64,000 bases of DNA. Source: Bradymonas sediminis (GTDB lineage: Bacteria > Myxococcota_A > Bradymonadia > Bradymonadales > Bradymonadaceae). Location: the NCBI RefSeq assembly GCF_003258315.1, contig NZ_CP030032.1:3288501-3352500 (forward strand), written 5' to 3'. Below the pieces are notes generated by a model. The model made no database searches and was not told the DNA's origin. It worked only from the letters and a program-made list of their open reading frames with translations. This document shows, piece after piece, positions 1-64,000 of this stretch; the first letter of the stretch is position 1; each line of letters starts with the position of its first letter. A program made the translations under genes and the position numbers.

Positions 1-360
1 CCGAAAGCGCCGAAGCGACAGATAGCGACCCGGCGGCAAATACACCGCCCCACCCCCCGCGGCCTCGACCGCATCAATCGCTGCTTCGATCGCCGCCCCA
101 TCGTCGGCCACCCCATCACCGACCGCGCCATGAGCCGCCACGTCCGCCACCACCGGCACATCCGGAATCGCGCGTTCCCCCGCCCCATAACCCGCATAGG
201 ACCAATCCATCAGTCTTCCGCCGGGCGTAAATAGCTCCCCGTCTTCACCCCAAAGCGCCGAGGTCGGCCCGCTAGCCACCGCGTCGCGCGCCGTCGCGCC
301 ACCAACCATCAAAAATAACATCGCAGCGAAAGCGATCATCGTTGTCATACTATTTCGCAT
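1..360 (-). CDS. Pectate-lyase-3-like beta-helix protein, N-terminal part only
   Basis: The reading frame is open from an ATG at 360 to the window edge, giving 120 residues of a secreted protein. The N terminus has a signal peptide: a short basic start, then a hydrophobic run (MIAFAAMLFLMVGG) ending near ATA-R. After a linker, residues about 78-116 carry the hallmark of the pectate lyase superfamily 3 / right-handed beta-helix fold: a G-A-x-G-D-G-x-x-D-D-x-x-A-I pattern followed by GGGAVYLPPGRY. Family members are extracellular polysaccharide-acting or structural beta-helix proteins. The substrate cannot be told from this fragment, because the catalytic coils lie outside the window. A second in-frame ATG lies 12 bases downstream of the first. 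No frameshift is seen in the visible part. Confidence 0.75.
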   Translation of the reverse strand, partial: MRNSMTTMIAFAAMLFLMVGGATARDAVASGPTSALWGEDGELFTPGGRLMDWSYAGYGAGERAIPDVPVVADVAAHGAVGDGVADDGAAIEAAIDAVEAAGGGAVYLPPGRYLSLRRFR

Positions 361-470
361 CAGGGCCTCTATTGTGCAGTGATAAATGAGCGCAAAGAAA
401 TGGAGGTTAGGTCCCCGCAATTTCGGTGTCAAACCGCACTCTCACCCTCGACCTACACACACCAACCGTC

Positions 471-507
471 AGAGAGCCCGCATCGGCTCAGCCGATGCGG
501 GCTCTCT
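471..507. terminator. Perfect 17-bp hairpin
   Basis: A 17-base arm (AGAGAGCCCGCATCGGC) is followed by the loop TCA and its exact complement. It lies just downstream of the small minus-strand gene ending at 535 and upstream of the beta-helix gene. There is no clear T-run on either side, so it is either a weak intrinsic terminator or a structured mRNA end. Confidence 0.6.
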
Positions 508-534
508 CTTCCATCCACGAAACGAGCCGTCAGC

Positions 535-765
535 TCAGCCTCGCCAATAATTATTCGCAGCCGACACCGTCTGGAAATTCACCGCGATCACATGCGACGC
601 CGCCGTCAGACTATCCGCATCATTCGCATACTCCGGGCGCAGCTTATGCAGCACCTCGACGTCTGGCTGAGTCGTCTTCACCCCCATGCGCGAGAGCTTA
701 ACCGCCAGTTGAAATCCCTCCTCGGGTGTCTTCGTAATCAGCGTCGGAAGCCATGATTCAGCCAT
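535..765 (-). CDS. Small hypothetical protein (76 aa)
   Basis: Start chosen at the ATG at 765 because AAGGAGAG lies 5-6 bases upstream; a longer frame to 816 has no such site. The product is a soluble 76-residue protein with no signal peptide, cysteines or membrane segment. It begins MAESWLPTLITKTPEEG and is predicted from composition to be mostly helical. I do not recognise the family. The strong ribosome binding site, clean stop and downstream hairpin at 471-507 support a real monocistronic gene. No function can be inferred from its neighbours. Confidence 0.55.
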   Translation of the reverse strand: MAESWLPTLITKTPEEGFQLAVKLSRMGVKTTQPDVEVLHKLRPEYANDADSLTAASHVIAVNFQTVSAANNYWRG

Positions 766-913
766 AATTCTCTCCTTATTCATTTGGGAAAATGCGACAA
801 CAACACCATCAACCACCTCACGGTAATATATCGGCGAGGATACGAAATTTATGACGCAAAATAAAGAGTATTATCCTCGTATTTTAACAACGCCTCGCCG
901 CACACCGTCCGGA

Positions 914-1510
914 CTAAAACGAAGGAGAATCAAGCGGCATACGCTCCAATTCCTTATCGCGTTGATATGCCTCCTTGGGCGTCCAATCATTCCGAAGCAG
1001 CCCATAAGAATGCCCCTGGGTTCCCCGCTTTGACTCCCTCGTAGCCCGCATCTAAAAGCGCCACATAGGCAACCGGGTCGGGCGGCGAAAAAAACTGATT
1101 AAGGTTCGGCTCACTCCATACCTCCCAATAGTGAACTCCACGAAGCGCATAGCGCTGAGCGGCCGGCTTGGCGAATGCCCGAAAAGCGTCGAGGTCGGGA
1201 TGTCCGTTCATTCGCGTCCCCGCATCCTCGCTTTGCGTGTCCTAGACCAGAATATCCCCCGCATCGGCCCCCTCCAGATCTTGGCCCAATACGTCGCCGC
1301 CCCCTATATCCGGCTGCCCACTATCCGAGCGCCCCGCATCTCTCACTCCAATATCCCCAGGCAAATCCGAAATATCCCCACCACTCCCGGAATCCACCAT
1401 CGCATCGAGACCGCCTTCCGGGGCGATCTCATCACCACCACAACCACTCGAAGCGCTCCATATCAGCGCACAGATGATGCTCCCCCTAAAGCTCTAACCA
1501 TTCCGCCCAT
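914..1510 (-). pseudogene. Decayed glycosidase-like lipoprotein gene
   Basis: Three pieces of one protein lie in order on the minus strand but are broken. (1) From the ATG at 1510 or 1501 the frame reads MVRALGG and then stops. One extra G in the run TTTAGGGGGAGC would join it to a lipoprotein signal with the lipobox-like S-S-G-C-G-G-D, followed by an Asp/Gly-rich linker. (2) That frame hits a TAG near 1242. In the same frame it continues into a stretch around 987-1211 reading HYWEVWSEPNLNQFF, then PPDPVAYVALL, then GYEGVKAGNPGA. This is the catalytic-acid region pattern (W-x-E-P-N) of clan-A glycoside hydrolases (GH5/GH39-like). (3) After a stop at 987, a different frame reads WTPKEAYQRDKELE and ends at 914. 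The deletions, stops and frameshifts make a functional product unlikely. Placement in a GH family is tentative. Confidence 0.6.
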
Positions 1511-1583
1511 CTCAATACCTTTCGCACGCCCTTCGATGCTGGCCAAACTAAGCCCTGCACCTCCAATTGCAGCCAACCACGAA

Positions 1584-1616
1584 AAGGCCCCGAACTCATC
1601 GAGAACACGGGGCCTT
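1584..1616 (-). terminator. Rho-independent terminator of the META-domain lipoprotein gene
   Basis: AAGGCCCCG and CGGGGCCTT form a 9-bp stem with a 15-base loop. Read on the minus strand it is followed by TTTTC. It sits about 30 bases after the stop of the gene at 1646-2167. Confidence 0.75.
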
Positions 1617-1645
1617 CTATTCAACCAATGAACAACTCACACCAA

Positions 1646-2167
1646 TCATTGACCAGCGCTAATAACCTCGCGCGCGCCAGTGTGAAGACGCAAAACACCC
1701 TCCGCATCGATCTCAAAGCCATCGACTTCGTTGAGCACCTTGAGCATTAACTGCTCCTGCTCCATGACCAAGACTGGGCAGGCCATTCGCGTGGTACCAG
1801 CCGTCGTAATCGTCAGCCCATCATCTACGAGCTGATAGCTTCCGAAGAACCGGTTGCAGCTCGCCTGCCCCGAGACTTCGCCATCCGCGGTAAACATCAG
1901 CGTGGGCTGGGTCTCCTCGACCAGGCCCGACCCGGCGAGCGACTCAACGGACCATTCTGCGCCGACAAGGTCGGGACTTCCTTCCTCAGCCGGCGCCTCT
2001 TCAACCCCCGCTTCGCCCTCCAACTCACCATCCGGTGTCGACTCCTCGTTCACCTCACCCGACGTCGTCTCACTCACCGCCTCATCTTCAACGCGCTCCG
2101 GATTGCTGGAGCAGCCGAAGCTCATCGCAAGAACAAGAAGCAGCACTGACTTAAGAAATAACTTCAT
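1646..2167 (-). CDS. META-domain (DUF306/HslJ-like) lipoprotein
   Basis: A 173-residue secreted lipoprotein. Residues 1-19 form a lipoprotein signal peptide with lipobox S-F-G-C, so Cys19 would be acylated. Residues about 22-65 are a Glu/Ser-rich linker. The C-terminal part (about 68-170) matches the META domain: LVGAEWSVESLAG, the loop SGQASCNRFFGSYQ, and TTRMACP. These give the typical W-x-x-x-x-x-G, G-x-x-x-C-N-x-F-x-G-x-Y and T-x-M-A-C motifs of HslJ-type proteins. The family is linked to stress or antibiotic tolerance in enterobacteria; the role here is unknown. It has its own terminator and appears monocistronic. Family confidence is high, function low. Confidence 0.85.
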   Translation of the reverse strand: MKLFLKSVLLLVLAMSFGCSSNPERVEDEAVSETTSGEVNEESTPDGELEGEAGVEEAPAEEGSPDLVGAEWSVESLAGSGLVEETQPTLMFTADGEVSGQASCNRFFGSYQLVDDGLTITTAGTTRMACPVLVMEQEQLMLKVLNEVDGFEIDAEGVLRLHTGAREVISAGQ

Positions 2168-2286
2168 GAAAGGTTCCTTCGGTTAAATTAGACTAAATTT
2201 ACAGGGCAACAAACCGAGCCCAAATACCAACACACTCACGAACTCTCCCGGACGCTAGTCAGCCTTACCCCGCGCGTCAAAAGCAA

Positions 2287-2490
2287 CACCCACCAACCCC
2301 GAAGCCACACCATCTTGGTCGGGCCGCTTACATAACCGGCCACCCATCAACCCCGAAGCCACACCATCTTGGCCTGGCCGCTGACATAACCGGCCACCCA
2401 CCAACCACGGAGCCAGACCATCTTGGTCTGGCGCCTGACATAACCGGCCACCCACTAACCCCGGAGCCAGACCATCTTGGTCTGGCCGCC
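2287..2490. repeat. 54-bp tandem repeat, about 3.8 copies, each with a hairpin
   Basis: Copies start at 2287, 2341, 2395 and 2449 with an exact 54-base period. Each is centred on a short inverted repeat whose best form is CCAGACCA-TCT-TGGTCTGG (copies 3 and 4). Copies 1 and 2 carry point changes. The array lies immediately downstream of the stop of the delta-60 lipoprotein gene. The period is a multiple of three, so the array is open on the minus strand, but the reading frames have no convincing protein character. Confidence 0.85.
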
Positions 2491-2499
2491 CCATCCAAC

Positions 2500-4137
2500 T
2501 CAACGCAATCGCACCACAAAACCATGCCCCCGCGGCGATTGATTCACGTCATTCGGCGAAGACCCAACAACCGCCAATCGCCCAACACTATCAAGCACAG
2601 CCCGCGCCGCGTAAAAAGTATAGGTAGGATGCCCCCAAAAGAAGACCCCCGGTGTATCAGCGCTCGGCGCAAAGCTCGTATCCAGCGTGCCATCCCCCAT
2701 CAAACGCACAACCAACAACTCACCCGCCTGCAACGCCGGATTCGGGTGCGTCATCGCAGACCCGGTGACGAGCAACTTACCGTTGGGCTGCAAGCTGATC
2801 GCGCGAGCGGCCGCGTTATAGTCATCCAAAATATACGTCCCAGCAGTGGCGAAATCTCCGACCACCCGACCGTTGCTATCAAGCGCATGCACAAAGAACC
2901 GGCTCGGCGTCGGCTCCGCGTTAGCCTTATGCTCGCCGACCACAAAAATGCGCCCATCAGCTGAGTCCACAGCAAAGTCGAAGACCTCGTGACTCGCGCC
3001 ATTGGCAAGCGCCAATCCGACCAATCCAGGATGCTCACCATCATCCCCGAAGCTCTCGTCGATCCGCCCATCCGGGTGAAAGCGCAGTAGGTACCCATTC
3101 GCCTGCCCCGTGGTGCCGTCGATAGAATCAACCAGGCCAAGAATCTTACCATCCTCAAGCACTTCCAATTCGCGAATCTTGGCGTAAAGCCAATTATTGC
3201 TGGGGTCGATCTGATGCAGCACCACGCCCGGGGTCTGCCCCAAAGCACCAAAACTCTCATCCAACGCCCCGTTCGAGCGAAGACGCATCAAGAGCGGCGT
3301 CATCTTATTGTTGGCGGCCACCAGGCCGCCCACCAATATCGTCTCATCCTGCAGAACTTCGAGCGCCCAGCACAAACTATTCGGCTTTTCCTCCGGAAGA
3401 TCAAAAAACACCCGCCCCGGCATCTCCACATTAGTGCCAAACGTTACATCAGGGGATCCGTCGGGGTTCAGGCGAGCGACGAAAAGCCGCGATCTCCCCA
3501 TTTCGGCGGCGCGTACATTGCCGCAGATGAGGCTCTTCCCATCCGCCTGAATCGCACCGGCCAACACGACAAAATCACGACCGATCGGCCCCGTTGAAAA
3601 GGTCTGAAAGCCTCCGTTATTTCCATACGCCGCATCGACCTCCCCCCCTTCCGTCATGCGCATCGAATAGATCTTTGGCCCCTCACTCTTAAACCGCCCA
3701 CGCCCAGCGATAATTACTCCGTCATCCGAAGTCGACGACAGAGCGCTGGGGTCGGCGCGTAAATCCAAGGGACCGATAAATAGCCCCGGCGTCTCCTGGG
3801 AGGACGCAAAGTCGAGATCCAACTCACCAAGCGCCTCACTCCGCTCCTCGGGCGCGTCGGCGTCGCTCAAGTCCGGCCCGTCTGCGTCGGTCGAAGCATC
3901 CGTCGAAATGGCGTCCGTCGACACCGCGTCATCCGACGATATATCTTTCGATACATCGCCCTGCGACACGACGTCCGCGGACGAACCATCACTCCCTTCA
4001 ACATCCCCCCGCCCATCCGCAACGCCCACATCTCCTTCGCCCCCAGCCTCGGACGGTTCGGCATCGTCGCAGGCCGCAATAACCAAGCCCAAAAGAAGAA
4101 TAGACAACAGACGTTTCGCAGCAGTGAGATAATACAT
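2500..4137 (-). CDS. Delta-60 repeat lipoprotein
   Basis: A 545-residue surface or periplasmic lipoprotein. The signal peptide ends in lipobox I-A-A-C (Cys about 23), followed by a long Asp/Ser/Gly-rich linker to about residue 105. The rest is a chain of roughly 60-residue units with the delta-60 motif (TIGR02608-like): GxVDxAYG or LDxSFG, Q-x-D-G-K, V-x-R-L-x-x-D-G. Examples are AIQADGKSLICG, ARLNPDGSPDVTFG, MRLRSNGALDESFG, LRFHPDGRIDESFG and VRLMGDGTLDTSFA. These repeats are thought to form beta-propeller-like folds and are common in large lipoproteins of predatory and social deltaproteobacteria. The ligand is unknown. The gene is followed by the 54-bp hairpin array. Confidence 0.85.
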   Translation of the reverse strand: MYYLTAAKRLLSILLLGLVIAACDDAEPSEAGGEGDVGVADGRGDVEGSDGSSADVVSQGDVSKDISSDDAVSTDAISTDASTDADGPDLSDADAPEERSEALGELDLDFASSQETPGLFIGPLDLRADPSALSSTSDDGVIIAGRGRFKSEGPKIYSMRMTEGGEVDAAYGNNGGFQTFSTGPIGRDFVVLAGAIQADGKSLICGNVRAAEMGRSRLFVARLNPDGSPDVTFGTNVEMPGRVFFDLPEEKPNSLCWALEVLQDETILVGGLVAANNKMTPLLMRLRSNGALDESFGALGQTPGVVLHQIDPSNNWLYAKIRELEVLEDGKILGLVDSIDGTTGQANGYLLRFHPDGRIDESFGDDGEHPGLVGLALANGASHEVFDFAVDSADGRIFVVGEHKANAEPTPSRFFVHALDSNGRVVGDFATAGTYILDDYNAAARAISLQPNGKLLVTGSAMTHPNPALQAGELLVVRLMGDGTLDTSFAPSADTPGVFFWGHPTYTFYAARAVLDSVGRLAVVGSSPNDVNQSPRGHGFVVRLR

Positions 4138-4363
4138 TTTTTGACTCGCGCAGAAGCGTTACACCGAAACTCGGCCCACAATGATCTCGCGGGACGCTAT
4201 AATAGCTTCGGCGACCAGGTAAAGTGCAGTCCCGACTATCGAGCGCACCCTCAGCGCACCTTTTTATCTAATTTTAGCGTGACAGGGCGGCTCAACGCGG
4301 GCACCTTGGAGCGACAGAAGTAACGATAGATAATGACCAACCGCCTCTCGGGGAGAAAACCGC

Positions 4364-5329
4364 ATGCCATTGATCATCTCTTTACTTCTGGGCTTCGTGC
4401 CAATGTTCGCCTACGCCCTCTTCGTCTATTGGCTGGACCGCTACGAAAAGGAACCCAAGCTCCTGCTCGGCGGCGTATTCTTCTGGGGGGCCTTCGTCGC
4501 CGGCCTCGGCGCATGCTTTATCAACACCAGCTTCGGGATCGGCCTACAACTTGCCTCCGGCTCCGCAGAACTCGCGAGCATCGCGACCACATCCATCGTT
4601 GCACCCGTGGTCGAAGAGCTCATCAAAGCCATGGCCGTCGCGGTGGTCTTCTTCCTCTTCCGCAAAGAATTCGACAGCATCTTGGACGGTATCATCTACG
4701 GCAGCATGGTCGGCCTGGGCTTCTCGGCCTGTGAAAACTTCAGCTATATTTTCCAACACGGCTATCTGGTCAACGGCTGGAGCGGTCTGGCCGTAAACGC
4801 TTTTATCCGCATCATCTTACTCGGCTGGCTCCACGCAACATTCACCGCCTTTACCGGCATCGGCTTCGCCATTTCTCGCCTCAGCGACAACCTATTCGTT
4901 AAATTTATCGCCCCCTTCATCGGCCTGGTCATCGCGATTAGCCTGCACGCATTTCACAACTCCATCGGCCACTTCATCAACGCCGAAGGCATCGCCTCGC
5001 TGGGCATCGTCGTGCTCACCGACATCCCCGGCTATATGGTCATCGTCGGCATGATCGTCTGGGCCAACATCCACGACCGCTCCATCCTCAAAAAACAACT
5101 CGCCGCCGAAGTCTCCCGAGGCCTGATCACCGAACCCGAATACCGAAAGGCACAATCCCCCTTCACCCTGACCACCGCCATCTTCAGCGGCCGCGCGAAC
5201 TCCAAATTTTATCACCTACTCGGCGAACTCGCGCACAAGAAAAACCAACTGCAACGCATGGGCGACGAAAAGGGAAATGCCGAAAGAATCGAGGAACTTC
5301 GCACAATGATCACAAACCTACGCAAATAA
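4364..5329 (+). CDS. PrsW family intramembrane metalloprotease
   Basis: A 321-residue polytopic inner-membrane protein with about 7-8 hydrophobic segments. It carries the CPBP/PrsW zinc-protease residues: E84-E85 in APVVEELIKA, E124-N125 in FSACENFSY, H157 in GWLHATFT and H195/H198 in HAFHNSIGH. PrsW proteases cleave anti-sigma factors within the membrane in Bacillus; the substrate here is unknown and no anti-sigma gene is adjacent. The C-terminal 80 residues are soluble and charged, ending in a possible coiled coil. GGGGAG lies about 10 bases before the start. The gene converges with the BASS transporter gene, with a hairpin at 5347-5378 between them. Confidence 0.9.
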   Translation: MPLIISLLLGFVPMFAYALFVYWLDRYEKEPKLLLGGVFFWGAFVAGLGACFINTSFGIGLQLASGSAELASIATTSIVAPVVEELIKAMAVAVVFFLFRKEFDSILDGIIYGSMVGLGFSACENFSYIFQHGYLVNGWSGLAVNAFIRIILLGWLHATFTAFTGIGFAISRLSDNLFVKFIAPFIGLVIAISLHAFHNSIGHFINAEGIASLGIVVLTDIPGYMVIVGMIVWANIHDRSILKKQLAAEVSRGLITEPEYRKAQSPFTLTTAIFSGRANSKFYHLLGELAHKKNQLQRMGDEKGNAERIEELRTMITNLRK

Positions 5330-5346
5330 CCCCAGCGCTCTCCGAT

Positions 5347-5378
5347 ACACGACGCCGTTAATCAGCGACGCGTCGTGT
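5347..5378. terminator. Hairpin between convergent genes
   Basis: ACACGACGC pairs with GCGTCGTGT across a 14-base loop. It is placed between the stop of the PrsW gene and the stop of the BASS transporter gene. There is no strong T-run, so terminator function is a suggestion. Confidence 0.5.
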
Positions 5379-5422
5379 GTCACTGCGCCGACGCAAAAAA
5401 CAGACCGCAACTTCCCAAACCA

Positions 5423-6442
5423 TCACCCCCCATCCACCTCAACCCCACGCGCATAACGCTGCGCCAGCACCGCGCACACCATCAACTGAATCTGATGAAA
5501 GATCATCACCGGCAACAAGATCGGCCCGATCGCCCCCGCCCCGAATAGAACGCTCGCCATCGGCACGCCATTGGCCAAACTCTTCTTTGAACCGCAAAAT
5601 ACAATCGTAATCTCATCTTCCCGCGAAAACCCCAGCCGACGCGTGGACCAGATATTTAGGCTCAGCACGAGCGCAAGCAGCAGCACGCAGACCAAAAATA
5701 GCGAGGCCAACGACCCGAGCCCCACCGTCGTCCATAAACCACCAATAACCGACTCGCTAAAGGCCGTATAAACCACCAGCAATATTGAGCCCTGGTCCAC
5801 CACCTTCACAAGCCTCGCCCGGCGCTCCATCCAACTGCCGAGCAACGGACGCATCAGATGGCCGACCACAAACGGCAATAATATCTTCAGACTAATATTT
5901 CCTATCGCGCTCAGCAGCGACCCACTGCCCCCCAGCGCCGAGACGTCCGTCTGCAATAAGAATTGCAGCAACAACGGCGTGATAATAATGCCGACAACAC
6001 TCGACGCCGACGCCGCACACACCGCCGCCGGCACGTTGCCCCGCGCAATCGAGGTAAAGGCAATCGCAGACTGAACCGTGCCAGGAAGTACGCACAGATA
6101 CACCACGCCCATATAGAGCGCGTCCCCCAACAGGGGTTGCAGCACAGGCCCCAGCGCCCAACCAATCAACGGAAAGATAACGAAGGTCCAGGCGAATATA
6201 ACGCCATGAAGCCGCCAATGCGTCGCGCCCGCGATAATGGCCTCGCGTGACAACTTCGCCCCGTGCAAAAAGAATAGGAGCGCAATAGCCGCAGTGGTCA
6301 AATGCTCAAAGAACACCGCGCCTCGCCCATGCGCCGGAATAAGCGTCGCCGCCGCAACCACCGCAATTAACGTCAGCGTAAATCGGTCGAACAAAAGACG
6401 CAGCTTTGGCTGCACGCGCTTTAGCAGCGAAGGTTCTGGCAT
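5423..6442 (-). CDS. Bile acid:sodium symporter family transporter (SBF-like, YfeH type)
   Basis: About 339 residues and 9-10 membrane segments matching the SBF-like/YfeH branch of the BASS superfamily. Recognisable stretches include ALLFFLHGAKLSREA in the second or third helix, VYLCVLPGTVQSAIAFTSIARGN in the crossover region (split here to VYLCVLPGTVQSA and IAFTSIARGN), and FCGSKKSLANGVPMAS near the C terminus. Family members are sodium-coupled carriers of organic anions; the substrate is not predictable. The frame is open back to 6550, but that start would overlap the PEBP gene's stop at 6525. I prefer the ATG at 6442 (MPEPSLLKR), where homology begins, although no clear ribosome binding site is visible. 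Confidence 0.85.
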   Translation of the reverse strand: MPEPSLLKRVQPKLRLLFDRFTLTLIAVVAAATLIPAHGRGAVFFEHLTTAAIALLFFLHGAKLSREAIIAGATHWRLHGVIFAWTFVIFPLIGWALGPVLQPLLGDALYMGVVYLCVLPGTVQSAIAFTSIARGNVPAAVCAASASSVVGIIITPLLLQFLLQTDVSALGGSGSLLSAIGNISLKILLPFVVGHLMRPLLGSWMERRARLVKVVDQGSILLVVYTAFSESVIGGLWTTVGLGSLASLFLVCVLLLALVLSLNIWSTRRLGFSREDEITIVFCGSKKSLANGVPMASVLFGAGAIGPILLPVMIFHQIQLMVCAVLAQRYARGVEVDGG

Positions 6443-6524
6443 ATGAAGGTCTGAGGCGTTTCGGAGGGAATACGTGGGGGGAGTCCGAGCGGCGCACGGC
6501 GCGCCGCCCAATGACGCAAAAAGC

Positions 6525-7007
6525 TTATTTGCCCCGCTCGTAGGTACCAACCAGGCGGTTCATACCAATAACCTTCGGCTCAATCTCGCGCAGAAGCTCC
6601 CAAAGCGTCAGCCCCTCTTTGATGGGCGAATCATCATTCAGGGCAAGCACCCAAAAATAATAATGATGCTTCCCATGCCCCTCCGGTGGCATCGGCCCTC
6701 CATACCCCGGCTCGCCGAAGTCATTCTTCCCATCGGTATATTTCGACGTGCCTTCCTCAAGCTCGCGCACCGACCCAGGGATATTATAGAGCACCCAATG
6801 CACATACCCGTAGGTCCCACCGGGCGAAACCAGCGGCGCGTCGGGGTCATGGCAGACCACCGCGAACGCTTTAGTCCCTTCCGGAACTTCACCAAACGCA
6901 AGCGCCGGCGACACATCCACACCCTCACCCGTATGCTTACTCGGGATGGCCCCACCAGCTTCAAACGCGCTGCTGCTCAATTTCATATCAGAAAGTGCAA
7001 AACCCAT
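6525..7007 (-). CDS. YbhB/YbcL-type PEBP (Raf kinase inhibitor-like) protein
   Basis: A 160-residue cytosolic protein of the phosphatidylethanolamine-binding protein family. Diagnostic motifs are CHDPDAPL (the D-P-D-x-P ligand-pocket motif) and GYVHWVLYNIPG (G-x-x-H-W), followed by G-Y-G-G-P-x-P-P-x-G-H-x-H-H-Y-x-F, which matches bacterial YbhB/YbcL. The start at 7007 is supported by TAGGAGAC upstream and by homology; an upstream extension of 54 residues is not protein-like. The role of bacterial members is poorly defined (small-ligand binding). It may be co-transcribed with the BASS gene downstream, about 80 bases away. Confidence 0.92.
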   Translation of the reverse strand: MGFALSDMKLSSSAFEAGGAIPSKHTGEGVDVSPALAFGEVPEGTKAFAVVCHDPDAPLVSPGGTYGYVHWVLYNIPGSVRELEEGTSKYTDGKNDFGEPGYGGPMPPEGHGKHHYYFWVLALNDDSPIKEGLTLWELLREIEPKVIGMNRLVGTYERGK

Positions 7008-7137
7008 TTCCAGTCTCCTATGAGTGTAGAATACCCGGGGCAACCGCCCCAAACGATATGTAAACGCCATCATAGTGACCAAGGGCATATGGGCAAGCCG
7101 AAGTCCGAACTCCCCCCCAATCTCCCGCGACCCCTGC

Positions 7138-7959
7138 CTACTCCTCTTCGCCCCCGCCACCCTCCTCATCCGCCTTAGCTACCGCCTCCAAGATTAGCCG
7201 CCCCAAACTCGGATGCAGCGCCCGAGGCTCCACCGGCCCAGCACAATTAAAAACAACCCCATCAATATCGAGCGACTTCATATGCTCGGCAAGTTGGATG
7301 CCGGTGAGGGTTAGTATCATGGGAGGACCGTGTTTGGCCCATTGGGGGCCGACGCTTGCAAGATAAGCATCTCGCCCCGCAGCAGACGTGAACACGGCCA
7401 ACAACTTCCGTCCCTGCGAGTCCGGCGCCAAATCCAGGGTCTGCGACGCGCGCGTGATGATCTCAAAGCCCGAAAACGCCGCGATCGTCTCAAGCGTCCC
7501 CGGCGCGATCGGTGGCGCCATTGCCTCCAGAATCGCCTCATCGACCTCGGAGCCGTGACTGATCGAAAGCAACTCCTCAACCTCCTCCGACGACAACTCT
7601 AGTAACAGGCTCGTATGCGGATTTATCTGAATCCCTTTCCCATCGGACTCGCGCGCAGACGCCAAAAGCTGGCGCGCGCTGACAACCACCCAACCTCCTG
7701 GCATCCCATCAAACACGCCTGTCCCACGCGCAACATTGAACGCTTCAGGATCCGTGTACACCACATAATGACCGCCCTCCCCCTCCGGCCCACCTCGCCA
7801 GATCAGATCAGGCGTCTCATTGGCACCCGGGTTCCTTACCGGAACCAAACACTGCCGAGCCGTCGCAATATGCCGCATCAGTAGCGTTCGCGGCATCTCC
7901 TCTGCGTGAAACGCATCAACCGCCTTGCGCATCTGAAAATCAAATGTCGAATCTGCCAT
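7138..7959 (-). CDS. SseB-domain protein
   Basis: A 273-residue soluble protein. Residues about 1-125 fit the SseB N-terminal fold: an early helix, then a strand with CLVPV, then GGHYVVYTDPEAF, VVVSARQLL, and an I-N-P-x-T-S-L-L-L-E-L motif. The second half looks like a divergent repeat of the same module (RKLLAVFTSAAGRDAYLA ... LTLTGIQLAEHM ... DIDGVVFNCAGP). SseB-like domains occur singly or in tandem in many bacteria; in Salmonella SseB has an unrelated secretion role, so no function is implied. The protein ends in a short Glu/Gly tail. Upstream AAAGGGAGAT supports the start. Confidence 0.7.
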   Translation of the reverse strand: MADSTFDFQMRKAVDAFHAEEMPRTLLMRHIATARQCLVPVRNPGANETPDLIWRGGPEGEGGHYVVYTDPEAFNVARGTGVFDGMPGGWVVVSARQLLASARESDGKGIQINPHTSLLLELSSEEVEELLSISHGSEVDEAILEAMAPPIAPGTLETIAAFSGFEIITRASQTLDLAPDSQGRKLLAVFTSAAGRDAYLASVGPQWAKHGPPMILTLTGIQLAEHMKSLDIDGVVFNCAGPVEPRALHPSLGRLILEAVAKADEEGGGGEEE

Positions 7960-8257
7960 AATCTCCCTTTTGTCCGTCTTAAGTTAGGCATGCACGTTAA
8001 CACCGAGGTTCAGGGATGACTACAATTAAATCGATTCTTCCGCTGCGCGATTATACCGCGCGTCTCCAGGCCCCCACTCGAACAAACTCTGCGAGCTCCC
8101 CGCGCAATCGCCACCAGACGAACTACTTCCGCCGAGCCCCTCGACCAGGCCTTTCGTCTACGCTATACTGCTCAGCTCAACCGACATGAAGTACCGTCGA
8201 AAACGCGCCGCACCTGCGCCATTGGGGCCATTGCGGCTACGATTCATGGAGGATGAC

Positions 8258-9079
8258 ATGCTCACACCCGACTTAGACCTATTAACCCCCACCTTGCAGA
8301 AGCTTAGCTCCGCCGAGGTCCGCCCCCCCAGCGGCATGCCGATCTCAACCTTCTTGGCCGAAGCAGAAACCTTCAACTCCCTGATCGCCCGAACCGACGT
8401 CTCGGACGGCCTCAAGAAAGTTGGGACGTCCGACGAGCGATTGGCTATCCTGCCCACCGCCGTCCAAGCTGCGCGCCAGGCCCAGTCGGTATGGGCCCAA
8501 CAGCGAGGGCGGCGCAATAGTGAGGTCTTCAATGAAGCCATCAAACGCGGCGAAGCCCTGCGCACCCAAGCGCTCAAAGCCTGCAAGTGGAACCTTCGTC
8601 ATGATGCCGAGATTCAAGCCAACCTCAAGTTCATCCGCCAAACCGGCAGCATCGCCACGCTCGCCCAGGACTTGCACGACCTCGCCAGATTGCTCGAAAT
8701 GTACCCGTTGGCCTTCGAGTCAGATCAGACCTTCGATTCCTCCAGCGTGGTTATAGAAGCTCGCCAAATTGCGAGCACCCTGATGGACGAGAAGTCCGAG
8801 TACCATCACGGAATCTCTCAACACAGCGCCAAGGATATGCGGGACCGTGCCTTCACCTACCTCAACGAACTCCTAAGCGAATTTCGAAAAGCCGGCGAAT
8901 ACGCCTTCCGCGACAACCCGGAAATGGCCAAACGATTCACCAGCCGCTACTGGCGCAGCCAAAATCACCGCGTCGCGATCTCCAACCCTGAACTGCCCGC
9001 CGAGCCTGGCATCCTCGTGAACCTGGCAGAACTCCAAAACACAAGTGAACCTGCTCAACACAGCAGTTCAACCGTCTAA
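8258..9079 (+). CDS. Hypothetical helical protein (273 aa)
   Basis: I do not recognise this protein. The best start is the ATG at 8258, which has GGAGG six bases upstream; a longer frame begins at 8186. The product is soluble, has no signal peptide, is rich in Ala, Glu, Arg and Leu, and is probably all-helical, with a central segment (about residues 70-150) suited to coiled-coil packing. It has a single cysteine (KACKWN). A strong terminator at 9098-9131 follows directly. Its neighbours run on the opposite strand, so it is probably transcribed alone. Confidence 0.6.
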   Translation: MLTPDLDLLTPTLQKLSSAEVRPPSGMPISTFLAEAETFNSLIARTDVSDGLKKVGTSDERLAILPTAVQAARQAQSVWAQQRGRRNSEVFNEAIKRGEALRTQALKACKWNLRHDAEIQANLKFIRQTGSIATLAQDLHDLARLLEMYPLAFESDQTFDSSSVVIEARQIASTLMDEKSEYHHGISQHSAKDMRDRAFTYLNELLSEFRKAGEYAFRDNPEMAKRFTSRYWRSQNHRVAISNPELPAEPGILVNLAELQNTSEPAQHSSSTV

Positions 9080-9097
9080 CTCTAGGGCTAGACCACT

Positions 9098-9131
9098 AAA
9101 AAAGGCGACCCGTCTCCGGGCCGCCTTTTTT
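9098..9131 (+). terminator. Rho-independent terminator
   Basis: AAAAAGGCG-ACCCG, a TCTC loop, then CGGG-CCGCCTTTTTT: a GC-rich stem with one small bulge and a T6 tail, 20 bases after the stop of the gene at 8258-9079. Confidence 0.9.
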
Positions 9132-9180
9132 ATGTTGCCTCCCGCCGTCAATCGATGACCAACAAACCTACAGGAATGAC

Positions 9181-9352
9181 CCCACGACCTACTGAGACGA
9201 CTCCACGACCTACTGAGACGACTCCACGACCTACTGAGACGACCTCACGACCTACTGAGACGACCCCACGACCTACTGAGACGACCTCACGACCTACTGA
9301 GACGACCTCACGACCTACTGAGACGACCCCACGACCTACTGAGACGACCTCG
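9181..9352. repeat. 21-bp tandem repeat, 8 copies
   Basis: The core CGACCTACTGAGACGAC recurs every 21 bases from 9185, with only T/C and C/T changes at two linker positions. It lies between convergent genes: the terminator at 9098-9131 on one side and the acyl-CoA ligase stop at 9391 on the other. The period is seven codons and both strands are open, encoding (TTPRPTE)n on plus and (VVSVGRE)n on minus. Neither frame has a plausible gene context. Confidence 0.9.
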
Positions 9353-9390
9353 ACTCCGCAAACGAGCCTATACACGCACCGCCGAAGCCA

Positions 9391-11070
9391 TCACATATCG
9401 CGCAACTTACGCCGCAAGATCTTTCCGACCGGCGTCTTAGGCAGTTCATCTCGAAATAACACGTCCTGCGGTATCTTATACCCCGTCAGATTCGCCCGAC
9501 AGTGCTCTATAATATCTTCCTTCGTGAGGCCCGGCTCTTTCTTCACGATCACCGCCCTCACCGTCTCACCTGACTTCTCATCAGGCACCCCTACCACGCC
9601 ACACTCAAGCACTCCCGGATGCGCCGCTATCACCTCCTCAATCTCCGCCGGATAAACATTAAACCCCGACCTTACAATCATATCCTTCTTGCGGTCAGTA
9701 ATCGTGACGCGACCCTCTTCATCCATATGCCCGACGTCCCCGGTCTTTAACCAACCGTCGCGCAACGTATTGGCGGTTTCCTCGGCATTATTCCAATACC
9801 CCACCATCACCTGCGGCCCGCGCGCGCACACCTCTCCAGTATGCGCCTCGATATCCCCTTCCCCCGTCCAGACCGGCAACTCGTTGAAATCCGCATCCCG
9901 TATCGACACCTCCGTCGACGGAAGCGGATAGCCAACCGACCCGTTCCAGGGCGTCTCCAGCAGATTGCCACACAGTCCCGGCGACGACTCCGTCAAACCG
10001 TAGGCCTCCGAGATATACGTTCCCGTCGTCGCCTTCCAACGCTCAGACACCGACTTCTGAACTGCCGCGCCGCCACCGACCACAACCTTCAGCGCCCCAA
10101 AGTCGACCGACTCAAACCCGGGCGCATGCAACAGCGCATTGAACAGCGTATTCACCCCTGTCATCACGCTAAATTTCCACTGCCCCAGCTCCTTCACCAA
10201 CCCCGGCAAATCCCGCGGGTTCGAAATCAGCACGCTCAGGCTCCCCCACCGCATAAACGACAATGTCGAGGTCAAACAGAAGATATGATAGAGCGGCAGC
10301 GGCGCAACTACGATCTCTGCGCCCTCCTCAAAGCTCTCCGATATCCACACCCCCGTCTGCGCCAAGTTCGCCAGTATATTGCGATGCGTCAGCATCGCCC
10401 CCTTCGACACCCCCGTCGTGCCTCCGGTATATTGCAACAGCGCAACGTCCTCACTCGCCATCTCAACCGCACGAAACTCCTTCGACGCCCCATCATCAAG
10501 CGCATTGCGAAAGCTCACAGCCCCTTCGATGCGCCACGCCGGCACCATCTTCTTGACCTTTTTTGCCACGAAATTCACGATCCAACGCTTCGGCACCGGC
10601 AACATATCGCCCACTTGCGTTGTGACCACATGCTCGACCTGCGTGCGCTCGATCACCTGCTCCAAGACCGAAGCAAAATTCTCGACAATCACAATCGCCT
10701 TGGCCCCCGAGTCTTTGAGCTGATGCTCCAACTCCCGCCCGGTGTATAGCGGATTCACGTTCACCAGCACCATGCCCGCGCGCAGAATCCCAAACAATGC
10801 CACCGGGTATTGCAGCAGATTCGGCGACATCACCGCCACCCGGTCCCCCTTGCGCATCCCAGGCAGCCCCTGCAGATAGGCCGCAAAGTTGCGCGACAAC
10901 CGCTCAACTTCCGCGTAGCTCTGGGTATGTCCTAGATTGTGAAACGCTGGCCTCCCCGAAAACTTGGCCGCCGTCTTCTCAAACATATCCGGAATCGACT
11001 CGTAGATGTCCGGGTCAATCTCGGCAGGCACACCGCTAGGATAATTATCAAGCCAAATCTTCGTCGCCAT
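9391..11070 (-). CDS. fadD: Long-chain fatty-acid-CoA ligase
   Basis: A 559-residue ANL-superfamily enzyme that activates fatty acids to acyl-CoA via an acyl-adenylate at the inner face of the membrane. Seen: the P-loop-like AMP motif YTGGTTGVSKGAMLTH at about 213-229, ISEAYGLTESSPG, GWLKTGDVGHMDEEG, the linker/hinge region DRKKDMIVRSGFNVYP, and the C-terminal catalytic lysine motif KTPVGKILRRKLRDM. Length and motifs match FadD. The ATG at 11070 begins the homologous region; an in-frame extension upstream to 11214 is rejected because it overlaps the ddh stop and has no family similarity. It lies 140 bases downstream of ddh on the same strand. Fatty acyl-CoA made here could feed the WS/DGAT encoded nearby (inference). 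Confidence 0.93.
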   Translation of the reverse strand: MATKIWLDNYPSGVPAEIDPDIYESIPDMFEKTAAKFSGRPAFHNLGHTQSYAEVERLSRNFAAYLQGLPGMRKGDRVAVMSPNLLQYPVALFGILRAGMVLVNVNPLYTGRELEHQLKDSGAKAIVIVENFASVLEQVIERTQVEHVVTTQVGDMLPVPKRWIVNFVAKKVKKMVPAWRIEGAVSFRNALDDGASKEFRAVEMASEDVALLQYTGGTTGVSKGAMLTHRNILANLAQTGVWISESFEEGAEIVVAPLPLYHIFCLTSTLSFMRWGSLSVLISNPRDLPGLVKELGQWKFSVMTGVNTLFNALLHAPGFESVDFGALKVVVGGGAAVQKSVSERWKATTGTYISEAYGLTESSPGLCGNLLETPWNGSVGYPLPSTEVSIRDADFNELPVWTGEGDIEAHTGEVCARGPQVMVGYWNNAEETANTLRDGWLKTGDVGHMDEEGRVTITDRKKDMIVRSGFNVYPAEIEEVIAAHPGVLECGVVGVPDEKSGETVRAVIVKKEPGLTKEDIIEHCRANLTGYKIPQDVLFRDELPKTPVGKILRRKLRDM

Positions 11071-11210
11071 GGTCTCTCGCAGGGTATTATTTATCCAATT
11101 ATTACACCCCAAGGGTATCGCACCGCGCCTGAAATCAAAAGCTGATAAGGGCGCCTCGCCTTTCGCTCTGAAGCCCCTGGACGGGAGCCTCCGGCCAACC
11201 TCCTCACCGT

Positions 11211-12197
11211 TCACAACAACTCGCGATACAACTCCGCCGGATCCTTCGCCGACAATAACACCGGCGCGATATCAAATACCGTCTTCGCCCCAAAATCCCC
11301 CCGCTCACAGAGCCGATACGCCGCTCGCGCATACGCCACCAGCACACTCGCCGTGAACTCCGGGTTCGATCCGAGCGCCAGGCGCGTCTGGATGAGCTGT
11401 GACGCGCCGCCACCCGTCTCGGCGCTTCGAATGACATAACCCCCGTGCGGAATCTCAGCGTGTTCGGCCTCAAGCTGCGCCTGTGTGATAAAATGAACCT
11501 GCGTTTGGTACGGCTCAAAATAGTCGGGCATGCTCACAATCGCCTCCCGAACCGCCTCCGCATCAGCCCCCGGCGCTAACACCACGTAACACTCGCGTCG
11601 GTGCGACTCACCGGCCGTCAGCTCGGGCTGCTCCCCACCTTCGACAGCCTCAATCGCGCTCTCCAGCGGGATGGTATACTGCACCGCCCCCGCCACGCCG
11701 GGCAGGCGGCGTATGACGTCAGAGTGCCCCTGACTCACGCCCTCTCCCCAAAAGGTATAGGTCTTCCCCTCAGGCAAAAACGCCTCCCCAATCAACCGCT
11801 GCAACGAGAACAACCCCGGGTCCCATCCGCTCGATATAATCGCGCTGCGCTGCGCCACCTGCGCCGCCTCGTCCACCGCCGCCAGATGCTCCGGAATTCG
11901 CGCGTGGTGGTCGTAACTGTCGACAATATTATACTGCCGCGCATATCGCGGGCTCTGATGCGGCAAATCATCCCGCGAGCCCCCACACAAAATCAACACA
12001 TCCACCGGCGCATCACCTTTCTCAAGCGCCGCCACCGACTCCACCGGCGTCTCCGCCGAGAGCGCCGTCAATTTCCCCGGCGAACGCCGACTATAGATCC
12101 CAGCAAGGGTCATGTCGGGCTGCTGGGCAACCGACAACTCGACCCCGCGGCCAAGACGCCCATACCCTACGATTCCAATCCGAATCTCATCCTTCAT
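11211..12197 (-). CDS. ddh: meso-Diaminopimelate D-dehydrogenase
   Basis: A 328-residue NADP-dependent enzyme that converts L-tetrahydrodipicolinate plus ammonia to meso-diaminopimelate in one step, giving the lysine and peptidoglycan precursor. The N-terminal Rossmann motif is IGIVGYGRLGRG. Other family marks are ILCGGSRDDLP, VDSYDHHARIPEH and the substrate-site motif SSGWDPGLFS; in the C-terminal half are GEGVSQGHSD, SHRRECYVV and FDIAPVLLS. Length equals the family norm. The one-step Ddh route is restricted to some bacterial groups. The start ATG follows AACTTTGGAGAA on the minus strand. Confidence 0.95.
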   Translation of the reverse strand: MKDEIRIGIVGYGRLGRGVELSVAQQPDMTLAGIYSRRSPGKLTALSAETPVESVAALEKGDAPVDVLILCGGSRDDLPHQSPRYARQYNIVDSYDHHARIPEHLAAVDEAAQVAQRSAIISSGWDPGLFSLQRLIGEAFLPEGKTYTFWGEGVSQGHSDVIRRLPGVAGAVQYTIPLESAIEAVEGGEQPELTAGESHRRECYVVLAPGADAEAVREAIVSMPDYFEPYQTQVHFITQAQLEAEHAEIPHGGYVIRSAETGGGASQLIQTRLALGSNPEFTASVLVAYARAAYRLCERGDFGAKTVFDIAPVLLSAKDPAELYRELL

Positions 12198-12458
12198 TCA
12201 TTTCTCCAAAGTTCTGATAACCTGCCATCCATCAACCAGGCGTCCTGGCTCCATTCCATCTCGCTCGCCTCGATATTACATCGCCAAGTCCTCACCGCAA
12301 TCAGCCCCCCAACCCCCACTCCAACCCGCTCGCCTTCACCTCCTGGCCCAACCGCACCCACCGGCCGAAGCGCCACTCCCTCAGAGCATTGACAAACCCG
12401 CCAGCCCCAACAACTCTCGTGACTCGTTAAGCGCTTCCCGTACAAGAGTTTGTGGCAT

Positions 12459-13832
12459 ATGAGCAGTAAAAGCAGGGCCAGACGATTGAGCCCCACGGAT
12501 ATGATCTTTTTGCTAAGCGAATCCTCCACAGTGAAGATTCACGTTGGCGCGCTTCTCATTTTAACGCCCACCGAAGACAGCCCCGCGCAATGGATCCGCG
12601 AACTCCTTGACGCTGCCAACCACGGAAAAAAGCTCTGCCCTCCGTGGAATCTCAAGCTGGCTCACCCAGACTTCCTAAAACACCCCGCCCAATCCTGGGT
12701 TAAAGACGACCATATCGACCTCGGCCATCATATCCGCCGCGTCGCCGTCAGCGCACCGGGAGATACCAACGCCCTTAACACCACCGTCTCGCGCCTGCAC
12801 ACCCGCCCGGTCAACTTCCACCGCCCCCCCTGGGAGGTCGTCCTGCTCGACGGACTCGCCGACGGACGCGTCGCCATCTACGCCAAGATGCACCACGCGC
12901 TCATCGACGGCTTCACCGGCAGCAAAATCCTGACCCAGAGCCTGTCCACCGACCCCAACAAGGTCGACGCGCCGCTCTTTCTTTTCCAGCCGACATCCAG
13001 CTTCAACGCGCCCCCTCAACATAATTTATGGGAGACGGCCAACACCCAACTTCGAGCCGCCCCCCGCGCCGTCGGCGCCCTTCGTAACCTGTGGAAATCC
13101 GCCACTCAAGAACACTCAGAGACCAGCGCCCCGCCGCGCGCCCCTAAATCCATACTCAATGGGCGCATCGGCAAAAACCGCAACTTCTCCACCCAGCAAT
13201 TTAGCTTCAGCCGCATCAAAGCCCTCGCCACCGCGGCCGACGCGACCGTCAACGATATCGTATTAGCCATTTGCGCCGGCGCCCTCAGACAATTCCTGCA
13301 GGAGATGGGCCAATTGCCCGATGAACCGCTGGTCGCCATGGTCCCGGTCAATATCCGCCCCCAAGGAGACCCCGGCGGCGGCAATAGCCTCGGCGCCATG
13401 CTCACCTCTCTGGCAACCGACATCCCCGACCCCGCCGGGCGCCTTCATGAAATCAAACGTGCCATGAACCAGGGGAAAGAGCGCCTCAAGAAACTCCCCC
13501 AGGCCGCGATGCTCCAATATAGCGCGGTGCGACTCATCCCTACCGGCCTGCAACACTTCGGCGGCGTCGGCGGATGGGTACGCCCTCAATTCAACATCAT
13601 CATCTCCAACGTCCCCGGCTCCAGCCAACAACTCTACTTCCGCGGCGCTCGCCTCGACGCCGCCTACCCCGTATCCCTCCCCTTCCACGGCCAGGCCCTT
13701 AACATCTCCTGCAAAAGCAGCGCCGATGGCCTCAACTTCGGCATCACCGCCTGCCGCGATACCTTCCCCAACCTCGAACGCCTCGCCGACGCCATGCAGA
13801 CCGCCTTCGATGAACTCGACGCCCTATTCTAG
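12459..13832 (+). CDS. Wax ester synthase/diacylglycerol acyltransferase (WS/DGAT)
   Basis: A 457-residue bifunctional O-acyltransferase that esterifies acyl-CoA with fatty alcohols or diacylglycerol to make storage lipid. The catalytic HHxxxDG motif is at about residues 145-151 (MHHALIDGFTG). The N-terminal LSPTDMIFLLSE, the VNDIVLAICAGALR segment and the later VPVNIRP...GNSLG and IISNVPG motifs are typical of the family. I start at the ATG at 12459; an in-frame TTG at 12450 has no better ribosome binding site. Divergently placed from ddh. With the acyl-CoA ligase nearby this suggests neutral-lipid storage (inference). Confidence 0.93.
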   Translation: MSSKSRARRLSPTDMIFLLSESSTVKIHVGALLILTPTEDSPAQWIRELLDAANHGKKLCPPWNLKLAHPDFLKHPAQSWVKDDHIDLGHHIRRVAVSAPGDTNALNTTVSRLHTRPVNFHRPPWEVVLLDGLADGRVAIYAKMHHALIDGFTGSKILTQSLSTDPNKVDAPLFLFQPTSSFNAPPQHNLWETANTQLRAAPRAVGALRNLWKSATQEHSETSAPPRAPKSILNGRIGKNRNFSTQQFSFSRIKALATAADATVNDIVLAICAGALRQFLQEMGQLPDEPLVAMVPVNIRPQGDPGGGNSLGAMLTSLATDIPDPAGRLHEIKRAMNQGKERLKKLPQAAMLQYSAVRLIPTGLQHFGGVGGWVRPQFNIIISNVPGSSQQLYFRGARLDAAYPVSLPFHGQALNISCKSSADGLNFGITACRDTFPNLERLADAMQTAFDELDALF

Positions 13833-13900
13833 ATCACCTGACTATCACTCCGTTTCACCCCGCCGCCTTCCATCCTCTCTCTCGTAAACCCAAACACATA

Positions 13901-13934
13901 ATTGCGGCGGCCCCCAAATGGGACTCGCCGCAAT
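13901..13934. terminator. Hairpin between convergent WS/DGAT and CobW genes
   Basis: ATTGCGGCG pairs with CGCCGCAAT around a 16-base loop that itself contains CCC/GGG pairing. It is located just past the stop of the CobW gene (13942) and about 70 bases past the WS/DGAT stop. It could serve either side; the T-tract is weak. Confidence 0.55.
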
Positions 13935-13941
13935 CTCCTGG

Positions 13942-15177
13942 CTAGCCAGCTGGCTCCGGTATCACCAGCGGTGGGAACGGATTCGCAAGCTTCGCCCAAC
14001 CCTCGCTATTTCCACCCGCTCGCTGCTCATCGAGCAAACACGCATCCAACCCCGAGCGTATCGCCGTCTCGTCCACCTGTTGGCCGATGAACACCAACTG
14101 CTGAGTACGGTCCCCAAACCGGGGATGCCAGTCTGGACGCTCATCTGCACGCTCGCCGGGCGAGTGCCCCCAGTGCTCCGGCGCGACCGCTGCCCACCAC
14201 ATTCCCGCAGGGTTCACGCTGCTGACCCCGCCCGCCTGGGCCCACTCGTAGGCCACTCGATGGTCGGCGGCCACCCAGAATAATCCCTTGGAGCGAAGCA
14301 CACCGTGCCAATTCGCGTCGTCGTTGAGAAATCCCCATAACTTCTCCGCATCGAAGGGCCGCACGTTGCGATACGTGAAACTCGCAATCCCATACTCCTC
14401 GCTCTCCGGTATCTGCTCACCCTCCAACTCTCGAATCCACCCCGCAGAGCTCGCCGCTTTCTCATAGTCAAAGAGCCCCGTATCAAGCACACACTCCAGC
14501 GGAACCTGCCCGCGCGTCGCCATCAACACCTGTGCGCCCGGATTCAGCGCCCTGACGATGGCCTCAACCTCCATGGCCTGATCATCCGTCACAAGATCGA
14601 TCTTATTCAACACAATCACGTCGGCAAACTCAACCTGGTCAACCAGTAGATCCGTCACTGTGCGTTGATCCCCCTCGCCCAGTGACTCCCCCCGCTGCTG
14701 CAAAGCATCAGCCGCTTCATAATCCCGAAGGAAACTCGCCGCATCCACGACCGTCACCATCGTGTCGAGACGTGCAACCTCGCTCAGGCTCACCCCACTC
14801 TCGTCTTCAAACGTGAACGTCTGCGCCACCGGGATTGGCTCCGAAATCCCGGTCGACTCAATCAGCATATAGTCAAAGCACCCCTCCTGGGCCAGTCGGG
14901 AAACCTCTGCAAGCAGGTCATCCCGCAGCGTGCAGCAGATGCAACCATTGGACATCTCCACGAGCCTCTCCTCAGTTCGGCTCAACTCTGCCCCACCGCG
15001 CTCCACAAGCGCCGCGTCAATATTCACCTCGCTCATATCGTTCACAATAACTGCGACACGACGACCTTCACGGTTACAAAGGATCTGATTCAGCAAGGTT
15101 GTCTTTCCCGCGCCGAGAAATCCCGACAACACCGTCACCGGCAAGCGCGCTTGCTCCAAATTGTTTTCTTGTTTCAT
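13942..15177 (-). CDS. CobW/COG0523 GTPase, probable zinc chaperone
   Basis: A 411-residue G3E P-loop GTPase. Walker A is G19-FLGAGKT (to T26). The hallmark metal-binding motif C79-I-C81-C82 sits in [24 protein letters not shown] and a late NKIDLV (G4) complete the GTPase core. The C-terminal CobW_C domain (about 290-400) includes [10 protein letters not shown] and ends near [11 protein letters not shown] and [11 protein letters not shown]0523 proteins insert or shuttle metals, and ZigA/YciC types are induced by zinc starvation through Zur. Context agrees: directly downstream (25 bases) of a His-rich lipoprotein that is divergent from a Fur-family regulator, with two palindromic operators between. 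Zinc specificity is inferred. Confidence 0.9.
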
Positions 15178-15201
15178 GATCTTTATTACTCCTCTTCATA
15201 C

Positions 15202-16068
15202 TCATTCGGGAATGCACTGGGTCGAATCCGTCAGGTCAAGCACATAGCCCGCGTCGCAATGGCACGTATCGCCGTGCAAATGTCCGTGACCGTTGCACTC
15301 CTCTTCGACCAACGGGAGACCCGCGAGCTCAACGTCGAAACTCCACGCTTCGATTTGCAGTACCTCTCCGCCCTGGACTGGCTCCGTTTCATAACCCTCC
15401 CCAATATTTACCTCCTGAAATACCACTCCCAACAACTCGCCGGTCAGATGCTCGCCCGCTGCTCCTCCAATCGCGTCAAGATGCACCTGACCCTCAGCGC
15501 GCGGCATAAAACTTCGCTCACAATGGAAGTGATCTCCGTGAGCCTCACACCCAGTCTTCAGAATCAGGCAGGTACCGCAGCTAGCGTAGTCCGTCTCCGC
15601 CTCGCCGATCTCGACGACACCTGCCGAGGTCGGGCCCCCGAATGCCTCGTAGAGCTCCATTCCCAGAACAACGTCGCCCCCGATCGCCTCAAGCACCCAA
15701 AACTGCGAGCCATCATCAGCCATACCTGTCGACGCGCTCAGTTCACTCGACGCGAACTCGAACTCACCCTCATGCCCAGAATCTTCACTATGCTCGTGGC
15801 CACTATCACCACCGCCTGCGTCCTGCTCATGCTCATGACCGTGACCATCCTCCCCATCCGGGGCCACGCACGACTGCTCATCTTCCGACAAAACATAGCC
15901 CGCATCGCAGTGACAATGGTCGCCGTGCCGCTCACCATGGCCACCGCAGACCTGCTCAATAGTGCCTTCGTCGTCACCACAACCCGTGCTCAACGCAAAC
16001 CCCGTCAATAAGGAGGCAACCACGCATGCACGAACAACACCGATAGAATTGGGAAAAGTAAAATTCAT
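15202..16068 (-). CDS. His/Cys-rich lipoprotein of the metal island
   Basis: A 288-residue lipoprotein. The start at 16068 (MNFTFPNS) is preceded by GGAG. The lipobox is L-S-T-G-C-G, with Cys about 31. Two near-identical modules, one N-terminal and one C-terminal, have the pattern C-x-GHG-x2-HGD-x-CHCDAGYVL followed by a later Cys, an EGF-like, His-enriched fold. Between them is an acidic His tract (GHGHEHEQDAGG, SGHEHSEDSGHE) and a middle domain with CGTC and GDHFHC. Such ligands suit binding of zinc or a similar ion in the periplasm or at the outer membrane. It forms a two-gene unit with the CobW gene and has the Fur-family operators upstream, so metal-regulated expression is likely. I know no named family for it. 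Confidence 0.75.
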   Translation of the reverse strand: MNFTFPNSIGVVRACVVASLLTGFALSTGCGDDEGTIEQVCGGHGERHGDHCHCDAGYVLSEDEQSCVAPDGEDGHGHEHEQDAGGGDSGHEHSEDSGHEGEFEFASSELSASTGMADDGSQFWVLEAIGGDVVLGMELYEAFGGPTSAGVVEIGEAETDYASCGTCLILKTGCEAHGDHFHCERSFMPRAEGQVHLDAIGGAAGEHLTGELLGVVFQEVNIGEGYETEPVQGGEVLQIEAWSFDVELAGLPLVEEECNGHGHLHGDTCHCDAGYVLDLTDSTQCIPE

Positions 16069-16102
16069 CTCAGGCTCCGTTAAATAAACGCAAATAGAAT
16101 AC

Positions 16103-16123
16103 ACCTGCAAGCCACTTGCAAGT
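16103..16123. promoter_or_regulatory. Candidate Fur/Zur-family operator, site 1
   Basis: A 21-base interrupted palindrome, ACCTGCAA-N5-TTGCAAGT, differing by one base from the arms of site 2. It also contains the perfect decamer ACTTGCAAGT. It lies 35 bases upstream of the lipoprotein start, between divergent genes. Confidence 0.7.
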
Positions 16124-16150
16124 CAGGCCCAGCTAGCACACCTCAAAACC

Positions 16151-16171
16151 ACTTGCAAGCTAGTTGCAAGT
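16151..16171. promoter_or_regulatory. Candidate Fur/Zur-family operator, site 2
   Basis: A perfect inverted repeat, ACTTGCAA-N5-TTGCAAGT, spacer GCTAG. It lies 48 bases from site 1 and 60 bases upstream of the regulator's ATG. The paired arrangement suggests control of both divergent transcripts. Confidence 0.75.
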
Positions 16172-16230
16172 AGAGCCCGCTTCCATTAGACTTTGCGCGT
16201 TCACGCTCCCCCCCACTGCCGAGATACAAA

Positions 16231-16665
16231 ATGACCATCAACAAGGACGAGGCACGCAGGCTACTCCACGAAAGCAACCTCCGCGCCACCGCTCCGCGAG
16301 TCGCGGTACTTCAAATACTTGCCTCCTCCCGCACCCCACTGTCACACACCGAGGTCCTTGAGCTCTTGGGTGAGACCGACTGGGATCCGGCCACGATCTA
16401 TCGAAACCTGGTAAAGTTGCGCGATGCCGGGGTTGCGCCAGTGGTCAGTCGCGTCGAAGGCATTGACCGTTACTCGCTCGTCCGCAATCAGCACGACGAA
16501 CACCGACACCCCCACTTCATCTGCGAAGATTGCGGCCAGATCGCTTGCTTGCCCGCCGAGCTAACCGCTTCAATGTTGCTCGAAGGCCCCTGGGCCAACT
16601 CCATCCAGAGCGCGATGGTCCAGCTTCGCGGCGAATGCCCGGATTGCCTGGAACCGCCCCCCTGA
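16231..16665 (+). CDS. zur: Fur-family metal-responsive repressor, probably Zur
   Basis: A 144-residue Fur-family protein. The winged-helix half contains NLRATAPRVAVLQIL and the recognition helix region DPATIYRNLVKLRDAGV (about 52-68). The dimerisation half has the structural zinc site C98-x2-C101 and C136-x2-C139, plus a His cluster (H88, H91, H93, H95 in DEHRHPHF) for the sensory metal. Fur, Zur and PerR cannot be separated by motif alone. I favour Zur because the divergent operon encodes a CobW GTPase and a His-rich lipoprotein. Two candidate operators lie upstream, so it is probably autoregulated. The ribosome binding site is weak (GAG). Confidence 0.85.
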   Translation: MTINKDEARRLLHESNLRATAPRVAVLQILASSRTPLSHTEVLELLGETDWDPATIYRNLVKLRDAGVAPVVSRVEGIDRYSLVRNQHDEHRHPHFICEDCGQIACLPAELTASMLLEGPWANSIQSAMVQLRGECPDCLEPPP

Positions 16666-16721
16666 AGCCTCGCCATGACAACATTGACCGACCAACGTCC
16701 TCCCCCACACACCCGCAACAC

Positions 16722-16757
16722 AAAAAAAGGCCCGGTCACAATGAAGTGACCGGGCCT
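16722..16757. terminator. Bidirectional terminator, icd and zur
   Basis: AGGCCCGGTCAC and GTGACCGGGCCT form a 12-bp stem with a 6-base loop. On the minus strand it is followed by seven T residues, ending the isocitrate dehydrogenase transcript. The gene for the Fur-family regulator converges from the other side. Confidence 0.9.
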
Positions 16758-16778
16758 CTACACCATCATGCCATCAAC

Positions 16779-19013
<2,235 letters not shown>

Positions 19014-19276
19014 TTATGTGTATAAGGATGTTAAACGGTGCGAATCCTATCATGAACTCCCCCCAATAAAAAAGCCTCTTTCGAGTAAAGACACTCCCAA
19101 ACAATCACACCCGCAACCACGGGCCAACCCCGCGCACTGCGAACGCATTCGAGCGCCGCCACCCAACCGAAATACCCCTGGTTAAGACCGGCCAACACGA
19201 ACGCTGTCTGCGTGTAGCCAACGCCTACGATCCGGTCAAGGCGCCGAGAGAACGCCCCCCTCGCCGAAATCCAGAC

Positions 19277-19308
19277 ACAAAAAAGCCCCAGACTTGCGTC
19301 TGGGGCTT
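19277..19308 (-). terminator. Terminator downstream of tRNA-Asn
   Basis: AAGCCCCAGAC and GTCTGGGGCTT (11-bp stem, TTGC loop), followed on the minus strand by six T residues. It sits 8 bases past the 3' end of the tRNA gene. Confidence 0.9.
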
Positions 19309-19316
19309 CGTTGCGA

Positions 19317-19389
19317 CTCCGGCTACTGGACTCGAACCAGTGACAAGGCGATTAACAGTCGCCTGCTCTACCAACTGAGCTAAGCCGGA
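19317..19389 (-). tRNA. tRNA-Asn (anticodon GTT)
   Basis: The minus strand folds into a complete 73-nt cloverleaf: acceptor TCCGGCT/AGCCGGA, D arm with AGCTCAGTTGGTAGAGC, anticodon loop CTGTTAA with GTT, and T arm with GGTTCGAGTCC. Discriminator base is G; the CCA end is not encoded. It has its own terminator. Confidence 0.96.
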
Positions 19390-19797
19390 TTACCTCCGCG
19401 GTGGACGCCTTGTGAGCAACCCCGCCTGGGAGCCGATTTTCTGCCACAGTCCAAACACGCTGTCAACTAGTTTTGTTATTTTTGTTAACAATTTTTCCAG
19501 AACCTCCTCCAGACAGCTCAACGAACCCCTCACCACCCAACCGCCGACCTCTGCGTCACTTTGCACCTCCCTCGCCAGACACCCGAATTTTGCTCCCCGG
19601 CCGCCCACCCCCAAGTCACACGCGCCCTGCACCACCGCTCCCCGCGCCGAACCCAACGCCCGTAATAATACCCCAAAATTGCGCAAAATGGGCACCAATA
19701 CCTCGCTGATTTTGCACTGCACTCTGAGTAGAGTCCCTCGCAGATCATCGTTTCGTTTAACCCGTTTCATAACTATCTACAGTGAGATTCAATCCTC
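19390..19797. other. Intergenic region, no supported gene
   Basis: A 408-bp stretch between tRNA-Asn and the large lipoprotein gene. It includes an AT-rich patch near 19460-19500 with a TTGTTA...TTAACAA inverted element, then a C-rich segment. A 126-codon minus-strand frame here has no recognisable protein features. Promoters for the tRNA (minus) and the lipoprotein gene (plus) presumably lie inside; no strong consensus stands out. Confidence 0.5.
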
Positions 19798-22700
19798 ATG
19801 AATACAACGACTCAACGCCATGCCCCGCTCCGGTGGCTATTCTCACTATGTATTATCGCGGTCGCGCTCAGCGCCTCGGTGGGCTGCGAGCCTGGCCCCA
19901 TCGACGTCGAGGCCCCCCTGCCAGTCGAGGAACTAGAGGACCCCGAGATCGGTCTATGCGACGAAGAACCCGACGACTGGGCGCCCAGACCACGCTGGGG
20001 AGAGATCACCTCCGGAAAACCCGACTACCAAAACCTCAGCAGCAACCTGAACTTCCTCGACAGCATCAAGCTGCTCACCTCGATGTTCACCAAGGCCACT
20101 GCCAAGCTCGAGAGCGTCCAGGAGGTCACCACCGGTCAGGTCAACGGCAACTGCCTATGCAATTGCGACTTCGGTACCACCCAACTGCCCGGCGACATCG
20201 AGCTGAGCGCGCTGGGCGACTGGCTCGACGCCAACGCCCCACAATACTCAGCTTGCTTTGACGACACCCTCACTCGCCAGGAGTGCAACACCTATTGCGA
20301 CGGCCTACCCGGCAACCTCAACGTGGGCACCCCGTCGGTGCAAACCTGGAACTCCAACGACCTCTTCTTGTCGGTAGAGATCGCCGGGCAATCGGCCAGC
20401 GTCTCCAAGCGCACCGTCTTGGAGCTTATCCACTCCCTGGATGGCATCTCGGCCTATCTGCAGAGCGTCGAGTTCCAAGGCGTGCTCGACGCCATGGGCG
20501 CGATCGGCGCAGGACTGCAGAACTTCGCCGACCTCATCGCCGCTCTACTCGAGTACGTCGACCGCTTCACCTCAGGATACCACCTGGGCGCCTACACCGA
20601 GCAGCGCCCCGACCTGCACATGTGCGTGGGCTACGCCGGCCACGCCGTCTTCGCCCAGATGGGCAACCTCGGCGGCGAAAACGTCAGCATCGGCGCGCGC
20701 TACAGCTCGCACAACTTGAGCCGCTCGCACCGCGCCCAATTCCGCACCGGCGGCTTCGCGGTCAACGCCTTCGGCAAAAGCCTGAGCCTGATGCCCTCGG
20801 CCGAGGCCAACATTCAGGTCAACGGCTTCGGCTTCTGGAACGCCCAGAAGCCCTTCGGCATCCCGACCAGCACAGCCCCCATTACCTCAGACGACGTCGA
20901 AGACTACGACATCTTCCAACTCGTCGAGCCCGGCGAATTCGACGCCCTGGCCGACGCCAACGGTAATGTCTACGTCCCCGGCTCCCTCTTCATCTCCAAC
21001 TTCTACCCGGCGAGCTATACCTCGGCTGACGACGGGCAAAGCTACACCTGGCCGCGGCCCCAGGTTGACCGACCGTGGGAGGAGCCAAGCATCGCGATCA
21101 TGTCCGCCGGGCTCAACCTCAAGCTCGACCTGGAGCCGCTCCAGCTCGACCTGCCCACGATCACCGTCTATCCCGGCGCCTACATTACCCCCTATTTCAA
21201 GCTGGGCGCGGGCGTCGAGTGGATCCACGACGCATACGTCATGCGCGACCGTATCCGCGACAAAGTCAACGAGAATATCCCGGCGGCGGCACAACTTCAG
21301 GACGCCGACTTCGCCCGCGAGATGCACGCCATGCAGGCGCCCGACGTCAGCGAAGACAACGGCACCACCGCGTACGTCACCCCCGAGATCGGCGCGCACC
21401 TGCTCTTCGGCGTAAAGCTGGCCAAATGGCTGGAGTTGGGCATCTCTGCCAACGTCGGCGTGGGCGTCAAAGTCCAGCCGGGCGGCTGGGGCGGCGTGGT
21501 TGACCTGAACTACGCGCTGGTTCAAGCGCTCGTAAATAGCAACCCGCCGGTCGACGCACCGTGCAACGCGGTCTTCGATGTGGTTAAAGGTCTCTCCTGC
21601 AACAATAAAGCGATCGGCCAGTCCGACGCCAAACTCTCCTGCGAAAACGGCGCCGAAAACGCCTGCGAGACCCTCGGCTACTGCGTCAATCAAGACGGCG
21701 AAATAGTCGCCGCAGACGTCACTGAGGCCGACTGTCTGGCCCTTGTGCCCGGCGCTGGAAACCCCGGCGACGGCGGCGGCCAACCCGACGGCGGCCGTTG
21801 CTGCATGAAGACACAAGACCCGGCCACCGGCCAGAGTGAGATGTCTTTCACCTGCCTCCTGAGCAAAAACGAGTGCGTTGAATCCCAGGGACGCTGGGTC
21901 AACGGCGGCGTCTGCAGCCCCGAGACCAACCCCGAAGCATGCAGCGACCCCGGCGACGGCGGTGCTCAAGACAATTCGCATAGCCCCTTCAAAGCCTACT
22001 CTTGCGTGCAAACCAGCGAGCCAAAGGTCACCGGTTGGGAAGGCGACGGCTGTCACCCTCTTGGCACCGGCTTCATGTCGGCTTGCGGTTGCGATAGTGA
22101 CGCCGACTGCACCAGCGGCGAAACCTGCAATGTCGACGGCGTCTGCGTCGACGCGCAGTCCGACACCTATACCTGCGCCTGCGATCCCCAGGATCCAAAC
22201 GCATGTGGCGACGGTCGAACCTGCTCCGAGGGCGCCTGCCTGATGGAATGCGCCGTCGACGACGACTGCGCGCAAGGACGCGTCTGCGACACCGGGCTTT
22301 GCCGCCCGCCGCACGGCATCCCCACCGCCGAAGAGATCGTCTGGGGCATGCAAAACGTCGACGCCCCGCTGCACGCGGTCAGCAGCTACGCCCTGTCGGA
22401 CCTGCTCCTGTGGGCATATTTGACCGCCGGAATCGACATCAAAATGGCCGCCCAGATCTTTGGAAAGTCCAAGGAATTCAAGCTCTTTGATTGGAGCGAC
22501 GCGTGGGAATTGGCCTCAACCTATAAGATTTGGTACCAGCCCGGCCTGGAAGCACGCTACCAGGACCAGTGCAGCGCCGAGCTCGGCGCCATGACCAACC
22601 ACCAGCCCCAGCCTGTGACCGGCTCCGCCACCAGCCCCCTGCCCGGCGGCTTCATGAGCGGCTACGTCGAGCGCTACCCCGAAACTCCGTTGACCTCGGT

Positions 22701-23508
22701 CTACGAGGGCAACGCCGGCAGCCCCCAGGACTTCATCGACTGGTGTAAAGAGGACATGAAGGAGAACGTCGAGAACCCCGTGCCGCCCAAGCCCTCCGAC
22801 ATCGGCGACAGCCTGACCGACCTGGTCAACTGGGGCGAGGAGATTGGGTTGGAGTTGTGGTCCAAGAATCAGTTGTGCATTGATGGGCAACCTTGGGAAG
22901 AATGGACGCAGAACGTCGGCGGCTCCATCGACAACCTCAACTGCGAGTACCGTGACCCGGAGACCGGCCAAGCCCACTCCTGGCTATGCCGTGACGCCCT
23001 CAAAGCGGTCGTCAAGACCTGGGGCTGCCTGGAGGCGAACCTCAGCCCGGCCAGCGTCGCCATGGCGATGACGTTCCCGCACCTGCTCAACGGCAGCACC
23101 TTCGACCTCAACCAGATGTTGATCGACCCGAGCGACGAGCTCTCGGTTGACAACCTCAAACCCCAATATCGCTACGCGACTGTCACCCAACCCACCTATC
23201 ACCCGCAGGTTGGTGAGGCGTGGATGAATAGTGTCGAGTCTTGCTTCGACGCGCGTTGGGACACCGAGTCGGTCTGCGAATGCAGCTCCGACGCCGACTG
23301 CCAGCAAGGCTTGCAGCAGACCTGTGGCCCGCAAGATCGCTGCATCGACGCCGACGGAAACGAGCCGCAATGCTCGATCTTCACCATCTCGGCCGAGCCC
23401 GGCCCTTGCGGAGGCTCCTGCCGAAAAGGCGACACTTGCATCGACGCAAGCAGCCCGGACGAGTGCATTCGCGGCATGGAGTTCCACGCCGGCGAATCGT
23501 GTAACTAA
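19798..23508 (+). CDS. Large Cys-rich lipoprotein (1236 aa)
   Basis: An exported protein with a lipoprotein signal peptide ending in S-V-G-C (Cys about 30). Residues 50-600 have no repeats that I recognise; they include many aromatic/Gly strands and a segment resembling an outer-surface beta-rich domain (VSIGARYSSHNLS, ITVYPGAYITPYFKLGAGVEW). Two Cys-rich modules follow: about 762-840 (CGCDSDADCTSG, TCNVDGVCV, ACGDGRTCSEGAC, CAVDDDCAQG) and about 1160-1236 (CECSSDADCQQG, PCGGSCRKGDTC). These C-x-S-D-A-D-C-type modules are frequent in deltaproteobacterial surface lipoproteins. The gene stands alone and ends in a terminator. Function unknown; adhesion or surface-structure roles are only guesses. 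Confidence 0.75.
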   Translation: MNTTTQRHAPLRWLFSLCIIAVALSASVGCEPGPIDVEAPLPVEELEDPEIGLCDEEPDDWAPRPRWGEITSGKPDYQNLSSNLNFLDSIKLLTSMFTKATAKLESVQEVTTGQVNGNCLCNCDFGTTQLPGDIELSALGDWLDANAPQYSACFDDTLTRQECNTYCDGLPGNLNVGTPSVQTWNSNDLFLSVEIAGQSASVSKRTVLELIHSLDGISAYLQSVEFQGVLDAMGAIGAGLQNFADLIAALLEYVDRFTSGYHLGAYTEQRPDLHMCVGYAGHAVFAQMGNLGGENVSIGARYSSHNLSRSHRAQFRTGGFAVNAFGKSLSLMPSAEANIQVNGFGFWNAQKPFGIPTSTAPITSDDVEDYDIFQLVEPGEFDALADANGNVYVPGSLFISNFYPASYTSADDGQSYTWPRPQVDRPWEEPSIAIMSAGLNLKLDLEPLQLDLPTITVYPGAYITPYFKLGAGVEWIHDAYVMRDRIRDKVNENIPAAAQLQDADFAREMHAMQAPDVSEDNGTTAYVTPEIGAHLLFGVKLAKWLELGISANVGVGVKVQPGGWGGVVDLNYALVQALVNSNPPVDAPCNAVFDVVKGLSCNNKAIGQSDAKLSCENGAENACETLGYCVNQDGEIVAADVTEADCLALVPGAGNPGDGGGQPDGGRCCMKTQDPATGQSEMSFTCLLSKNECVESQGRWVNGGVCSPETNPEACSDPGDGGAQDNSHSPFKAYSCVQTSEPKVTGWEGDGCHPLGTGFMSACGCDSDADCTSGETCNVDGVCVDAQSDTYTCACDPQDPNACGDGRTCSEGACLMECAVDDDCAQGRVCDTGLCRPPHGIPTAEEIVWGMQNVDAPLHAVSSYALSDLLLWAYLTAGIDIKMAAQIFGKSKEFKLFDWSDAWELASTYKIWYQPGLEARYQDQCSAELGAMTNHQPQPVTGSATSPLPGGFMSGYVERYPETPLTSVYEGNAGSPQDFIDWCKEDMKENVENPVPPKPSDIGDSLTDLVNWGEEIGLELWSKNQLCIDGQPWEEWTQNVGGSIDNLNCEYRDPETGQAHSWLCRDALKAVVKTWGCLEANLSPASVAMAMTFPHLLNGSTFDLNQMLIDPSDELSVDNLKPQYRYATVTQPTYHPQVGEAWMNSVESCFDARWDTESVCECSSDADCQQGLQQTCGPQDRCIDADGNEPQCSIFTISAEPGPCGGSCRKGDTCIDASSPDECIRGMEFHAGESCN

Positions 23509-23532
23509 TCCCTCGTTGAGCTAAGGCTCACG

Positions 23533-23577
23533 CGCCCCGGACCACCCAATTAGGCGGCCCGGGGCGTTCTGTTTTCA
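23533..23577 (+). terminator. Rho-independent terminator of the large lipoprotein gene
   Basis: CGCCCCGG pairs with CCGGGGCG, followed by TTCTGTTTTC, 25 bases after the stop codon. Confidence 0.75.
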
Positions 23578-23710
23578 AGCCCCTTCGCCCCGCCCCACAT
23601 GGACGCCCTCCCACCCGCGCCTACATTCGTGGCACGTGCACAGCATCGACGCGCGCCACACGCGCCCACCGTTCACAAAACCAACCGTCCAACATCACCG
23701 GGGACATACG

Positions 23711-24331
23711 ATGGCTCAAGAGCTCGACACAAAACAGATCGCCCTCCTTGCCACCCACGGATTCGAGCAATCCGAACTTGAGGAGCCACTTATCGCGTTA
23801 CGCGAGGCCGGCGCCGAAGTCGCGATTATTAGCCTGGAGGCCGGAGAAATTAGGGGTTGGCACGATGGGGATTGGGGCGAGTCGATTCCGGTCGACGCGA
23901 CCATCGACGAGGTTGACGCGAGGGGATTCGACGCGTTGCTGATCCCGGGCGGCGTGCTGAATCCCGACAAACTCCGCATGAACCCGGCGGTGGTCGAGTT
24001 CGTGCATGCGTTCTTCGCGCAGCACAAGCCAGTGGCGTCCATCTGTCACGGTCCGTGGCTATTGGCCGAGGCGGACGTGATTCGGGGGCGAAAGCTCACC
24101 TCATATGGCTCGATCAAGACCGACCTGAAAAATGCCGGCGCGAATTGGATGGATCAGGAGGTCGTGGTGGACAACGGGTTGGTGACGAGTCGCAATCCGG
24201 GGGACTTGGACGCATTCTGCGCCAAAATGCTAGAGGCCTTTAAAATAGGCACCCAAAAGGGGCAAGTGGCCTCGCCCGAGCGCCATCGCGCCCAACGAGA
24301 CGGCTCGAAGCGACCGCGTCCGCGGGCCTGA
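23711..24331 (+). CDS. DJ-1/PfpI family protein
   Basis: A 206-residue class-I-glutamine-amidotransferase-like protein of the PfpI/YhbO branch. The nucleophile elbow is A-S-I-C112-H113-G-P, with E19 in THGFEQSELEEP as the third polar residue. FDALLIPGGVLNPD and ALREAGAEVAIIS match the family. Members act as stress-related hydrolases, proteases or deglycases; the exact reaction is disputed. Start at 23711 (MAQELD), where homology begins; a longer frame from 23636 is unlikely. The last 25 residues form a basic tail (KRPRPRA) absent from most homologues. It converges with the methyltransferase-like gene. Confidence 0.9.
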   Translation: MAQELDTKQIALLATHGFEQSELEEPLIALREAGAEVAIISLEAGEIRGWHDGDWGESIPVDATIDEVDARGFDALLIPGGVLNPDKLRMNPAVVEFVHAFFAQHKPVASICHGPWLLAEADVIRGRKLTSYGSIKTDLKNAGANWMDQEVVVDNGLVTSRNPGDLDAFCAKMLEAFKIGTQKGQVASPERHRAQRDGSKRPRPRA

Positions 24332-24359
24332 GGCTGCAGCGCAAAGCGGGCGCCACGAC

Positions 24360-25199
24360 CTACGCGTCGCCATCGGAGGCTTTTGCCGACAGCAAGGCCG
24401 CCGAGATCTGGGTGCGGAAGATACGCCCGTGCCAATAGGTGTCGATGGCGTCGCCGACGTAGCGCAGGACCGGCTCGCGGTCCGACGACGGGATAAGTCC
24501 GAGCCAATGCGGGAAGAAGGTCTCACGGATCAGCGGCGACTGGAGGAACTCGTGCCCTCCGGCGAAGGCGAGCTCCCAGCTAAGCTTTTCGACGGCTATC
24601 TGGGTCAGCCCGGCGGCGCGTGCAAGCGCGGCGAGTCGCGATGGGGTGAGGAGGGTCCGCTTGAGTTTGGCGATACGGGGCGCGACGAGCTCGAGCAGGT
24701 CATGGGCGCGCAGCGCCTCGTCGAGGATATCGTAGAATTCGGGGAAGCTCTCGGCCAGCGGCGCGGCGATGAGCACGGTGGCGCCATCGGCGCTGACGCG
24801 TGCAAGTTCCCCCATGGCTTGCTCGGTCTGGCGCAGGGTTAATAGCCCATCGAAGCAGATCCCGGCGCGAAACACACCGTCGGCATAGGAGATCTTGCCG
24901 ACGCGCTGGTCCACAAAGAAGATACGCTTTTGGGTATCGACGCTCTCGGCGCGTTTGCGCGCGACGTCGAGCATCGCGTCGTGGCCATCCAACGCGATGA
25001 TGCGCGTGCCTTCTTTGAGCACGGACAAAAGCTCAAGCGGGACGAAGCCGCAGCGGGCCTCGGCGACCAGGACGGTGGCCGCCTCCTCGCAGGGCACGAG
25101 CGCACGCGAGGCCTCAAAGACTGGCTGGGCCCACAACTTCTCGACCACCGCCTTATAGGCGCGCGCTTGCTCAAATGTACTGTCGGTAGGTTTGCTCAC
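24360..25199 (-). CDS. SAM-dependent methyltransferase-like protein
   Basis: A 279-residue cytosolic protein with class I methyltransferase topology: TVLVAEARCGFVPLEL where motif I is expected, then IIALDGHDAMLDVARKRA (acidic post-I loop), ADGVFRAGICFDGLL and a VSADGATVLIAAP strand. The Gly-rich E/D-x-G-x-G-x-G loop is degenerate (E-A-R-C-G-F), so SAM binding is uncertain. The GTG start overlaps the thiL stop by four bases (GTGA), which indicates translational coupling as the last gene of the hrcA-led strand run. The C-terminal 110 residues are helical and of unknown role. Confidence 0.65.
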   Translation of the reverse strand: MSKPTDSTFEQARAYKAVVEKLWAQPVFEASRALVPCEEAATVLVAEARCGFVPLELLSVLKEGTRIIALDGHDAMLDVARKRAESVDTQKRIFFVDQRVGKISYADGVFRAGICFDGLLTLRQTEQAMGELARVSADGATVLIAAPLAESFPEFYDILDEALRAHDLLELVAPRIAKLKRTLLTPSRLAALARAAGLTQIAVEKLSWELAFAGGHEFLQSPLIRETFFPHWLGLIPSSDREPVLRYVGDAIDTYWHGRIFRTQISAALLSAKASDGDA

Positions 25200-26275
25200 G
25201 GTGCGAAATGCTCGTAGCCAACGGAATCCAATTGAAATTTTTCGCCCTGCGCGTCGACAACCGAAACACCCTCGACGGGGTCGATAATCTCACCAATCTC
25301 GAAGAGTTCCCAGTTTGTGCCGGGGGAGCAATCAGCGCCGCCATCTGCACCATCCCTGCTTCTCTCGTGCTGCATGATGCGCTGCAATTCGTCGATATGG
25401 CGCTCAGGTACGCTAAAGCATAGCTGAAAATCCTCGCCGCCACCAAGTAAATAGCGAAAAAGCTTTTTCTCATCGCTGAATTGTTCGCAATAGGCGATCA
25501 GTTCGGGATGACGAGGAAGCCGGTCCAGAAAGATGCGCGCGCCCACGTTGCTGGCCGAGCAGATATGCCCGAGGTCTTGGATAAGCCCGTCGCTCGTGTC
25601 GACCATCGCCCCTGCCAGGCCTGAGGCACCAATAACCGCTCCTTCCAGCACACGGGGATACGGGCGCCGGTGCGCGCGGAGTAGCGCCGGGTACGCGACT
25701 TCCTCGCCTCCATCGAGGAGAATATCAAGACCTGCGTGGGAGAGCCCCGTCGGCCCGGTAATAAATACCCGGTCACCGATTTGGGCCTGCGAGCGCAGCA
25801 GCGCCCCACCAGGCGTCGAGGAGCCGAGCGCCGTGGTCGTGATCATCATCGGACCCGAGGTCGAGGTCACATCGCCCCCGATGGGATTGATATAGAATTT
25901 CTCCGGGCGAAAGAGGTCACACGCCTGTTTGAGCCCCAGCAAGAGCCCGTCGATAAACGGCTTCTCGAGGTCTGGCGGAAACGAGAGGTTCAAGAGGAAC
26001 GCGCCGGCGCGCCCACCCATCGCCGCGACATCGCTCAGCGAGACGGCGATGGCCTTAAAGCCGATATCCTCAGCGGAGCTCCAGTCACGACGAAAATGCA
26101 CGCCTTCGACCAGGGTATCCGTCGAAATCAGGTCGAAAGCCCCGGGCTCAAGGACAGCGCAATCGTCGCCGATACCAACGCGAACGCCGTGCTTTCCCGC
26201 GGCCGCTGGGTCCAACGAGTCGGCATCCGAGAACAGGGCTTCGATACGCTCGATAAGCTTAAATTCGCGATACAT
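25196..26275 (-). CDS. thiL: Thiamine-monophosphate kinase
   Basis: A 359-residue AIR synthase-fold kinase that phosphorylates thiamine monophosphate to thiamine diphosphate. Motifs seen: VRVGIGDDCAVL (metal and ATP binding), STDTLVEGVHFRRDW, KAIAVSLSDVAAMGG, NPIGGDVTSTSGPMM, VDTSDGLIQDLGHI and LGGGEDFQLCFSV. All canonical ThiL blocks are present at the right spacing. Four-base overlap with the following methyltransferase-like gene and 33 bases after the zinc-ribbon gene suggest one transcript. No thiamine riboswitch is visible nearby. Confidence 0.96.
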   Translation of the reverse strand: MYREFKLIERIEALFSDADSLDPAAAGKHGVRVGIGDDCAVLEPGAFDLISTDTLVEGVHFRRDWSSAEDIGFKAIAVSLSDVAAMGGRAGAFLLNLSFPPDLEKPFIDGLLLGLKQACDLFRPEKFYINPIGGDVTSTSGPMMITTTALGSSTPGGALLRSQAQIGDRVFITGPTGLSHAGLDILLDGGEEVAYPALLRAHRRPYPRVLEGAVIGASGLAGAMVDTSDGLIQDLGHICSASNVGARIFLDRLPRHPELIAYCEQFSDEKKLFRYLLGGGEDFQLCFSVPERHIDELQRIMQHERSRDGADGGADCSPGTNWELFEIGEIIDPVEGVSVVDAQGEKFQLDSVGYEHFAP

Positions 26276-26308
26276 AGGCGGAAAGTCCGTGGCGTCGGGG
26301 GAAGCGAC

Positions 26309-27103
26309 TTATTTGCCCAAATAAATAACGATAAACAGGACGAGCATGACGGCGAGCAAGATGATCGCGACCGTGATAAACCGACTGCGATAGCGGTCGA
26401 CTTCTTGTTCGAATTGTTGGGCATCCGCGCGGGCGCGCGCGGTCGCGACGATCACCCGCGACTGCATGCTCGTCGCAAGTTCGCCAAGCTGCGCGACGGC
26501 CGTTTCGTCCTCAGGGAACGCGACCAGATGAGCGCGCAGCTTGCGAATGCCAAGTTCGAGGAGGTCCTCATCGACCACAAACCCGACGAAGTTCTGAAGC
26601 TTGTGTTCGGCGGCCGCAGATCCCGGCTCAACCTCCCCGATAGCGGCCCACAAGAGCTCGGCTTGCTCAAACGCCGCATCTTTTCCGGGGGTTGGACGCT
26701 CCCACGGCGCCTCACCGGGCCCATAATGTGCAGCCTCGGCCTGGTTGAGACCGCAACGCGAGCAGTTTTGTTCGGGCTCTGGGGTCAGGGCTAAATCAAA
26801 GCCAAGGAGATGAACGCATTTAAGGCAGCGCGCGCCGTCGCCCGGCGTTGGAACGAGCGCTGAAAGCGCGTCCTTTCGAAGCCACAGACTGGCGGCATCG
26901 CGAGCGCCGTGGCGCCCGGGGCTGCTCGGTGCTCCGTCGTCATTTCGCGCCTCGGCGGACTTCTCGAAGGCAGCCTCTGCAGGCCCGGTGCTCAGCAGAT
27001 TCTGGTGGCCACAATTCTCGCAGGTCAGCATCACCCCATCGGCGCCAGCGTCGACCGAGGCCGCCGGACCGATATGCGAGCATTTCTCACAGCGTATTTC
27101 CAC
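26309..27103 (-). CDS. Tail-anchored double zinc-ribbon protein
   Basis: A 264-residue protein. Residues 1-35 contain a zinc-ribbon pair CEKC ... CENC (IRCEKCSHIG, TCENCGHQNLL); a second pair CLKC ... CSRC follows around 90-120. Next is a helical region of about 110 residues, and residues about 243-262 form a single C-terminal membrane helix (VAIILLAVMLVLFIVIYLG). The topology suggests a cytosolic protein anchored by its tail. I do not recognise a named family. MJ0042-type zinc ribbons with a TM helix are widespread in deltaproteobacteria. It lies between the periplasmic binding protein gene and thiL on the same strand. Confidence 0.7.
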   Translation of the reverse strand: MEIRCEKCSHIGPAASVDAGADGVMLTCENCGHQNLLSTGPAEAAFEKSAEARNDDGAPSSPGRHGARDAASLWLRKDALSALVPTPGDGARCLKCVHLLGFDLALTPEPEQNCSRCGLNQAEAAHYGPGEAPWERPTPGKDAAFEQAELLWAAIGEVEPGSAAAEHKLQNFVGFVVDEDLLELGIRKLRAHLVAFPEDETAVAQLGELATSMQSRVIVATARARADAQQFEQEVDRYRSRFITVAIILLAVMLVLFIVIYLGK

Positions 27104-27193
27104 AGCTTTCTCTCAAGTTTGTCCAAGATAATATGGGGCAGCGTGGCGCACCGATGATATCGCCATCGCGGCGGCGCGCAACTTTATGGGGGC

Positions 27194-28522
27194 TCAGCGC
27201 CAGGGGGCGACGCTCCCGCCGATATCGAATTGATAGAGGCGCGTGGGCCGGATGGGCGCGCCCTGGGGGCCAAAGCTCAACTCGCCGGTTACCCCAAAGA
27301 AGGTGTCACGCGCCCCGGGCAGTCCAGCGCGCGGAATGAAGTGCAGTAGCCGGCCACGGAGCGCCTGGGCGTCGGGCTTCCCATCCTTGGAATCCAAGCG
27401 CTGATTAGAGCTATCTCCATGAATTTCCTGAAGGATCTTAGCGAGCATCCAGGTAGCGTCAAAGACGACAGCGTCGAGATTAACGGGACGGCGGCCCGTC
27501 TTTTCCTCGAAGAGCAGCTCAAACTCCTGGGCCTTGCCGCCGTCGGCCTCGACGGCAAAAATATCCGTGTAGATTGCACCCGCGGCGAGCGCGCCGCTTA
27601 AGCGCATCGACGAGCCTTGCCAGGCGGAGAGGCCCAATAATTGGACGGCCTCTCCCTCACCGCCATCGCCATTTTGCAGCCCCACGCCTGGTAGAAAAGC
27701 CAAGACTCGCGAGATATTCGCATGAGAGTCCGGGATAAATAATAGGTCAAAGTCCACGACGCCTTTGCGACGAATCGACACATAGCCGTCGCGATCCGCG
27801 CGCCGCTTATCCACGCGCGCCTGCTTGCCGACCTTGAGTCGTTTCCCGACCAATTCGTCGAGGGGCTTTCTGAAATTTGTGGTGTCCTCCGGGTAACTGG
27901 CGAGCGCGGTCACCTGGCCACCAAGCGCCGCGAATTGCGCCCCAAACCCGAGCGCGGCCTCGCGCCCGTAGAGGGACTCCGGAAAGAGAATCGCGACCCG
28001 CTTAGCCTCACCGAACTCTTGTCGCACCGCACGGGCCAGGCCCGAAGCTTGCTCCGAGGGCGATTGATTGAGCCGGAAAACCCAACCGCTCCCCGGGTTG
28101 ATCGTCGGGTCACCGGCGAGTGAGAAGAGAGGAAGGCCTGCACGATGAGCGGCGCGCGCGGCGGCCAGGGATTCGCGACGCCCGACCGGCCCGAGCACCG
28201 CCAAAACCGCCGGGTCACTGGCCAACGCGTTGATCGCGGCGATGGCTCCGGCGGGCGTACCGAGGGTATCGCGGACGACAACGCGCCCGCCGCCCTCCTG
28301 GACCGCGACCTGGGCGGAGGCCAAGACAGCCTTGCCGAGAGAAGCGTATTCACCGCTTAGAGGCACCGCGACGCCAACCGCGAATGGCGCCGGCTTTGCG
28401 CTCGTCGGAGGCTGTTGTGCGCAGAGCGACGAGGCCCAGAAAAAAACGAGCGTAAATAGGCAGAGCGCACCCGAGAAGGTGCGCCCTGCTGAAACAAAAT
28501 ACTGTGGATGTGACTTAACCAA
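27194..28522 (-). CDS. Periplasmic binding protein (Peripla_BP_6 / LivJ-LpoA-like)
   Basis: A 442-residue secreted protein with a Sec signal peptide (hydrophobic run ending S-L-C-A-Q). The body matches the type 1 periplasmic binding fold of branched-chain amino-acid receptors and penicillin-binding-protein activators: [18 protein letters not shown] at the N-lobe, [44 protein letters not shown] and [10 protein letters not shown]. No ABC permease or ATPase genes are nearby, so a solo or LpoA-like role is possible. The best start is a TTG at 28522, overlapping the last codons of dnaJ by eight bases, which points to coupling with the chaperone operon. No alternative ATG exists before the signal peptide. 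Confidence 0.8.
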
Positions 28523-29612
28523 AGAGCTTCTTCATGCGGTCAAAAAAGCCGGCACGATCGGGATGAACATCCTCGCCGCTTTCCTCGGCAAATTCGGTGA
28601 GAAGTTCGATTTGCCGGTCATTGAGTTTGACCGGGGTCTCGACGACGACGCGCACGAGTTGGTCGCCATGGCGACGTCCACCCAGCGCGGGGAAGCCCTT
28701 GTCGTTAAGACGGAAGGTCTTGCCGGTTTGGGTTCCCGCGGGGATGGTCATCGAGACTTTGCCGGCGAGCGTGGGGACCTCAAGTTTGCCGCCCAGGGCA
28801 GCCTGGGTAAAGCTAATCGGAATGGTACAGACTACGTCGTTGCCATCGCGCTCGAAGAGCGGATGGTCTTCGAGGCGGATGACAATATAGAGGTCGCCCG
28901 GGGGACCTCCGTCGGCGCCGGGTCCACCGCGACCGGTCCAGCGCAACTTTTGACCGGTGTCGACGCCCGCGGGGACGGTGACTTCGAGGGTTTCTTCGAT
29001 CTGGCGAATCCCCTTGCCGTCGCAATCCGAGCAGGGTTTGGGGATATATTTTCCGCTGCCGCCGCAACGCGAGCACGGGCGCACCATCGAGAAGAAGCCG
29101 TTTTGAACGCGGACCTGTCCACGCCCATCACAGGTGGTGCAGCTCTCGACTTTGCTCCCGGGCGCGGCGCCGGTCTTATCGCAGGTTTCACAGTCAACAA
29201 ACGCCGGAATCTCGACTTCGCGCGTGACGCCCTCGGCCGCCTCGACGTAGCTGACCTCGATCTCCATCTGGAAATCGTTGCCGCGCACGCCGCGACGTCC
29301 CCGGCCGCCCCCCGCGCCGCCGCCGAACATGCTGCTAAAGATGTCGAAGATATCGCCCATCCCGTCGAATCCCTGGGCTCCAGCGCCGCCGAAGCCGTCG
29401 GTGGTCCCGAAGCGGTCGTAGGCCGCGCGTTTATCGGCGTCACTCAGGATCTGATATGCCTGTCCGACTTCCTTAAAGCGCTCTTGAGCCTCGGGATCGT
29501 CGGGATTTTTGTCGGGATGATGCTTCATCGCCAGGCGGCGGTAAGCTGACTTGATTTCGGACAAATCGGCCTCTCGGGACACCCCGAGGACCTCATACGG
29601 ATCGATAGACAT
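28515..29612 (-). CDS. dnaJ: Chaperone protein DnaJ
   Basis: A 365-residue type I DnaJ. J domain: residues 1-70, with H32-P33-D34 in [12 protein letters not shown]-rich linker: 74-110 ([11 protein letters not shown] ... [11 protein letters not shown]). Zinc-finger domain with four CxxCxGxG-type repeats: [24 protein letters not shown] and CSDCDGKG (two have Asp in place of the first Gly). C-terminal peptide-binding domain: [15 protein letters not shown] ... [12 protein letters not shown]. It stimulates DnaK ATPase and delivers substrates. Separated from dnaK by 155 bases that contain a large potential hairpin. Confidence 0.97.
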
Positions 29613-29645
29613 GACGGATACTGTGGAAAGGGTACAAAGGAATTA

Positions 29646-29717
29646 CGGGCAAATCGCCGCCCTCAAACACGTGGTGGGAGGAGACCCACGCCAGGGTGAG
29701 GGCGGCTTAATTGCCCG
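29646..29717. other. Long two-stem hairpin in the dnaK-dnaJ gap
   Basis: CGGGCAA (29646) pairs with TTGCCCG (29711-29717), and inside it GCCGCCCTCA (29656-29665) pairs with TGAGGGCGGC (29697-29706); a small internal loop separates the stems. A minor GTGG/GGG-CCC helix may close the apex. There is no T-run, so this looks like a translated-mRNA structure or processing site. Confidence 0.7.
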
Positions 29718-29767
29718 GCAAAAAATGTGCAAGCCTGTGTTAAACGCGCATCACGAGACAGGTTTAG

Positions 29768-31597
29768 TTAGGCCTCGTCTTCGGTGCCCGAAGAATACAT
29801 GGCCTCGGCCAGTCGATAGGCCGAAGTCTCAAGGCTGTCGAGGATTGCGGCGAGTTCGTCGAGATTGGCGTCATCGAGAAGTTCTCGAATGGTGGCCAAA
29901 TCGTTGGCGATATTCTCGCGGTCTCCGACGGGCAGCGCGTCGCCAAACTCTTGGAAGCTGCGCTCGGTTGAATAGAATAAACCCTTGGCCTCGTTGCGCT
30001 TTTCGGTCAATTCTTGTTGATCGCGGTCGCGGGCCTCATATTTGGCAGCATCCTCAATCATCTTGGCGATTTGGGCTTCACTAAGGCCACCATCGGCGAC
30101 GATATTGATGCTCTGCTCATGATTGGAACCGAGGTCCTTGGCGCGCACAGTCACCAACCCGTTCTCGTCGATCATGAAGGTGACTTCGATCTTGGGAACA
30201 CCTCGGGGGGCCGGCGGAATTCCAACTAATTCAAAACGGGCCAAACTTTTATTATCGGCGGCCATCGTGCGCTCGCCCTGGAGCACATGGATGGGCACCA
30301 CGCCCTGCTTGTCGACCGAGGTGCTAAAGACCTCGGAGCGGGTGCACGGGACGGTGGAGTTACGCGGAATGAGCGGGGTAAAGACCCCCCCGGCGGTCTC
30401 AACACCCAACGTCAACGGCGTGACGTCGAGGAGTAAGACATCGGTGACCTCGCCGCGGGCGATGCTGCCCTGCACGGCGGCGCCCATGGCGACGACTTCG
30501 TCCGGGTTAACCGACGCGTCTGGCTCGATATTGAAGAATTCAGCCACGCGCTGCTTAATCAACGGCATGCGGGTCATGCCGCCGACCAACAGGACGGTGT
30601 CGATATTACTGGTCGCCAGGTGCGCGTCGGCCAGGGCCTGCTTGCAGGGCCCCAGGGAGCGCTCGATCAGCGGGGCGACGAGGGATTCGAGCGTCTCACG
30701 CGTGACCACGGCCTCGAGGTGGCGAGGGCCGTCGGCGTCCGAATAGATAAAGGGCAAGCTGATGTCGGTACTTTCTTTGGTCGACAGTTCGCATTTGGCC
30801 CGCTCGGCCTCTTCTTTGAGGCGTTGCAGCGCGATCTTATCGCTGCGCAGATCGATGCCGTGCTGCTCCTCAAAGCTGGCGGCGAGCCAGTCAATCAGCA
30901 GATTATCGAAGTCTTCGCCGCCCAAAAAGGTGTCGCCCGCGGTCGACAGGACGCTAAAGAGTCCCTCCGCCAATTGCAGGATCGAGATATCGAAGGTGCC
31001 GCCGCCCATATCGTAGACAGCGACGGTCTGATCCCCCATCTCTTTGGAGCGCCCGAAACCGTAAGCCAACGCGGCCGCGGTAGGCTCGTTGACGATACGC
31101 AGCACGTGAAGGCCGGCGATTTTACCGGCGTTCTGGGTCGCCTGACGCTGAGCGTCGTCAAAATAAGCGGGGACGGTGATGACCGCGTCGGTGACTTCTT
31201 CGCCCAGAAAATCTTCGGCGACCTGCTTCATCTCGCGCAGGATAAAAGAAGAGATCTCGGCGGGCGAGAAGGTCTTCTTATTGGAGCGCACCCAGGCATC
31301 ACCGTTGTCAGCCTCGATAATCTCGTAGGCCACCGCCGGCACGGCGCTCTGGACATCGGGGTCGCTAAAACGCTTACCGATCAAGCGCTTGACCGCATAG
31401 ATCGTATTCTCAGCGTTGGCCTGCGCCTGGCGCTTGGCCAACTGCCCGACCATGCGCTCGCCGCTTTCGCTAAACGCAACAACTGACGGAGTGGTGCGCG
31501 CACCCTCCGCGTTCGGCACGACAAGATGTTCGTCGCCATCTAGAACACACACGCAACTATTGGTGGTGCCGAGATCGATTCCAATCGTTCTTCCCAT
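29768..31597 (-). CDS. dnaK: Chaperone protein DnaK (Hsp70)
   Basis: A 609-residue Hsp70. Nucleotide-binding domain: GIDLGTTNSCVCVLDGD at residues 5-21, TVPAYFDDAQRQAT, RIVNEPTAAALAYGFG, VYDMGGGTFDISIL and LVGGMTRMP. Substrate-binding domain: DVTPLTLGVETAGG, LIPRNSTVPC and VLQGERTMAADNKSL. Lid helices run to the end, and the tail (SSGTEDEA) is short and acidic, so the protein is about 30 residues shorter than E. coli DnaK. Hsp70 folds and holds client proteins with DnaJ and GrpE. Gene order hrcA-grpE-dnaK-dnaJ is classical. The start at 31597 follows the grpE stop by about 100 bases. Confidence 0.97.
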   Translation of the reverse strand: MGRTIGIDLGTTNSCVCVLDGDEHLVVPNAEGARTTPSVVAFSESGERMVGQLAKRQAQANAENTIYAVKRLIGKRFSDPDVQSAVPAVAYEIIEADNGDAWVRSNKKTFSPAEISSFILREMKQVAEDFLGEEVTDAVITVPAYFDDAQRQATQNAGKIAGLHVLRIVNEPTAAALAYGFGRSKEMGDQTVAVYDMGGGTFDISILQLAEGLFSVLSTAGDTFLGGEDFDNLLIDWLAASFEEQHGIDLRSDKIALQRLKEEAERAKCELSTKESTDISLPFIYSDADGPRHLEAVVTRETLESLVAPLIERSLGPCKQALADAHLATSNIDTVLLVGGMTRMPLIKQRVAEFFNIEPDASVNPDEVVAMGAAVQGSIARGEVTDVLLLDVTPLTLGVETAGGVFTPLIPRNSTVPCTRSEVFSTSVDKQGVVPIHVLQGERTMAADNKSLARFELVGIPPAPRGVPKIEVTFMIDENGLVTVRAKDLGSNHEQSINIVADGGLSEAQIAKMIEDAAKYEARDRDQQELTEKRNEAKGLFYSTERSFQEFGDALPVGDRENIANDLATIRELLDDANLDELAAILDSLETSAYRLAEAMYSSGTEDEA

Positions 31598-31647
31598 GTG
31601 GCTAGAACCTGCTCATTTTTTAAAGTCAGTAGCGATAAATTCACGTA

Positions 31648-31681
31648 GGCGCGCAGTCCTCAAATAGGCGGAGTGCGCGCC
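31648..31681. other. Hairpin in the grpE-dnaK gap
   Basis: GGCGCGCA pairs with TGCGCGCC around an 18-base loop, between the grpE stop and the dnaK start. There is no T-tract; a possible mRNA processing or attenuation element. Confidence 0.55.
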
Positions 31682-31698
31682 GCCTTTTCCCCGAAACT

Positions 31699-32481
31699 CT
31701 ACTCCCCGGCGTTTTCATCGTCGGCAGGAGTCGAGTTATCCTCGGCATTTGCGCTATTATTGCCGTCGGAGGTACGTTTTGCAACCGAAACCATCGCGGG
31801 ACGCAGAAGCCGATCGTGAATCGAGTAGCCCTTTTGGTATTGCTCGACGACCGTGCCGGTCTCGTGCTCGGTGGTCTCGACCTGCTGAATCGCCTCGTGA
31901 TGCTCGGGGTCGAATTTGCTGCCACAAGCTTCGATGCCCAAAATGCCGTGTTTTTCCAGGGCGCCGATAAGTTGGCGATACACCATCTGAACGCCGTCGA
32001 TGATGCCGGCGGCGTCCGGGCTCTTGTCGGCGTGCTCGAGCGCGCGCTCAAGGTTATCGACCACCGGGATCAATTCGAGCGCGAATTTATCGTGCCCGTA
32101 TTTGCGGAATTCGTCTTTTTCGCGACGCGTGCGTTTGCGCAAATTATCGAGGTCTGCGGTCGCGCGCATCCAGCGCTCCTTGAACTCATCGCGCTCCTTT
32201 TCAGCCGCCTCAGCGCGCTCCTCAAGCGCTTGAAGTTCAGCCGCGTTTGCAGCCTGAACGTCGTCGGACATCTCGTCGACTTCACCCATTTCAATAATCC
32301 CCTCCGAGTCCTCATCGGGACTCAAAAAAAGTTCATCCAAATGATCGTCGCCAGACTCTACGTCTTCGACCGAGTTAAACTCGTCGTTGGGCGCCTGCCC
32401 CTGGGACGAGACCTCGTCGCCAGCGACTTCTTGCCCTTCAACCTCAGAGGCTTCGGATTGTTCGACCGTATCTTTATTCAC
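31699..32481 (-). CDS. grpE: GrpE nucleotide exchange factor
   Basis: About 260 residues. The C-terminal 150 residues are a standard GrpE: a long coiled coil ([21 protein letters not shown]), [32 protein letters not shown], and the signature FDPEHHEAI ... [19 protein letters not shown]. The N-terminal 90 residues are a strongly acidic extension (Asp/Glu/Ser), longer than in E. coli. The GTG at 32481 is preferred because AAGGAG lies nine bases upstream; a TTG at 32502 is an alternative in the same frame. GrpE triggers ADP release from DnaK. Confidence 0.95.
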
Positions 32482-32717
32482 GTTATCGCTCTCCTTACTC
32501 AAAATGCTATTCTCCCAATGTCGTTACCTTCCAAGAAGATGCGCGTTATCAGCAGGTTATGGGCGAAACCAACCCCTGGCTGACCGGAACCGTCAGTGGA
32601 AGTAATCGTTAAATTCTATGGATAAAATATTATTATTTCGTTCGAAATCATGAGCGAGATTATAGCCGCCTTCGCGCGTCGCGCCGGGCGCGAATCACCG
32701 CCTTGCAAACGCTAATT

Positions 32718-33764
32718 TTAGCCATTTGTGGCCAATTCTCTGGATAGCACACTCGCAGCATAATCGACCAGTGGAATGACGCGGGCATAATTCATGCGAA
32801 TCGGGCCTAAAACGCCGACCACACCCATCGGTTGGTCACCACGATAATAGTCACAAATAATCAGGCTCAAATCGTCGCCCAGGTCCCAGCCCAGCTCGGG
32901 GCCAATCAATGCCTGGGATTGGCGGGTCTCACAGATCCTGTCGAGCAGCTCGACCATATGCTCGGTCTCGGCGAGGGCACGCAACAACTCGCGCATGCGA
33001 TCGATATCGGTGCTGAATTCGCGCTGCTCCAAGATATGCAATCGCCCCTCAACATGAAGTTGCGGGCCGGGAGTATCCTCCAAAACCTTATTGCCGATTT
33101 CGAGGGCTGCGCGGACATAATCGAGATAATTTGCCTGGGCGAGTCGGCGCTCGTCGCGCACCCGCTGGCTGAGCTGGGCGAGAGTCTGACCGTCGACCAA
33201 TTCGCTGAGGTAGTTCTGAATCTGGCCCAAGAGACGTCGGTCGATGGTCTCGCTCAGGTGCACAACGCGATGAAAAACGCGGGCGTCTTGAGCGACCAAA
33301 ATCACCAGGACACGATGATCGCTTAGCAACGATAATTTAATATCGTTGAGGCGCATATGATTGAGCCCGCTCATGGACACAATGCTGGTCAACGAAGAGA
33401 GGCGGCTGAGCAACTCGCCGGCGCGCTGCGCGGCGTTGCCGATGGGGTTTCCAAGGCTGCTAAACTCACGCTCAAATTCGACGCTGAGCGGGTCGTTGTG
33501 GCGGTGAAGTAGGTTTTGCTCGTCGAGATAATTCACATAATAGCGCATGCCCGCGGGCGTAGGGACACGACCGGCGGAGGTATGCGGCTGAAAGAGCACA
33601 CCCTGCTCTTCGAGTTGGGCCATGACGTTTCGGATGCTCGCCGAGCTCAGCCCGATCCCGGGCGCGCGCGCGACGGCTGCGCTCGAGACGGGTTCACCGT
33701 GCGTGGCGAATGCCTCGACAACCCGCGATAGAATCTTTTTTTGCCTGTCAGTGAGCATTTCCAC
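32718..33764 (-). CDS. hrcA: Heat-inducible transcription repressor HrcA
   Basis: A 348-residue repressor. The winged-helix DNA-binding domain is residues 1-75 (LTDRQKKILSRVVEAF, SSASIRNVMAQLEEQGVLFQPHTSAGRVPT split at LEEQG). The GAF-like dimerisation domain follows, with LVILVAQDARVFHRVVHL and the C-terminal LIICDYYRG...GVVGVLGPIRMNYARVIPLVDY blocks. HrcA normally represses grpE-dnaK-dnaJ by binding CIRCE and is stabilised by GroEL. I found no CIRCE element upstream of hrcA, grpE or dnaK. GTG start at 33764 with GAGG upstream; ATG at 33758 is possible. Confidence 0.95.
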   Translation of the reverse strand: MEMLTDRQKKILSRVVEAFATHGEPVSSAAVARAPGIGLSSASIRNVMAQLEEQGVLFQPHTSAGRVPTPAGMRYYVNYLDEQNLLHRHNDPLSVEFEREFSSLGNPIGNAAQRAGELLSRLSSLTSIVSMSGLNHMRLNDIKLSLLSDHRVLVILVAQDARVFHRVVHLSETIDRRLLGQIQNYLSELVDGQTLAQLSQRVRDERRLAQANYLDYVRAALEIGNKVLEDTPGPQLHVEGRLHILEQREFSTDIDRMRELLRALAETEHMVELLDRICETRQSQALIGPELGWDLGDDLSLIICDYYRGDQPMGVVGVLGPIRMNYARVIPLVDYAASVLSRELATNG

Positions 33765-34050
33765 GATGCGATCCTCTATCGATGCATGCCTCTAAAATCG
33801 TGTATTCTTGGAGGTTCGGCGGGTGCGGATAGCGCGCTTTCGACGGGGTCGATTAGACGCGCATTCCAGAAGCACTATAGGCGACAAAAAATTCCGGCGC
33901 CGCCACAAAACATAGCAAAACCGGAGCCGCTCGCCCACCGGGCGCGCTATCCTAACCGCGGGTGATATGGCTGTCGAGAGTGGGGCCGTTGAAATCGCCC
34001 CGGCAGGAAGTTGAACGTCGAGGGGGAGCGCCGACACCGCGCGGCAACGC

Positions 34051-35460
34051 CTACTCGCACGAAGCGCGCAGCGGAGCAGAACTCCCGCCACCGAGCGAAC
34101 CGTTGCCGAGTTGCCCCGCAATATTATTCCCCCAACAATAAACCGCGCCATGCACATCAATCGCGCAAAAATGGTCGAACCCGCCGGCGAGCGCTACAAG
34201 CTGGTCCGCGTTGCTCTGAGATGGATCGATTGCGGAGCCAACTTCACCACAGCGAAGCAAGCTGCTCTCGGGGGTCGTCGCACAGAATTGAGCGCTTGCA
34301 CCGACGGCGATTTGCGCGCCCAGGAAGTCGACGAGGCCGCCCTGCCCGTCCATAAACGGGCGCGGCACACTTTCGCCCGCGCCCCAACAATAAACGGCGC
34401 CGCTGGTATGCAAGCCGCAGGTCGAATCATCAGCCGCCGCGATGGCCTCAAAGTCATTGGATATAGGTAGGGCGCCAGGCGCAGTCTCGCCGGACGTGGC
34501 GTTGGAGTCTCCGGTTCCAAGTTGGCCGCGCGTGTTATCGCCCCAGCAATATGCGGCGCCATCGACCGTGAGCCCACAGGTATGCTGCCTGCCCGCAGCC
34601 ACCTCGTGAAAAGCGCGCTCACTTGCGACCTGGGTGGGAATCGTAACGCTTGACTCACCGCCCGACACCCCCAATTGGCCCGCCCGATTATCGCCCCAGC
34701 AATAGAGCGTCCCCGCGGTATCAAGCGCGCAGGAGTGACTCTTACCCACGGCAAGTCGACGAGGCGGCGTGGGGAGTGCAAGCAACGCCGGCTCGGCGCG
34801 GTCCTCGGTGCTCATATCGCCGAGCTGCCCGTGCGCGTTGGCCCCCCAGCACCACAGCGATTTACTCGAAGTGCTTAGCGCGCAGGTATGAACCTCTCCG
34901 GCGCCAAGTTGGTCTATCTGAGGTGACAGATAAGAGGTCAACAGCGTCGGGCTGGAGCGCCACGCCTCTTCACCGATGCCGAGCTGACCATAATTATTTG
35001 CGCCCCAACAATAGACCGAGCCCGAGGCGTCGGTAGCGCAGGTATGGGCGCCGCCGACTGCAATGACTGCGCCCCTAAAAGCATTATCGCTTAGGCCATC
35101 ACAGTCATTGTCCTGACCGTCGCAGACTTCAACACTAACCTTGCATTCGCACCCATTTGAAGATGGTTCGCCATCTCGATCTACAAACCCATCCTCGCAG
35201 AGATACACGCAGATGCGCTCAACGCAGCTCGCCTTCATATTCTCGTAGAAAGGACAATCCGAGGCTATATCGCACTTCTGCCCGGCCCCTGAATCACCGT
35301 CGAACTCAGCGCGTTCTGTGTCGGAGTCGCTCTGAAGCGACGCGCCGGCAAATTGCGGTGCTTCCTCATAGAGTCCACAACCCGCTAGCGGGGTCGTAAA
35401 ACCGAGCAGGAGAACGACAATGAAGGGAAAACGCGGGCTTCGGGCGACTTGAATTGCCAT
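34051..35460 (-). CDS. RCC1-repeat lipoprotein
   Basis: A 469-residue lipoprotein. Start at 35460 (MAIQVARS); lipobox L-A-G-C-G. A Cys-rich MopE-like stretch follows (CDIASDCPFYENMKASC, CVERICVYLCEDG, CDGQDNDCDGLSD). The remainder is seven or so RCC1 blades with the pattern G-x-x-H-x-C-A-L/D...V/L-Y-C-W-G-x-N-x-x-G-Q-L-G (examples: GSVYCWGANNYGQLG, GTLYCWGDNRAGQLG, GAVYCWGNNIAGQLG). This forms a seven-bladed propeller typical of deltaproteobacterial surface lipoproteins; the ligand is unknown. Confidence 0.92.
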   Translation of the reverse strand: MAIQVARSPRFPFIVVLLLGFTTPLAGCGLYEEAPQFAGASLQSDSDTERAEFDGDSGAGQKCDIASDCPFYENMKASCVERICVYLCEDGFVDRDGEPSSNGCECKVSVEVCDGQDNDCDGLSDNAFRGAVIAVGGAHTCATDASGSVYCWGANNYGQLGIGEEAWRSSPTLLTSYLSPQIDQLGAGEVHTCALSTSSKSLWCWGANAHGQLGDMSTEDRAEPALLALPTPPRRLAVGKSHSCALDTAGTLYCWGDNRAGQLGVSGGESSVTIPTQVASERAFHEVAAGRQHTCGLTVDGAAYCWGDNTRGQLGTGDSNATSGETAPGALPISNDFEAIAAADDSTCGLHTSGAVYCWGAGESVPRPFMDGQGGLVDFLGAQIAVGASAQFCATTPESSLLRCGEVGSAIDPSQSNADQLVALAGGFDHFCAIDVHGAVYCWGNNIAGQLGNGSLGGGSSAPLRASCE

Positions 35461-35561
35461 GGTTCGAACCGTCAAGTTTGGGGATAGATACGACCACTGA
35501 GCCTGTTTTCGGCCCTAACTCAACTGCGAATACAATGCTGCGACTTCTCGCTGCCAGGCAG

Positions 35562-35592
35562 CACCCCAACTCGAATTCCAAGAGTTGGGGTG
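35562..35592. terminator. Hairpin after the MopE-repeat gene's neighbour gap
   Basis: CACCCCAACTC and GAGTTGGGGTG form an 11-bp stem with a 9-base loop, 8 bases beyond the stop of the gene ending at 35600 and upstream of the RCC1 gene. It has no strong T-run. Probable terminator. Confidence 0.65.
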
Positions 35593-35599
35593 CGCGAGG

Positions 35600-38356
35600 T
35601 TAGTGACAAGTAAACTCGTCGATGACCACCGTCGCGGGGTTGGTCTTCGTAAGCCGGAGCGTCTGGATATACGAATCGGTGCGGCGAACCGACAGGTATT
35701 CATCTCCGGTGTCGAAATTCGGGTTGGTAAATTGATTAAAGTGAAGTCGTGAATCGCAGCTCCCAAACGGACACTGAATAAAACCCCGCCACCAGGTCAT
35801 TCGGTAAAAATGGTCATCGTAGGGCTGAATAAACCACCCAATATGTGCCGTTTGGTTCACGTCAACCCCCGTAATATTCGGAGCCATTAAATGACGCCCA
35901 ATATATTTCGAATTGCCAGACATCGGAAGATCGGCCCAATTGCCTCGGACATAGTGCTGTGTGCCGTCTTGACCGATGATTTGGTACACTCGCACGATGC
36001 TCGAATACGAATTTGCCAGCGAAATATAATATCTGGTGTCGCTCAGCGGGAACATGCCTGGACGAGCAAAGCCGTAGCTCACGTGGATTCGCGGATGCGC
36101 GTAGCGCTTTGAAGGATCGTTAACGCTATTATAGATTATGGGAGGCTCCGCCCAATTACCTCGCATGTCGCCGAACCCAGCAATCTGCCAGCGATTACCG
36201 GTCGTGCTATACCAGACGAGCATCATATCATCGCCGGACTTTGGACTCGCCCCGAGCGCCACGTCCACGTTTTGGGAGAGCGAGTCGTCCACGACAAGTC
36301 GCCCGGTGAATCGGAAATCCGATTGATACCCCGCGACTTGTCGAGCCGTCACGAGCCTGAAGGTCGACGAAGTCTTCTCCTCGACGAACGCGACATACCA
36401 ATAGGGCTCACACCCGCTCGTGCAATTCGACGGCGCTGTCAGATGATATAATGCCGCCGAAAACTTCCCATAAGTTGACGTCGCCGGCTCATGATAAGGA
36501 GATACGTCGTGCGCTGTGATATCCGTGTTCCCCGGAGACCACTCAGCCAGCGTCAGCGTATTAAGCGTTTGCTGGGTGATTGAATTATACCAAGTCCCCC
36601 CAATAAGCGCCGCGCAATATCCGGGAGCCTGGCCCACCCCCTTTATCCAATCAATGTCCAAAATAAAGCGTGCTCCCGAGAGCGTACGCGTGGCGCTATC
36701 GTAGCCCCCAGCGGCGTCGACGCGCGAGAAGATAACGTTCGTGCCGTCCAAATGTGCTGCACAGAAACTATCGTCTTCGTGGGTCGGAACCGCCATGATT
36801 TTGGGAGGATTTGAGTTTGTAACGCGCCCCGCCAGCGCAACGCTCGGCGGACTATCCGAGATCAGCCGAACCTCGTCGATCTCCCCATTGCAATCGTTGT
36901 CCTTGCCATCGCATTGACCGGGCGCCCCCGGATAGACCGCGGCGTCAGTATCCTTACAATCGCCAATGACACCCGCATAACCTGCAGGCTGCGAACAACT
37001 CGCGCGCGTGCTCGAGGCAACACCAAAACCGTCACCGTCCGCATCCCTAAACCATACCGGCGCGCCGACGGCCTCATCCTCATCGACACGCCCATCGCAA
37101 TTGTTATCGATCTCATCGCAGACCTCATCTGCGCTTGGATTCACCGCCGCCTTGGTGTCATCACAATCACCATCTCGGGCAATATATCCGGCGGGCTTGG
37201 AGCAACTCGCTCGCGTGTCAGTTGCGAGGCCATACCCATCCCCGTCGGCGTCTCTAAACCAGGTCGACGCGTCGATCGCTGAATCTTCGTCGACGCGGCC
37301 ATCGCAGTTATTATCGATCCCATCGCAGACCTCAGCGACGCCCGGATTCACCGCCGCCTTGGCGTCGTCACAATCCCCGTCTTGGTCGACATAACCCGTG
37401 GGCTGCGCACAACTTACGAGGGCTATCGATGCGTCACCGTAGCTATCCCCATCGGCGTCCCTGAACCAGGTGGGCGCGTCGACGGCCTCATCTTCATCCA
37501 CCTGGCCATCGCAATTATTATCGACCCCATCACAGACTTCGTCGGCGCCGGGGTTCACCCCTGACTTGGTGTCGTCACAATCCCCGTCTTGATCAACGTA
37601 GCCCGCGGGTTGTGAACAGCTCACGAGGGTTAGAGACGCGTCACCATATCCATCCCCGTCGGCGTCTTTAAACCAGGTGGAGGCGTCGACGGCCTCATCT
37701 TCATCTACTTGGCCGTCGCAATTATTGTCGATCTCGTCGCCACAAATCTCGTCCTCGGGCTCCCCGGGCGTCGCGTCACAGACCACGCCGTCCTGGGCAT
37801 CGCTGCAGATATAGACTCCGGTCTGCGCACAGGCGCCTACGCCGACAGAGCACTCCTCCCCAAGCGTCGGGAACGATTCGTCCACCAAACCGTCGCAATT
37901 ATTGTCGAGACCGTCACAGATCTCGACGCCGCCGTTGCTCGGGATGCACTCACGCTCGCAACCCGTGCCGCCGGGAACCTGCAGGTCGCCGTCAATATCC
38001 GAAAATCCGGCCTCACACTGATATTCGCACCCGCCCTCGACGCACGATGCCGTCGCATTCTCGGGAGCGGTACATTTAGCGTCACAACGCCCGCAATGGT
38101 CCGCACTTGTCTGGGTATCGACGCAGCTAACGCCACAAAATGACTGTTCCTCAGGGCAGATACGCTGGTCACCTTCCTGCTCCGAGTCGCCCGAGGCGTC
38201 ATCCCCCGCATCGTCGCCGCCACCGCTCACGTCACCGTCCACCTCGACCGTATTCTCGCCTTCGCGGGTCGCGTCACCATCACCACCACAACCCCCAACG
38301 ACTCCCAGACACAAAAGAATGCAGCTCATCAGAAAATATTGGCTGACCTGTTTCAT
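35600..38356 (-). CDS. MopE-repeat lipoprotein (putative metal-binding motif)
   Basis: A 918-residue lipoprotein with lipobox V-V-G-G-C-G. After an acidic linker come Cys-rich modules (CPEEQSFCGVSC, CGRCDAKC, CEYQCEAGF), then four 69-residue MopE repeats. Each repeat contains WFRDADGDGYG (EF-hand-like DxDxDG), CSQPAGYVDQDGDCDD and EVCDGVDNNCDGQVDED. The C-terminal half (about 500-918) is a different, mostly beta, domain without recognisable motifs. MopE binds copper or calcium through such modules in methanotrophs; here calcium or metal binding is inferred. The DNA repeats have a 207-bp period. The signal and repeat architecture fit an outer-surface protein. Confidence 0.92.
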   Translation of the reverse strand: MKQVSQYFLMSCILLCLGVVGGCGGDGDATREGENTVEVDGDVSGGGDDAGDDASGDSEQEGDQRICPEEQSFCGVSCVDTQTSADHCGRCDAKCTAPENATASCVEGGCEYQCEAGFSDIDGDLQVPGGTGCERECIPSNGGVEICDGLDNNCDGLVDESFPTLGEECSVGVGACAQTGVYICSDAQDGVVCDATPGEPEDEICGDEIDNNCDGQVDEDEAVDASTWFKDADGDGYGDASLTLVSCSQPAGYVDQDGDCDDTKSGVNPGADEVCDGVDNNCDGQVDEDEAVDAPTWFRDADGDSYGDASIALVSCAQPTGYVDQDGDCDDAKAAVNPGVAEVCDGIDNNCDGRVDEDSAIDASTWFRDADGDGYGLATDTRASCSKPAGYIARDGDCDDTKAAVNPSADEVCDEIDNNCDGRVDEDEAVGAPVWFRDADGDGFGVASSTRASCSQPAGYAGVIGDCKDTDAAVYPGAPGQCDGKDNDCNGEIDEVRLISDSPPSVALAGRVTNSNPPKIMAVPTHEDDSFCAAHLDGTNVIFSRVDAAGGYDSATRTLSGARFILDIDWIKGVGQAPGYCAALIGGTWYNSITQQTLNTLTLAEWSPGNTDITAHDVSPYHEPATSTYGKFSAALYHLTAPSNCTSGCEPYWYVAFVEEKTSSTFRLVTARQVAGYQSDFRFTGRLVVDDSLSQNVDVALGASPKSGDDMMLVWYSTTGNRWQIAGFGDMRGNWAEPPIIYNSVNDPSKRYAHPRIHVSYGFARPGMFPLSDTRYYISLANSYSSIVRVYQIIGQDGTQHYVRGNWADLPMSGNSKYIGRHLMAPNITGVDVNQTAHIGWFIQPYDDHFYRMTWWRGFIQCPFGSCDSRLHFNQFTNPNFDTGDEYLSVRRTDSYIQTLRLTKTNPATVVIDEFTCH
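36880..37708 (-). repeat. Four 207-bp MopE coding repeats
   Basis: Equivalent positions in the coding repeat fall at 37067, 37274, 37481 and 37688, an exact 207-base (69-codon) period. Copies 1-2 are closest at the nucleotide level; the later copies have diverged in frame. Confidence 0.85.
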
Positions 38357-38613
38357 TGCGACGTCCTCCCAAACATTAGTGAACGAAAATTCGCAGAACC
38401 GAACGCATGAAACGCCATCAAGACGTCACAATACGGCCACCGCAAACTTCGACCCGTTTGGCACAACGCGCGACCCAAATTGTCTATACAGATATGCGTC
38501 CAAAGCTATCAGCCGACTGAACGTAATGCAAGCATACCCAGCGCGCACTTCAGCGCAAAACCGACGCGAAGAGCGCCCGGTTGCGAGGTTAAGAGAGATG
38601 CGATGGAGAGGAT

Positions 38614-39675
38614 TTAGGCGGGGGCGTCTTCGGCGCTCGGGCTCTCTTCTTCCGCCTCGCTCGACAGACGAATAAGGTGGCGCGCTTCGGGGTCGGTCCA
38701 CATCACAACAAAGCCCGGGATGATGATCGCCAGGAATTGAAGCACGTGCACGGTGGCCGCAAAAACAGCGACCTTTGCGCCAACCTCGGCCACGTCAATC
38801 GCCAAAAATAGCGCGATGCCGCGGGCCATAAAGAACTCGAAATTGCCGGCCATTCCGGGGCCGGCCGGGATCATAATCCCAATGACCAGAATCGGCAGCA
38901 CCGTGGTCATCTGCCACAGCGAGAGCTCCAGGCCAAAGCCCATGCTCGCGAAAACCCACATCGACGCGATATTAGTGAACCAATAGAGCGCAGTGATTCC
39001 GATAAATCGCCCGAGATAATCGGCCTTAAGGAGCCCTCGAAAGCCCTCGATAAAATCGTCCAGAAGTCCCAAAAGTTTCGCGGTGATCCCCGCCGAAACC
39101 AGGCTCCCGATGCGGCGAAGATTCGTGATCATCCACTCTTTTCGCCAAAAGGTGAGGATGCAGACGAGCAAGGCGGGGACGAAGATTAGGGCTGAAATAA
39201 TGCCGGTATAGGTCGCAAACGCGGTCTCGTGCGAGCCGTCATAGAAGGCCAATGTCACGAAGAGCAAGCCGGTGATCAGCAGACCGTCAATCACGCGCTC
39301 CACGACCGTGGTGCCGAGCACCGCGCTCAACGACAGATCGGTGCGCCGCGACAATAGATAGGGGCGCACCAACTCGCCCAGGCGCAGCGGCAGCAACAAA
39401 ATTGCGGTAAACCCCACGGCGCAAACCCGATGAATCGTCATCGGGGGAATCGACTCGTCGAGCGGTCGCACCAAAAAGGACCAGCGATAGACCCGCGCCC
39501 AATGGGAGACGGAGTAGATCGCCAAAAAGACGCCGGCCCACAGGCCAAGATGGCCAAGGTCGGCGCCCTTTAGATAGGCACTAATATGATCGAGGGGTAG
39601 CGAGCGACTGGCGAGCCACAAGAAGAAGCCGCCGATGATATTGGCGATGATAAAATAGACTGCAAAACGGCGCAT
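38614..39675 (-). CDS. Flippase-like (LPG synthase TM domain / YbhN, UPF0104) protein
   Basis: A 353-residue polytopic membrane protein of the lysylphosphatidylglycerol synthetase transmembrane-domain family. The region RVCAVGFTAILLLPLRLGELVRPYLL is typical (conserved R-x-G-E/L-x-R-P), followed by VLGTTVVERVIDGLLI and a later PAGPGMAGNFEFFMARGI motif. There is no cytosolic aminoacyl-transfer domain, so it is more likely a lipid flippase or translocation factor. It lies 26 bases downstream of the glycosyltransferase-like gene, suggesting one transcript that also includes the response regulator. Confidence 0.9.
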   Translation of the reverse strand: MRRFAVYFIIANIIGGFFLWLASRSLPLDHISAYLKGADLGHLGLWAGVFLAIYSVSHWARVYRWSFLVRPLDESIPPMTIHRVCAVGFTAILLLPLRLGELVRPYLLSRRTDLSLSAVLGTTVVERVIDGLLITGLLFVTLAFYDGSHETAFATYTGIISALIFVPALLVCILTFWRKEWMITNLRRIGSLVSAGITAKLLGLLDDFIEGFRGLLKADYLGRFIGITALYWFTNIASMWVFASMGFGLELSLWQMTTVLPILVIGIMIPAGPGMAGNFEFFMARGIALFLAIDVAEVGAKVAVFAATVHVLQFLAIIIPGFVVMWTDPEARHLIRLSSEAEEESPSAEDAPA

Positions 39676-39701
39676 AAAGAGTCGATCTATAGAACAGACA
39701 A

Positions 39702-41462
39702 TCAGTCACCGAAATCGCGGTTGAGCTTGTCTTTGAGGTCATCAAGGTCGCGGTCGAGTTCCATCTTCCGGAACCGGTCCTCGACCTCCCGGGGGTCGCG
39801 GCGATCGCTGGAGCCATCGCCTAATAATGCGCGCGGCTCGGACGCGGAGCGCGACGAACCCGAACCAGATGAGCCCTGGGCGGCGCGCTTGAGCTTGCTC
39901 TTCTGGTTTCGCACATCGTCGAGGTCGCGCTGAAGCGAATGTACGTCGGAGACGAATCCCGCGAGCATGTCGCGCGCCTCCTCGGCGAGGTCGGTTTCCT
40001 TCCATTCGATGGCGAGCTCCAGGCGATTCTCCCAGCGCTTGCGCTGCTTCTCCGCCTCGCCGAGGCGCCGCTCAAAGTCGCGCTCCATCAGGATCAACTC
40101 GGCGAGTTGGTCCTTGGCTTCGGCCACTGAAATGCCGGTGAAGCTGCGTTTTCGCGCGGGCGGCTCCGCATCGCGAATGCTACCGGACGCGTCGTCCTGC
40201 GCAGTGCCGGCATGCGCGGGCGAGGAGGACTCTGTCGAGGTGCTCCGCCCGTTGCCGATCGTCTCAAACGGTCCGCTTGAGGCAGGCTCTTGGCGCGCGG
40301 AATCGGCATCAGCGCCTCCCACTTTCGCCGCCTTCTTTGCGGCATCCGGGGTCGGCTCGTGAAGCCAGGCGTCGGCGTTCTCAAGCGCAATCATCAGGGC
40401 CGCGGCCGTCTGAGCGCTACCGTCTTGCTGGCCAACCGAAACCGCAGCCTCGGTCGCGCTGCTCAGCGTCTGGGGCTCAAGCATGCGCTCAATTTCGCTG
40501 CTGAGCCGAAGGACATCGAGCACATAACGCGCTGCGCCCGCCTCACTCAAGAACTCCGCCTGCGCCGCACCGCTGTCTTCGCCGCCGACAAATAAGATCG
40601 GTCGGCCCAGGGCGAGCGTCTCGGCCACATAGGGGTCGGAAGGCGGCGCCATCACGAGGTCACTCGCCGCGACAAAGCGCTGCAAATCCGACACTTTACC
40701 AAACATGCCGGCCGCAAATGCGTGCTGGTCTGCCGCGCGCCGAAGCGCCGCAGCGCAGGCGCCGTCGCCATTATGGTGGAAGATAAAGCGCACCGCCCCT
40801 TCGACCATCTTCGCCTGAAAGACGATCTTCTCGACCATCTGCAGCGGGAAGGAGTCCGCGCGCACCAGCACGACCTGCTCGTCTCCGAACCCAAGGTCTT
40901 TGCGGGCTTTAGCGCGGTCAATATCTTCGGCGAACCCGGCCTCAATTGCCGGAGACGCCACCAACACGCGCTCGCCGAGCAGACCGTTGGCGACCAGGCG
41001 CCCGCGATGCTCTTCGGTCGGAACCACGAACGCCTGCAAGGAGCTGTTAATCCAATCGGTCGACAGATTATAATCGGGTAAGATGCCAACCTGCAGCGTG
41101 CTGATGCCCGAGAGGGATTCAAGCAGTCCAAGCGCGCGCGCGTAGCGCGGGTTGGTTACGGCGAGAATATCCGGACGGGCACGACGCACCGCGCCGAGGA
41201 AGTCTTCCTCAAGCCCGCGCCCCTGAAACGCCACGCGCAGCCCGCGCAACACGCGCTCGGCGCCGCCGGCGAATGCGTCGCGGGCGACCGAGCCGATGAC
41301 ATCGCTCAAGGTCACGATCTGGGTGTCCACGCCGTCGGCGCGCAGCCGCTCGGCCACGGCCTCGAAGGCGGACTCCCGCGTGGAGCGGTTCACCATAATC
41401 CAAACAGTCGTCGAGGCTTCCTTCGCGTCGTTTTGCTGCGAGTCTTCCACAAATTCATCCAT
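39702..41462 (-). CDS. Glycosyltransferase-like protein with C-terminal coiled coil
   Basis: A 586-residue protein without a signal peptide. Residues 1-370 resemble a GT-B fold of the MGDG synthase/MurG type: TVWIMVNRS at the N terminus, a Rossmann-like LQVGILPDYNL, WINSSLQAFVVPTEEHRGRLVANG (linker helix), VVLVRADSFPLQMVEKIVFQAKM, FIFHHNGDG, and the nucleotide-sugar region MAPPSDPYVAETLALGRPILFVGG. Residues about 380-460 are a low-complexity linker; 460-586 is a charged coiled coil (RDFERRLGEAEKQRKRWENR, ARDMLAGFVSDVHSLQRDLD). A membrane-associated lipid glycosylation role is suggested by the adjacent flippase-like gene, but is inferred. AAGGAG supports the start. Confidence 0.7.
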   Translation of the reverse strand: MDEFVEDSQQNDAKEASTTVWIMVNRSTRESAFEAVAERLRADGVDTQIVTLSDVIGSVARDAFAGGAERVLRGLRVAFQGRGLEEDFLGAVRRARPDILAVTNPRYARALGLLESLSGISTLQVGILPDYNLSTDWINSSLQAFVVPTEEHRGRLVANGLLGERVLVASPAIEAGFAEDIDRAKARKDLGFGDEQVVLVRADSFPLQMVEKIVFQAKMVEGAVRFIFHHNGDGACAAALRRAADQHAFAAGMFGKVSDLQRFVAASDLVMAPPSDPYVAETLALGRPILFVGGEDSGAAQAEFLSEAGAARYVLDVLRLSSEIERMLEPQTLSSATEAAVSVGQQDGSAQTAAALMIALENADAWLHEPTPDAAKKAAKVGGADADSARQEPASSGPFETIGNGRSTSTESSSPAHAGTAQDDASGSIRDAEPPARKRSFTGISVAEAKDQLAELILMERDFERRLGEAEKQRKRWENRLELAIEWKETDLAEEARDMLAGFVSDVHSLQRDLDDVRNQKSKLKRAAQGSSGSGSSRSASEPRALLGDGSSDRRDPREVEDRFRKMELDRDLDDLKDKLNRDFGD

Positions 41463-41540
41463 CAGAGTGCTCCTTATTAGAGTCGAGCCATAGATGCTGA
41501 TTCGCCGGAATAAAGCATTTCTATCTTCGCGGGCGCCGCG

Positions 41541-41915
41541 TTAAATCTCGTAGAAATTATCGAGAAATTTGGCGATCTGAGACACATCCATCGAGCGGCA
41601 AAAATAACCATTGATGCCGTTATTAATGCAATATTGCTGCAATGCTTCGGCCTTCATATCACTGAAGATCACAATCACCAGGTCCTCATAATCCGCGGAG
41701 CCATGCAGGTCGCGCAGCAGCTCATCCATATTGAGCCGCGGCATCTGCATATCCACCAGCAGGATTTCGGGTTGCTCATAGTCGATCTTCGAGAGCACCC
41801 CATGCGGCGAGGAGAGCGTCACGACCTGATAGCCCCCTTCGGTGAGGTACTCTTCGACTTCCATTACCTCGAGAATATTATCATCGAGGATCATTATTTT
41901 GCGCGTGGGCTCCAT
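41541..41915 (-). CDS. Single-domain response regulator with altered Lys
   Basis: A 124-residue CheY-like receiver. The acidic pair is D11-D12 (MILDDN), the phospho-acceptor is in ILLVDMQMPR (about D55), and the Ser/Thr switch lies in VIVIFSDM. The conserved K-P of the beta5 loop is replaced: the family G-Y-x-x-K-P reads GYFCRS here, so the usual lysine is Arg. Phospho-dependent switching may be changed. No histidine kinase is adjacent. A strong AAGGAGG ribosome binding site precedes the ATG. It is the first gene of the likely three-gene unit with the glycosyltransferase and flippase genes. Confidence 0.88.
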   Translation of the reverse strand: MEPTRKIMILDDNILEVMEVEEYLTEGGYQVVTLSSPHGVLSKIDYEQPEILLVDMQMPRLNMDELLRDLHGSADYEDLVIVIFSDMKAEALQQYCINNGINGYFCRSMDVSQIAKFLDNFYEI

Positions 41916-42054
41916 CCGCGTGCCTCCTTGAGCACTACTGCGAAATCTACTGCGTATTAGACGAAGTTACGATAGGCGCGAAACGCCGTCGGCGTCAATT
42001 CAACAAACGGCCAGATTTCCAAGACCTCGCCCGGTAGCGCCAAGAAATTTAATC

Positions 42055-42094
42055 AAAAAAAAGTCCCCGATGACATGAGGTCATCGGGGACTTT
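42055..42094. terminator. Terminator downstream of tRNA-Cys
   Basis: AGTCCCCGATGAC pairs with GTCATCGGGGACT around a 5-base loop, with T8 (minus strand) and TTTT (plus strand). Likely ends the tRNA-Cys transcript. Confidence 0.9.
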
Positions 42095-42116
42095 TATAAA
42101 GCCTTATAAATCAATA

Positions 42117-42187
42117 AGGCGGCGACCGGATTTGAACCGGTGATCAAGGCTTTGCAGGCCCTTGCCTTACCACTTGGCTACGCCGCC
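42117..42187 (-). tRNA. tRNA-Cys (anticodon GCA)
   Basis: A 71-nt cloverleaf on the minus strand: acceptor GGCGGCG/CGCCGCC, D arm GCCAAGTGGTAAGGC, anticodon loop CTGCAAA (GCA), T arm GGTTCAAATCC, discriminator T as usual for tRNA-Cys. The 3' CCA is not encoded. Confidence 0.96.
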
Positions 42188-42584
42188 AGCGGGCGCTTTG
42201 ATTAGCACGCAGATTCAGCGTGTGTCAACTCATTTTTATGTTTTTGTGCGCAGATTTCGTTTTAACCCAATCGCGATTCAGGCTTGAGATTGCCCGAGAA
42301 ATCAACCATCTAAAAACACCCCAGAAATTACCCATATATATCATAACCTTAGCCGGGACACCTGAAAGTCGCGCCCCGAAAAACAAACGCTTCGGACCGC
42401 TCACAAAACTACGCGCCCACGATGAATCAGGTGCAAAAGCTGGATCTTCGAAAGGCGACAATAGGATATCCACGCCGCCCGCGAAGATTGCGATGGCCGC
42501 GCCCGCGAAAACTCGAACCTACACAGAGCCCCCCAAACCGGCTACAACAATCCCGGGAACTGGAGCATTAATCAGGAGTCGCAC
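42188..42584. other. Intergenic region, no supported gene
   Basis: About 400 bp between tRNA-Cys and the membrane-anchored GrpE gene. It is relatively AT-rich near 42230-42350, which is where the tRNA promoter (minus) and the GrpE-paralogue promoter (plus) should be. Frames of about 80 and 130 codons here look random. AGGAG at 42574-42578 serves the TTG start. Confidence 0.5.
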
Positions 42585-43139
42585 TTGTTCGAAACACTAT
42601 TCTTCTTCGTGTTGATCGCCGCGGGCGTTCTGGGTTGGCTGGCTTATCAGGGACGCCAGAATGCGGCGCATCTGCGTGCGTTGAGTCGTCAGAAGTTCGA
42701 TGAACTCAGCGGTGAGCATGACAAATATGTGGGTCGGTTGCGGCGCAAGCTGGTGGACGCGAATACATTCGGGCACCTGGACTTTGCCGCGGATCTTTTG
42801 CCGGTGCTCGACGCTCTGGATATGGCGGCGGCGTCGGCGGAGCAGGCCGGCGCAGGCGGGGTCGATGATGCGCTGCGCGACGGGCTAAAGCTGGTCCGCC
42901 AGGAGTTCGACACCGTGCTGAAGCAACACGGGATTGTGCGCTGTGCGCCAGAGGCCGGAACCGCGTTTGACCCCAATCTTCACGAGGCGGTGGCGGTCGT
43001 AGCCCAAGAAAACGAAGAGGCCCAGCGCGTCGCGCCGGGCCATATCGTCGAGTGCCTTCGCCCGGGTTATGGGCATAAGGACCGCGTGTTACGCGCGGCG
43101 GCGGTGTCCGTCGCCGCGCCCGAGAATCACTCGAAATAA
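42585..43139 (+). CDS. Membrane-anchored GrpE-like protein (second GrpE)
   Basis: A 184-residue protein. Residues 2-20 form a single N-terminal membrane helix (FETLFFFVLIAAGVLGWLA), followed by a coiled-coil-prone stretch and a GrpE head domain. The complete GrpE signature is present: FDPNLHEAV, a spacer, then GYGHKDRVLRAAAVSV. LRRKLVDANTFGHLDFAADLLPVLDALDM matches the region before it. The TTG start is supported by AGGAG six bases upstream. Unlike the grpE in the hrcA operon, this one would be tethered to the inner membrane, presumably recruiting DnaK there (inference). Its stop overlaps the convergent beta-barrel gene by 13 bases. Confidence 0.85.
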   Translation: MFETLFFFVLIAAGVLGWLAYQGRQNAAHLRALSRQKFDELSGEHDKYVGRLRRKLVDANTFGHLDFAADLLPVLDALDMAAASAEQAGAGGVDDALRDGLKLVRQEFDTVLKQHGIVRCAPEAGTAFDPNLHEAVAVVAQENEEAQRVAPGHIVECLRPGYGHKDRVLRAAAVSVAAPENHSK

Positions 43140-43750
43140 AAGCGCGCGATCAGCGCGAAGTTCGGGATATCAAAGCGCACCGAAACCCGGTCACCGTAAT
43201 TCGCGTCGCGCACCAGAATCATCATACTGGGGGTCATCTCCAAGAAAAGCTCAAACGGCGCGTTGTTGAACTCAATGCCCACGCCAATTGGCATTCTCGG
43301 GCCGAAGCCGAAGTCATAATAGCCGTAGTCACCACAGCGGAAGCGGTCGCTATAACGACAGTCGCGATAGTCGCGGGTGTCGAAGAGCAGCCCGAGACCT
43401 GGCCCTGCATAGAACGGAACCGTGATCGAACCGTTCTCTACGAAGGTCCACAGGTCGAAGAGATAGTCGCCGCCCAGAAATAGGGAGTTGCCCCAATAGG
43501 AACGCCCATAGCTATGGAAGAGCCCCAGGTGGACATCGATAGCTTCGCTGTCACTAACATGATATTTGCCGGTGAAACTGGTCGGGTTGCCAAGGGCGAG
43601 TCCGACGCCAAGGGTGCGCCCCATCGGCCCGCCGGCCTGGGCGTAATTCGACATTCCCAGCACCAGGGTCAACGCCGCCAGGGCCATCACGCGCCGGGCA
43701 ACCACCACCAAATTAATGCGACCCTTAAGATTGAACAGATAATCTTTCAT
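43127..43750 (-). CDS. Small outer-membrane beta-barrel-like protein
   Basis: A 207-residue exported protein. A Sec signal peptide is followed by about 170 residues with alternating hydrophobic/polar strands: TLGVGLALGNPTSFTGKYHV, IDVHLGLFHSYG, ITVPFYAGPGLGLLF, MPIGVGIEFNN, FELFLEMTPSMMILV, and FALIARFYFE at the end, a terminal aromatic pattern as in outer-membrane porins. Similar proteins are DUF3996-like; family membership is tentative. A short Cys-containing loop (RDCRYSDRFRCGDYG) is unusual for a barrel. GGAG seven bases upstream supports the start. Confidence 0.7.
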   Translation of the reverse strand: MKDYLFNLKGRINLVVVARRVMALAALTLVLGMSNYAQAGGPMGRTLGVGLALGNPTSFTGKYHVSDSEAIDVHLGLFHSYGRSYWGNSLFLGGDYLFDLWTFVENGSITVPFYAGPGLGLLFDTRDYRDCRYSDRFRCGDYGYYDFGFGPRMPIGVGIEFNNAPFELFLEMTPSMMILVRDANYGDRVSVRFDIPNFALIARFYFE

Positions 43751-44040
43751 AACAACGCTCCAAAGAGGTTAGCTCAAACTCGTATTATTAGGCGTGAACG
43801 ATAAATCAATTATCGGGTGCACTTCTATAGCGGAAGCAACAAGGAGCGCAACCAAAGCGATCGCCGCCGGGACGGTTTCGGCGGAATTTTGTCTTATAAA
43901 GTGACGCGTCTCTTCTTTTGGCGTAGCGTGCCTACCCTTATGGAACCGGGTTGCGTGTACAAATCTGAGTTCTTAGAATCTCGCCTCTATGATGGGCGCG
44001 GCCGCTCCAATACACGCACCAATTTTTTGAATTATTATTG

Positions 44041-46515
44041 ATGAAATTATCGACCTTCCATCCGGCGCTCTGGGCGCTCCTCGCCATCGCGATTTCGACG
44101 AGCGGCTGCGCAAGCAGCGACTCGGCACGCGATAAGGGCGCGGTGATGAGTCCGGGGCAAACCACCTTCCGGGTGAAGTCCTTCGAGATAAAGGGGACCG
44201 AGAAATTCGACGCCGACACCATCAAAAAGGGACTGGCGACTCAGAAAGATCCCGGGTGGCGCGCGTCGATCCCCTGGATGCCCATCCTGGGCGCGGAGCA
44301 CTCCTACTATAATCAGATCGACTGGCGCCGCGACGTCGAGCGCATCAAGACCTTTTATAGCATGCGCGGCTATTTCAACGCGCGCATCGTCAATAAGAGC
44401 ATCTCGCAATCCGCCAAAAATGAGGAAGTTCGCATCAGCATCACGATCGCGGAGGGCACTCCGACGCGGGTCACGGAGCTCAATGTAGAGGGGCTTGAAG
44501 CGCTTGAGCCGGGCATCTCAGAAGAGGTGCTGCGCGACCTGCAGCTCAAGGTCGGCGAGGTGTTCACTCAGGAAAAATATATCGAGATGCGCAACACCCT
44601 GGTCAGCCGGCTGAAGCTGCGAAGCTTCGCCTATGCGCGCATCAGCGGGCGCGTGGTCATCGACCCGCAAACCCAGTCGGCCAAGGTTCAGTACTTCCTG
44701 GACCCCGGCCCGCAGGCGGTCTTCGGCGAAGTGCATATTATCGGCAACGATGAGATCGACACCCGCTTTATCCGCGAAGCCCTGGCCATCAAGCAGGGAG
44801 TGGATTATTCAGCGCGCGAGCTCGACCGCGCCCAGGCCGATATCTACGATATGGGCGTCTTTAGCCTGGTCAGCGTGCTGCCCGCCCACGAAGCATCCGA
44901 CGAGCTGCTCAGAGAAGCCGGAATCAGCAAAGAAGAGGTCGCGCTGGAGCGCGAAGACGCCGCCGACTCCGACAGCGAACCCGGCGCCGACGGCTCCGGC
45001 TCGAACGCCGATATCTATGTCGACGAGGAAGAAGACGACGAGGACGACGACGAAGACATGGGCATGATGGGGATCTCCGGACTCCTCGCCGCGGCCCAGG
45101 AACAAGCCGAGTCGCGCACCGAACTGTCGCGCGATGTGCCGATCATCGTGCGCGTCAAAGAGGCGCGCCTCTGGAATGTGGAGGTCGGCGCCGGTGTATC
45201 GGTCGGGACCAACCGCTCCGATATTCACGGGCTGGCCAACTGGTCGAGCCAGAATTTCTTGGGTGGCCTGCGCCGGCTCGAGCATTTCAACACCGCCGGT
45301 TATGCGTGGGCCTCCAACGACTCCAGCTTTAGCCTGTCCAACCCATTCTCGCTCGGCGGCACCTCCGACGCCTCGAACGAGGGGGTCTTCCTGGAGAGTC
45401 GCCTCGAATTTCGCCAGCCGCAATTCTTTGAGCGCCTGACCACCTTAAAGTCCTCGCTAAGCCTGAAGCGTAAGGTCGAAGTCGGCTATACGGTGTGGAA
45501 CCCCCAATTCACCGTCGGCGTGGAGCGGCGCTTTTTTCGCCATCTCAACCTCGAGCTGAACTACCAGCTCTCCTATTTTAAATATGCCGACGTCGGCGAG
45601 TCCTTGCTCACGACCCCGGAGCTCGGGCAGGGATTTGAGCCGAGTTATTTGCTCGAGAGCCTGGAGCAGCGCGCGACGCTCGACCTTCGCGATGACCCGT
45701 TTAACCCGACCGCGGGCTTTCTGACCGCCCTCTCGCTGCAAGAGGCGGGCTCGTTTTTGGCCGGCGGTGAATTTGATTTCTTAAAAGTATCGTGGAGCAA
45801 CCAGGCCTACGTGCCGTTCCACCTGCTCACGAAATGGGTGCTCGCCGGGCGTTTTCGGGCCGGGGCCATCTATAATACCGAGCCGACACGACGGGACTCC
45901 TCCGGCAACCTGCGCGCGCGCTCGGTGCCCATCGAGAACCGATTCTACGCCGGCGGCGCCGCAAGCCTTCGCGGCCTGGGGCGCAATAACCTCTCGTATT
46001 TCCGAGTCGCCGCCTTTAACCCGACCATCCCCGGTGATATCCGCGCGGTCGAGGTGATCCCGATCGGCGGCATGACGGTCTTCGAGGCATCGATTGAACC
46101 ACGCTTTGAGCTGGCCGAGAGCCTCTTCGGGCTCGGCGACCTGTGGGGCGTCCTCTTTTATGACGTCGCCACCGTGCTGAACCAACAATTTTATTTCGAC
46201 ACCAAGGCCAACGCCACCATCGAAGAAGGGACGGCGACTTTCGAGAGCGTGGCCGCCAGCCTCATCAACGGCGCTGGCGCGGGGCTGTTTTGGTTGACCC
46301 CCGTTGGCCCGGTGCGCGCCGACTTCGCGGTCACCCTCAACGACCTGCAAAATGACCCGCGCTTTCGCATCTGCGGGGACTTCGCCCGGGTGCGCGAGAA
46401 CGTCAGCCAATCGGGGCGCAGTGATTGCGAGTATCTACCGGCCTCACGCGACCCGATCGTCCAGCAACTTAACCTCGATTATAGCTTCTTTATCGGCATC
46501 GGACATTCGTTTTAA
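44041..46515 (+). CDS. tamA: TamA-like Omp85 assembly factor with acidic insert
   Basis: A 824-residue Omp85 protein. The N terminus has a lipobox-like S-T-S-G-C-A (Cys about 22). Three POTRA domains follow: about 36-135 (FRVKSFEIKGTEKF), 140-230 (RVTELNVEGLEALEPG) and 233-370 (VFGEVHIIGNDEIDTRFIRE). The last POTRA is interrupted at about 281-364 by an acidic low-complexity insert before its final strand DVPIIVRVKEA. The D15 surface-antigen barrel occupies about 375-824, with FLGGLRRLEHFN, DLRDDPFNPTAGF, FYAGGAASLRGLGRNN and a C-terminal phenylalanine. TamA inserts outer-membrane proteins or lipids with TamB, encoded 69 bases downstream. ATG at 44041 preferred over a TTG at 44038. Confidence 0.9.
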   Translation: MKLSTFHPALWALLAIAISTSGCASSDSARDKGAVMSPGQTTFRVKSFEIKGTEKFDADTIKKGLATQKDPGWRASIPWMPILGAEHSYYNQIDWRRDVERIKTFYSMRGYFNARIVNKSISQSAKNEEVRISITIAEGTPTRVTELNVEGLEALEPGISEEVLRDLQLKVGEVFTQEKYIEMRNTLVSRLKLRSFAYARISGRVVIDPQTQSAKVQYFLDPGPQAVFGEVHIIGNDEIDTRFIREALAIKQGVDYSARELDRAQADIYDMGVFSLVSVLPAHEASDELLREAGISKEEVALEREDAADSDSEPGADGSGSNADIYVDEEEDDEDDDEDMGMMGISGLLAAAQEQAESRTELSRDVPIIVRVKEARLWNVEVGAGVSVGTNRSDIHGLANWSSQNFLGGLRRLEHFNTAGYAWASNDSSFSLSNPFSLGGTSDASNEGVFLESRLEFRQPQFFERLTTLKSSLSLKRKVEVGYTVWNPQFTVGVERRFFRHLNLELNYQLSYFKYADVGESLLTTPELGQGFEPSYLLESLEQRATLDLRDDPFNPTAGFLTALSLQEAGSFLAGGEFDFLKVSWSNQAYVPFHLLTKWVLAGRFRAGAIYNTEPTRRDSSGNLRARSVPIENRFYAGGAASLRGLGRNNLSYFRVAAFNPTIPGDIRAVEVIPIGGMTVFEASIEPRFELAESLFGLGDLWGVLFYDVATVLNQQFYFDTKANATIEEGTATFESVAASLINGAGAGLFWLTPVGPVRADFAVTLNDLQNDPRFRICGDFARVRENVSQSGRSDCEYLPASRDPIVQQLNLDYSFFIGIGHSF

Positions 46516-46584
46516 GGCATCGTATCACGCTGAGAACGCTCGACTTTTTGATTTTGTGAATCCGCCAAAAGGCAACCGACGACT

Positions 46585-49500
46585 ATGAGCACCACGCTCA
46601 AAACCTGGATAAAACGCGGCGCGAAGACGCTCGGGGTGCTATTGCTTCTCGTGCTGGTCATCGCGGCGGGCGCCCTGCTCTATCTGGAGACTCGGCCGGG
46701 CAAGCGGTTCCTAAAGAACCAAATCCTCGGCGCGGCCGGCGGCGCCCTCGCCGGCTCGCTTGAGCTCGGGCGCATCGAGGGCAACCTGCTCGGCGGCGTC
46801 GAGCTTTACGAAATCGTGGTGCGCGACGCGCGCGGAAATATCGTCGCGATGATCCCCTCCGCCACCGCCGAATACTCGCTGACACAATTCGTGCGGGGCG
46901 AACTTAAGCTCGATGAAATCCACGTCGAGGAGCCGCTGATTATCGCGCATGTCTACCCGGACGGCGTGCTCAACCTGACCCAGATCGCCAAACCCAGCGA
47001 GGAAGCCAGCGAGCCCTCGACGCTTTTTATCAGCCTGGTGCGCGCAAAAGTTACCGACGCCACGCTCCTCTATTACGACCAAAAAGCGGGCGGCGAAGAC
47101 GAGGCGTCCGCCAAGAGCGCGCCCTCGGATTGGTTCAAGAACCTCAATAAGAAAGGCGAAGCAGAAGCAAGCCCCGCGTTTTCGGAGCTTATCGAATTGA
47201 CCACGCACCTGCCCGCTCCGCTGCTCGGCGAGCCCGCCGCGAACGCGTCGCTCACGATGGTGGCCTTGTCGAAGCTTGGGCTCGACGCCAAATTCAATAT
47301 GTACCCGGGCGGCCAGATGAGCGGGACGCTCGCCGCGCTCGACGCTGAGTTTTCGAGCAACGCGACCAAGGGCGCCCAGCCGCTGTCCCTAAAGAATATT
47401 GCGTTCCTCCAATCCGCCACGCGCCTGGAGGCCTCGCTTGAGCGGCTGAGCCTCGGTGACCTGGCGACGATCGATAAGGTCTCCGCCGGCATCGACTTTG
47501 ACACGGAGCCCGACGCCCTGGGCAATCCCGTCGTCACCGCCCCCAGCAAATTCATCGCCGAGGTCGGCGCGCTGCGCGTCGAGGACGGATTGCTGCGCAT
47601 CTTCGCCCCGGACGCCCCGGTCCTCGGCGAGCTCCACGCCTCCGTCACGATCGGCGGCGAGCTTGAGGAGATGAAGGTGCTGGCCCGCGCGGGGTGCGGC
47701 GATGATCGCGGGAACACGGCCCTTACGCTGGGCGGGAGCCTCTCCTTTCCCGAAAATATGCCCGCAGGGCTTGGCTATAATGTCGCGCTATTAATCAATG
47801 ATCTCAACGCCTTGGACTGCGTAAAGCTCGACCAGGCGCGCACGAATATCTCGGGCGCCGTGCTGGCCAGCGGTCGCGGCGTCGACCCCGCCCAATTGCG
47901 CGCGAACGCGGCGATCGCGCTGAGCGACTCGACCGTCGGTGACTATAAAATCAGCACGCTCTACCTGTCAGCGGATGCCGCAGACGCCAAGTTTGCGCTC
48001 ACGCCGCTGGTGGCCGTCACTCCCTATGGGCGGGTGGAAGCGAGCGGAAATTTCGACCTGAACCGCGGCGATTACCAGGTGCAGCTCGACGCCGACGCGA
48101 ACCCCGAGGTGCGGGAATTGCTCAAGAACGCGAGCAACGCCGCGATGCAGACCGAATTCGCGCGCGTAAACCTCAAAAGCAAAGGCACGCTGGACCTCGA
48201 CGCACCTTCGCCGGTCGGCAAGATCGCCAGCGCTGACCTGCAGGCGAAATGGCAAATCAAGGGCGCCAATGTCGAGGCATATAAAGTTCGGTCCACCCGC
48301 GGCGAGCTCGATATCGGGATTAAACCCGGGGCCAAAAATAACACGCGCGACCTCAATTTCCGCGCCGACCTCGACGCGATCGGCCTCGACACGCCGCCTG
48401 CCAAAGCTCAATTTATTGGAGCCAAAGCAAACGGCAGCGGCACGATTTCGCTGCCGGTCGACGATATCCTCGCCGCCCTGGAGAACCTATCGAGCACTTG
48501 GGAGCTTCGCACCCGCGACCTGCGCGCCGATGGCATCCGCGTCTCAAGCGCCGACATCACCGCGAAGGCCTCGCGAAGCCGCGCCGGTGCGCCCTTCGCC
48601 TGGAGCGCCGACGGCACCATCAACGGCGCGCGATTCCAGGATAACCGCTTAAAATCCGCTAACTTAGACCTGCGCGGAACCCTCGACCTTGAACAGCAGA
48701 CAAAGGACGGCGCGACGTCGATCGCCCCCGGGAACCTCACCGCGGCCGGCAGGGTTTCGGCCAGAGGCATCTCGGCCGGATCCAACTCGGTCGAGTCCGC
48801 CAAGGTCGATCTCAACGTGCGCGGTCGCCTCCCGAATATTTCGGGGCGCGTCGATGTCGACGCGCAGGGAATCCGCGCGGGTGCCGAGGAGATTGAGAAC
48901 CTCGACGCCGCGATTTCTCTAAGCCCGGGGCGTCAATTCGAGGTCCACGCCAACGCGACCCGCGTGATCCCCGAGGAAGATCCGCTCTCCGGCGCCGAGC
49001 TCAACGAGGGCGAAACGCCCGCGCCACGGCGCATGCAACAGCTCAACGTCGACGCGCGCGGCAAGGTCAGCAGCGACTTCCAAAAATTCGACTTCGACCA
49101 GCTCGAGCTGGGCTCGCCCGAGATGAGCTTCTCGGCGCCGCCCGGCGCGAGCGTCAACCTGCGCGGCGGCGGGGTGCGCCTGAGCGAGATGACCCTGCAA
49201 AGCGGCGAGACCTCGATCAGCGCGCGCGGGCAATTTCGAACCCGTGGCCGCGAGGATTTCCATCTTGAACTCACCAAGGTCGAGCTCGGCGAGCTGCGCG
49301 AGAAATTCGAATTACAGAGCATGACCCCGCCGGTGCGCGGCGAAATCAACGGCAGCCTCGACCTGGTCGGGACCGCCCGCGAGCCGATTATCACCGTCGA
49401 CCTGACCCTTCGGGATGTCTATTACGAGGGCTACGGCCCCTTCGATCTCGACCTCAAAGGCCATTACGAGAAGCGCCGCCTGCACATCGACACCTTCGAA

Positions 49501-52074
49501 TTGAGCGCGTACTCGATGCCGGTGCTGAGCGCCTCCGGCGAGATGCCGCTCGACCTGAATTTGAGCGGCAAAATTCGCGTGCCCCTTGACCAACCGGTGA
49601 AGATGCATGTGACCATTCCGGAGTTCCACGCCGAGAATTTCTACAGCGCCCTGCCCTTGCTCGAAGACAATAAGGTACAAGGCAGCATCGGGGCCGACAT
49701 TAACCTGCGCGGGACGGTCGAAAACCCAAATATCAACCTCATCGTCGACGTCGTCGACGCCGGGTTCTCCGGCGAGGTGGGCAATGATGACGTCGAGATC
49801 GACCGCATCTCAACGCAGCTTCGCGGCACCTACCGCCCGCCGTCGGTGGGCCGGGGCGGCATCTCGATGGACTATGAGCTGAGCTGGCGCGGCAAGCAAA
49901 TCATCGCGGCCTACCTCTCCTCGCCGGTGCCGATCGCCCAGTGGGTGCGCCAGACATTGGACGAAAACGCGCCGCCGATTGACTTCAGCAAGGCGCTCGA
50001 CAATGTCCCGCTGGAGCTGGCCCTGAAGATCGCCGGCCTCAACCTGAACGAGGTGCCCATTGAGACCTTCGCCCAGGCCGACGCAGCCGGCACCGTCACG
50101 GTGGGCCTCAACGCGATCGGAACATTCTCCGATCCGCGCGCCAATTTCAGCGTGCGCCTCGACGGCCTCGGCTGGGACCAATACCGCGACATCGACGTGC
50201 TCGGCGAGATGTCCCTGCGCGACCAGGTGCTGCGGGTGGACCAATTTAGGGTCGACTGGACCGACGATCCCATCCTGAGCGCCGAGGGCGAGATCCCGGT
50301 GCCGACCGAGATGCTCCTCGGCCAGCAATCGCTGGCGGATCTGCCCATCAAATTCAAGACCCAGCTCAATGAGTTCGCGCTCAAGCGATTGAGCGTCATT
50401 GACTACGAATTCGCTAAATATAAGGGCGTCCTCGCCGCGTATTTCCAGGTCGACGGGACGCTGAGCCGCCCGACCTTCCAGGGGCGCGCGGGGCTCTTCA
50501 ACACCAAGCTCGCCGGCGGGCAATTGGGCACGGTCGCCTTCGAATTCCAAGGCGGCGACGACCGCATCCAGGTCGACGGCTCGGTGTGTCGCAACCAGGA
50601 CACCATGCTGGACTTGCAGGCGGACCTGCCGATCACCACCGATATCCTGCAATTGGTCGCGGGCAAAAACCTGCTGGCTGAGGGTGAAATCAGCGGCAGC
50701 ATCACCAGCCAAAAGATTCGCCTGAGTGAAATCTTCCCCGAAGAGTTGGTGTCAAATTATATCACCGACCCCAAGGGAACCCTGGCCATGGACCTGTCGC
50801 TGAGCGGGGATTGGAAGCTGCCCAAAGTCCTGGGGAGCGTCAATGTGCACGACGCCGCGGTGACGCTTTCGTATTTCGGGCGCCGATTTACCGGCATCAA
50901 CCTCGACGTCACCGCCACCAATAACCAGGTGTTGCTGCGCGAGCTGCGCGTCAACGAAGAAGACTCGTTTATCGCGGCTAAGGGCGACGTCCAATTCATC
51001 GGGATCAAGCCCACGACCGTCAAAGCTGAGTTCGAATCCAAGGAGTTTAATATCGGCGGATTCGTCCCGAATTTTAACGCCTTTATCACCTCCAACGCCG
51101 ACATCAGCGGCGACCTGAGCACGCAGCCCCAGCGCCTGCACGTGGACTTCACCAAGCTCAACGTGACGATGCCGGAGTCCCAGGGCGGCGACCTCTACCC
51201 GACCGAGCTCGACGACGAGCTCATCGTGCTGTCTCGCCAGCGCAGCGAGGGCGACATGATGAATATCGACAAGCTGCTGGCCACCACGGGCCAAGATGCG
51301 GCCAAGCGCACCCGCACCAAGATCCGCGTCACCGCCGGGCGTAATAGCTGGCTGCACCACCCCATCGTCGACGTCAACTTCAAGGCCGACGTCACCGCGA
51401 CCCTGGGCGGCCCGGCGATCGAGATGACCGGCTCGGTCGGCACCATCCGCGGCACGGCCGAGATGATCGGCAAGCAATTCGACATCCCCGAGCAGGAGAA
51501 CGCCGTGCGCTTCACCGGCGACTCCCCGCCCGACCCCGCGCTCGACGTGCGCGCGCTGCATATCTTGGACCGCGAGATCACCGCCGAGATCGGCGAGCCC
51601 TCCGACGGCGAGCCACGCATCATCATCCGCGTGCGCGGGCGCGCCACCGAGCCGTCGCTGATCCTCGAGAGTGACCCGCCCCTGAGCGAGACCGAGATCC
51701 TCTACGTCCTGATGACCGGCCGCGCCCCGAGCCAGGCCGGCGCCGGCGAGGAGTCCCGCGTCTCCAGCCTCGCGCTGAGCGCCGCCTCCGGCATCTTCGC
51801 CGGCATGCTCCAAGAGCGACTCTCCGGCACGCTCCCGCTCGACGTCGTGCGCCTGCAGCCCGGCGAGGACGGCTTCAACGACCTGCGCGTGCAGATCGGC
51901 AAATACGTCACCGACGACATCTTCGTGTCCTATGTGCTGCGCCTGGGCGCCGACGAGGGCGAAGGCATGAACGTCATCAAGCTCGACTACCGCTTCTTGC
52001 CGGCCTGGAAGCTCGGCTTCCAACTGAGCAACCAGCTCAACGGGGAGCTGAATGTGTTCTGGGATATTTATTGA
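46585..52074 (+). CDS. tamB: TamB-like translocation and assembly module protein (1829 aa)
   Basis: A very long AsmA-like protein. A single N-terminal membrane anchor (residues about 17-36) is followed by a periplasmic beta-helix built of repeated short strands with many D-L-x-L-x-G steps. The C-terminal DUF490/TamB domain is conserved: LSETEILYVLMTGRAPSQAG, SSLALSAASGIFAGMLQ, and a final VSYVLRLG ... KLDYRFLPAWKLGFQLS strand ending aromatic. E. coli TamB has 1259 residues; this one is about 45 percent longer. It is thought to bridge inner and outer membranes and to assist TamA or phospholipid transport. It lies directly after tamA in one transcript. Confidence 0.93.
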   Translation: MSTTLKTWIKRGAKTLGVLLLLVLVIAAGALLYLETRPGKRFLKNQILGAAGGALAGSLELGRIEGNLLGGVELYEIVVRDARGNIVAMIPSATAEYSLTQFVRGELKLDEIHVEEPLIIAHVYPDGVLNLTQIAKPSEEASEPSTLFISLVRAKVTDATLLYYDQKAGGEDEASAKSAPSDWFKNLNKKGEAEASPAFSELIELTTHLPAPLLGEPAANASLTMVALSKLGLDAKFNMYPGGQMSGTLAALDAEFSSNATKGAQPLSLKNIAFLQSATRLEASLERLSLGDLATIDKVSAGIDFDTEPDALGNPVVTAPSKFIAEVGALRVEDGLLRIFAPDAPVLGELHASVTIGGELEEMKVLARAGCGDDRGNTALTLGGSLSFPENMPAGLGYNVALLINDLNALDCVKLDQARTNISGAVLASGRGVDPAQLRANAAIALSDSTVGDYKISTLYLSADAADAKFALTPLVAVTPYGRVEASGNFDLNRGDYQVQLDADANPEVRELLKNASNAAMQTEFARVNLKSKGTLDLDAPSPVGKIASADLQAKWQIKGANVEAYKVRSTRGELDIGIKPGAKNNTRDLNFRADLDAIGLDTPPAKAQFIGAKANGSGTISLPVDDILAALENLSSTWELRTRDLRADGIRVSSADITAKASRSRAGAPFAWSADGTINGARFQDNRLKSANLDLRGTLDLEQQTKDGATSIAPGNLTAAGRVSARGISAGSNSVESAKVDLNVRGRLPNISGRVDVDAQGIRAGAEEIENLDAAISLSPGRQFEVHANATRVIPEEDPLSGAELNEGETPAPRRMQQLNVDARGKVSSDFQKFDFDQLELGSPEMSFSAPPGASVNLRGGGVRLSEMTLQSGETSISARGQFRTRGREDFHLELTKVELGELREKFELQSMTPPVRGEINGSLDLVGTAREPIITVDLTLRDVYYEGYGPFDLDLKGHYEKRRLHIDTFELSAYSMPVLSASGEMPLDLNLSGKIRVPLDQPVKMHVTIPEFHAENFYSALPLLEDNKVQGSIGADINLRGTVENPNINLIVDVVDAGFSGEVGNDDVEIDRISTQLRGTYRPPSVGRGGISMDYELSWRGKQIIAAYLSSPVPIAQWVRQTLDENAPPIDFSKALDNVPLELALKIAGLNLNEVPIETFAQADAAGTVTVGLNAIGTFSDPRANFSVRLDGLGWDQYRDIDVLGEMSLRDQVLRVDQFRVDWTDDPILSAEGEIPVPTEMLLGQQSLADLPIKFKTQLNEFALKRLSVIDYEFAKYKGVLAAYFQVDGTLSRPTFQGRAGLFNTKLAGGQLGTVAFEFQGGDDRIQVDGSVCRNQDTMLDLQADLPITTDILQLVAGKNLLAEGEISGSITSQKIRLSEIFPEELVSNYITDPKGTLAMDLSLSGDWKLPKVLGSVNVHDAAVTLSYFGRRFTGINLDVTATNNQVLLRELRVNEEDSFIAAKGDVQFIGIKPTTVKAEFESKEFNIGGFVPNFNAFITSNADISGDLSTQPQRLHVDFTKLNVTMPESQGGDLYPTELDDELIVLSRQRSEGDMMNIDKLLATTGQDAAKRTRTKIRVTAGRNSWLHHPIVDVNFKADVTATLGGPAIEMTGSVGTIRGTAEMIGKQFDIPEQENAVRFTGDSPPDPALDVRALHILDREITAEIGEPSDGEPRIIIRVRGRATEPSLILESDPPLSETEILYVLMTGRAPSQAGAGEESRVSSLALSAASGIFAGMLQERLSGTLPLDVVRLQPGEDGFNDLRVQIGKYVTDDIFVSYVLRLGADEGEGMNVIKLDYRFLPAWKLGFQLSNQLNGELNVFWDIY

Positions 52075-52165
52075 GCCGCAATATATGACGCAAAGTGGAT
52101 GCTCTGTCGTGAATCGACCACTTCGATTCACTCAGCGAGGCTTTGCTGATACGCGTCGGGCCCCC

Positions 52166-52208
52166 GGCCGCTGAACGCGGCCAGCCCCCAGGCTGCGCCT
52201 GGGGGCTT
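52166..52208 (+). terminator. Two tandem hairpins after tamB
   Basis: GGCCGC-TGAAC-GCGGCC (52166-52182) is followed at once by AGCCCCCAGGC-TGC-GCCTGGGGGCT (52183-52207). They lie about 90 bases after the tamB stop. No long T-run follows. Probable terminator or mRNA end. Confidence 0.6.
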
Positions 52209-52240
52209 AGCTCGTTGCCTCAGCGACCACTCCGCTATTC

Positions 52241-52292
52241 CGCAACCTCGCGAACCAACCACCGTGCAGATTCGCAACCTCGCGAACCAACC
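52241..52292. repeat. 20-bp direct repeat
   Basis: CGCAACCTCGCGAACCAACC occurs exactly at 52241-52260 and 52273-52292, separated by 12 bases. No known function. Confidence 0.85.
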
Positions 52293-52314
52293 TCCTCCAA
52301 TAGACCGACCAATC

Positions 52315-52338
52315 GCCCCCCAGGGCAGCCTGGGGGGC
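52315..52338. repeat. GC-rich hairpin
   Basis: GCCCCCCAGG and CCTGGGGGGC (10-bp stem, GCAG loop). Its core repeats that of the hairpin at 52183-52207, suggesting a duplicated element. It lies in the otherwise gene-free 390 bp between tamB and the DUF559 gene. Confidence 0.6.
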
Positions 52339-52465
52339 AGACGCGCAGGCGCCGGGGGGCCACAAAAACCGACCACTTCACAGCACCCAAACAAATCCCA
52401 GACGAAACCTCCAATCAGATAACCCAACAAAAACCCGAGGCTCCAGCGCACCCTAGCGCAGCTCA

Positions 52466-52753
52466 ATGCCCTGTCTACGCAACAAAAATACTTGTTGCGC
52501 CGAAAACATAGGTGGCTACAAATTTCGTCGGCAGCATATCCTCAAACCATTCATCGTCGACTTTTACTGTGCCGACAACAAAGTCGTGGTGGAAGTTGAT
52601 GGGCCGCATCACCAGAAGCCGTCTCGACGGCGATACGACGAGAGAAGAGACCACATTTTAAGACAACGCTACGACGTTCATATTCTACGATTTGACGTGC
52701 GCCGCATGTATGAAAATGTCGACAAGGTGCTTGCCGAAATCTTGGACTTGTGA
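52466..52753 (+). CDS. N-terminally truncated DUF559 endonuclease-like protein
   Basis: A 95-residue protein. From about residue 16 it matches the DUF559/Vsr-like domain: GGYKFRRQHILKPFIVDFYC, then KVVVEVDGPHH, the E-x-D catalytic-type motif, followed by YDERRDHILRQRYDVHILRF. The expected N-terminal helix segment of the family (about 25-30 residues, LRxxxTxxExxLWxxLR) is missing, and I did not find it in another frame just upstream. The gene may be a shortened or decaying copy next to repeats. It is solitary, not linked to a restriction system. Start is uncertain. Confidence 0.6.
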   Translation: MPCLRNKNTCCAENIGGYKFRRQHILKPFIVDFYCADNKVVVEVDGPHHQKPSRRRYDERRDHILRQRYDVHILRFDVRRMYENVDKVLAEILDL

Positions 52754-52841
52754 CGGTCCCGATAGGGTTTCGCGAATGATTGGCGACTGTTCTGTTGCCC
52801 GAGACGCGGTCCACTCTCACTCATAGATGCGCCAAAAACAT

Positions 52842-52879
52842 AAAACGCCCCGCAGGCCACAAAGCCTGCGGGGCGTTTT
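52842..52879. terminator. Bidirectional terminator
   Basis: AAAACGCCCCGCAGGC and GCCTGCGGGGCGTTTT: a 16-bp perfect stem with a CACAAA loop. It ends the cystathionine synthase-type gene on minus and could end the DUF559 gene on plus. Confidence 0.95.
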
Positions 52880-52901
52880 CACGCCTAAAGCGACCGAAGA
52901 C

Positions 52902-54071
52902 TTACGCCTTCAGCGCCTGCTCAAGGTCGGCGATCAGGTCGTCGCCGTCCTCGATGCCCACCGACAGGCGGATCATGCCGTCGCTGATGCCGAGTTCGGC
53001 ACGGATCTCCGGGGGGATCGAGGCGTGGGTCATGATGGCCGGGTGCTCAATGAGGCTCTCGACGCCGCCGAGGCTTTCGGCCAGGGCGAAGATCTTGACC
53101 GACTCGAGCATCTTGCGCGCGGGCTCAAGGCCGCCCTTCATGACGAAGGTGATCATGCCGCCGCCGCCGGTCATCTGTTTCTGGGCGATGTCATATTGCG
53201 GGTGCGACTCGAGGCCGGGGTAAATGACCTTCTCGACCGCCGGGTGCGCGACCAGATAATCGGCGATGCGCTCGGCGTTCTCCTGGTGCTGGCGCATGCG
53301 GATATGCAGGGTCTTGATGCCGCGCAAAATCAGCCAGGAGTCCATCGGCCCGAGGATGCCGCCCATGGAGTTCTGCAAAAAGTAGAGCTGCTCGGCGAGC
53401 GTGTCGTCGTTGCAGACGACCATGCCGGCGACGACGTCGGAGTGGCCGTTGATATATTTGGACATCGAGTGGATGACCATATCGGCGCCGAGTTCCAGCG
53501 GTTTCTGGAAATACGGGCTCATGAAGGTGTTGTCGACCACGACCGGAATATTGCGGGCGTGGGCGATCTCGCAGATGGCGCTGATATCGCAGATTTTAAG
53601 CAGCGGATTGGTCGGCGACTCGATCCACACCATCTTGGTCTTGTCGGTCAGCGATGCCTCAAAAGCTTCGAGATCGGTCATATCGACGAAATCGAAACTA
53701 ACGTCCATCTGCTCGAAGACGCGGGTAAACAGGCGGTAGGTGCCGCCGTAGACGTCGTCGCTCGAGACGACGTGATCGCCGCTCTTAAGAAGGTGCAGGA
53801 TCGTGGTGGTCGCGGCGCATCCGGAGCCGAAGGCGATCCCGTGCTTGCCCTTCTCCAGGCTCGCCACACAGTCCTGAAGCGCGTAGCGCGTCGGGTTATG
53901 CGTGCGGCTATACTCAAAGCCGGTGTGCTCGCCCGGGCTGGTCTGCACGTAGGTCGAGGTCTGATAGATCGGCGTCATCACGGCGCCGGTGGTGGGATCG
54001 GGCTCTTGGCCGGCGTGGATCGCACGCGTTCCAAAACCGAATTCGCGATAATCGTGGTCTGGCTTATGCAT
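52902..54071 (-). CDS. Cystathionine gamma-synthase/lyase family PLP enzyme
   Basis: A 389-residue PLP-dependent trans-sulfuration enzyme. The active-site lysine is K205 in VIHSMSKYINGHSDV; the cofactor-binding segments EYSRTHNPTR, FGSGCAATTT, DDVYGGTYRLF, ESPTNPLLKI and VVDNTFMSPYF all fit. It is likely cytosolic and tetrameric. MetB, MetC-like lyase (CGL) and homocysteine synthase are hard to tell apart by sequence alone; CGS/CGL is my call. It stands alone between the DUF559 gene and the long gap before act. ATG at 54071. Confidence 0.93.
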   Translation of the reverse strand: MHKPDHDYREFGFGTRAIHAGQEPDPTTGAVMTPIYQTSTYVQTSPGEHTGFEYSRTHNPTRYALQDCVASLEKGKHGIAFGSGCAATTTILHLLKSGDHVVSSDDVYGGTYRLFTRVFEQMDVSFDFVDMTDLEAFEASLTDKTKMVWIESPTNPLLKICDISAICEIAHARNIPVVVDNTFMSPYFQKPLELGADMVIHSMSKYINGHSDVVAGMVVCNDDTLAEQLYFLQNSMGGILGPMDSWLILRGIKTLHIRMRQHQENAERIADYLVAHPAVEKVIYPGLESHPQYDIAQKQMTGGGGMITFVMKGGLEPARKMLESVKIFALAESLGGVESLIEHPAIMTHASIPPEIRAELGISDGMIRLSVGIEDGDDLIADLEQALKA

Positions 54072-54629
54072 ATTAATGACGGGGGCAAAGGGAGGTGGAT
54101 CGAATTATCCTGGGACGTCGCAATCAAAAAAGATGCGACTATTTAACAGGCTTCACAGTGGCTGGCTATATCATTGAGCATCGCGTTCGACCACCGCCAG
54201 AAATCGCAAAAACGCGCCGCCACGACCCCAGCGGCGAGAAAGCCCGAATTGCGCCAAAAAAGTATAGATTCAACTTCGAATTTTACCCAGCGAAGGGTAT
54301 ATTCCCACTGGCCAAACTATTTTGAATTTGGTAGTCCGTGACCTTGCCAAATGGCGCAATTGAATCGTGATTCAGTTGCACCATAACACGTCGCCTTATA
54401 ACGCGGCGCAATGCACCGTTTTTAAATCAGCAGGTCGCATTTCAAGTGGCGCACCCCTGAAGTAAAAACACCATTGAAATTAATAATTATCGGACGCAAT
54501 CGATGCATCTAGCGTCTGCAACGTCTTTTATTGACAAGCTATTCCGGTGATGGGATAGACAGGCCGGTTTTTAGACGGCCCCTACGGCCACTACTGGTGG
54601 CATAATAAATGCCGTCACCTGGAGTCACC
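54072..54629. other. Gap upstream of the act operon
   Basis: About 560 bp without a supported gene. It is AT-richer than flanking DNA, especially 54240-54540. It carries divergent promoters for the cystathionine enzyme and actA. Confidence 0.6.
54531..54559 (+). promoter_or_regulatory. Candidate sigma-70 promoter of actA
   Basis: TTGACA at 54531-54536, 17-base spacer, then GATAGA at 54554-54559, which matches three of six TATAAT positions. It lies 70 bases upstream of the actA start. The -35 is perfect, the -10 poor. Confidence 0.45.
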
Positions 54630-55163
54630 ATGTATGTTCCCATGAAGACCCGTTCTCTCTCGATTTTCGGACTTATCGTCCTCGCCCTGCTCATCGGCCT
54701 CTCTGCGTGTACAGATCCACGCGAAGGATACGCGCCCGAGCAGCCCATCGCGTTCAGCCATGAACTGCATGCCGGCGTAAACGAAATCCCCTGCAAATAT
54801 TGCCATGTAAGTCCCGGCGAGGGGCGCCATTCTTCGGTGCCCAGCGTCAATACATGCATGAATTGCCATAGCCAGGTCCCGGGCAACACCCCGGAAGGCA
54901 AAGAGGATATCAAAAAGATCAAAAAGGCGTGGGAGACCGGCGAGCCCATCGAATGGGTCAAGGTCCACGACATGCCCGACTTGGTCGTATTCAGCCACCA
55001 GCCCCACATTATGGCGGGACTGGACTGTGCCGAGTGCCACGGACAGGTCAACACAATGGACGTTGTCTCAACGCAGAACGAGTTCAACATGGGCTGGTGT
55101 GTCGATTGTCATCGCCAGCCCGAGAATAACGCGCCCATCGACTGCACGACCTGTCACTATTGA
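54630..55163 (+). CDS. actA: ACIII subunit ActA, pentahaem cytochrome c
   Basis: A 177-residue lipoprotein-type subunit: signal peptide with L-S-A-C27. Five CXXCH haem motifs: C55-KYCH, C76-MNCH, C133-AECH, C157-VDCH and C172-TTCH. It is the pentahaem subunit of alternative complex III, which takes electrons from quinol through ActB to periplasmic carriers. The ATG at 54630 (MYVPMK) is chosen because GGAG is five bases upstream; an ATG at 54609 is also in frame. First gene of actABCDEF. Confidence 0.92.
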   Translation: MYVPMKTRSLSIFGLIVLALLIGLSACTDPREGYAPEQPIAFSHELHAGVNEIPCKYCHVSPGEGRHSSVPSVNTCMNCHSQVPGNTPEGKEDIKKIKKAWETGEPIEWVKVHDMPDLVVFSHQPHIMAGLDCAECHGQVNTMDVVSTQNEFNMGWCVDCHRQPENNAPIDCTTCHY

Positions 55164-55275
55164 TTTCGATATAGTGCCGGTGGAGCCGTGTGAGACGGCC
55201 TCACAAGACGGGTCGGTCGCTCAAGATAGAGGACCGACCTACTTCAATGCGCAAGCCAATATATAAGATGTCGCC

Positions 55276-58200
55276 ATGAGTGAAAAACCCACAGTTCCTG
55301 GTCTCCCGAACCCAACCGACCCGCGCCCCGGCGCCGAAGTCACGTTCCGCAGCACCGATGACGGTGGCGTGGACGTCAGCTTCTCGGATGGGTCAGAGCA
55401 ATTCCACGTGTCGCGCCGCGAATTCATGCGCATCTCGGGAGTGGCTGCGGCCAGTGCCGCGATCGCTGGTTCGGCGTGTCGCAACCCCGTCGAGAAGATC
55501 GTCCCGTACGTGGACCGTCCCGAAGAGGTGCGCATTGGCACGAGCAACTATTACGCCACGGTCGCCACGGGCACCGCGGGGCAATACGGCGTGCTCGTCG
55601 AGACGCGTGCCGGCCGGCCGATTAAGATCGAGGGTAACCCCGATCATCCGCTGAGCATGGGCGCCACCGACGCGCGCGGCCAGGCGTTCTACCGTCGTCT
55701 CTACGATCCGGACCGCCAGCGCAACCCGCTCAAGATCCAGAAGAACGACCGTCACGAGGAGCTCACCTGGAGCAAGCTCGACGACGCGGTAAAAGCATCG
55801 GTCGCCAAGGTTAAGTCCGGCGGCGGCGTGCGTTTCTTGACCTCCACGATGAGCGGCAGTGCCCAGCACGCGCTGATCAAAGAGATCGCCGACGCCCTGC
55901 CCAACGCCAAGCACTATACCTACGACCCGCTGACCTCGCAGGCGCTGAGCGCCGCATCCAAGGTCGCCTACGGCACCGCGCTTATCCCTCACTATCACTT
56001 CGACAAGGCCGACTTCGTCGTCTCGCTCGGCAGTGACTTCCTGGGAACGTGGCTGTCGCCGGTCGAGTTCACCAAACAATTCTCGTCGCGTCGTAACGTT
56101 GACGGAAATATGAACCGCCTGGTCTCCTTCGAGGGTTATCTCTCGCTGACCGGCGCGAACTCCGACGACCGTCACCGCGTGCGCTACACCGACCTTCCCT
56201 ACGTGGCCATGGCGCTTGCCCAGCAAGTCGCAAGCTCCGGCCCCGCCGCAAACTCCGCGGTCGCCTCGAAGCTGTCGGCCTTCACGCCGGAAGCCGTCGC
56301 GAAGATCACCGGTGTGCCGGCTGAAGTCCTTGAGAAGACCGCCAAAGAGCTGGGCGCCGCGAAGGGACGCAGCCTCGTCGTCGCCGGCACCATGGGCAGC
56401 GGCACCGAGCAAGGCGTCGCCCTTGAGAGCGCCGTCACCCTGCTCAACGAGCTGCTCGGAAACGTCGGTCAGACCGTCGACCCCACGCGCCCGAGCTACC
56501 AGAGCATGGGTGGATTCACCGATTTGGTCGCGCTGGTCAAAGACATCGAGGCCGGCAAAGTCGACCTTCTTATCATCGACCGCGCCAACCCGGTGTACTC
56601 GGCCCCGCCCGAGCTCAAGATCGCCGAAGCCATCGCCAAAGTGCCGATGGTCGTGAGCACCAGCGACCGCGTCGATGAGACCGCGATCCACGCCCATTAT
56701 CTTGCGACCGGCAACGACTCCCTGGAATCCTGGGGTGACTCGAACCCCGTCCACGGACTCCACGCGATTCAGCAGCCGGCGATCCGCCCGCTCTATTTCA
56801 CGCGCTCCTTCGAGGAGAGCCTGATCGTGTGGTTCGGCCAGGAGGCGGTCGCCTCGCTCAAGCCGTTCCTCCAGGAGCAAAAGGCGCCCAGCGGCAACCG
56901 TCCGGGCAACGCCCCGACCTTTGACCCGGGTTCTTGGTATCGCTACCTGCGCTCGCATTGGGAAAAAGAAATCTACCCGAAGGCCGACGCCTTCGCCGAC
57001 TTCGACAGCTTCTGGGAAGCCACGCTGCGCAAGGGCGTCTTCATCGCCAAGAGCGACAAGCCCCTGGCGGTTCGCGCCAATATGAGCGCGATCCTCGGCG
57101 CCCTTCCCACCAGCCTGCCCGAAGCGAAGAAAGCATCCACCGGCCTGGCCGACAAGGAGCTTCACCTCTTCGCCACGGTCGGCCTGGGCGACGGTCAGTT
57201 GGCAAACGACGGCCACCTTCAGGAATTGCCCGACCCGATCACCAAGAACACGTGGGACTCCTACGTGTTGCTCAGCCCCAAGACCTTCAAAGAGGCGGGC
57301 CTGAAGACCGGTGACGTCCTTAAGATGACCGTCGAGGTCGACGGCAAGAAAGTCGACCGCATGGTCCCGGCGCTGATGCAGCCCGGCATGCACGACGATG
57401 TCATCGGTGTCCCGCTGGGCTACGGCCGCACGCGCGTCGGACAGGTCGGCGACGATATCGGCATCAACGGCTTCGCCCTGAGCCATATCTCCGAGAATAT
57501 CCAGGTCCTCTCCGGCATCAAGGCCTCGCTGGCCAAGACCGGTGAGCGCAAGAAAATGGCGATCACCCAGGGCTCGCAGGTCCTCGACCTCAAGATGCGC
57601 CCGATCGTCGCGACCGGCACCCTCGCCGAGTATAAGAAGAACCCGGCGGTCGGAAAGCCCGAGCACCCCACGCATTACGACCTGTGGAACCGTCACAGCT
57701 ACGAACCGCTTAAATGGGGCATGTCCATCGACATGACCAAATGCACCGGCTGTAACGCTTGTGTCACCGCGTGCCAGGAAGAGAACAACATCCCGGTCGT
57801 CGGGCGCCAGGGCGTCTACGAAGGCCGTGAGATGCACTGGATGCGCATTGACCGCTATTACCGCCTGCCGGAGAACGACGAGGGCTTCCGCGAGAAGCGC
57901 TCCAAAGTCTTCAGCGATCCGATGTACGCGGGCGACACCACCGTGGCGCTGGCCGAGTATATGGATAACCCGCGCGTCTTCATGCAGCCGATGCTCTGCC
58001 AGCATTGCGAAAATGCTCCGTGCGAGACGGTCTGCCCGGTCGGCGCGACCAACCATAGCTCCGACGGCCTCAACCAGATGGCCTATAACCGCTGCGTCGG
58101 CACGCGTTATTGCGCGAATAACTGCCCGTACAAAGTGCGTCGCTTCAACTGGTATAACTTCCAGGAAGACCGCGCCGATACGTTCCTGGCCAAGGTCTTC

Positions 58201-58569
58201 CCCGAGATGGTCGAGCACGCACGCATGAACGCGGTCGACCCGCTGCCGATGGCGCACAACCCAGAGGTCATCGTGCGAAGCCGCGGCGTCATGGAGAAGT
58301 GTACCTTCTGCGTGCACCGCCTGCGCAAGGCGACCTGGCAGGTCAAGAAGGAAGGCCGAGACCAGATTCGCGACGGAGACGTCATGACCGCCTGCCAGCA
58401 GGCATGCCCGGCCGACGCCATTCACTTTGGTAACCTCCTCGACGAGGGTGCAGCGGTCGCGGTCGACCATAACTCACCGCGCGCGCTCACCGTCCTCGAA
58501 GAGATCGGCGTACGCCCGTCCATCGTTTATATGTCGAGCATCTGGAATACCGATAACGCCGAGAGTTGA
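55276..58569 (+). CDS. actB: ACIII subunit ActB, molybdopterin-like plus Fe-S
   Basis: A 1097-residue fusion of an N-terminal molybdopterin-oxidoreductase-like domain and a C-terminal ferredoxin domain. A twin-arginine signal (S-R47-R48-E-F) is followed by AAASAAIAG. Cysteine blocks for Fe-S clusters: C823-x2-C826-x2-C829-x3-C833, C908-x2-C911-x4-C916-x3-C920, C940-x4-C945-x3-C949, and C1009-x2-C1012 ... C1040-x3-C1044. The N-terminal domain, as in other ActB, probably lacks the molybdenum cofactor. It passes electrons from the quinol site to the haems. The start has only a weak ribosome site. Confidence 0.93.
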   Translation: MSEKPTVPGLPNPTDPRPGAEVTFRSTDDGGVDVSFSDGSEQFHVSRREFMRISGVAAASAAIAGSACRNPVEKIVPYVDRPEEVRIGTSNYYATVATGTAGQYGVLVETRAGRPIKIEGNPDHPLSMGATDARGQAFYRRLYDPDRQRNPLKIQKNDRHEELTWSKLDDAVKASVAKVKSGGGVRFLTSTMSGSAQHALIKEIADALPNAKHYTYDPLTSQALSAASKVAYGTALIPHYHFDKADFVVSLGSDFLGTWLSPVEFTKQFSSRRNVDGNMNRLVSFEGYLSLTGANSDDRHRVRYTDLPYVAMALAQQVASSGPAANSAVASKLSAFTPEAVAKITGVPAEVLEKTAKELGAAKGRSLVVAGTMGSGTEQGVALESAVTLLNELLGNVGQTVDPTRPSYQSMGGFTDLVALVKDIEAGKVDLLIIDRANPVYSAPPELKIAEAIAKVPMVVSTSDRVDETAIHAHYLATGNDSLESWGDSNPVHGLHAIQQPAIRPLYFTRSFEESLIVWFGQEAVASLKPFLQEQKAPSGNRPGNAPTFDPGSWYRYLRSHWEKEIYPKADAFADFDSFWEATLRKGVFIAKSDKPLAVRANMSAILGALPTSLPEAKKASTGLADKELHLFATVGLGDGQLANDGHLQELPDPITKNTWDSYVLLSPKTFKEAGLKTGDVLKMTVEVDGKKVDRMVPALMQPGMHDDVIGVPLGYGRTRVGQVGDDIGINGFALSHISENIQVLSGIKASLAKTGERKKMAITQGSQVLDLKMRPIVATGTLAEYKKNPAVGKPEHPTHYDLWNRHSYEPLKWGMSIDMTKCTGCNACVTACQEENNIPVVGRQGVYEGREMHWMRIDRYYRLPENDEGFREKRSKVFSDPMYAGDTTVALAEYMDNPRVFMQPMLCQHCENAPCETVCPVGATNHSSDGLNQMAYNRCVGTRYCANNCPYKVRRFNWYNFQEDRADTFLAKVFPEMVEHARMNAVDPLPMAHNPEVIVRSRGVMEKCTFCVHRLRKATWQVKKEGRDQIRDGDVMTACQQACPADAIHFGNLLDEGAAVAVDHNSPRALTVLEEIGVRPSIVYMSSIWNTDNAES

Positions 58570-58577
58570 GCGAGCGC

Positions 58578-58605
58578 CCACGCAAGCCCCGCGGGGCTTG
58601 CGTGG
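58578..58605. other. Perfect 28-bp palindrome between actB and actC
   Basis: CCACGCAAGCCCC followed immediately by GC and GGGGCTTGCGTGG: a hairpin with no loop bases beyond the central dinucleotide pair. There is no T-run after it. Inside an operon it may act as a partial terminator or mRNA stabiliser. Confidence 0.8.
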
Positions 58606-58686
58606 CAACGCTTCTCTAAGCATGCAGCACCGATATTATTTGCACCTAAATTTTTGCAGCATCCTCTCGCTTGAAAGAGTCCAAGC

Positions 58687-60135
58687 ATGAAAAATAGTGA
58701 TCTCACAGGCTTTCCAAACTACCACGAAGGCGCAGGGCCTTTTGGGGGCGCCAAGGCGACGCGTGAACCCCTGGTGGTCGGAAATAAATCTTATGCCGAC
58801 GTCACCAACGATATCGCCGGGCACCTCGAGCGGTTCCCGACCAAATTGTGGTGGTTGATCTTCATTCCATCCTTCCTGCTCCTGCTGGTCTTCTTGGCAG
58901 GTCTGGCGGCGACCACCTCGGTGGGTATGGGTGTTGTCGGTCTTAATAGCCCGGTCGGCTGGGGTGTCTTCATCGTCACCTTCGTCTTCTGGATTGGTAT
59001 TGGACATGCAGGGACGCTGATTTCGGCGATTCTCTTCCTGTTCAACCAGGGCTGGCGAACCGCCATTAACCGCTCCGCGGAGGCGATGACCATTTTTGCC
59101 GTTATGACAGCAGGTATCTTCCCGCTGATGCATACCGGCCGCCCCTGGTTCGCCTACTGGCTCTTCCCGCTGCCCAACGGCCGCGGCCCGCTGTGGGTTA
59201 ACTTCAACTCCCCGCTTCTGTGGGACGTGTTCGCGGTGTCGACCTACGCGACCATCTCGGTGGTCTTCTGGTACACCGGCCTGGTCCCCGACCTCGCGAC
59301 CATTCGTGACCGCGCCAAGCACCCGCTTCGCAAGAAGATCTACGGTGCCCTGTCCATCGGTTGGACCGGCGGCAACCGCGCCTGGCGTCACTACGAGATG
59401 GCTTATCTGATGCTCGCCGGTATCGCGACCCCGTTGGTCCTGTCGGTTCATACCATCGTTTCTTTTGACTTCGCCGTCTCGGTTATCCCCGGCTGGCATA
59501 CCACGATTTTCCCGCCCTACTTCGTCGCCGGCGCTATCTTCTCCGGCTTCGGTATGGTGCTCACGCTCTCGATTGTCCTGCGAGCGGTGTTCAACCTCAA
59601 AGACTATATCACCATCAACCATATTGAGCTGTGCGCCAAGATTCTGCTGCTCACCAGTATGGTCGTCGGTATCGCTTACGCGACCGAGTTCTTCATCGCT
59701 TATTATTCCGGCACCACCGGCGAGCGCTTCCACTTCGCCAACCGCATGTTCGGTCCGTATTGGTGGGCCTCCGTGCTGATGTACGGCAACAACTGCCTGC
59801 TCCCGCAGGTCCTGTGGTTCAAGAAAGCGCGCCGCAACATCCCGCTTATCTTCGTGCTGTCCATCTGCGTTAACATCGGTATGTGGTTCGAGCGCTACGT
59901 CATCTTCGTCGTCTCGCTGCACCGCGATTACCTGCCGTCGTCCTGGGGCATCTACGACTTCAAACCGGTCGACTTCATGCTGCTCTACGGCTCGTTCGGT
60001 ATGTTCCTGGTCCTGTTTTTGCTGTTCTGTCGAGTTCTGCCGACCATCACGATCTTTGAGGTTAAGACCGTCATGAACCATGACGAAGCTGTCGAGATCG
60101 GTCGCAATCAGAAGAAGGAGGTCGCCCGTGGTTGA
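58687..60135 (+). CDS. actC: ACIII subunit ActC (NrfD/PsrC-like)
   Basis: A 482-residue NrfD-family integral membrane protein with about ten helices, one of the two quinol-binding subunits of alternative complex III. Family features: WWLIFIPSFLLLLVFLAG, GVFIVTFVFWIGIGHAGTLIS (split into two segments), FNQGWRTAINRSAEAMTIFA, LMHTGRPW, PNGRGPLWVNFNSPLLWDVFAV (in part) and FANRMFGPYWWAS. The final 20 residues (HDEAVEIGRNQKKEVARG) are soluble. The last eight bases overlap actD, pointing to coupling. Confidence 0.93.
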   Translation: MKNSDLTGFPNYHEGAGPFGGAKATREPLVVGNKSYADVTNDIAGHLERFPTKLWWLIFIPSFLLLLVFLAGLAATTSVGMGVVGLNSPVGWGVFIVTFVFWIGIGHAGTLISAILFLFNQGWRTAINRSAEAMTIFAVMTAGIFPLMHTGRPWFAYWLFPLPNGRGPLWVNFNSPLLWDVFAVSTYATISVVFWYTGLVPDLATIRDRAKHPLRKKIYGALSIGWTGGNRAWRHYEMAYLMLAGIATPLVLSVHTIVSFDFAVSVIPGWHTTIFPPYFVAGAIFSGFGMVLTLSIVLRAVFNLKDYITINHIELCAKILLLTSMVVGIAYATEFFIAYYSGTTGERFHFANRMFGPYWWASVLMYGNNCLLPQVLWFKKARRNIPLIFVLSICVNIGMWFERYVIFVVSLHRDYLPSSWGIYDFKPVDFMLLYGSFGMFLVLFLLFCRVLPTITIFEVKTVMNHDEAVEIGRNQKKEVARG

Positions 60136-60931
60136 TAAGAAAAAAGACAAAGCTGTCAACGAGGAAGAGAATCAGACCCCCGAAGAGGAGTCTGAGCAAA
60201 TTCCCGGCGCCGACGGAACGATTGAGTCCGAAAAAAAGGACGCCAAAGAGGAGACCGCCAACGAAGAGGAGAGCTCCGAGGAAGCAGCCTCTGACGAGGA
60301 CGCTGCTGAAGAGAAAACTGCTGAAGAGGAAGTCGCTGCTGAAGAGGAAGCTGTCGAGGAAGAGCCGGTCGCGGTCGCCGCGACGGTGGTTTCGGGAGAC
60401 GACGTCTCCGCAGACCGCGTCCAGGGTGTGGCCGCACTTTTTGACCACCCCAAGCATCTGATGGCCGCCGCGGAACTCACGCGCGACTCCAAATACGAGG
60501 CCTTCGACGCCTTCTCGCCCTTCCCCATCCACGGAATGGATGATGCGATGGGTCTGGGTCGCTCTTGGATCCCCTGGGTCACCACCGCCGCCGCGCTCAC
60601 GGGCTTCTGCCTGGCGACCGCGATGCAGTTCGGCATGATGACCTACGACTGGCCGCTTATCATCGGCGGTAAGGCGTTCGCGCCCTGGCCCTCATTCGTA
60701 CCCGTTATGTTTGAGCTGTCGGTGCTCCTCGCCGGTACCTCCACGGTCGGCGTGATGTTTAAAGCCGCCGGTTGCTTTAAGAAGCCGGTTATCATCGACC
60801 CGCGTATCACCGACGATTTGTTTGCGCTGTGGATCTCGGCCGATGATGAGAATTTTGAGCTCAACGAGGCCATTGAATTCCTCGAGAAAATGAATCCCCT
60901 GGAAGTTCGAAAAGTCGCGAAGGACGCCTAA
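60128..60931 (+). CDS. actD: ACIII subunit ActD (DUF3341) with acidic N-terminal extension
   Basis: A 267-residue membrane subunit. I chose the GTG at 60128 because AAGGAGG lies six bases upstream; it overlaps the actC stop by eight bases. Residues about 5-87 are a strongly acidic Glu/Ala/Ser tract (EEETANEEESSEEAA, AEEEVAAEEEAVEEE). The DUF3341 core follows: GVAALFDHPKHLMAAAELTR, KYEAFDAFSPFPIHGMDDA and two membrane helices (ALTGFCLATAMQFGM, PVMFELSVLLAGTSTVGV). The acidic leader is unusual; typical ActD begins near the core. Confidence 0.9.
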   Translation: MVDKKKDKAVNEEENQTPEEESEQIPGADGTIESEKKDAKEETANEEESSEEAASDEDAAEEKTAEEEVAAEEEAVEEEPVAVAATVVSGDDVSADRVQGVAALFDHPKHLMAAAELTRDSKYEAFDAFSPFPIHGMDDAMGLGRSWIPWVTTAAALTGFCLATAMQFGMMTYDWPLIIGGKAFAPWPSFVPVMFELSVLLAGTSTVGVMFKAAGCFKKPVIIDPRITDDLFALWISADDENFELNEAIEFLEKMNPLEVRKVAKDA

Positions 60932-60934
60932 ATC

Positions 60935-61567
60935 ATGCGCCATTTTAATATAAAATCTATCTCTATTCGCGCGTCGGTCGTTCTGTCGGCCTGCCTGCTG
61001 CTAAGCGCATGCTTCGAGGTCGGCATTCCCGCCGGCGAAGACAAGACCTGGGGTGAGATTAACCCCGCCCAGGGCATGCACGACTCTCCTGCTTATAAGG
61101 AGCAGCAAGCACAGCCGAATTTCAAAGGCGGCCCCGCTTCGATGCGCACCCCGCCGCCGGCCACGGTCACCAACTCCTATCGTCACTTCACCTACGGGGA
61201 CGATATCGAGGGCGCCAGCGCCGAGCTCATCAACCCGGTGCCGATCACCGCGGAGACCCTGGAGTACGGCAAGCTCGCCTACGAGACGACCTGCGTCGTC
61301 TGCCACGGCAACGATGGCTCCGGCGAAGGCTATGTGGTCGGGGAGAACAAATACCCGAACCCGCCGAGCCTGTTGACCTCGCGCGCCCGCGATTTCAGTG
61401 ATGGTCATCTATACCATATCATCACCCACGGGCAGGCACGGATGTGGGGCTACAAAAGCCAACTTCATCCCGAGGAACGCTGGGCGGTCATCAACTATGT
61501 TCGCGCCCTGCAGCGTGCGACCAACCCGGCGCCTCAAGACCGCCAATTGGTCGTCAAAGACAAATAA
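60935..61567 (+). CDS. actE: ACIII subunit ActE, mono-haem cytochrome c lipoprotein
   Basis: A 210-residue lipoprotein: signal ends L-L-S-A-C (Cys about 26). One haem motif, C120-VVCH124, followed by GNDGSGEGYVVG and the distal Met region (HGQARMWGY). It accepts electrons from the ActA/B arm. Start is four bases after the actD stop. Confidence 0.92.
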   Translation: MRHFNIKSISIRASVVLSACLLLSACFEVGIPAGEDKTWGEINPAQGMHDSPAYKEQQAQPNFKGGPASMRTPPPATVTNSYRHFTYGDDIEGASAELINPVPITAETLEYGKLAYETTCVVCHGNDGSGEGYVVGENKYPNPPSLLTSRARDFSDGHLYHIITHGQARMWGYKSQLHPEERWAVINYVRALQRATNPAPQDRQLVVKDK

Positions 61568-61655
61568 GAATACGACCCGGTCGTTTTTGTGAAAACACCG
61601 CCCGAGTCGTCTAAATAGTGTGTGCTTTGCAGATATAATATCTGAAAGACAAGAT

Positions 61656-61677
61656 GCGCCCCGATGTGATGGGGCGC
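61656..61677. other. Hairpin between actE and actF
   Basis: GCGCCCC-GATGTGAT-GGGGCGC. Just before it, at 61630-61644, is the perfect palindrome CAGATAT-A-ATATCTG. Both lie in the 144-bp actE-actF gap. Confidence 0.65.
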
Positions 61678-61711
61678 TACCCAATCTGATTGAGTGAGCG
61701 AGGCGAAAGCC

Positions 61712-62965
61712 ATGGCTGCAAAAGATACCAACCAAAAATACCCGATGCCAAAGAAGTTCGAGCCCAGCAAAGGCATCTACACTCTCGGCGGAGTGCTGGC
61801 TCTCGTCGGGTTCGCCGCGTTTCTAGGTGGACTCTTCGGAGGCATGGAGCACCGCGCGTGGAATGGCTACCTCATCGGTTGGTGGGCGACGCTGAGCCTG
61901 GCGCTGTGCGGACCGTTCTTCAACGCGACGCAATACTTGAGCGGCGCGGGTTGGGGCGTCTCCATTCGCCGCATCCCGGAAGCCATGGGGTCCTACCTGA
62001 TCCCGGCCGCCGTCTTCGGCATCATCGCCCTGGCCGGCGCCGATACCCTCTTTATCTGGTTGCATGAGAGCGCCGCGAACGACGCCATCATCGCCAAGAA
62101 GAGCGGATTCCTCACCTTCGGCAATATGGCCTTCACCACCGTGGCGTCCTTCGTGGCGTGGATCGCGGTGGTCTGGGCAATGCGGCGCAACTCGGTGAAA
62201 CAGGATGAGACCGGCGACCCGTCGCTGACCGACGCCAATAAAAAGCTCAGCGTGGCCTTCCTGGTCGTGTTCGTGCTCGGCTTCTCCTTCATGACCTGGT
62301 TCTGGTTGATGTCGCTTGAGCCGCACTGGTTCAGTACGATGTACCAGGTGTACGCGTTCGCTGTGCTCTTCCAGGCTGGACTGGCGCTGATGGCCATCCT
62401 TCTGCTGCACTTCAAAGAGAACGACTATTTCGGCGACTTCGTCCACAGCCGTCAGGTGCTGCTGGTGGGCCAATGGCTCTTCGCGTTCAGCGTCTTCTAC
62501 GCCTATATCGCCTTCAGCCAGTTCCTGCTTATCTGGTACGCCAACATTCCTGAGGAAGCCGGCTGGTTCGTCCACCGCATCCAGGATAGCGGCGCAGGCT
62601 GGACCTGGTTCATCATTCTGTTCGCGGGCAAGTTCATCATCCCCTTCTTCACCCTGCTGCCGCAGGAGAATAAGAAGAATCGTTTCAACGCCCTGCGCTA
62701 TATCAGCTACCTGCTGATGTTCATGCTGCCCTTCGAAATCTGGTGGTGGGTCGCCTTCGTCCCGGTCGACCATCACATCCACATCGATGTGCCGTGGCTT
62801 GAAGTCCTCATCGTTCTCGGCTTCGTGGGCGTATTCATCATCACCGTCGCCCGCAGCCTGGGCTCGGCGAATATCTTCCCCATCAAAGACCCGTTTTTGG
62901 GCGAGTCGCTTGAGCACCATATGCACGGCGAGCTTCCCGAGCCGAAAGCCCAGACTCAGGCCTGA
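61712..62965 (+). CDS. actF: ACIII subunit ActF (NrfD/PsrC-like, quinone-binding)
   Basis: A 417-residue integral membrane protein with about ten helices, the second NrfD-like subunit. Seen: GYLIGWWATLSLALCGPFFNA (as two pieces), VSIRRIPEAMGSYLIPA, FLTFGNMAFTTVASF and HSRQVLLVGQWLFAFSVFYAY (in part), YIAFSQFLLIWYANIPEE. ATG at 61712 is preferred because GAGG lies eight bases upstream; the GTG at 61694 is an alternative. ACIII replaces or supplements the bc1 complex. Confidence 0.92.
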   Translation: MAAKDTNQKYPMPKKFEPSKGIYTLGGVLALVGFAAFLGGLFGGMEHRAWNGYLIGWWATLSLALCGPFFNATQYLSGAGWGVSIRRIPEAMGSYLIPAAVFGIIALAGADTLFIWLHESAANDAIIAKKSGFLTFGNMAFTTVASFVAWIAVVWAMRRNSVKQDETGDPSLTDANKKLSVAFLVVFVLGFSFMTWFWLMSLEPHWFSTMYQVYAFAVLFQAGLALMAILLLHFKENDYFGDFVHSRQVLLVGQWLFAFSVFYAYIAFSQFLLIWYANIPEEAGWFVHRIQDSGAGWTWFIILFAGKFIIPFFTLLPQENKKNRFNALRYISYLLMFMLPFEIWWWVAFVPVDHHIHIDVPWLEVLIVLGFVGVFIITVARSLGSANIFPIKDPFLGESLEHHMHGELPEPKAQTQA

Positions 62966-63057
62966 TACGAACTTGAAATGGTGCGCTCGCACAGGCACCT
63001 CTCACACATATTGAATCCGAAGCTGCGTTGGCACGCGCCCTGGTTAAAGTAAATATC

Positions 63058-64000
63058 ATGAAAGACCAAATACTTGCTAAAGTTCTAAAAGTTTCGCTCG
63101 CCGTGGGCTCGGTCTGCGTGTTGGCACCGTTTGTCAGCGCTCAGGGAATCGGCTCCACCGAGATGGACAATATGCTGGTGTCGACCCCGCAGCGCGTCGA
63201 GCGCGGCGCGGAGCTCTTCCAGCAAAACTGCAGCGTCTGTCACGGTAAGACTGGCGAAGGCATGGCCAATATCCAGCTCGCGGGAGCCGACGGCCGCACC
63301 TTCAACACAGCCGACTTCACCAAGGGTGAATATAATATCGCGAAGGGCCCGATTCAGGCCTATAACGTGATCACCTTCGGTCTCGAGGACGCCCTGGTCG
63401 GCGCCGACGTCGCCGCTGCTGAAGAACGCCTGGGCGGCAAAGTGCCCACCCACCCGACCTTCAACTTCCTGCAGTACCAGTCCCGCTGGGATATGGTTCA
63501 CTATATCCGCAGCCTCTCGCCGACCGCGGGCCGGATTGACCCGGAAGAGATCATTGCGAAGGCAAAAGATCGCGCCATCAACGGCGTTTGCGACGAGGAC
63601 ATCAAGTCCTCGCTCAACGAGAAGGTCACGCCCCAGGGCGACGAGCAACTCGCCACTGGCAAAGAGATCTTCAACGCCAACTGCGCCAGCTGCCACGGCC
63701 AGAACGGCAAGTCGGACAACCCGGTCGGCTCGAGCCTGATGCCCCCGGCGCGTAACTTCACTACCGAAGACCCCAAAGAGTGGACCAATCAACCGGTCAA
63801 CGCCCTGAGTGTCTTCGACGCGATCACCAACGGCGTGCCAGGCACCTCGATGGCATCCTACGCGAACCTCGGTGAGGACGAGCGCTGGGCCCTGACCCAA
63901 TACGTGCTGAACTGGGTCCCCGACAGCGTCAAGGTCGACGCGACCGAGGCGCAGATCGTCGCCGCGTGTCGTAGCTTGAGCGCCCCGGAAGCCCCGGAGC
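63058..64000 (+). CDS. Di-haem cytochrome c, cut by window end
   Basis: A frame open to the edge, at least 314 residues. Signal peptide (VSLAVGSVCVLAPFVSA-Q) and two c-type domains: haem motif C58-SVCH with GKTGEGMANI, and C209-ASCH with GQNGKSDNPVG. MPPARNF and MASYANLGEDE supply the Met ligands. It follows actF by 92 bases and probably carries electrons from ACIII to a terminal oxidase. The 3' end is outside the window. Confidence 0.9.
   Translation, partial: MKDQILAKVLKVSLAVGSVCVLAPFVSAQGIGSTEMDNMLVSTPQRVERGAELFQQNCSVCHGKTGEGMANIQLAGADGRTFNTADFTKGEYNIAKGPIQAYNVITFGLEDALVGADVAAAEERLGGKVPTHPTFNFLQYQSRWDMVHYIRSLSPTAGRIDPEEIIAKAKDRAINGVCDEDIKSSLNEKVTPQGDEQLATGKEIFNANCASCHGQNGKSDNPVGSSLMPPARNFTTEDPKEWTNQPVNALSVFDAITNGVPGTSMASYANLGEDERWALTQYVLNWVPDSVKVDATEAQIVAACRSLSAPEAPE

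Follow-up and report, generated by a model that had tools for sequence, protein, structure and literature searches.

Two near-identical 21-bp palindromes that separate a Fur-family gene from a divergent lipoprotein-zigA operon in Bradymonas sediminis are, with a probability that we put at about 85%, bound as operators by the product of that Fur-family gene; this protein is predicted to act as a zinc-responsive, autoregulated Zur-type repressor. A sequence-only reading of the locus had suggested that the repeats may be a new Zur-type operator, and control by a Zur-type protein encoded next to them is now supported by sites at the regulator and at zinc genes across genomes. The stretch of DNA analyzed, referred to below as the window, is 64,000 nucleotides long and contains the following features:

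15177-13942, minus strand: ZigA-type COG0523/CobW GTPase P0002 (NCBIfam NF038288; CobW and CobW_C domains)
16068-15202, minus strand: His-rich lipoprotein P0003 (from the translation; partial EGF-like Pfam matches)
16103-16123, no strand assigned: operator 1, on the lipoprotein/zigA side, ACCTGCAAGCCACTTGCAAGT, read directly
16151-16171, no strand assigned: operator 2, on the regulator side, ACTTGCAAGCTAGTTGCAAGT, read directly
16164-16169, plus strand: TTGCAA half-site, probable -35 hexamer of the regulator gene, 17 bp before 16187-16192
16187-16192, plus strand: TAGACT, probable -10 hexamer of the regulator gene, assigned from its conserved spacing from operator 2
16231-16665, plus strand: Fur-family regulator P0001, 144 aa (Pfam FUR, 47.7 bits; cut-off 23.1)

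The predicted operators and their setting

Both near-identical inverted repeats described by the sequence-only reading, one of them perfect, are present and exactly placed, and the flanking genes, a Fur-family regulator and a His-rich lipoprotein/CobW operon, are those that it named. Operator 1 is an 8 + 8 palindrome with one mismatch, and the 8 + 8 arms of operator 2 match perfectly. The two lie 48 bp apart from start to start, leaving an intervening gap of 27 bp, and both are located inside the divergent region between the Fur-family gene on the plus strand and the lipoprotein gene on the minus strand.

When up to three mismatches were allowed, the pattern occurred three times in the window, compared with 0.38 matches expected in shuffled sequences; its two exact matches were operators 1 and 2. 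The full 21-mer, searched with up to two mismatches, was confined to this locus in the whole 5.05-Mb genome. Together, the observed match count relative to the shuffles and the genome-wide uniqueness exclude a chance origin of the palindromes. An operator profile was trained on 30 sites from other genomes, with the B. sediminis genome left out. It scored operators 1 and 2 at 27.1 and 26.3, respectively, the next best position in the window reaching 11.6, and its consensus is WTGCAAGYNRCTTGCAW, in which GCA..TGC is invariant and GCAA..TTGC nearly invariant among the 30 sites. A cmsearch of the B. sediminis genome returned the two operators as its top matches (rough E-values of 0.024 and 0.088 for operators 1 and 2) and no further place with E < 0.1 in the 5.05 Mb. 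The third match (L216, E 0.6) fell inside a coding region. The other exact TGCAA-N5-TTGCA matches in the genome (L003-L005) are located within or next to unrelated genes and appear to have arisen by chance.

The second gene of the operon, zigA, starts 24 bp after the lipoprotein gene, and its product, P0002, is identified as a ZigA zinc metallochaperone by NCBIfam NF038288 (612.6 bits; cut-off 600). The lipoprotein P0003 begins with a signal and a lipobox-like start, followed by a His/Asp-rich linker; it carries a near-identical CxGHGxxHGDxCHCDxGY module at each end and an unassigned domain in the middle, and is weakly EGF-like according to Pfam. The P0003 family is sporadic: with E-values up to 1e-8 accepted, it has members in 17 of the 282 genomes from the phylum, and the closest of these members adjoin zinc genes.

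Sites upstream of zinc genes in related genomes

The conservation scan of related genomes that the earlier reading had called for did not refute its proposal: in many genomes, sites precede the genes of the regulator, of ZigA, ZnuA, and the lipoprotein, and of TonB receptors. Most close orthologues of zigA have a site upstream, including those whose regulator is encoded elsewhere (for example, TTGCAAGCAACTTGCAA at L073), and the sites before zigA occur at several spacings and in several gene orders. The loci of P0003 homologues were chosen without use of the motif. Among the seven best outside the B. sediminis genome, five are closely preceded by between one and three sites (L243, L244, L245, L247, and L249), and the remaining two (L246 and L248) adjoin znuA-zigA clusters. 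The tandem operators upstream of the lipoprotein gene, two in L243 (2458-2491) and three in L245 (2517-2581), are 17-24 bp apart.

Sites were also found at znuA-type operons of relatives (L222, L226, L229-L234, and L237-L239), and at L222 two sites occur together with a regulator of the P0001 type and an operon that pairs an outer-membrane protein gene with znuA. Perfect sites in other relatives precede TonB receptors that match ZnuD best among the NCBIfam families, with scores far under its cut-off, and a perfect site likewise lies upstream of a MerC-family gene. When 57 genomes of the class were searched with the model and without reference to genes, mostly the same target genes were returned.

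As a control, 106 kb of other loci from the same genomes contained no site scoring 13 or higher. The best-scoring PF01297 loci (L106-L135), also used as a control, contained no sites; they look mostly like another metal importer. Among the matches listed for TTGCAA-Nx-TTGCAA in the class, counted by hand, 22 had the N5 spacing, compared with a mean of 7.6 over seven other spacings. In three loci of relatives (L092, L095, and L096), a site lies between the gene of an unassigned outer-membrane-like protein and a divergent hemerythrin-like gene.

Operator core and metal assignment

The initial view that the operators resemble no known box holds only in part: their core is that of the Nur box and nearly that of a Desulfovibrio Zur box. 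The latter, ATGCAACnnnGTTGCAT, was predicted from two sites in two genomes (PMC545781). Compared by box and context, it has the TGCAA-N5-TTGCA core in common with the operators described here, and its zinc context is znuABC-zur_D, whereas its flanks and centre differ from WTGCAAGYNRCTTGCAW. In Streptomyces coelicolor, the box of Nur, the nickel regulator of sodF, sodN, and nikABCDE, is tTGCaa-N5-ttGCAA (PMC3919588); operator 2 fits it exactly and operator 1 with one change. Both systems use a Fur-family protein, and Nur represses uptake genes (PMC3919588).

The identity of the core raises the alternative that P0001 senses nickel, as Nur does, and that the operon serves nickel, not zinc. Nickel can be handled by COG0523 GTPases and His-rich proteins, which also speaks for such a sensor. 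We nevertheless consider it unlikely. The neighboring GTPase is of the ZigA zinc type, and the sites in relatives precede znuA and ZnuD-like genes. The Ni-SOD family is absent from the B. sediminis genome, and in the 2 of 57 class genomes that encode it, no good site was found around it. Whereas Nur senses nickel, the genes linked here are zinc genes, and the regulator is distant by profile: the P0001 clade profile scored 45.5 bits against Nur (3eyy), which does not exceed the 66.9 bits against Fur (9ire) or the 50.1 bits against Zur (4mtd). The core that a nickel sensor uses in Streptomyces thus very probably serves a zinc sensor here, so that the operator sequence alone cannot give the metal.

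By profile, the P0001 lineage is close to none of the solved Fur, Zur, Nur, and PerR proteins. Its rough equidistance from these structures means that family membership gives no metal specificity. When compared with the NCBIfam equivalogs, P0001 passed no cut-off (PRK11639 Zur, 39.8 bits; cut-off 167). Seven residues resembling metal ligands, H93, H95, C98, C101, C106, C136, and C139, are invariant in the clade alignment. A by-eye alignment with E. coli Zur and Fur suggests that C98, C101, C136, and C139 form a structural Cys4 site and that C106 occupies the position of the acidic ligand of both proteins. Judged from the sequence alone, the invariant C106, H93, and H95 lie near the position expected for the regulatory site, which in a Zur would contain sulphur. 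B. sediminis encodes three Fur paralogues including P0001; in our reading, one of the other two looks Fur-like and one PerR-like.

The sites accompany the regulator lineage

Orthologues of P0001 with 58-75% identity were found in several phyla, their hosts including Enhygromyxa salina, Plesiocystis pacifica, Sulfidibacter corallicola, Acanthopleuribacter pedis, Gemmatimonadota, Binatota, a spirochaete, and others. Most orthologous loci have the TGCAA-N5-TTGCA palindrome 30-110 bp upstream of the regulator gene. Enhygromyxa keeps the entire order lipoprotein-zigA, operators, regulator; the operator sequences are kept as well, whereas the distance between the operators and the surrounding intergenic DNA differ from those in the window. 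At least two sites are present in 26 of the 42 regulator loci with sites, mostly 25-29 bp from centre to centre, a range against which the pair in the window, at 48 bp, is at the wide end.

Proximity alone is no proof of cognate pairing, and the palindromes might instead be operators of another DNA-binding protein. We regard this as very unlikely, as the sites follow the P0001 lineage across phyla and usually stand at its own promoter.

Many relatives with znuA sites have a further regulator clade, which shares about 34-40% identity with P0001; its operator keeps the core but varies more in the centre, and this clade is to be kept apart from that of P0001. In the regulator tree, phyla are mixed within supported groups, which suggests that the regulator cassette may have been transferred between phyla, in a tree built on few columns and in part on MAG contigs that are perhaps misbinned.

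Two further observations concern the orthologous loci. An extra half-site, TGCAAG or TGCAAA, directly follows the regulator-side operator in L138, L139, L142, and L144 and is common in orthologous loci; it is absent from the window and could allow another dimer to bind in an overlapping position. The Enhygromyxa regulator gene is followed, on the same strand, by another gene for a COG0523-like GTPase, this one His-rich (L136, 4405-5556).

Overlap with the probable regulator promoter

A TANNNT motif stands exactly 17 bp past the outer TTGCAA half-site in 20 of 42 regulator loci, and other spacings account for at most three loci each. This conserved spacing suggests that the regulator-side half-site probably doubles as the -35 hexamer, in which case the bound repressor would block RNA polymerase. 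The -35/-10 assignment comes from this comparison across loci, since a scan of the region with the sigma-70 consensus found no promoter at the set threshold. Zur boxes over the -35 element are common, and some promoters have two boxes (reviewed in PMC6103462). On the lipoprotein side, no fixed spacing between half-site and promoter was found, and operator 1 is therefore assigned to the lipoprotein promoter by position only.

A terminator scan flagged 16123-16103 on the minus strand, but it is scarcely credible that the repeats act at the RNA level, as hairpins or as terminators of the two divergent transcripts, or that they are chance palindromes, as conservation of the sequence itself goes beyond pairing (GCAA..TTGC across the 30 sites), their placement with respect to genes and their overlap with the -35 element are what DNA operators would show, and the chance expectation is far exceeded. 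The reading of operator 1 as a terminator was rejected on these grounds.

A model for zinc-dependent repression

We propose that in ample zinc, metal-bound dimers of P0001 would occupy the divergent promoter region, one per palindrome. Binding to operator 2 would cover the -35 region in the promoter of the regulator gene itself, switching the regulator off, and binding to operator 1 would cover the lipoprotein-zigA promoter and silence the operon. When zinc drops, the regulator would shed its regulatory zinc and leave the DNA. The resulting derepression would yield ZigA as a zinc-delivering GTPase, the His-rich surface lipoprotein, which is probably a zinc scavenger or buffer, and more regulator.

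Within the B. sediminis genome, sites are present at the regulator and at lipoprotein-zigA only. Neither of its two PF01297 (ZnuA-family) operons has a good site that would point to control of znuABC (best upstream score 3.6), and only weak TCGCAAAACAATTGAAA was found there. Such control is usual for a Zur, though a Zur can do without it. The znu-type operons of B. sediminis may be controlled through sites of low score; alternatively, the regulon may have become smaller in this genome. One of the two operons, of zinc type (L221, genome positions 4109500-4116500), encodes an outer-membrane protein, a His-rich lipoprotein, znuA, an ABC ATPase, and a permease, with no good operator.

Relation to known zinc regulation

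The predicted system shares features with E. coli Zur at znuABC, where Fur-family dimers bind a palindrome (PMC4219657); the R-NNN-Y core is also present here, and dimer binding is predicted. The box differs, two adjoining dimers bind one site in E. coli whereas two separate palindromes are found here, and the profile similarity of P0001 to E. coli Zur is only 50 bits. As at the Zur-regulated zigA/yciC-type COG0523 genes of Acinetobacter and others (PMC2770081, PMC11834433), a gene for a zinc-starvation chaperone lies behind a Zur-type operator. Operator sequence and regulator lineage differ from those systems, and a His-rich EGF-like lipoprotein gene precedes zigA here. We regard the system as well supported but only moderately new, a Zur-type variant of a familiar arrangement with a predicted Zur-like mode of action, in which the family cut-offs do not support membership of P0001 in Zur by sequence.

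Our literature search, which covered the field in part and without RegPrecise, returned no description of a Zur acting at such a box, whether in Myxococcota or in other taxa. The results thus define a motif for the operators of zinc control, together with a regulon, for Myxococcota and several other phyla, none having been reported in the literature searched, and name a candidate family of zinc-capture lipoproteins. A broader proposal, to which we give even odds, is that TGCAA-N5-TTGCA marks a separate and widespread zinc-sensing lineage of the Fur family. This lineage would carry the signature HPHFxCxxCGxxxCLP, with a cysteine replacing the carboxylate of other members, would have spread between phyla as a regulator-zigA cassette, and would read the DNA core of Nur while controlling a new class of surface lipoproteins, His-rich and EGF-like, that capture zinc.

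At the far side of the regulator gene, a strong hairpin followed by a T-run (16726-16759) is probably a terminator; it lies between the regulator and a convergent 740-aa gene (16779-19001) that by eye resembles a monomeric isocitrate dehydrogenase.
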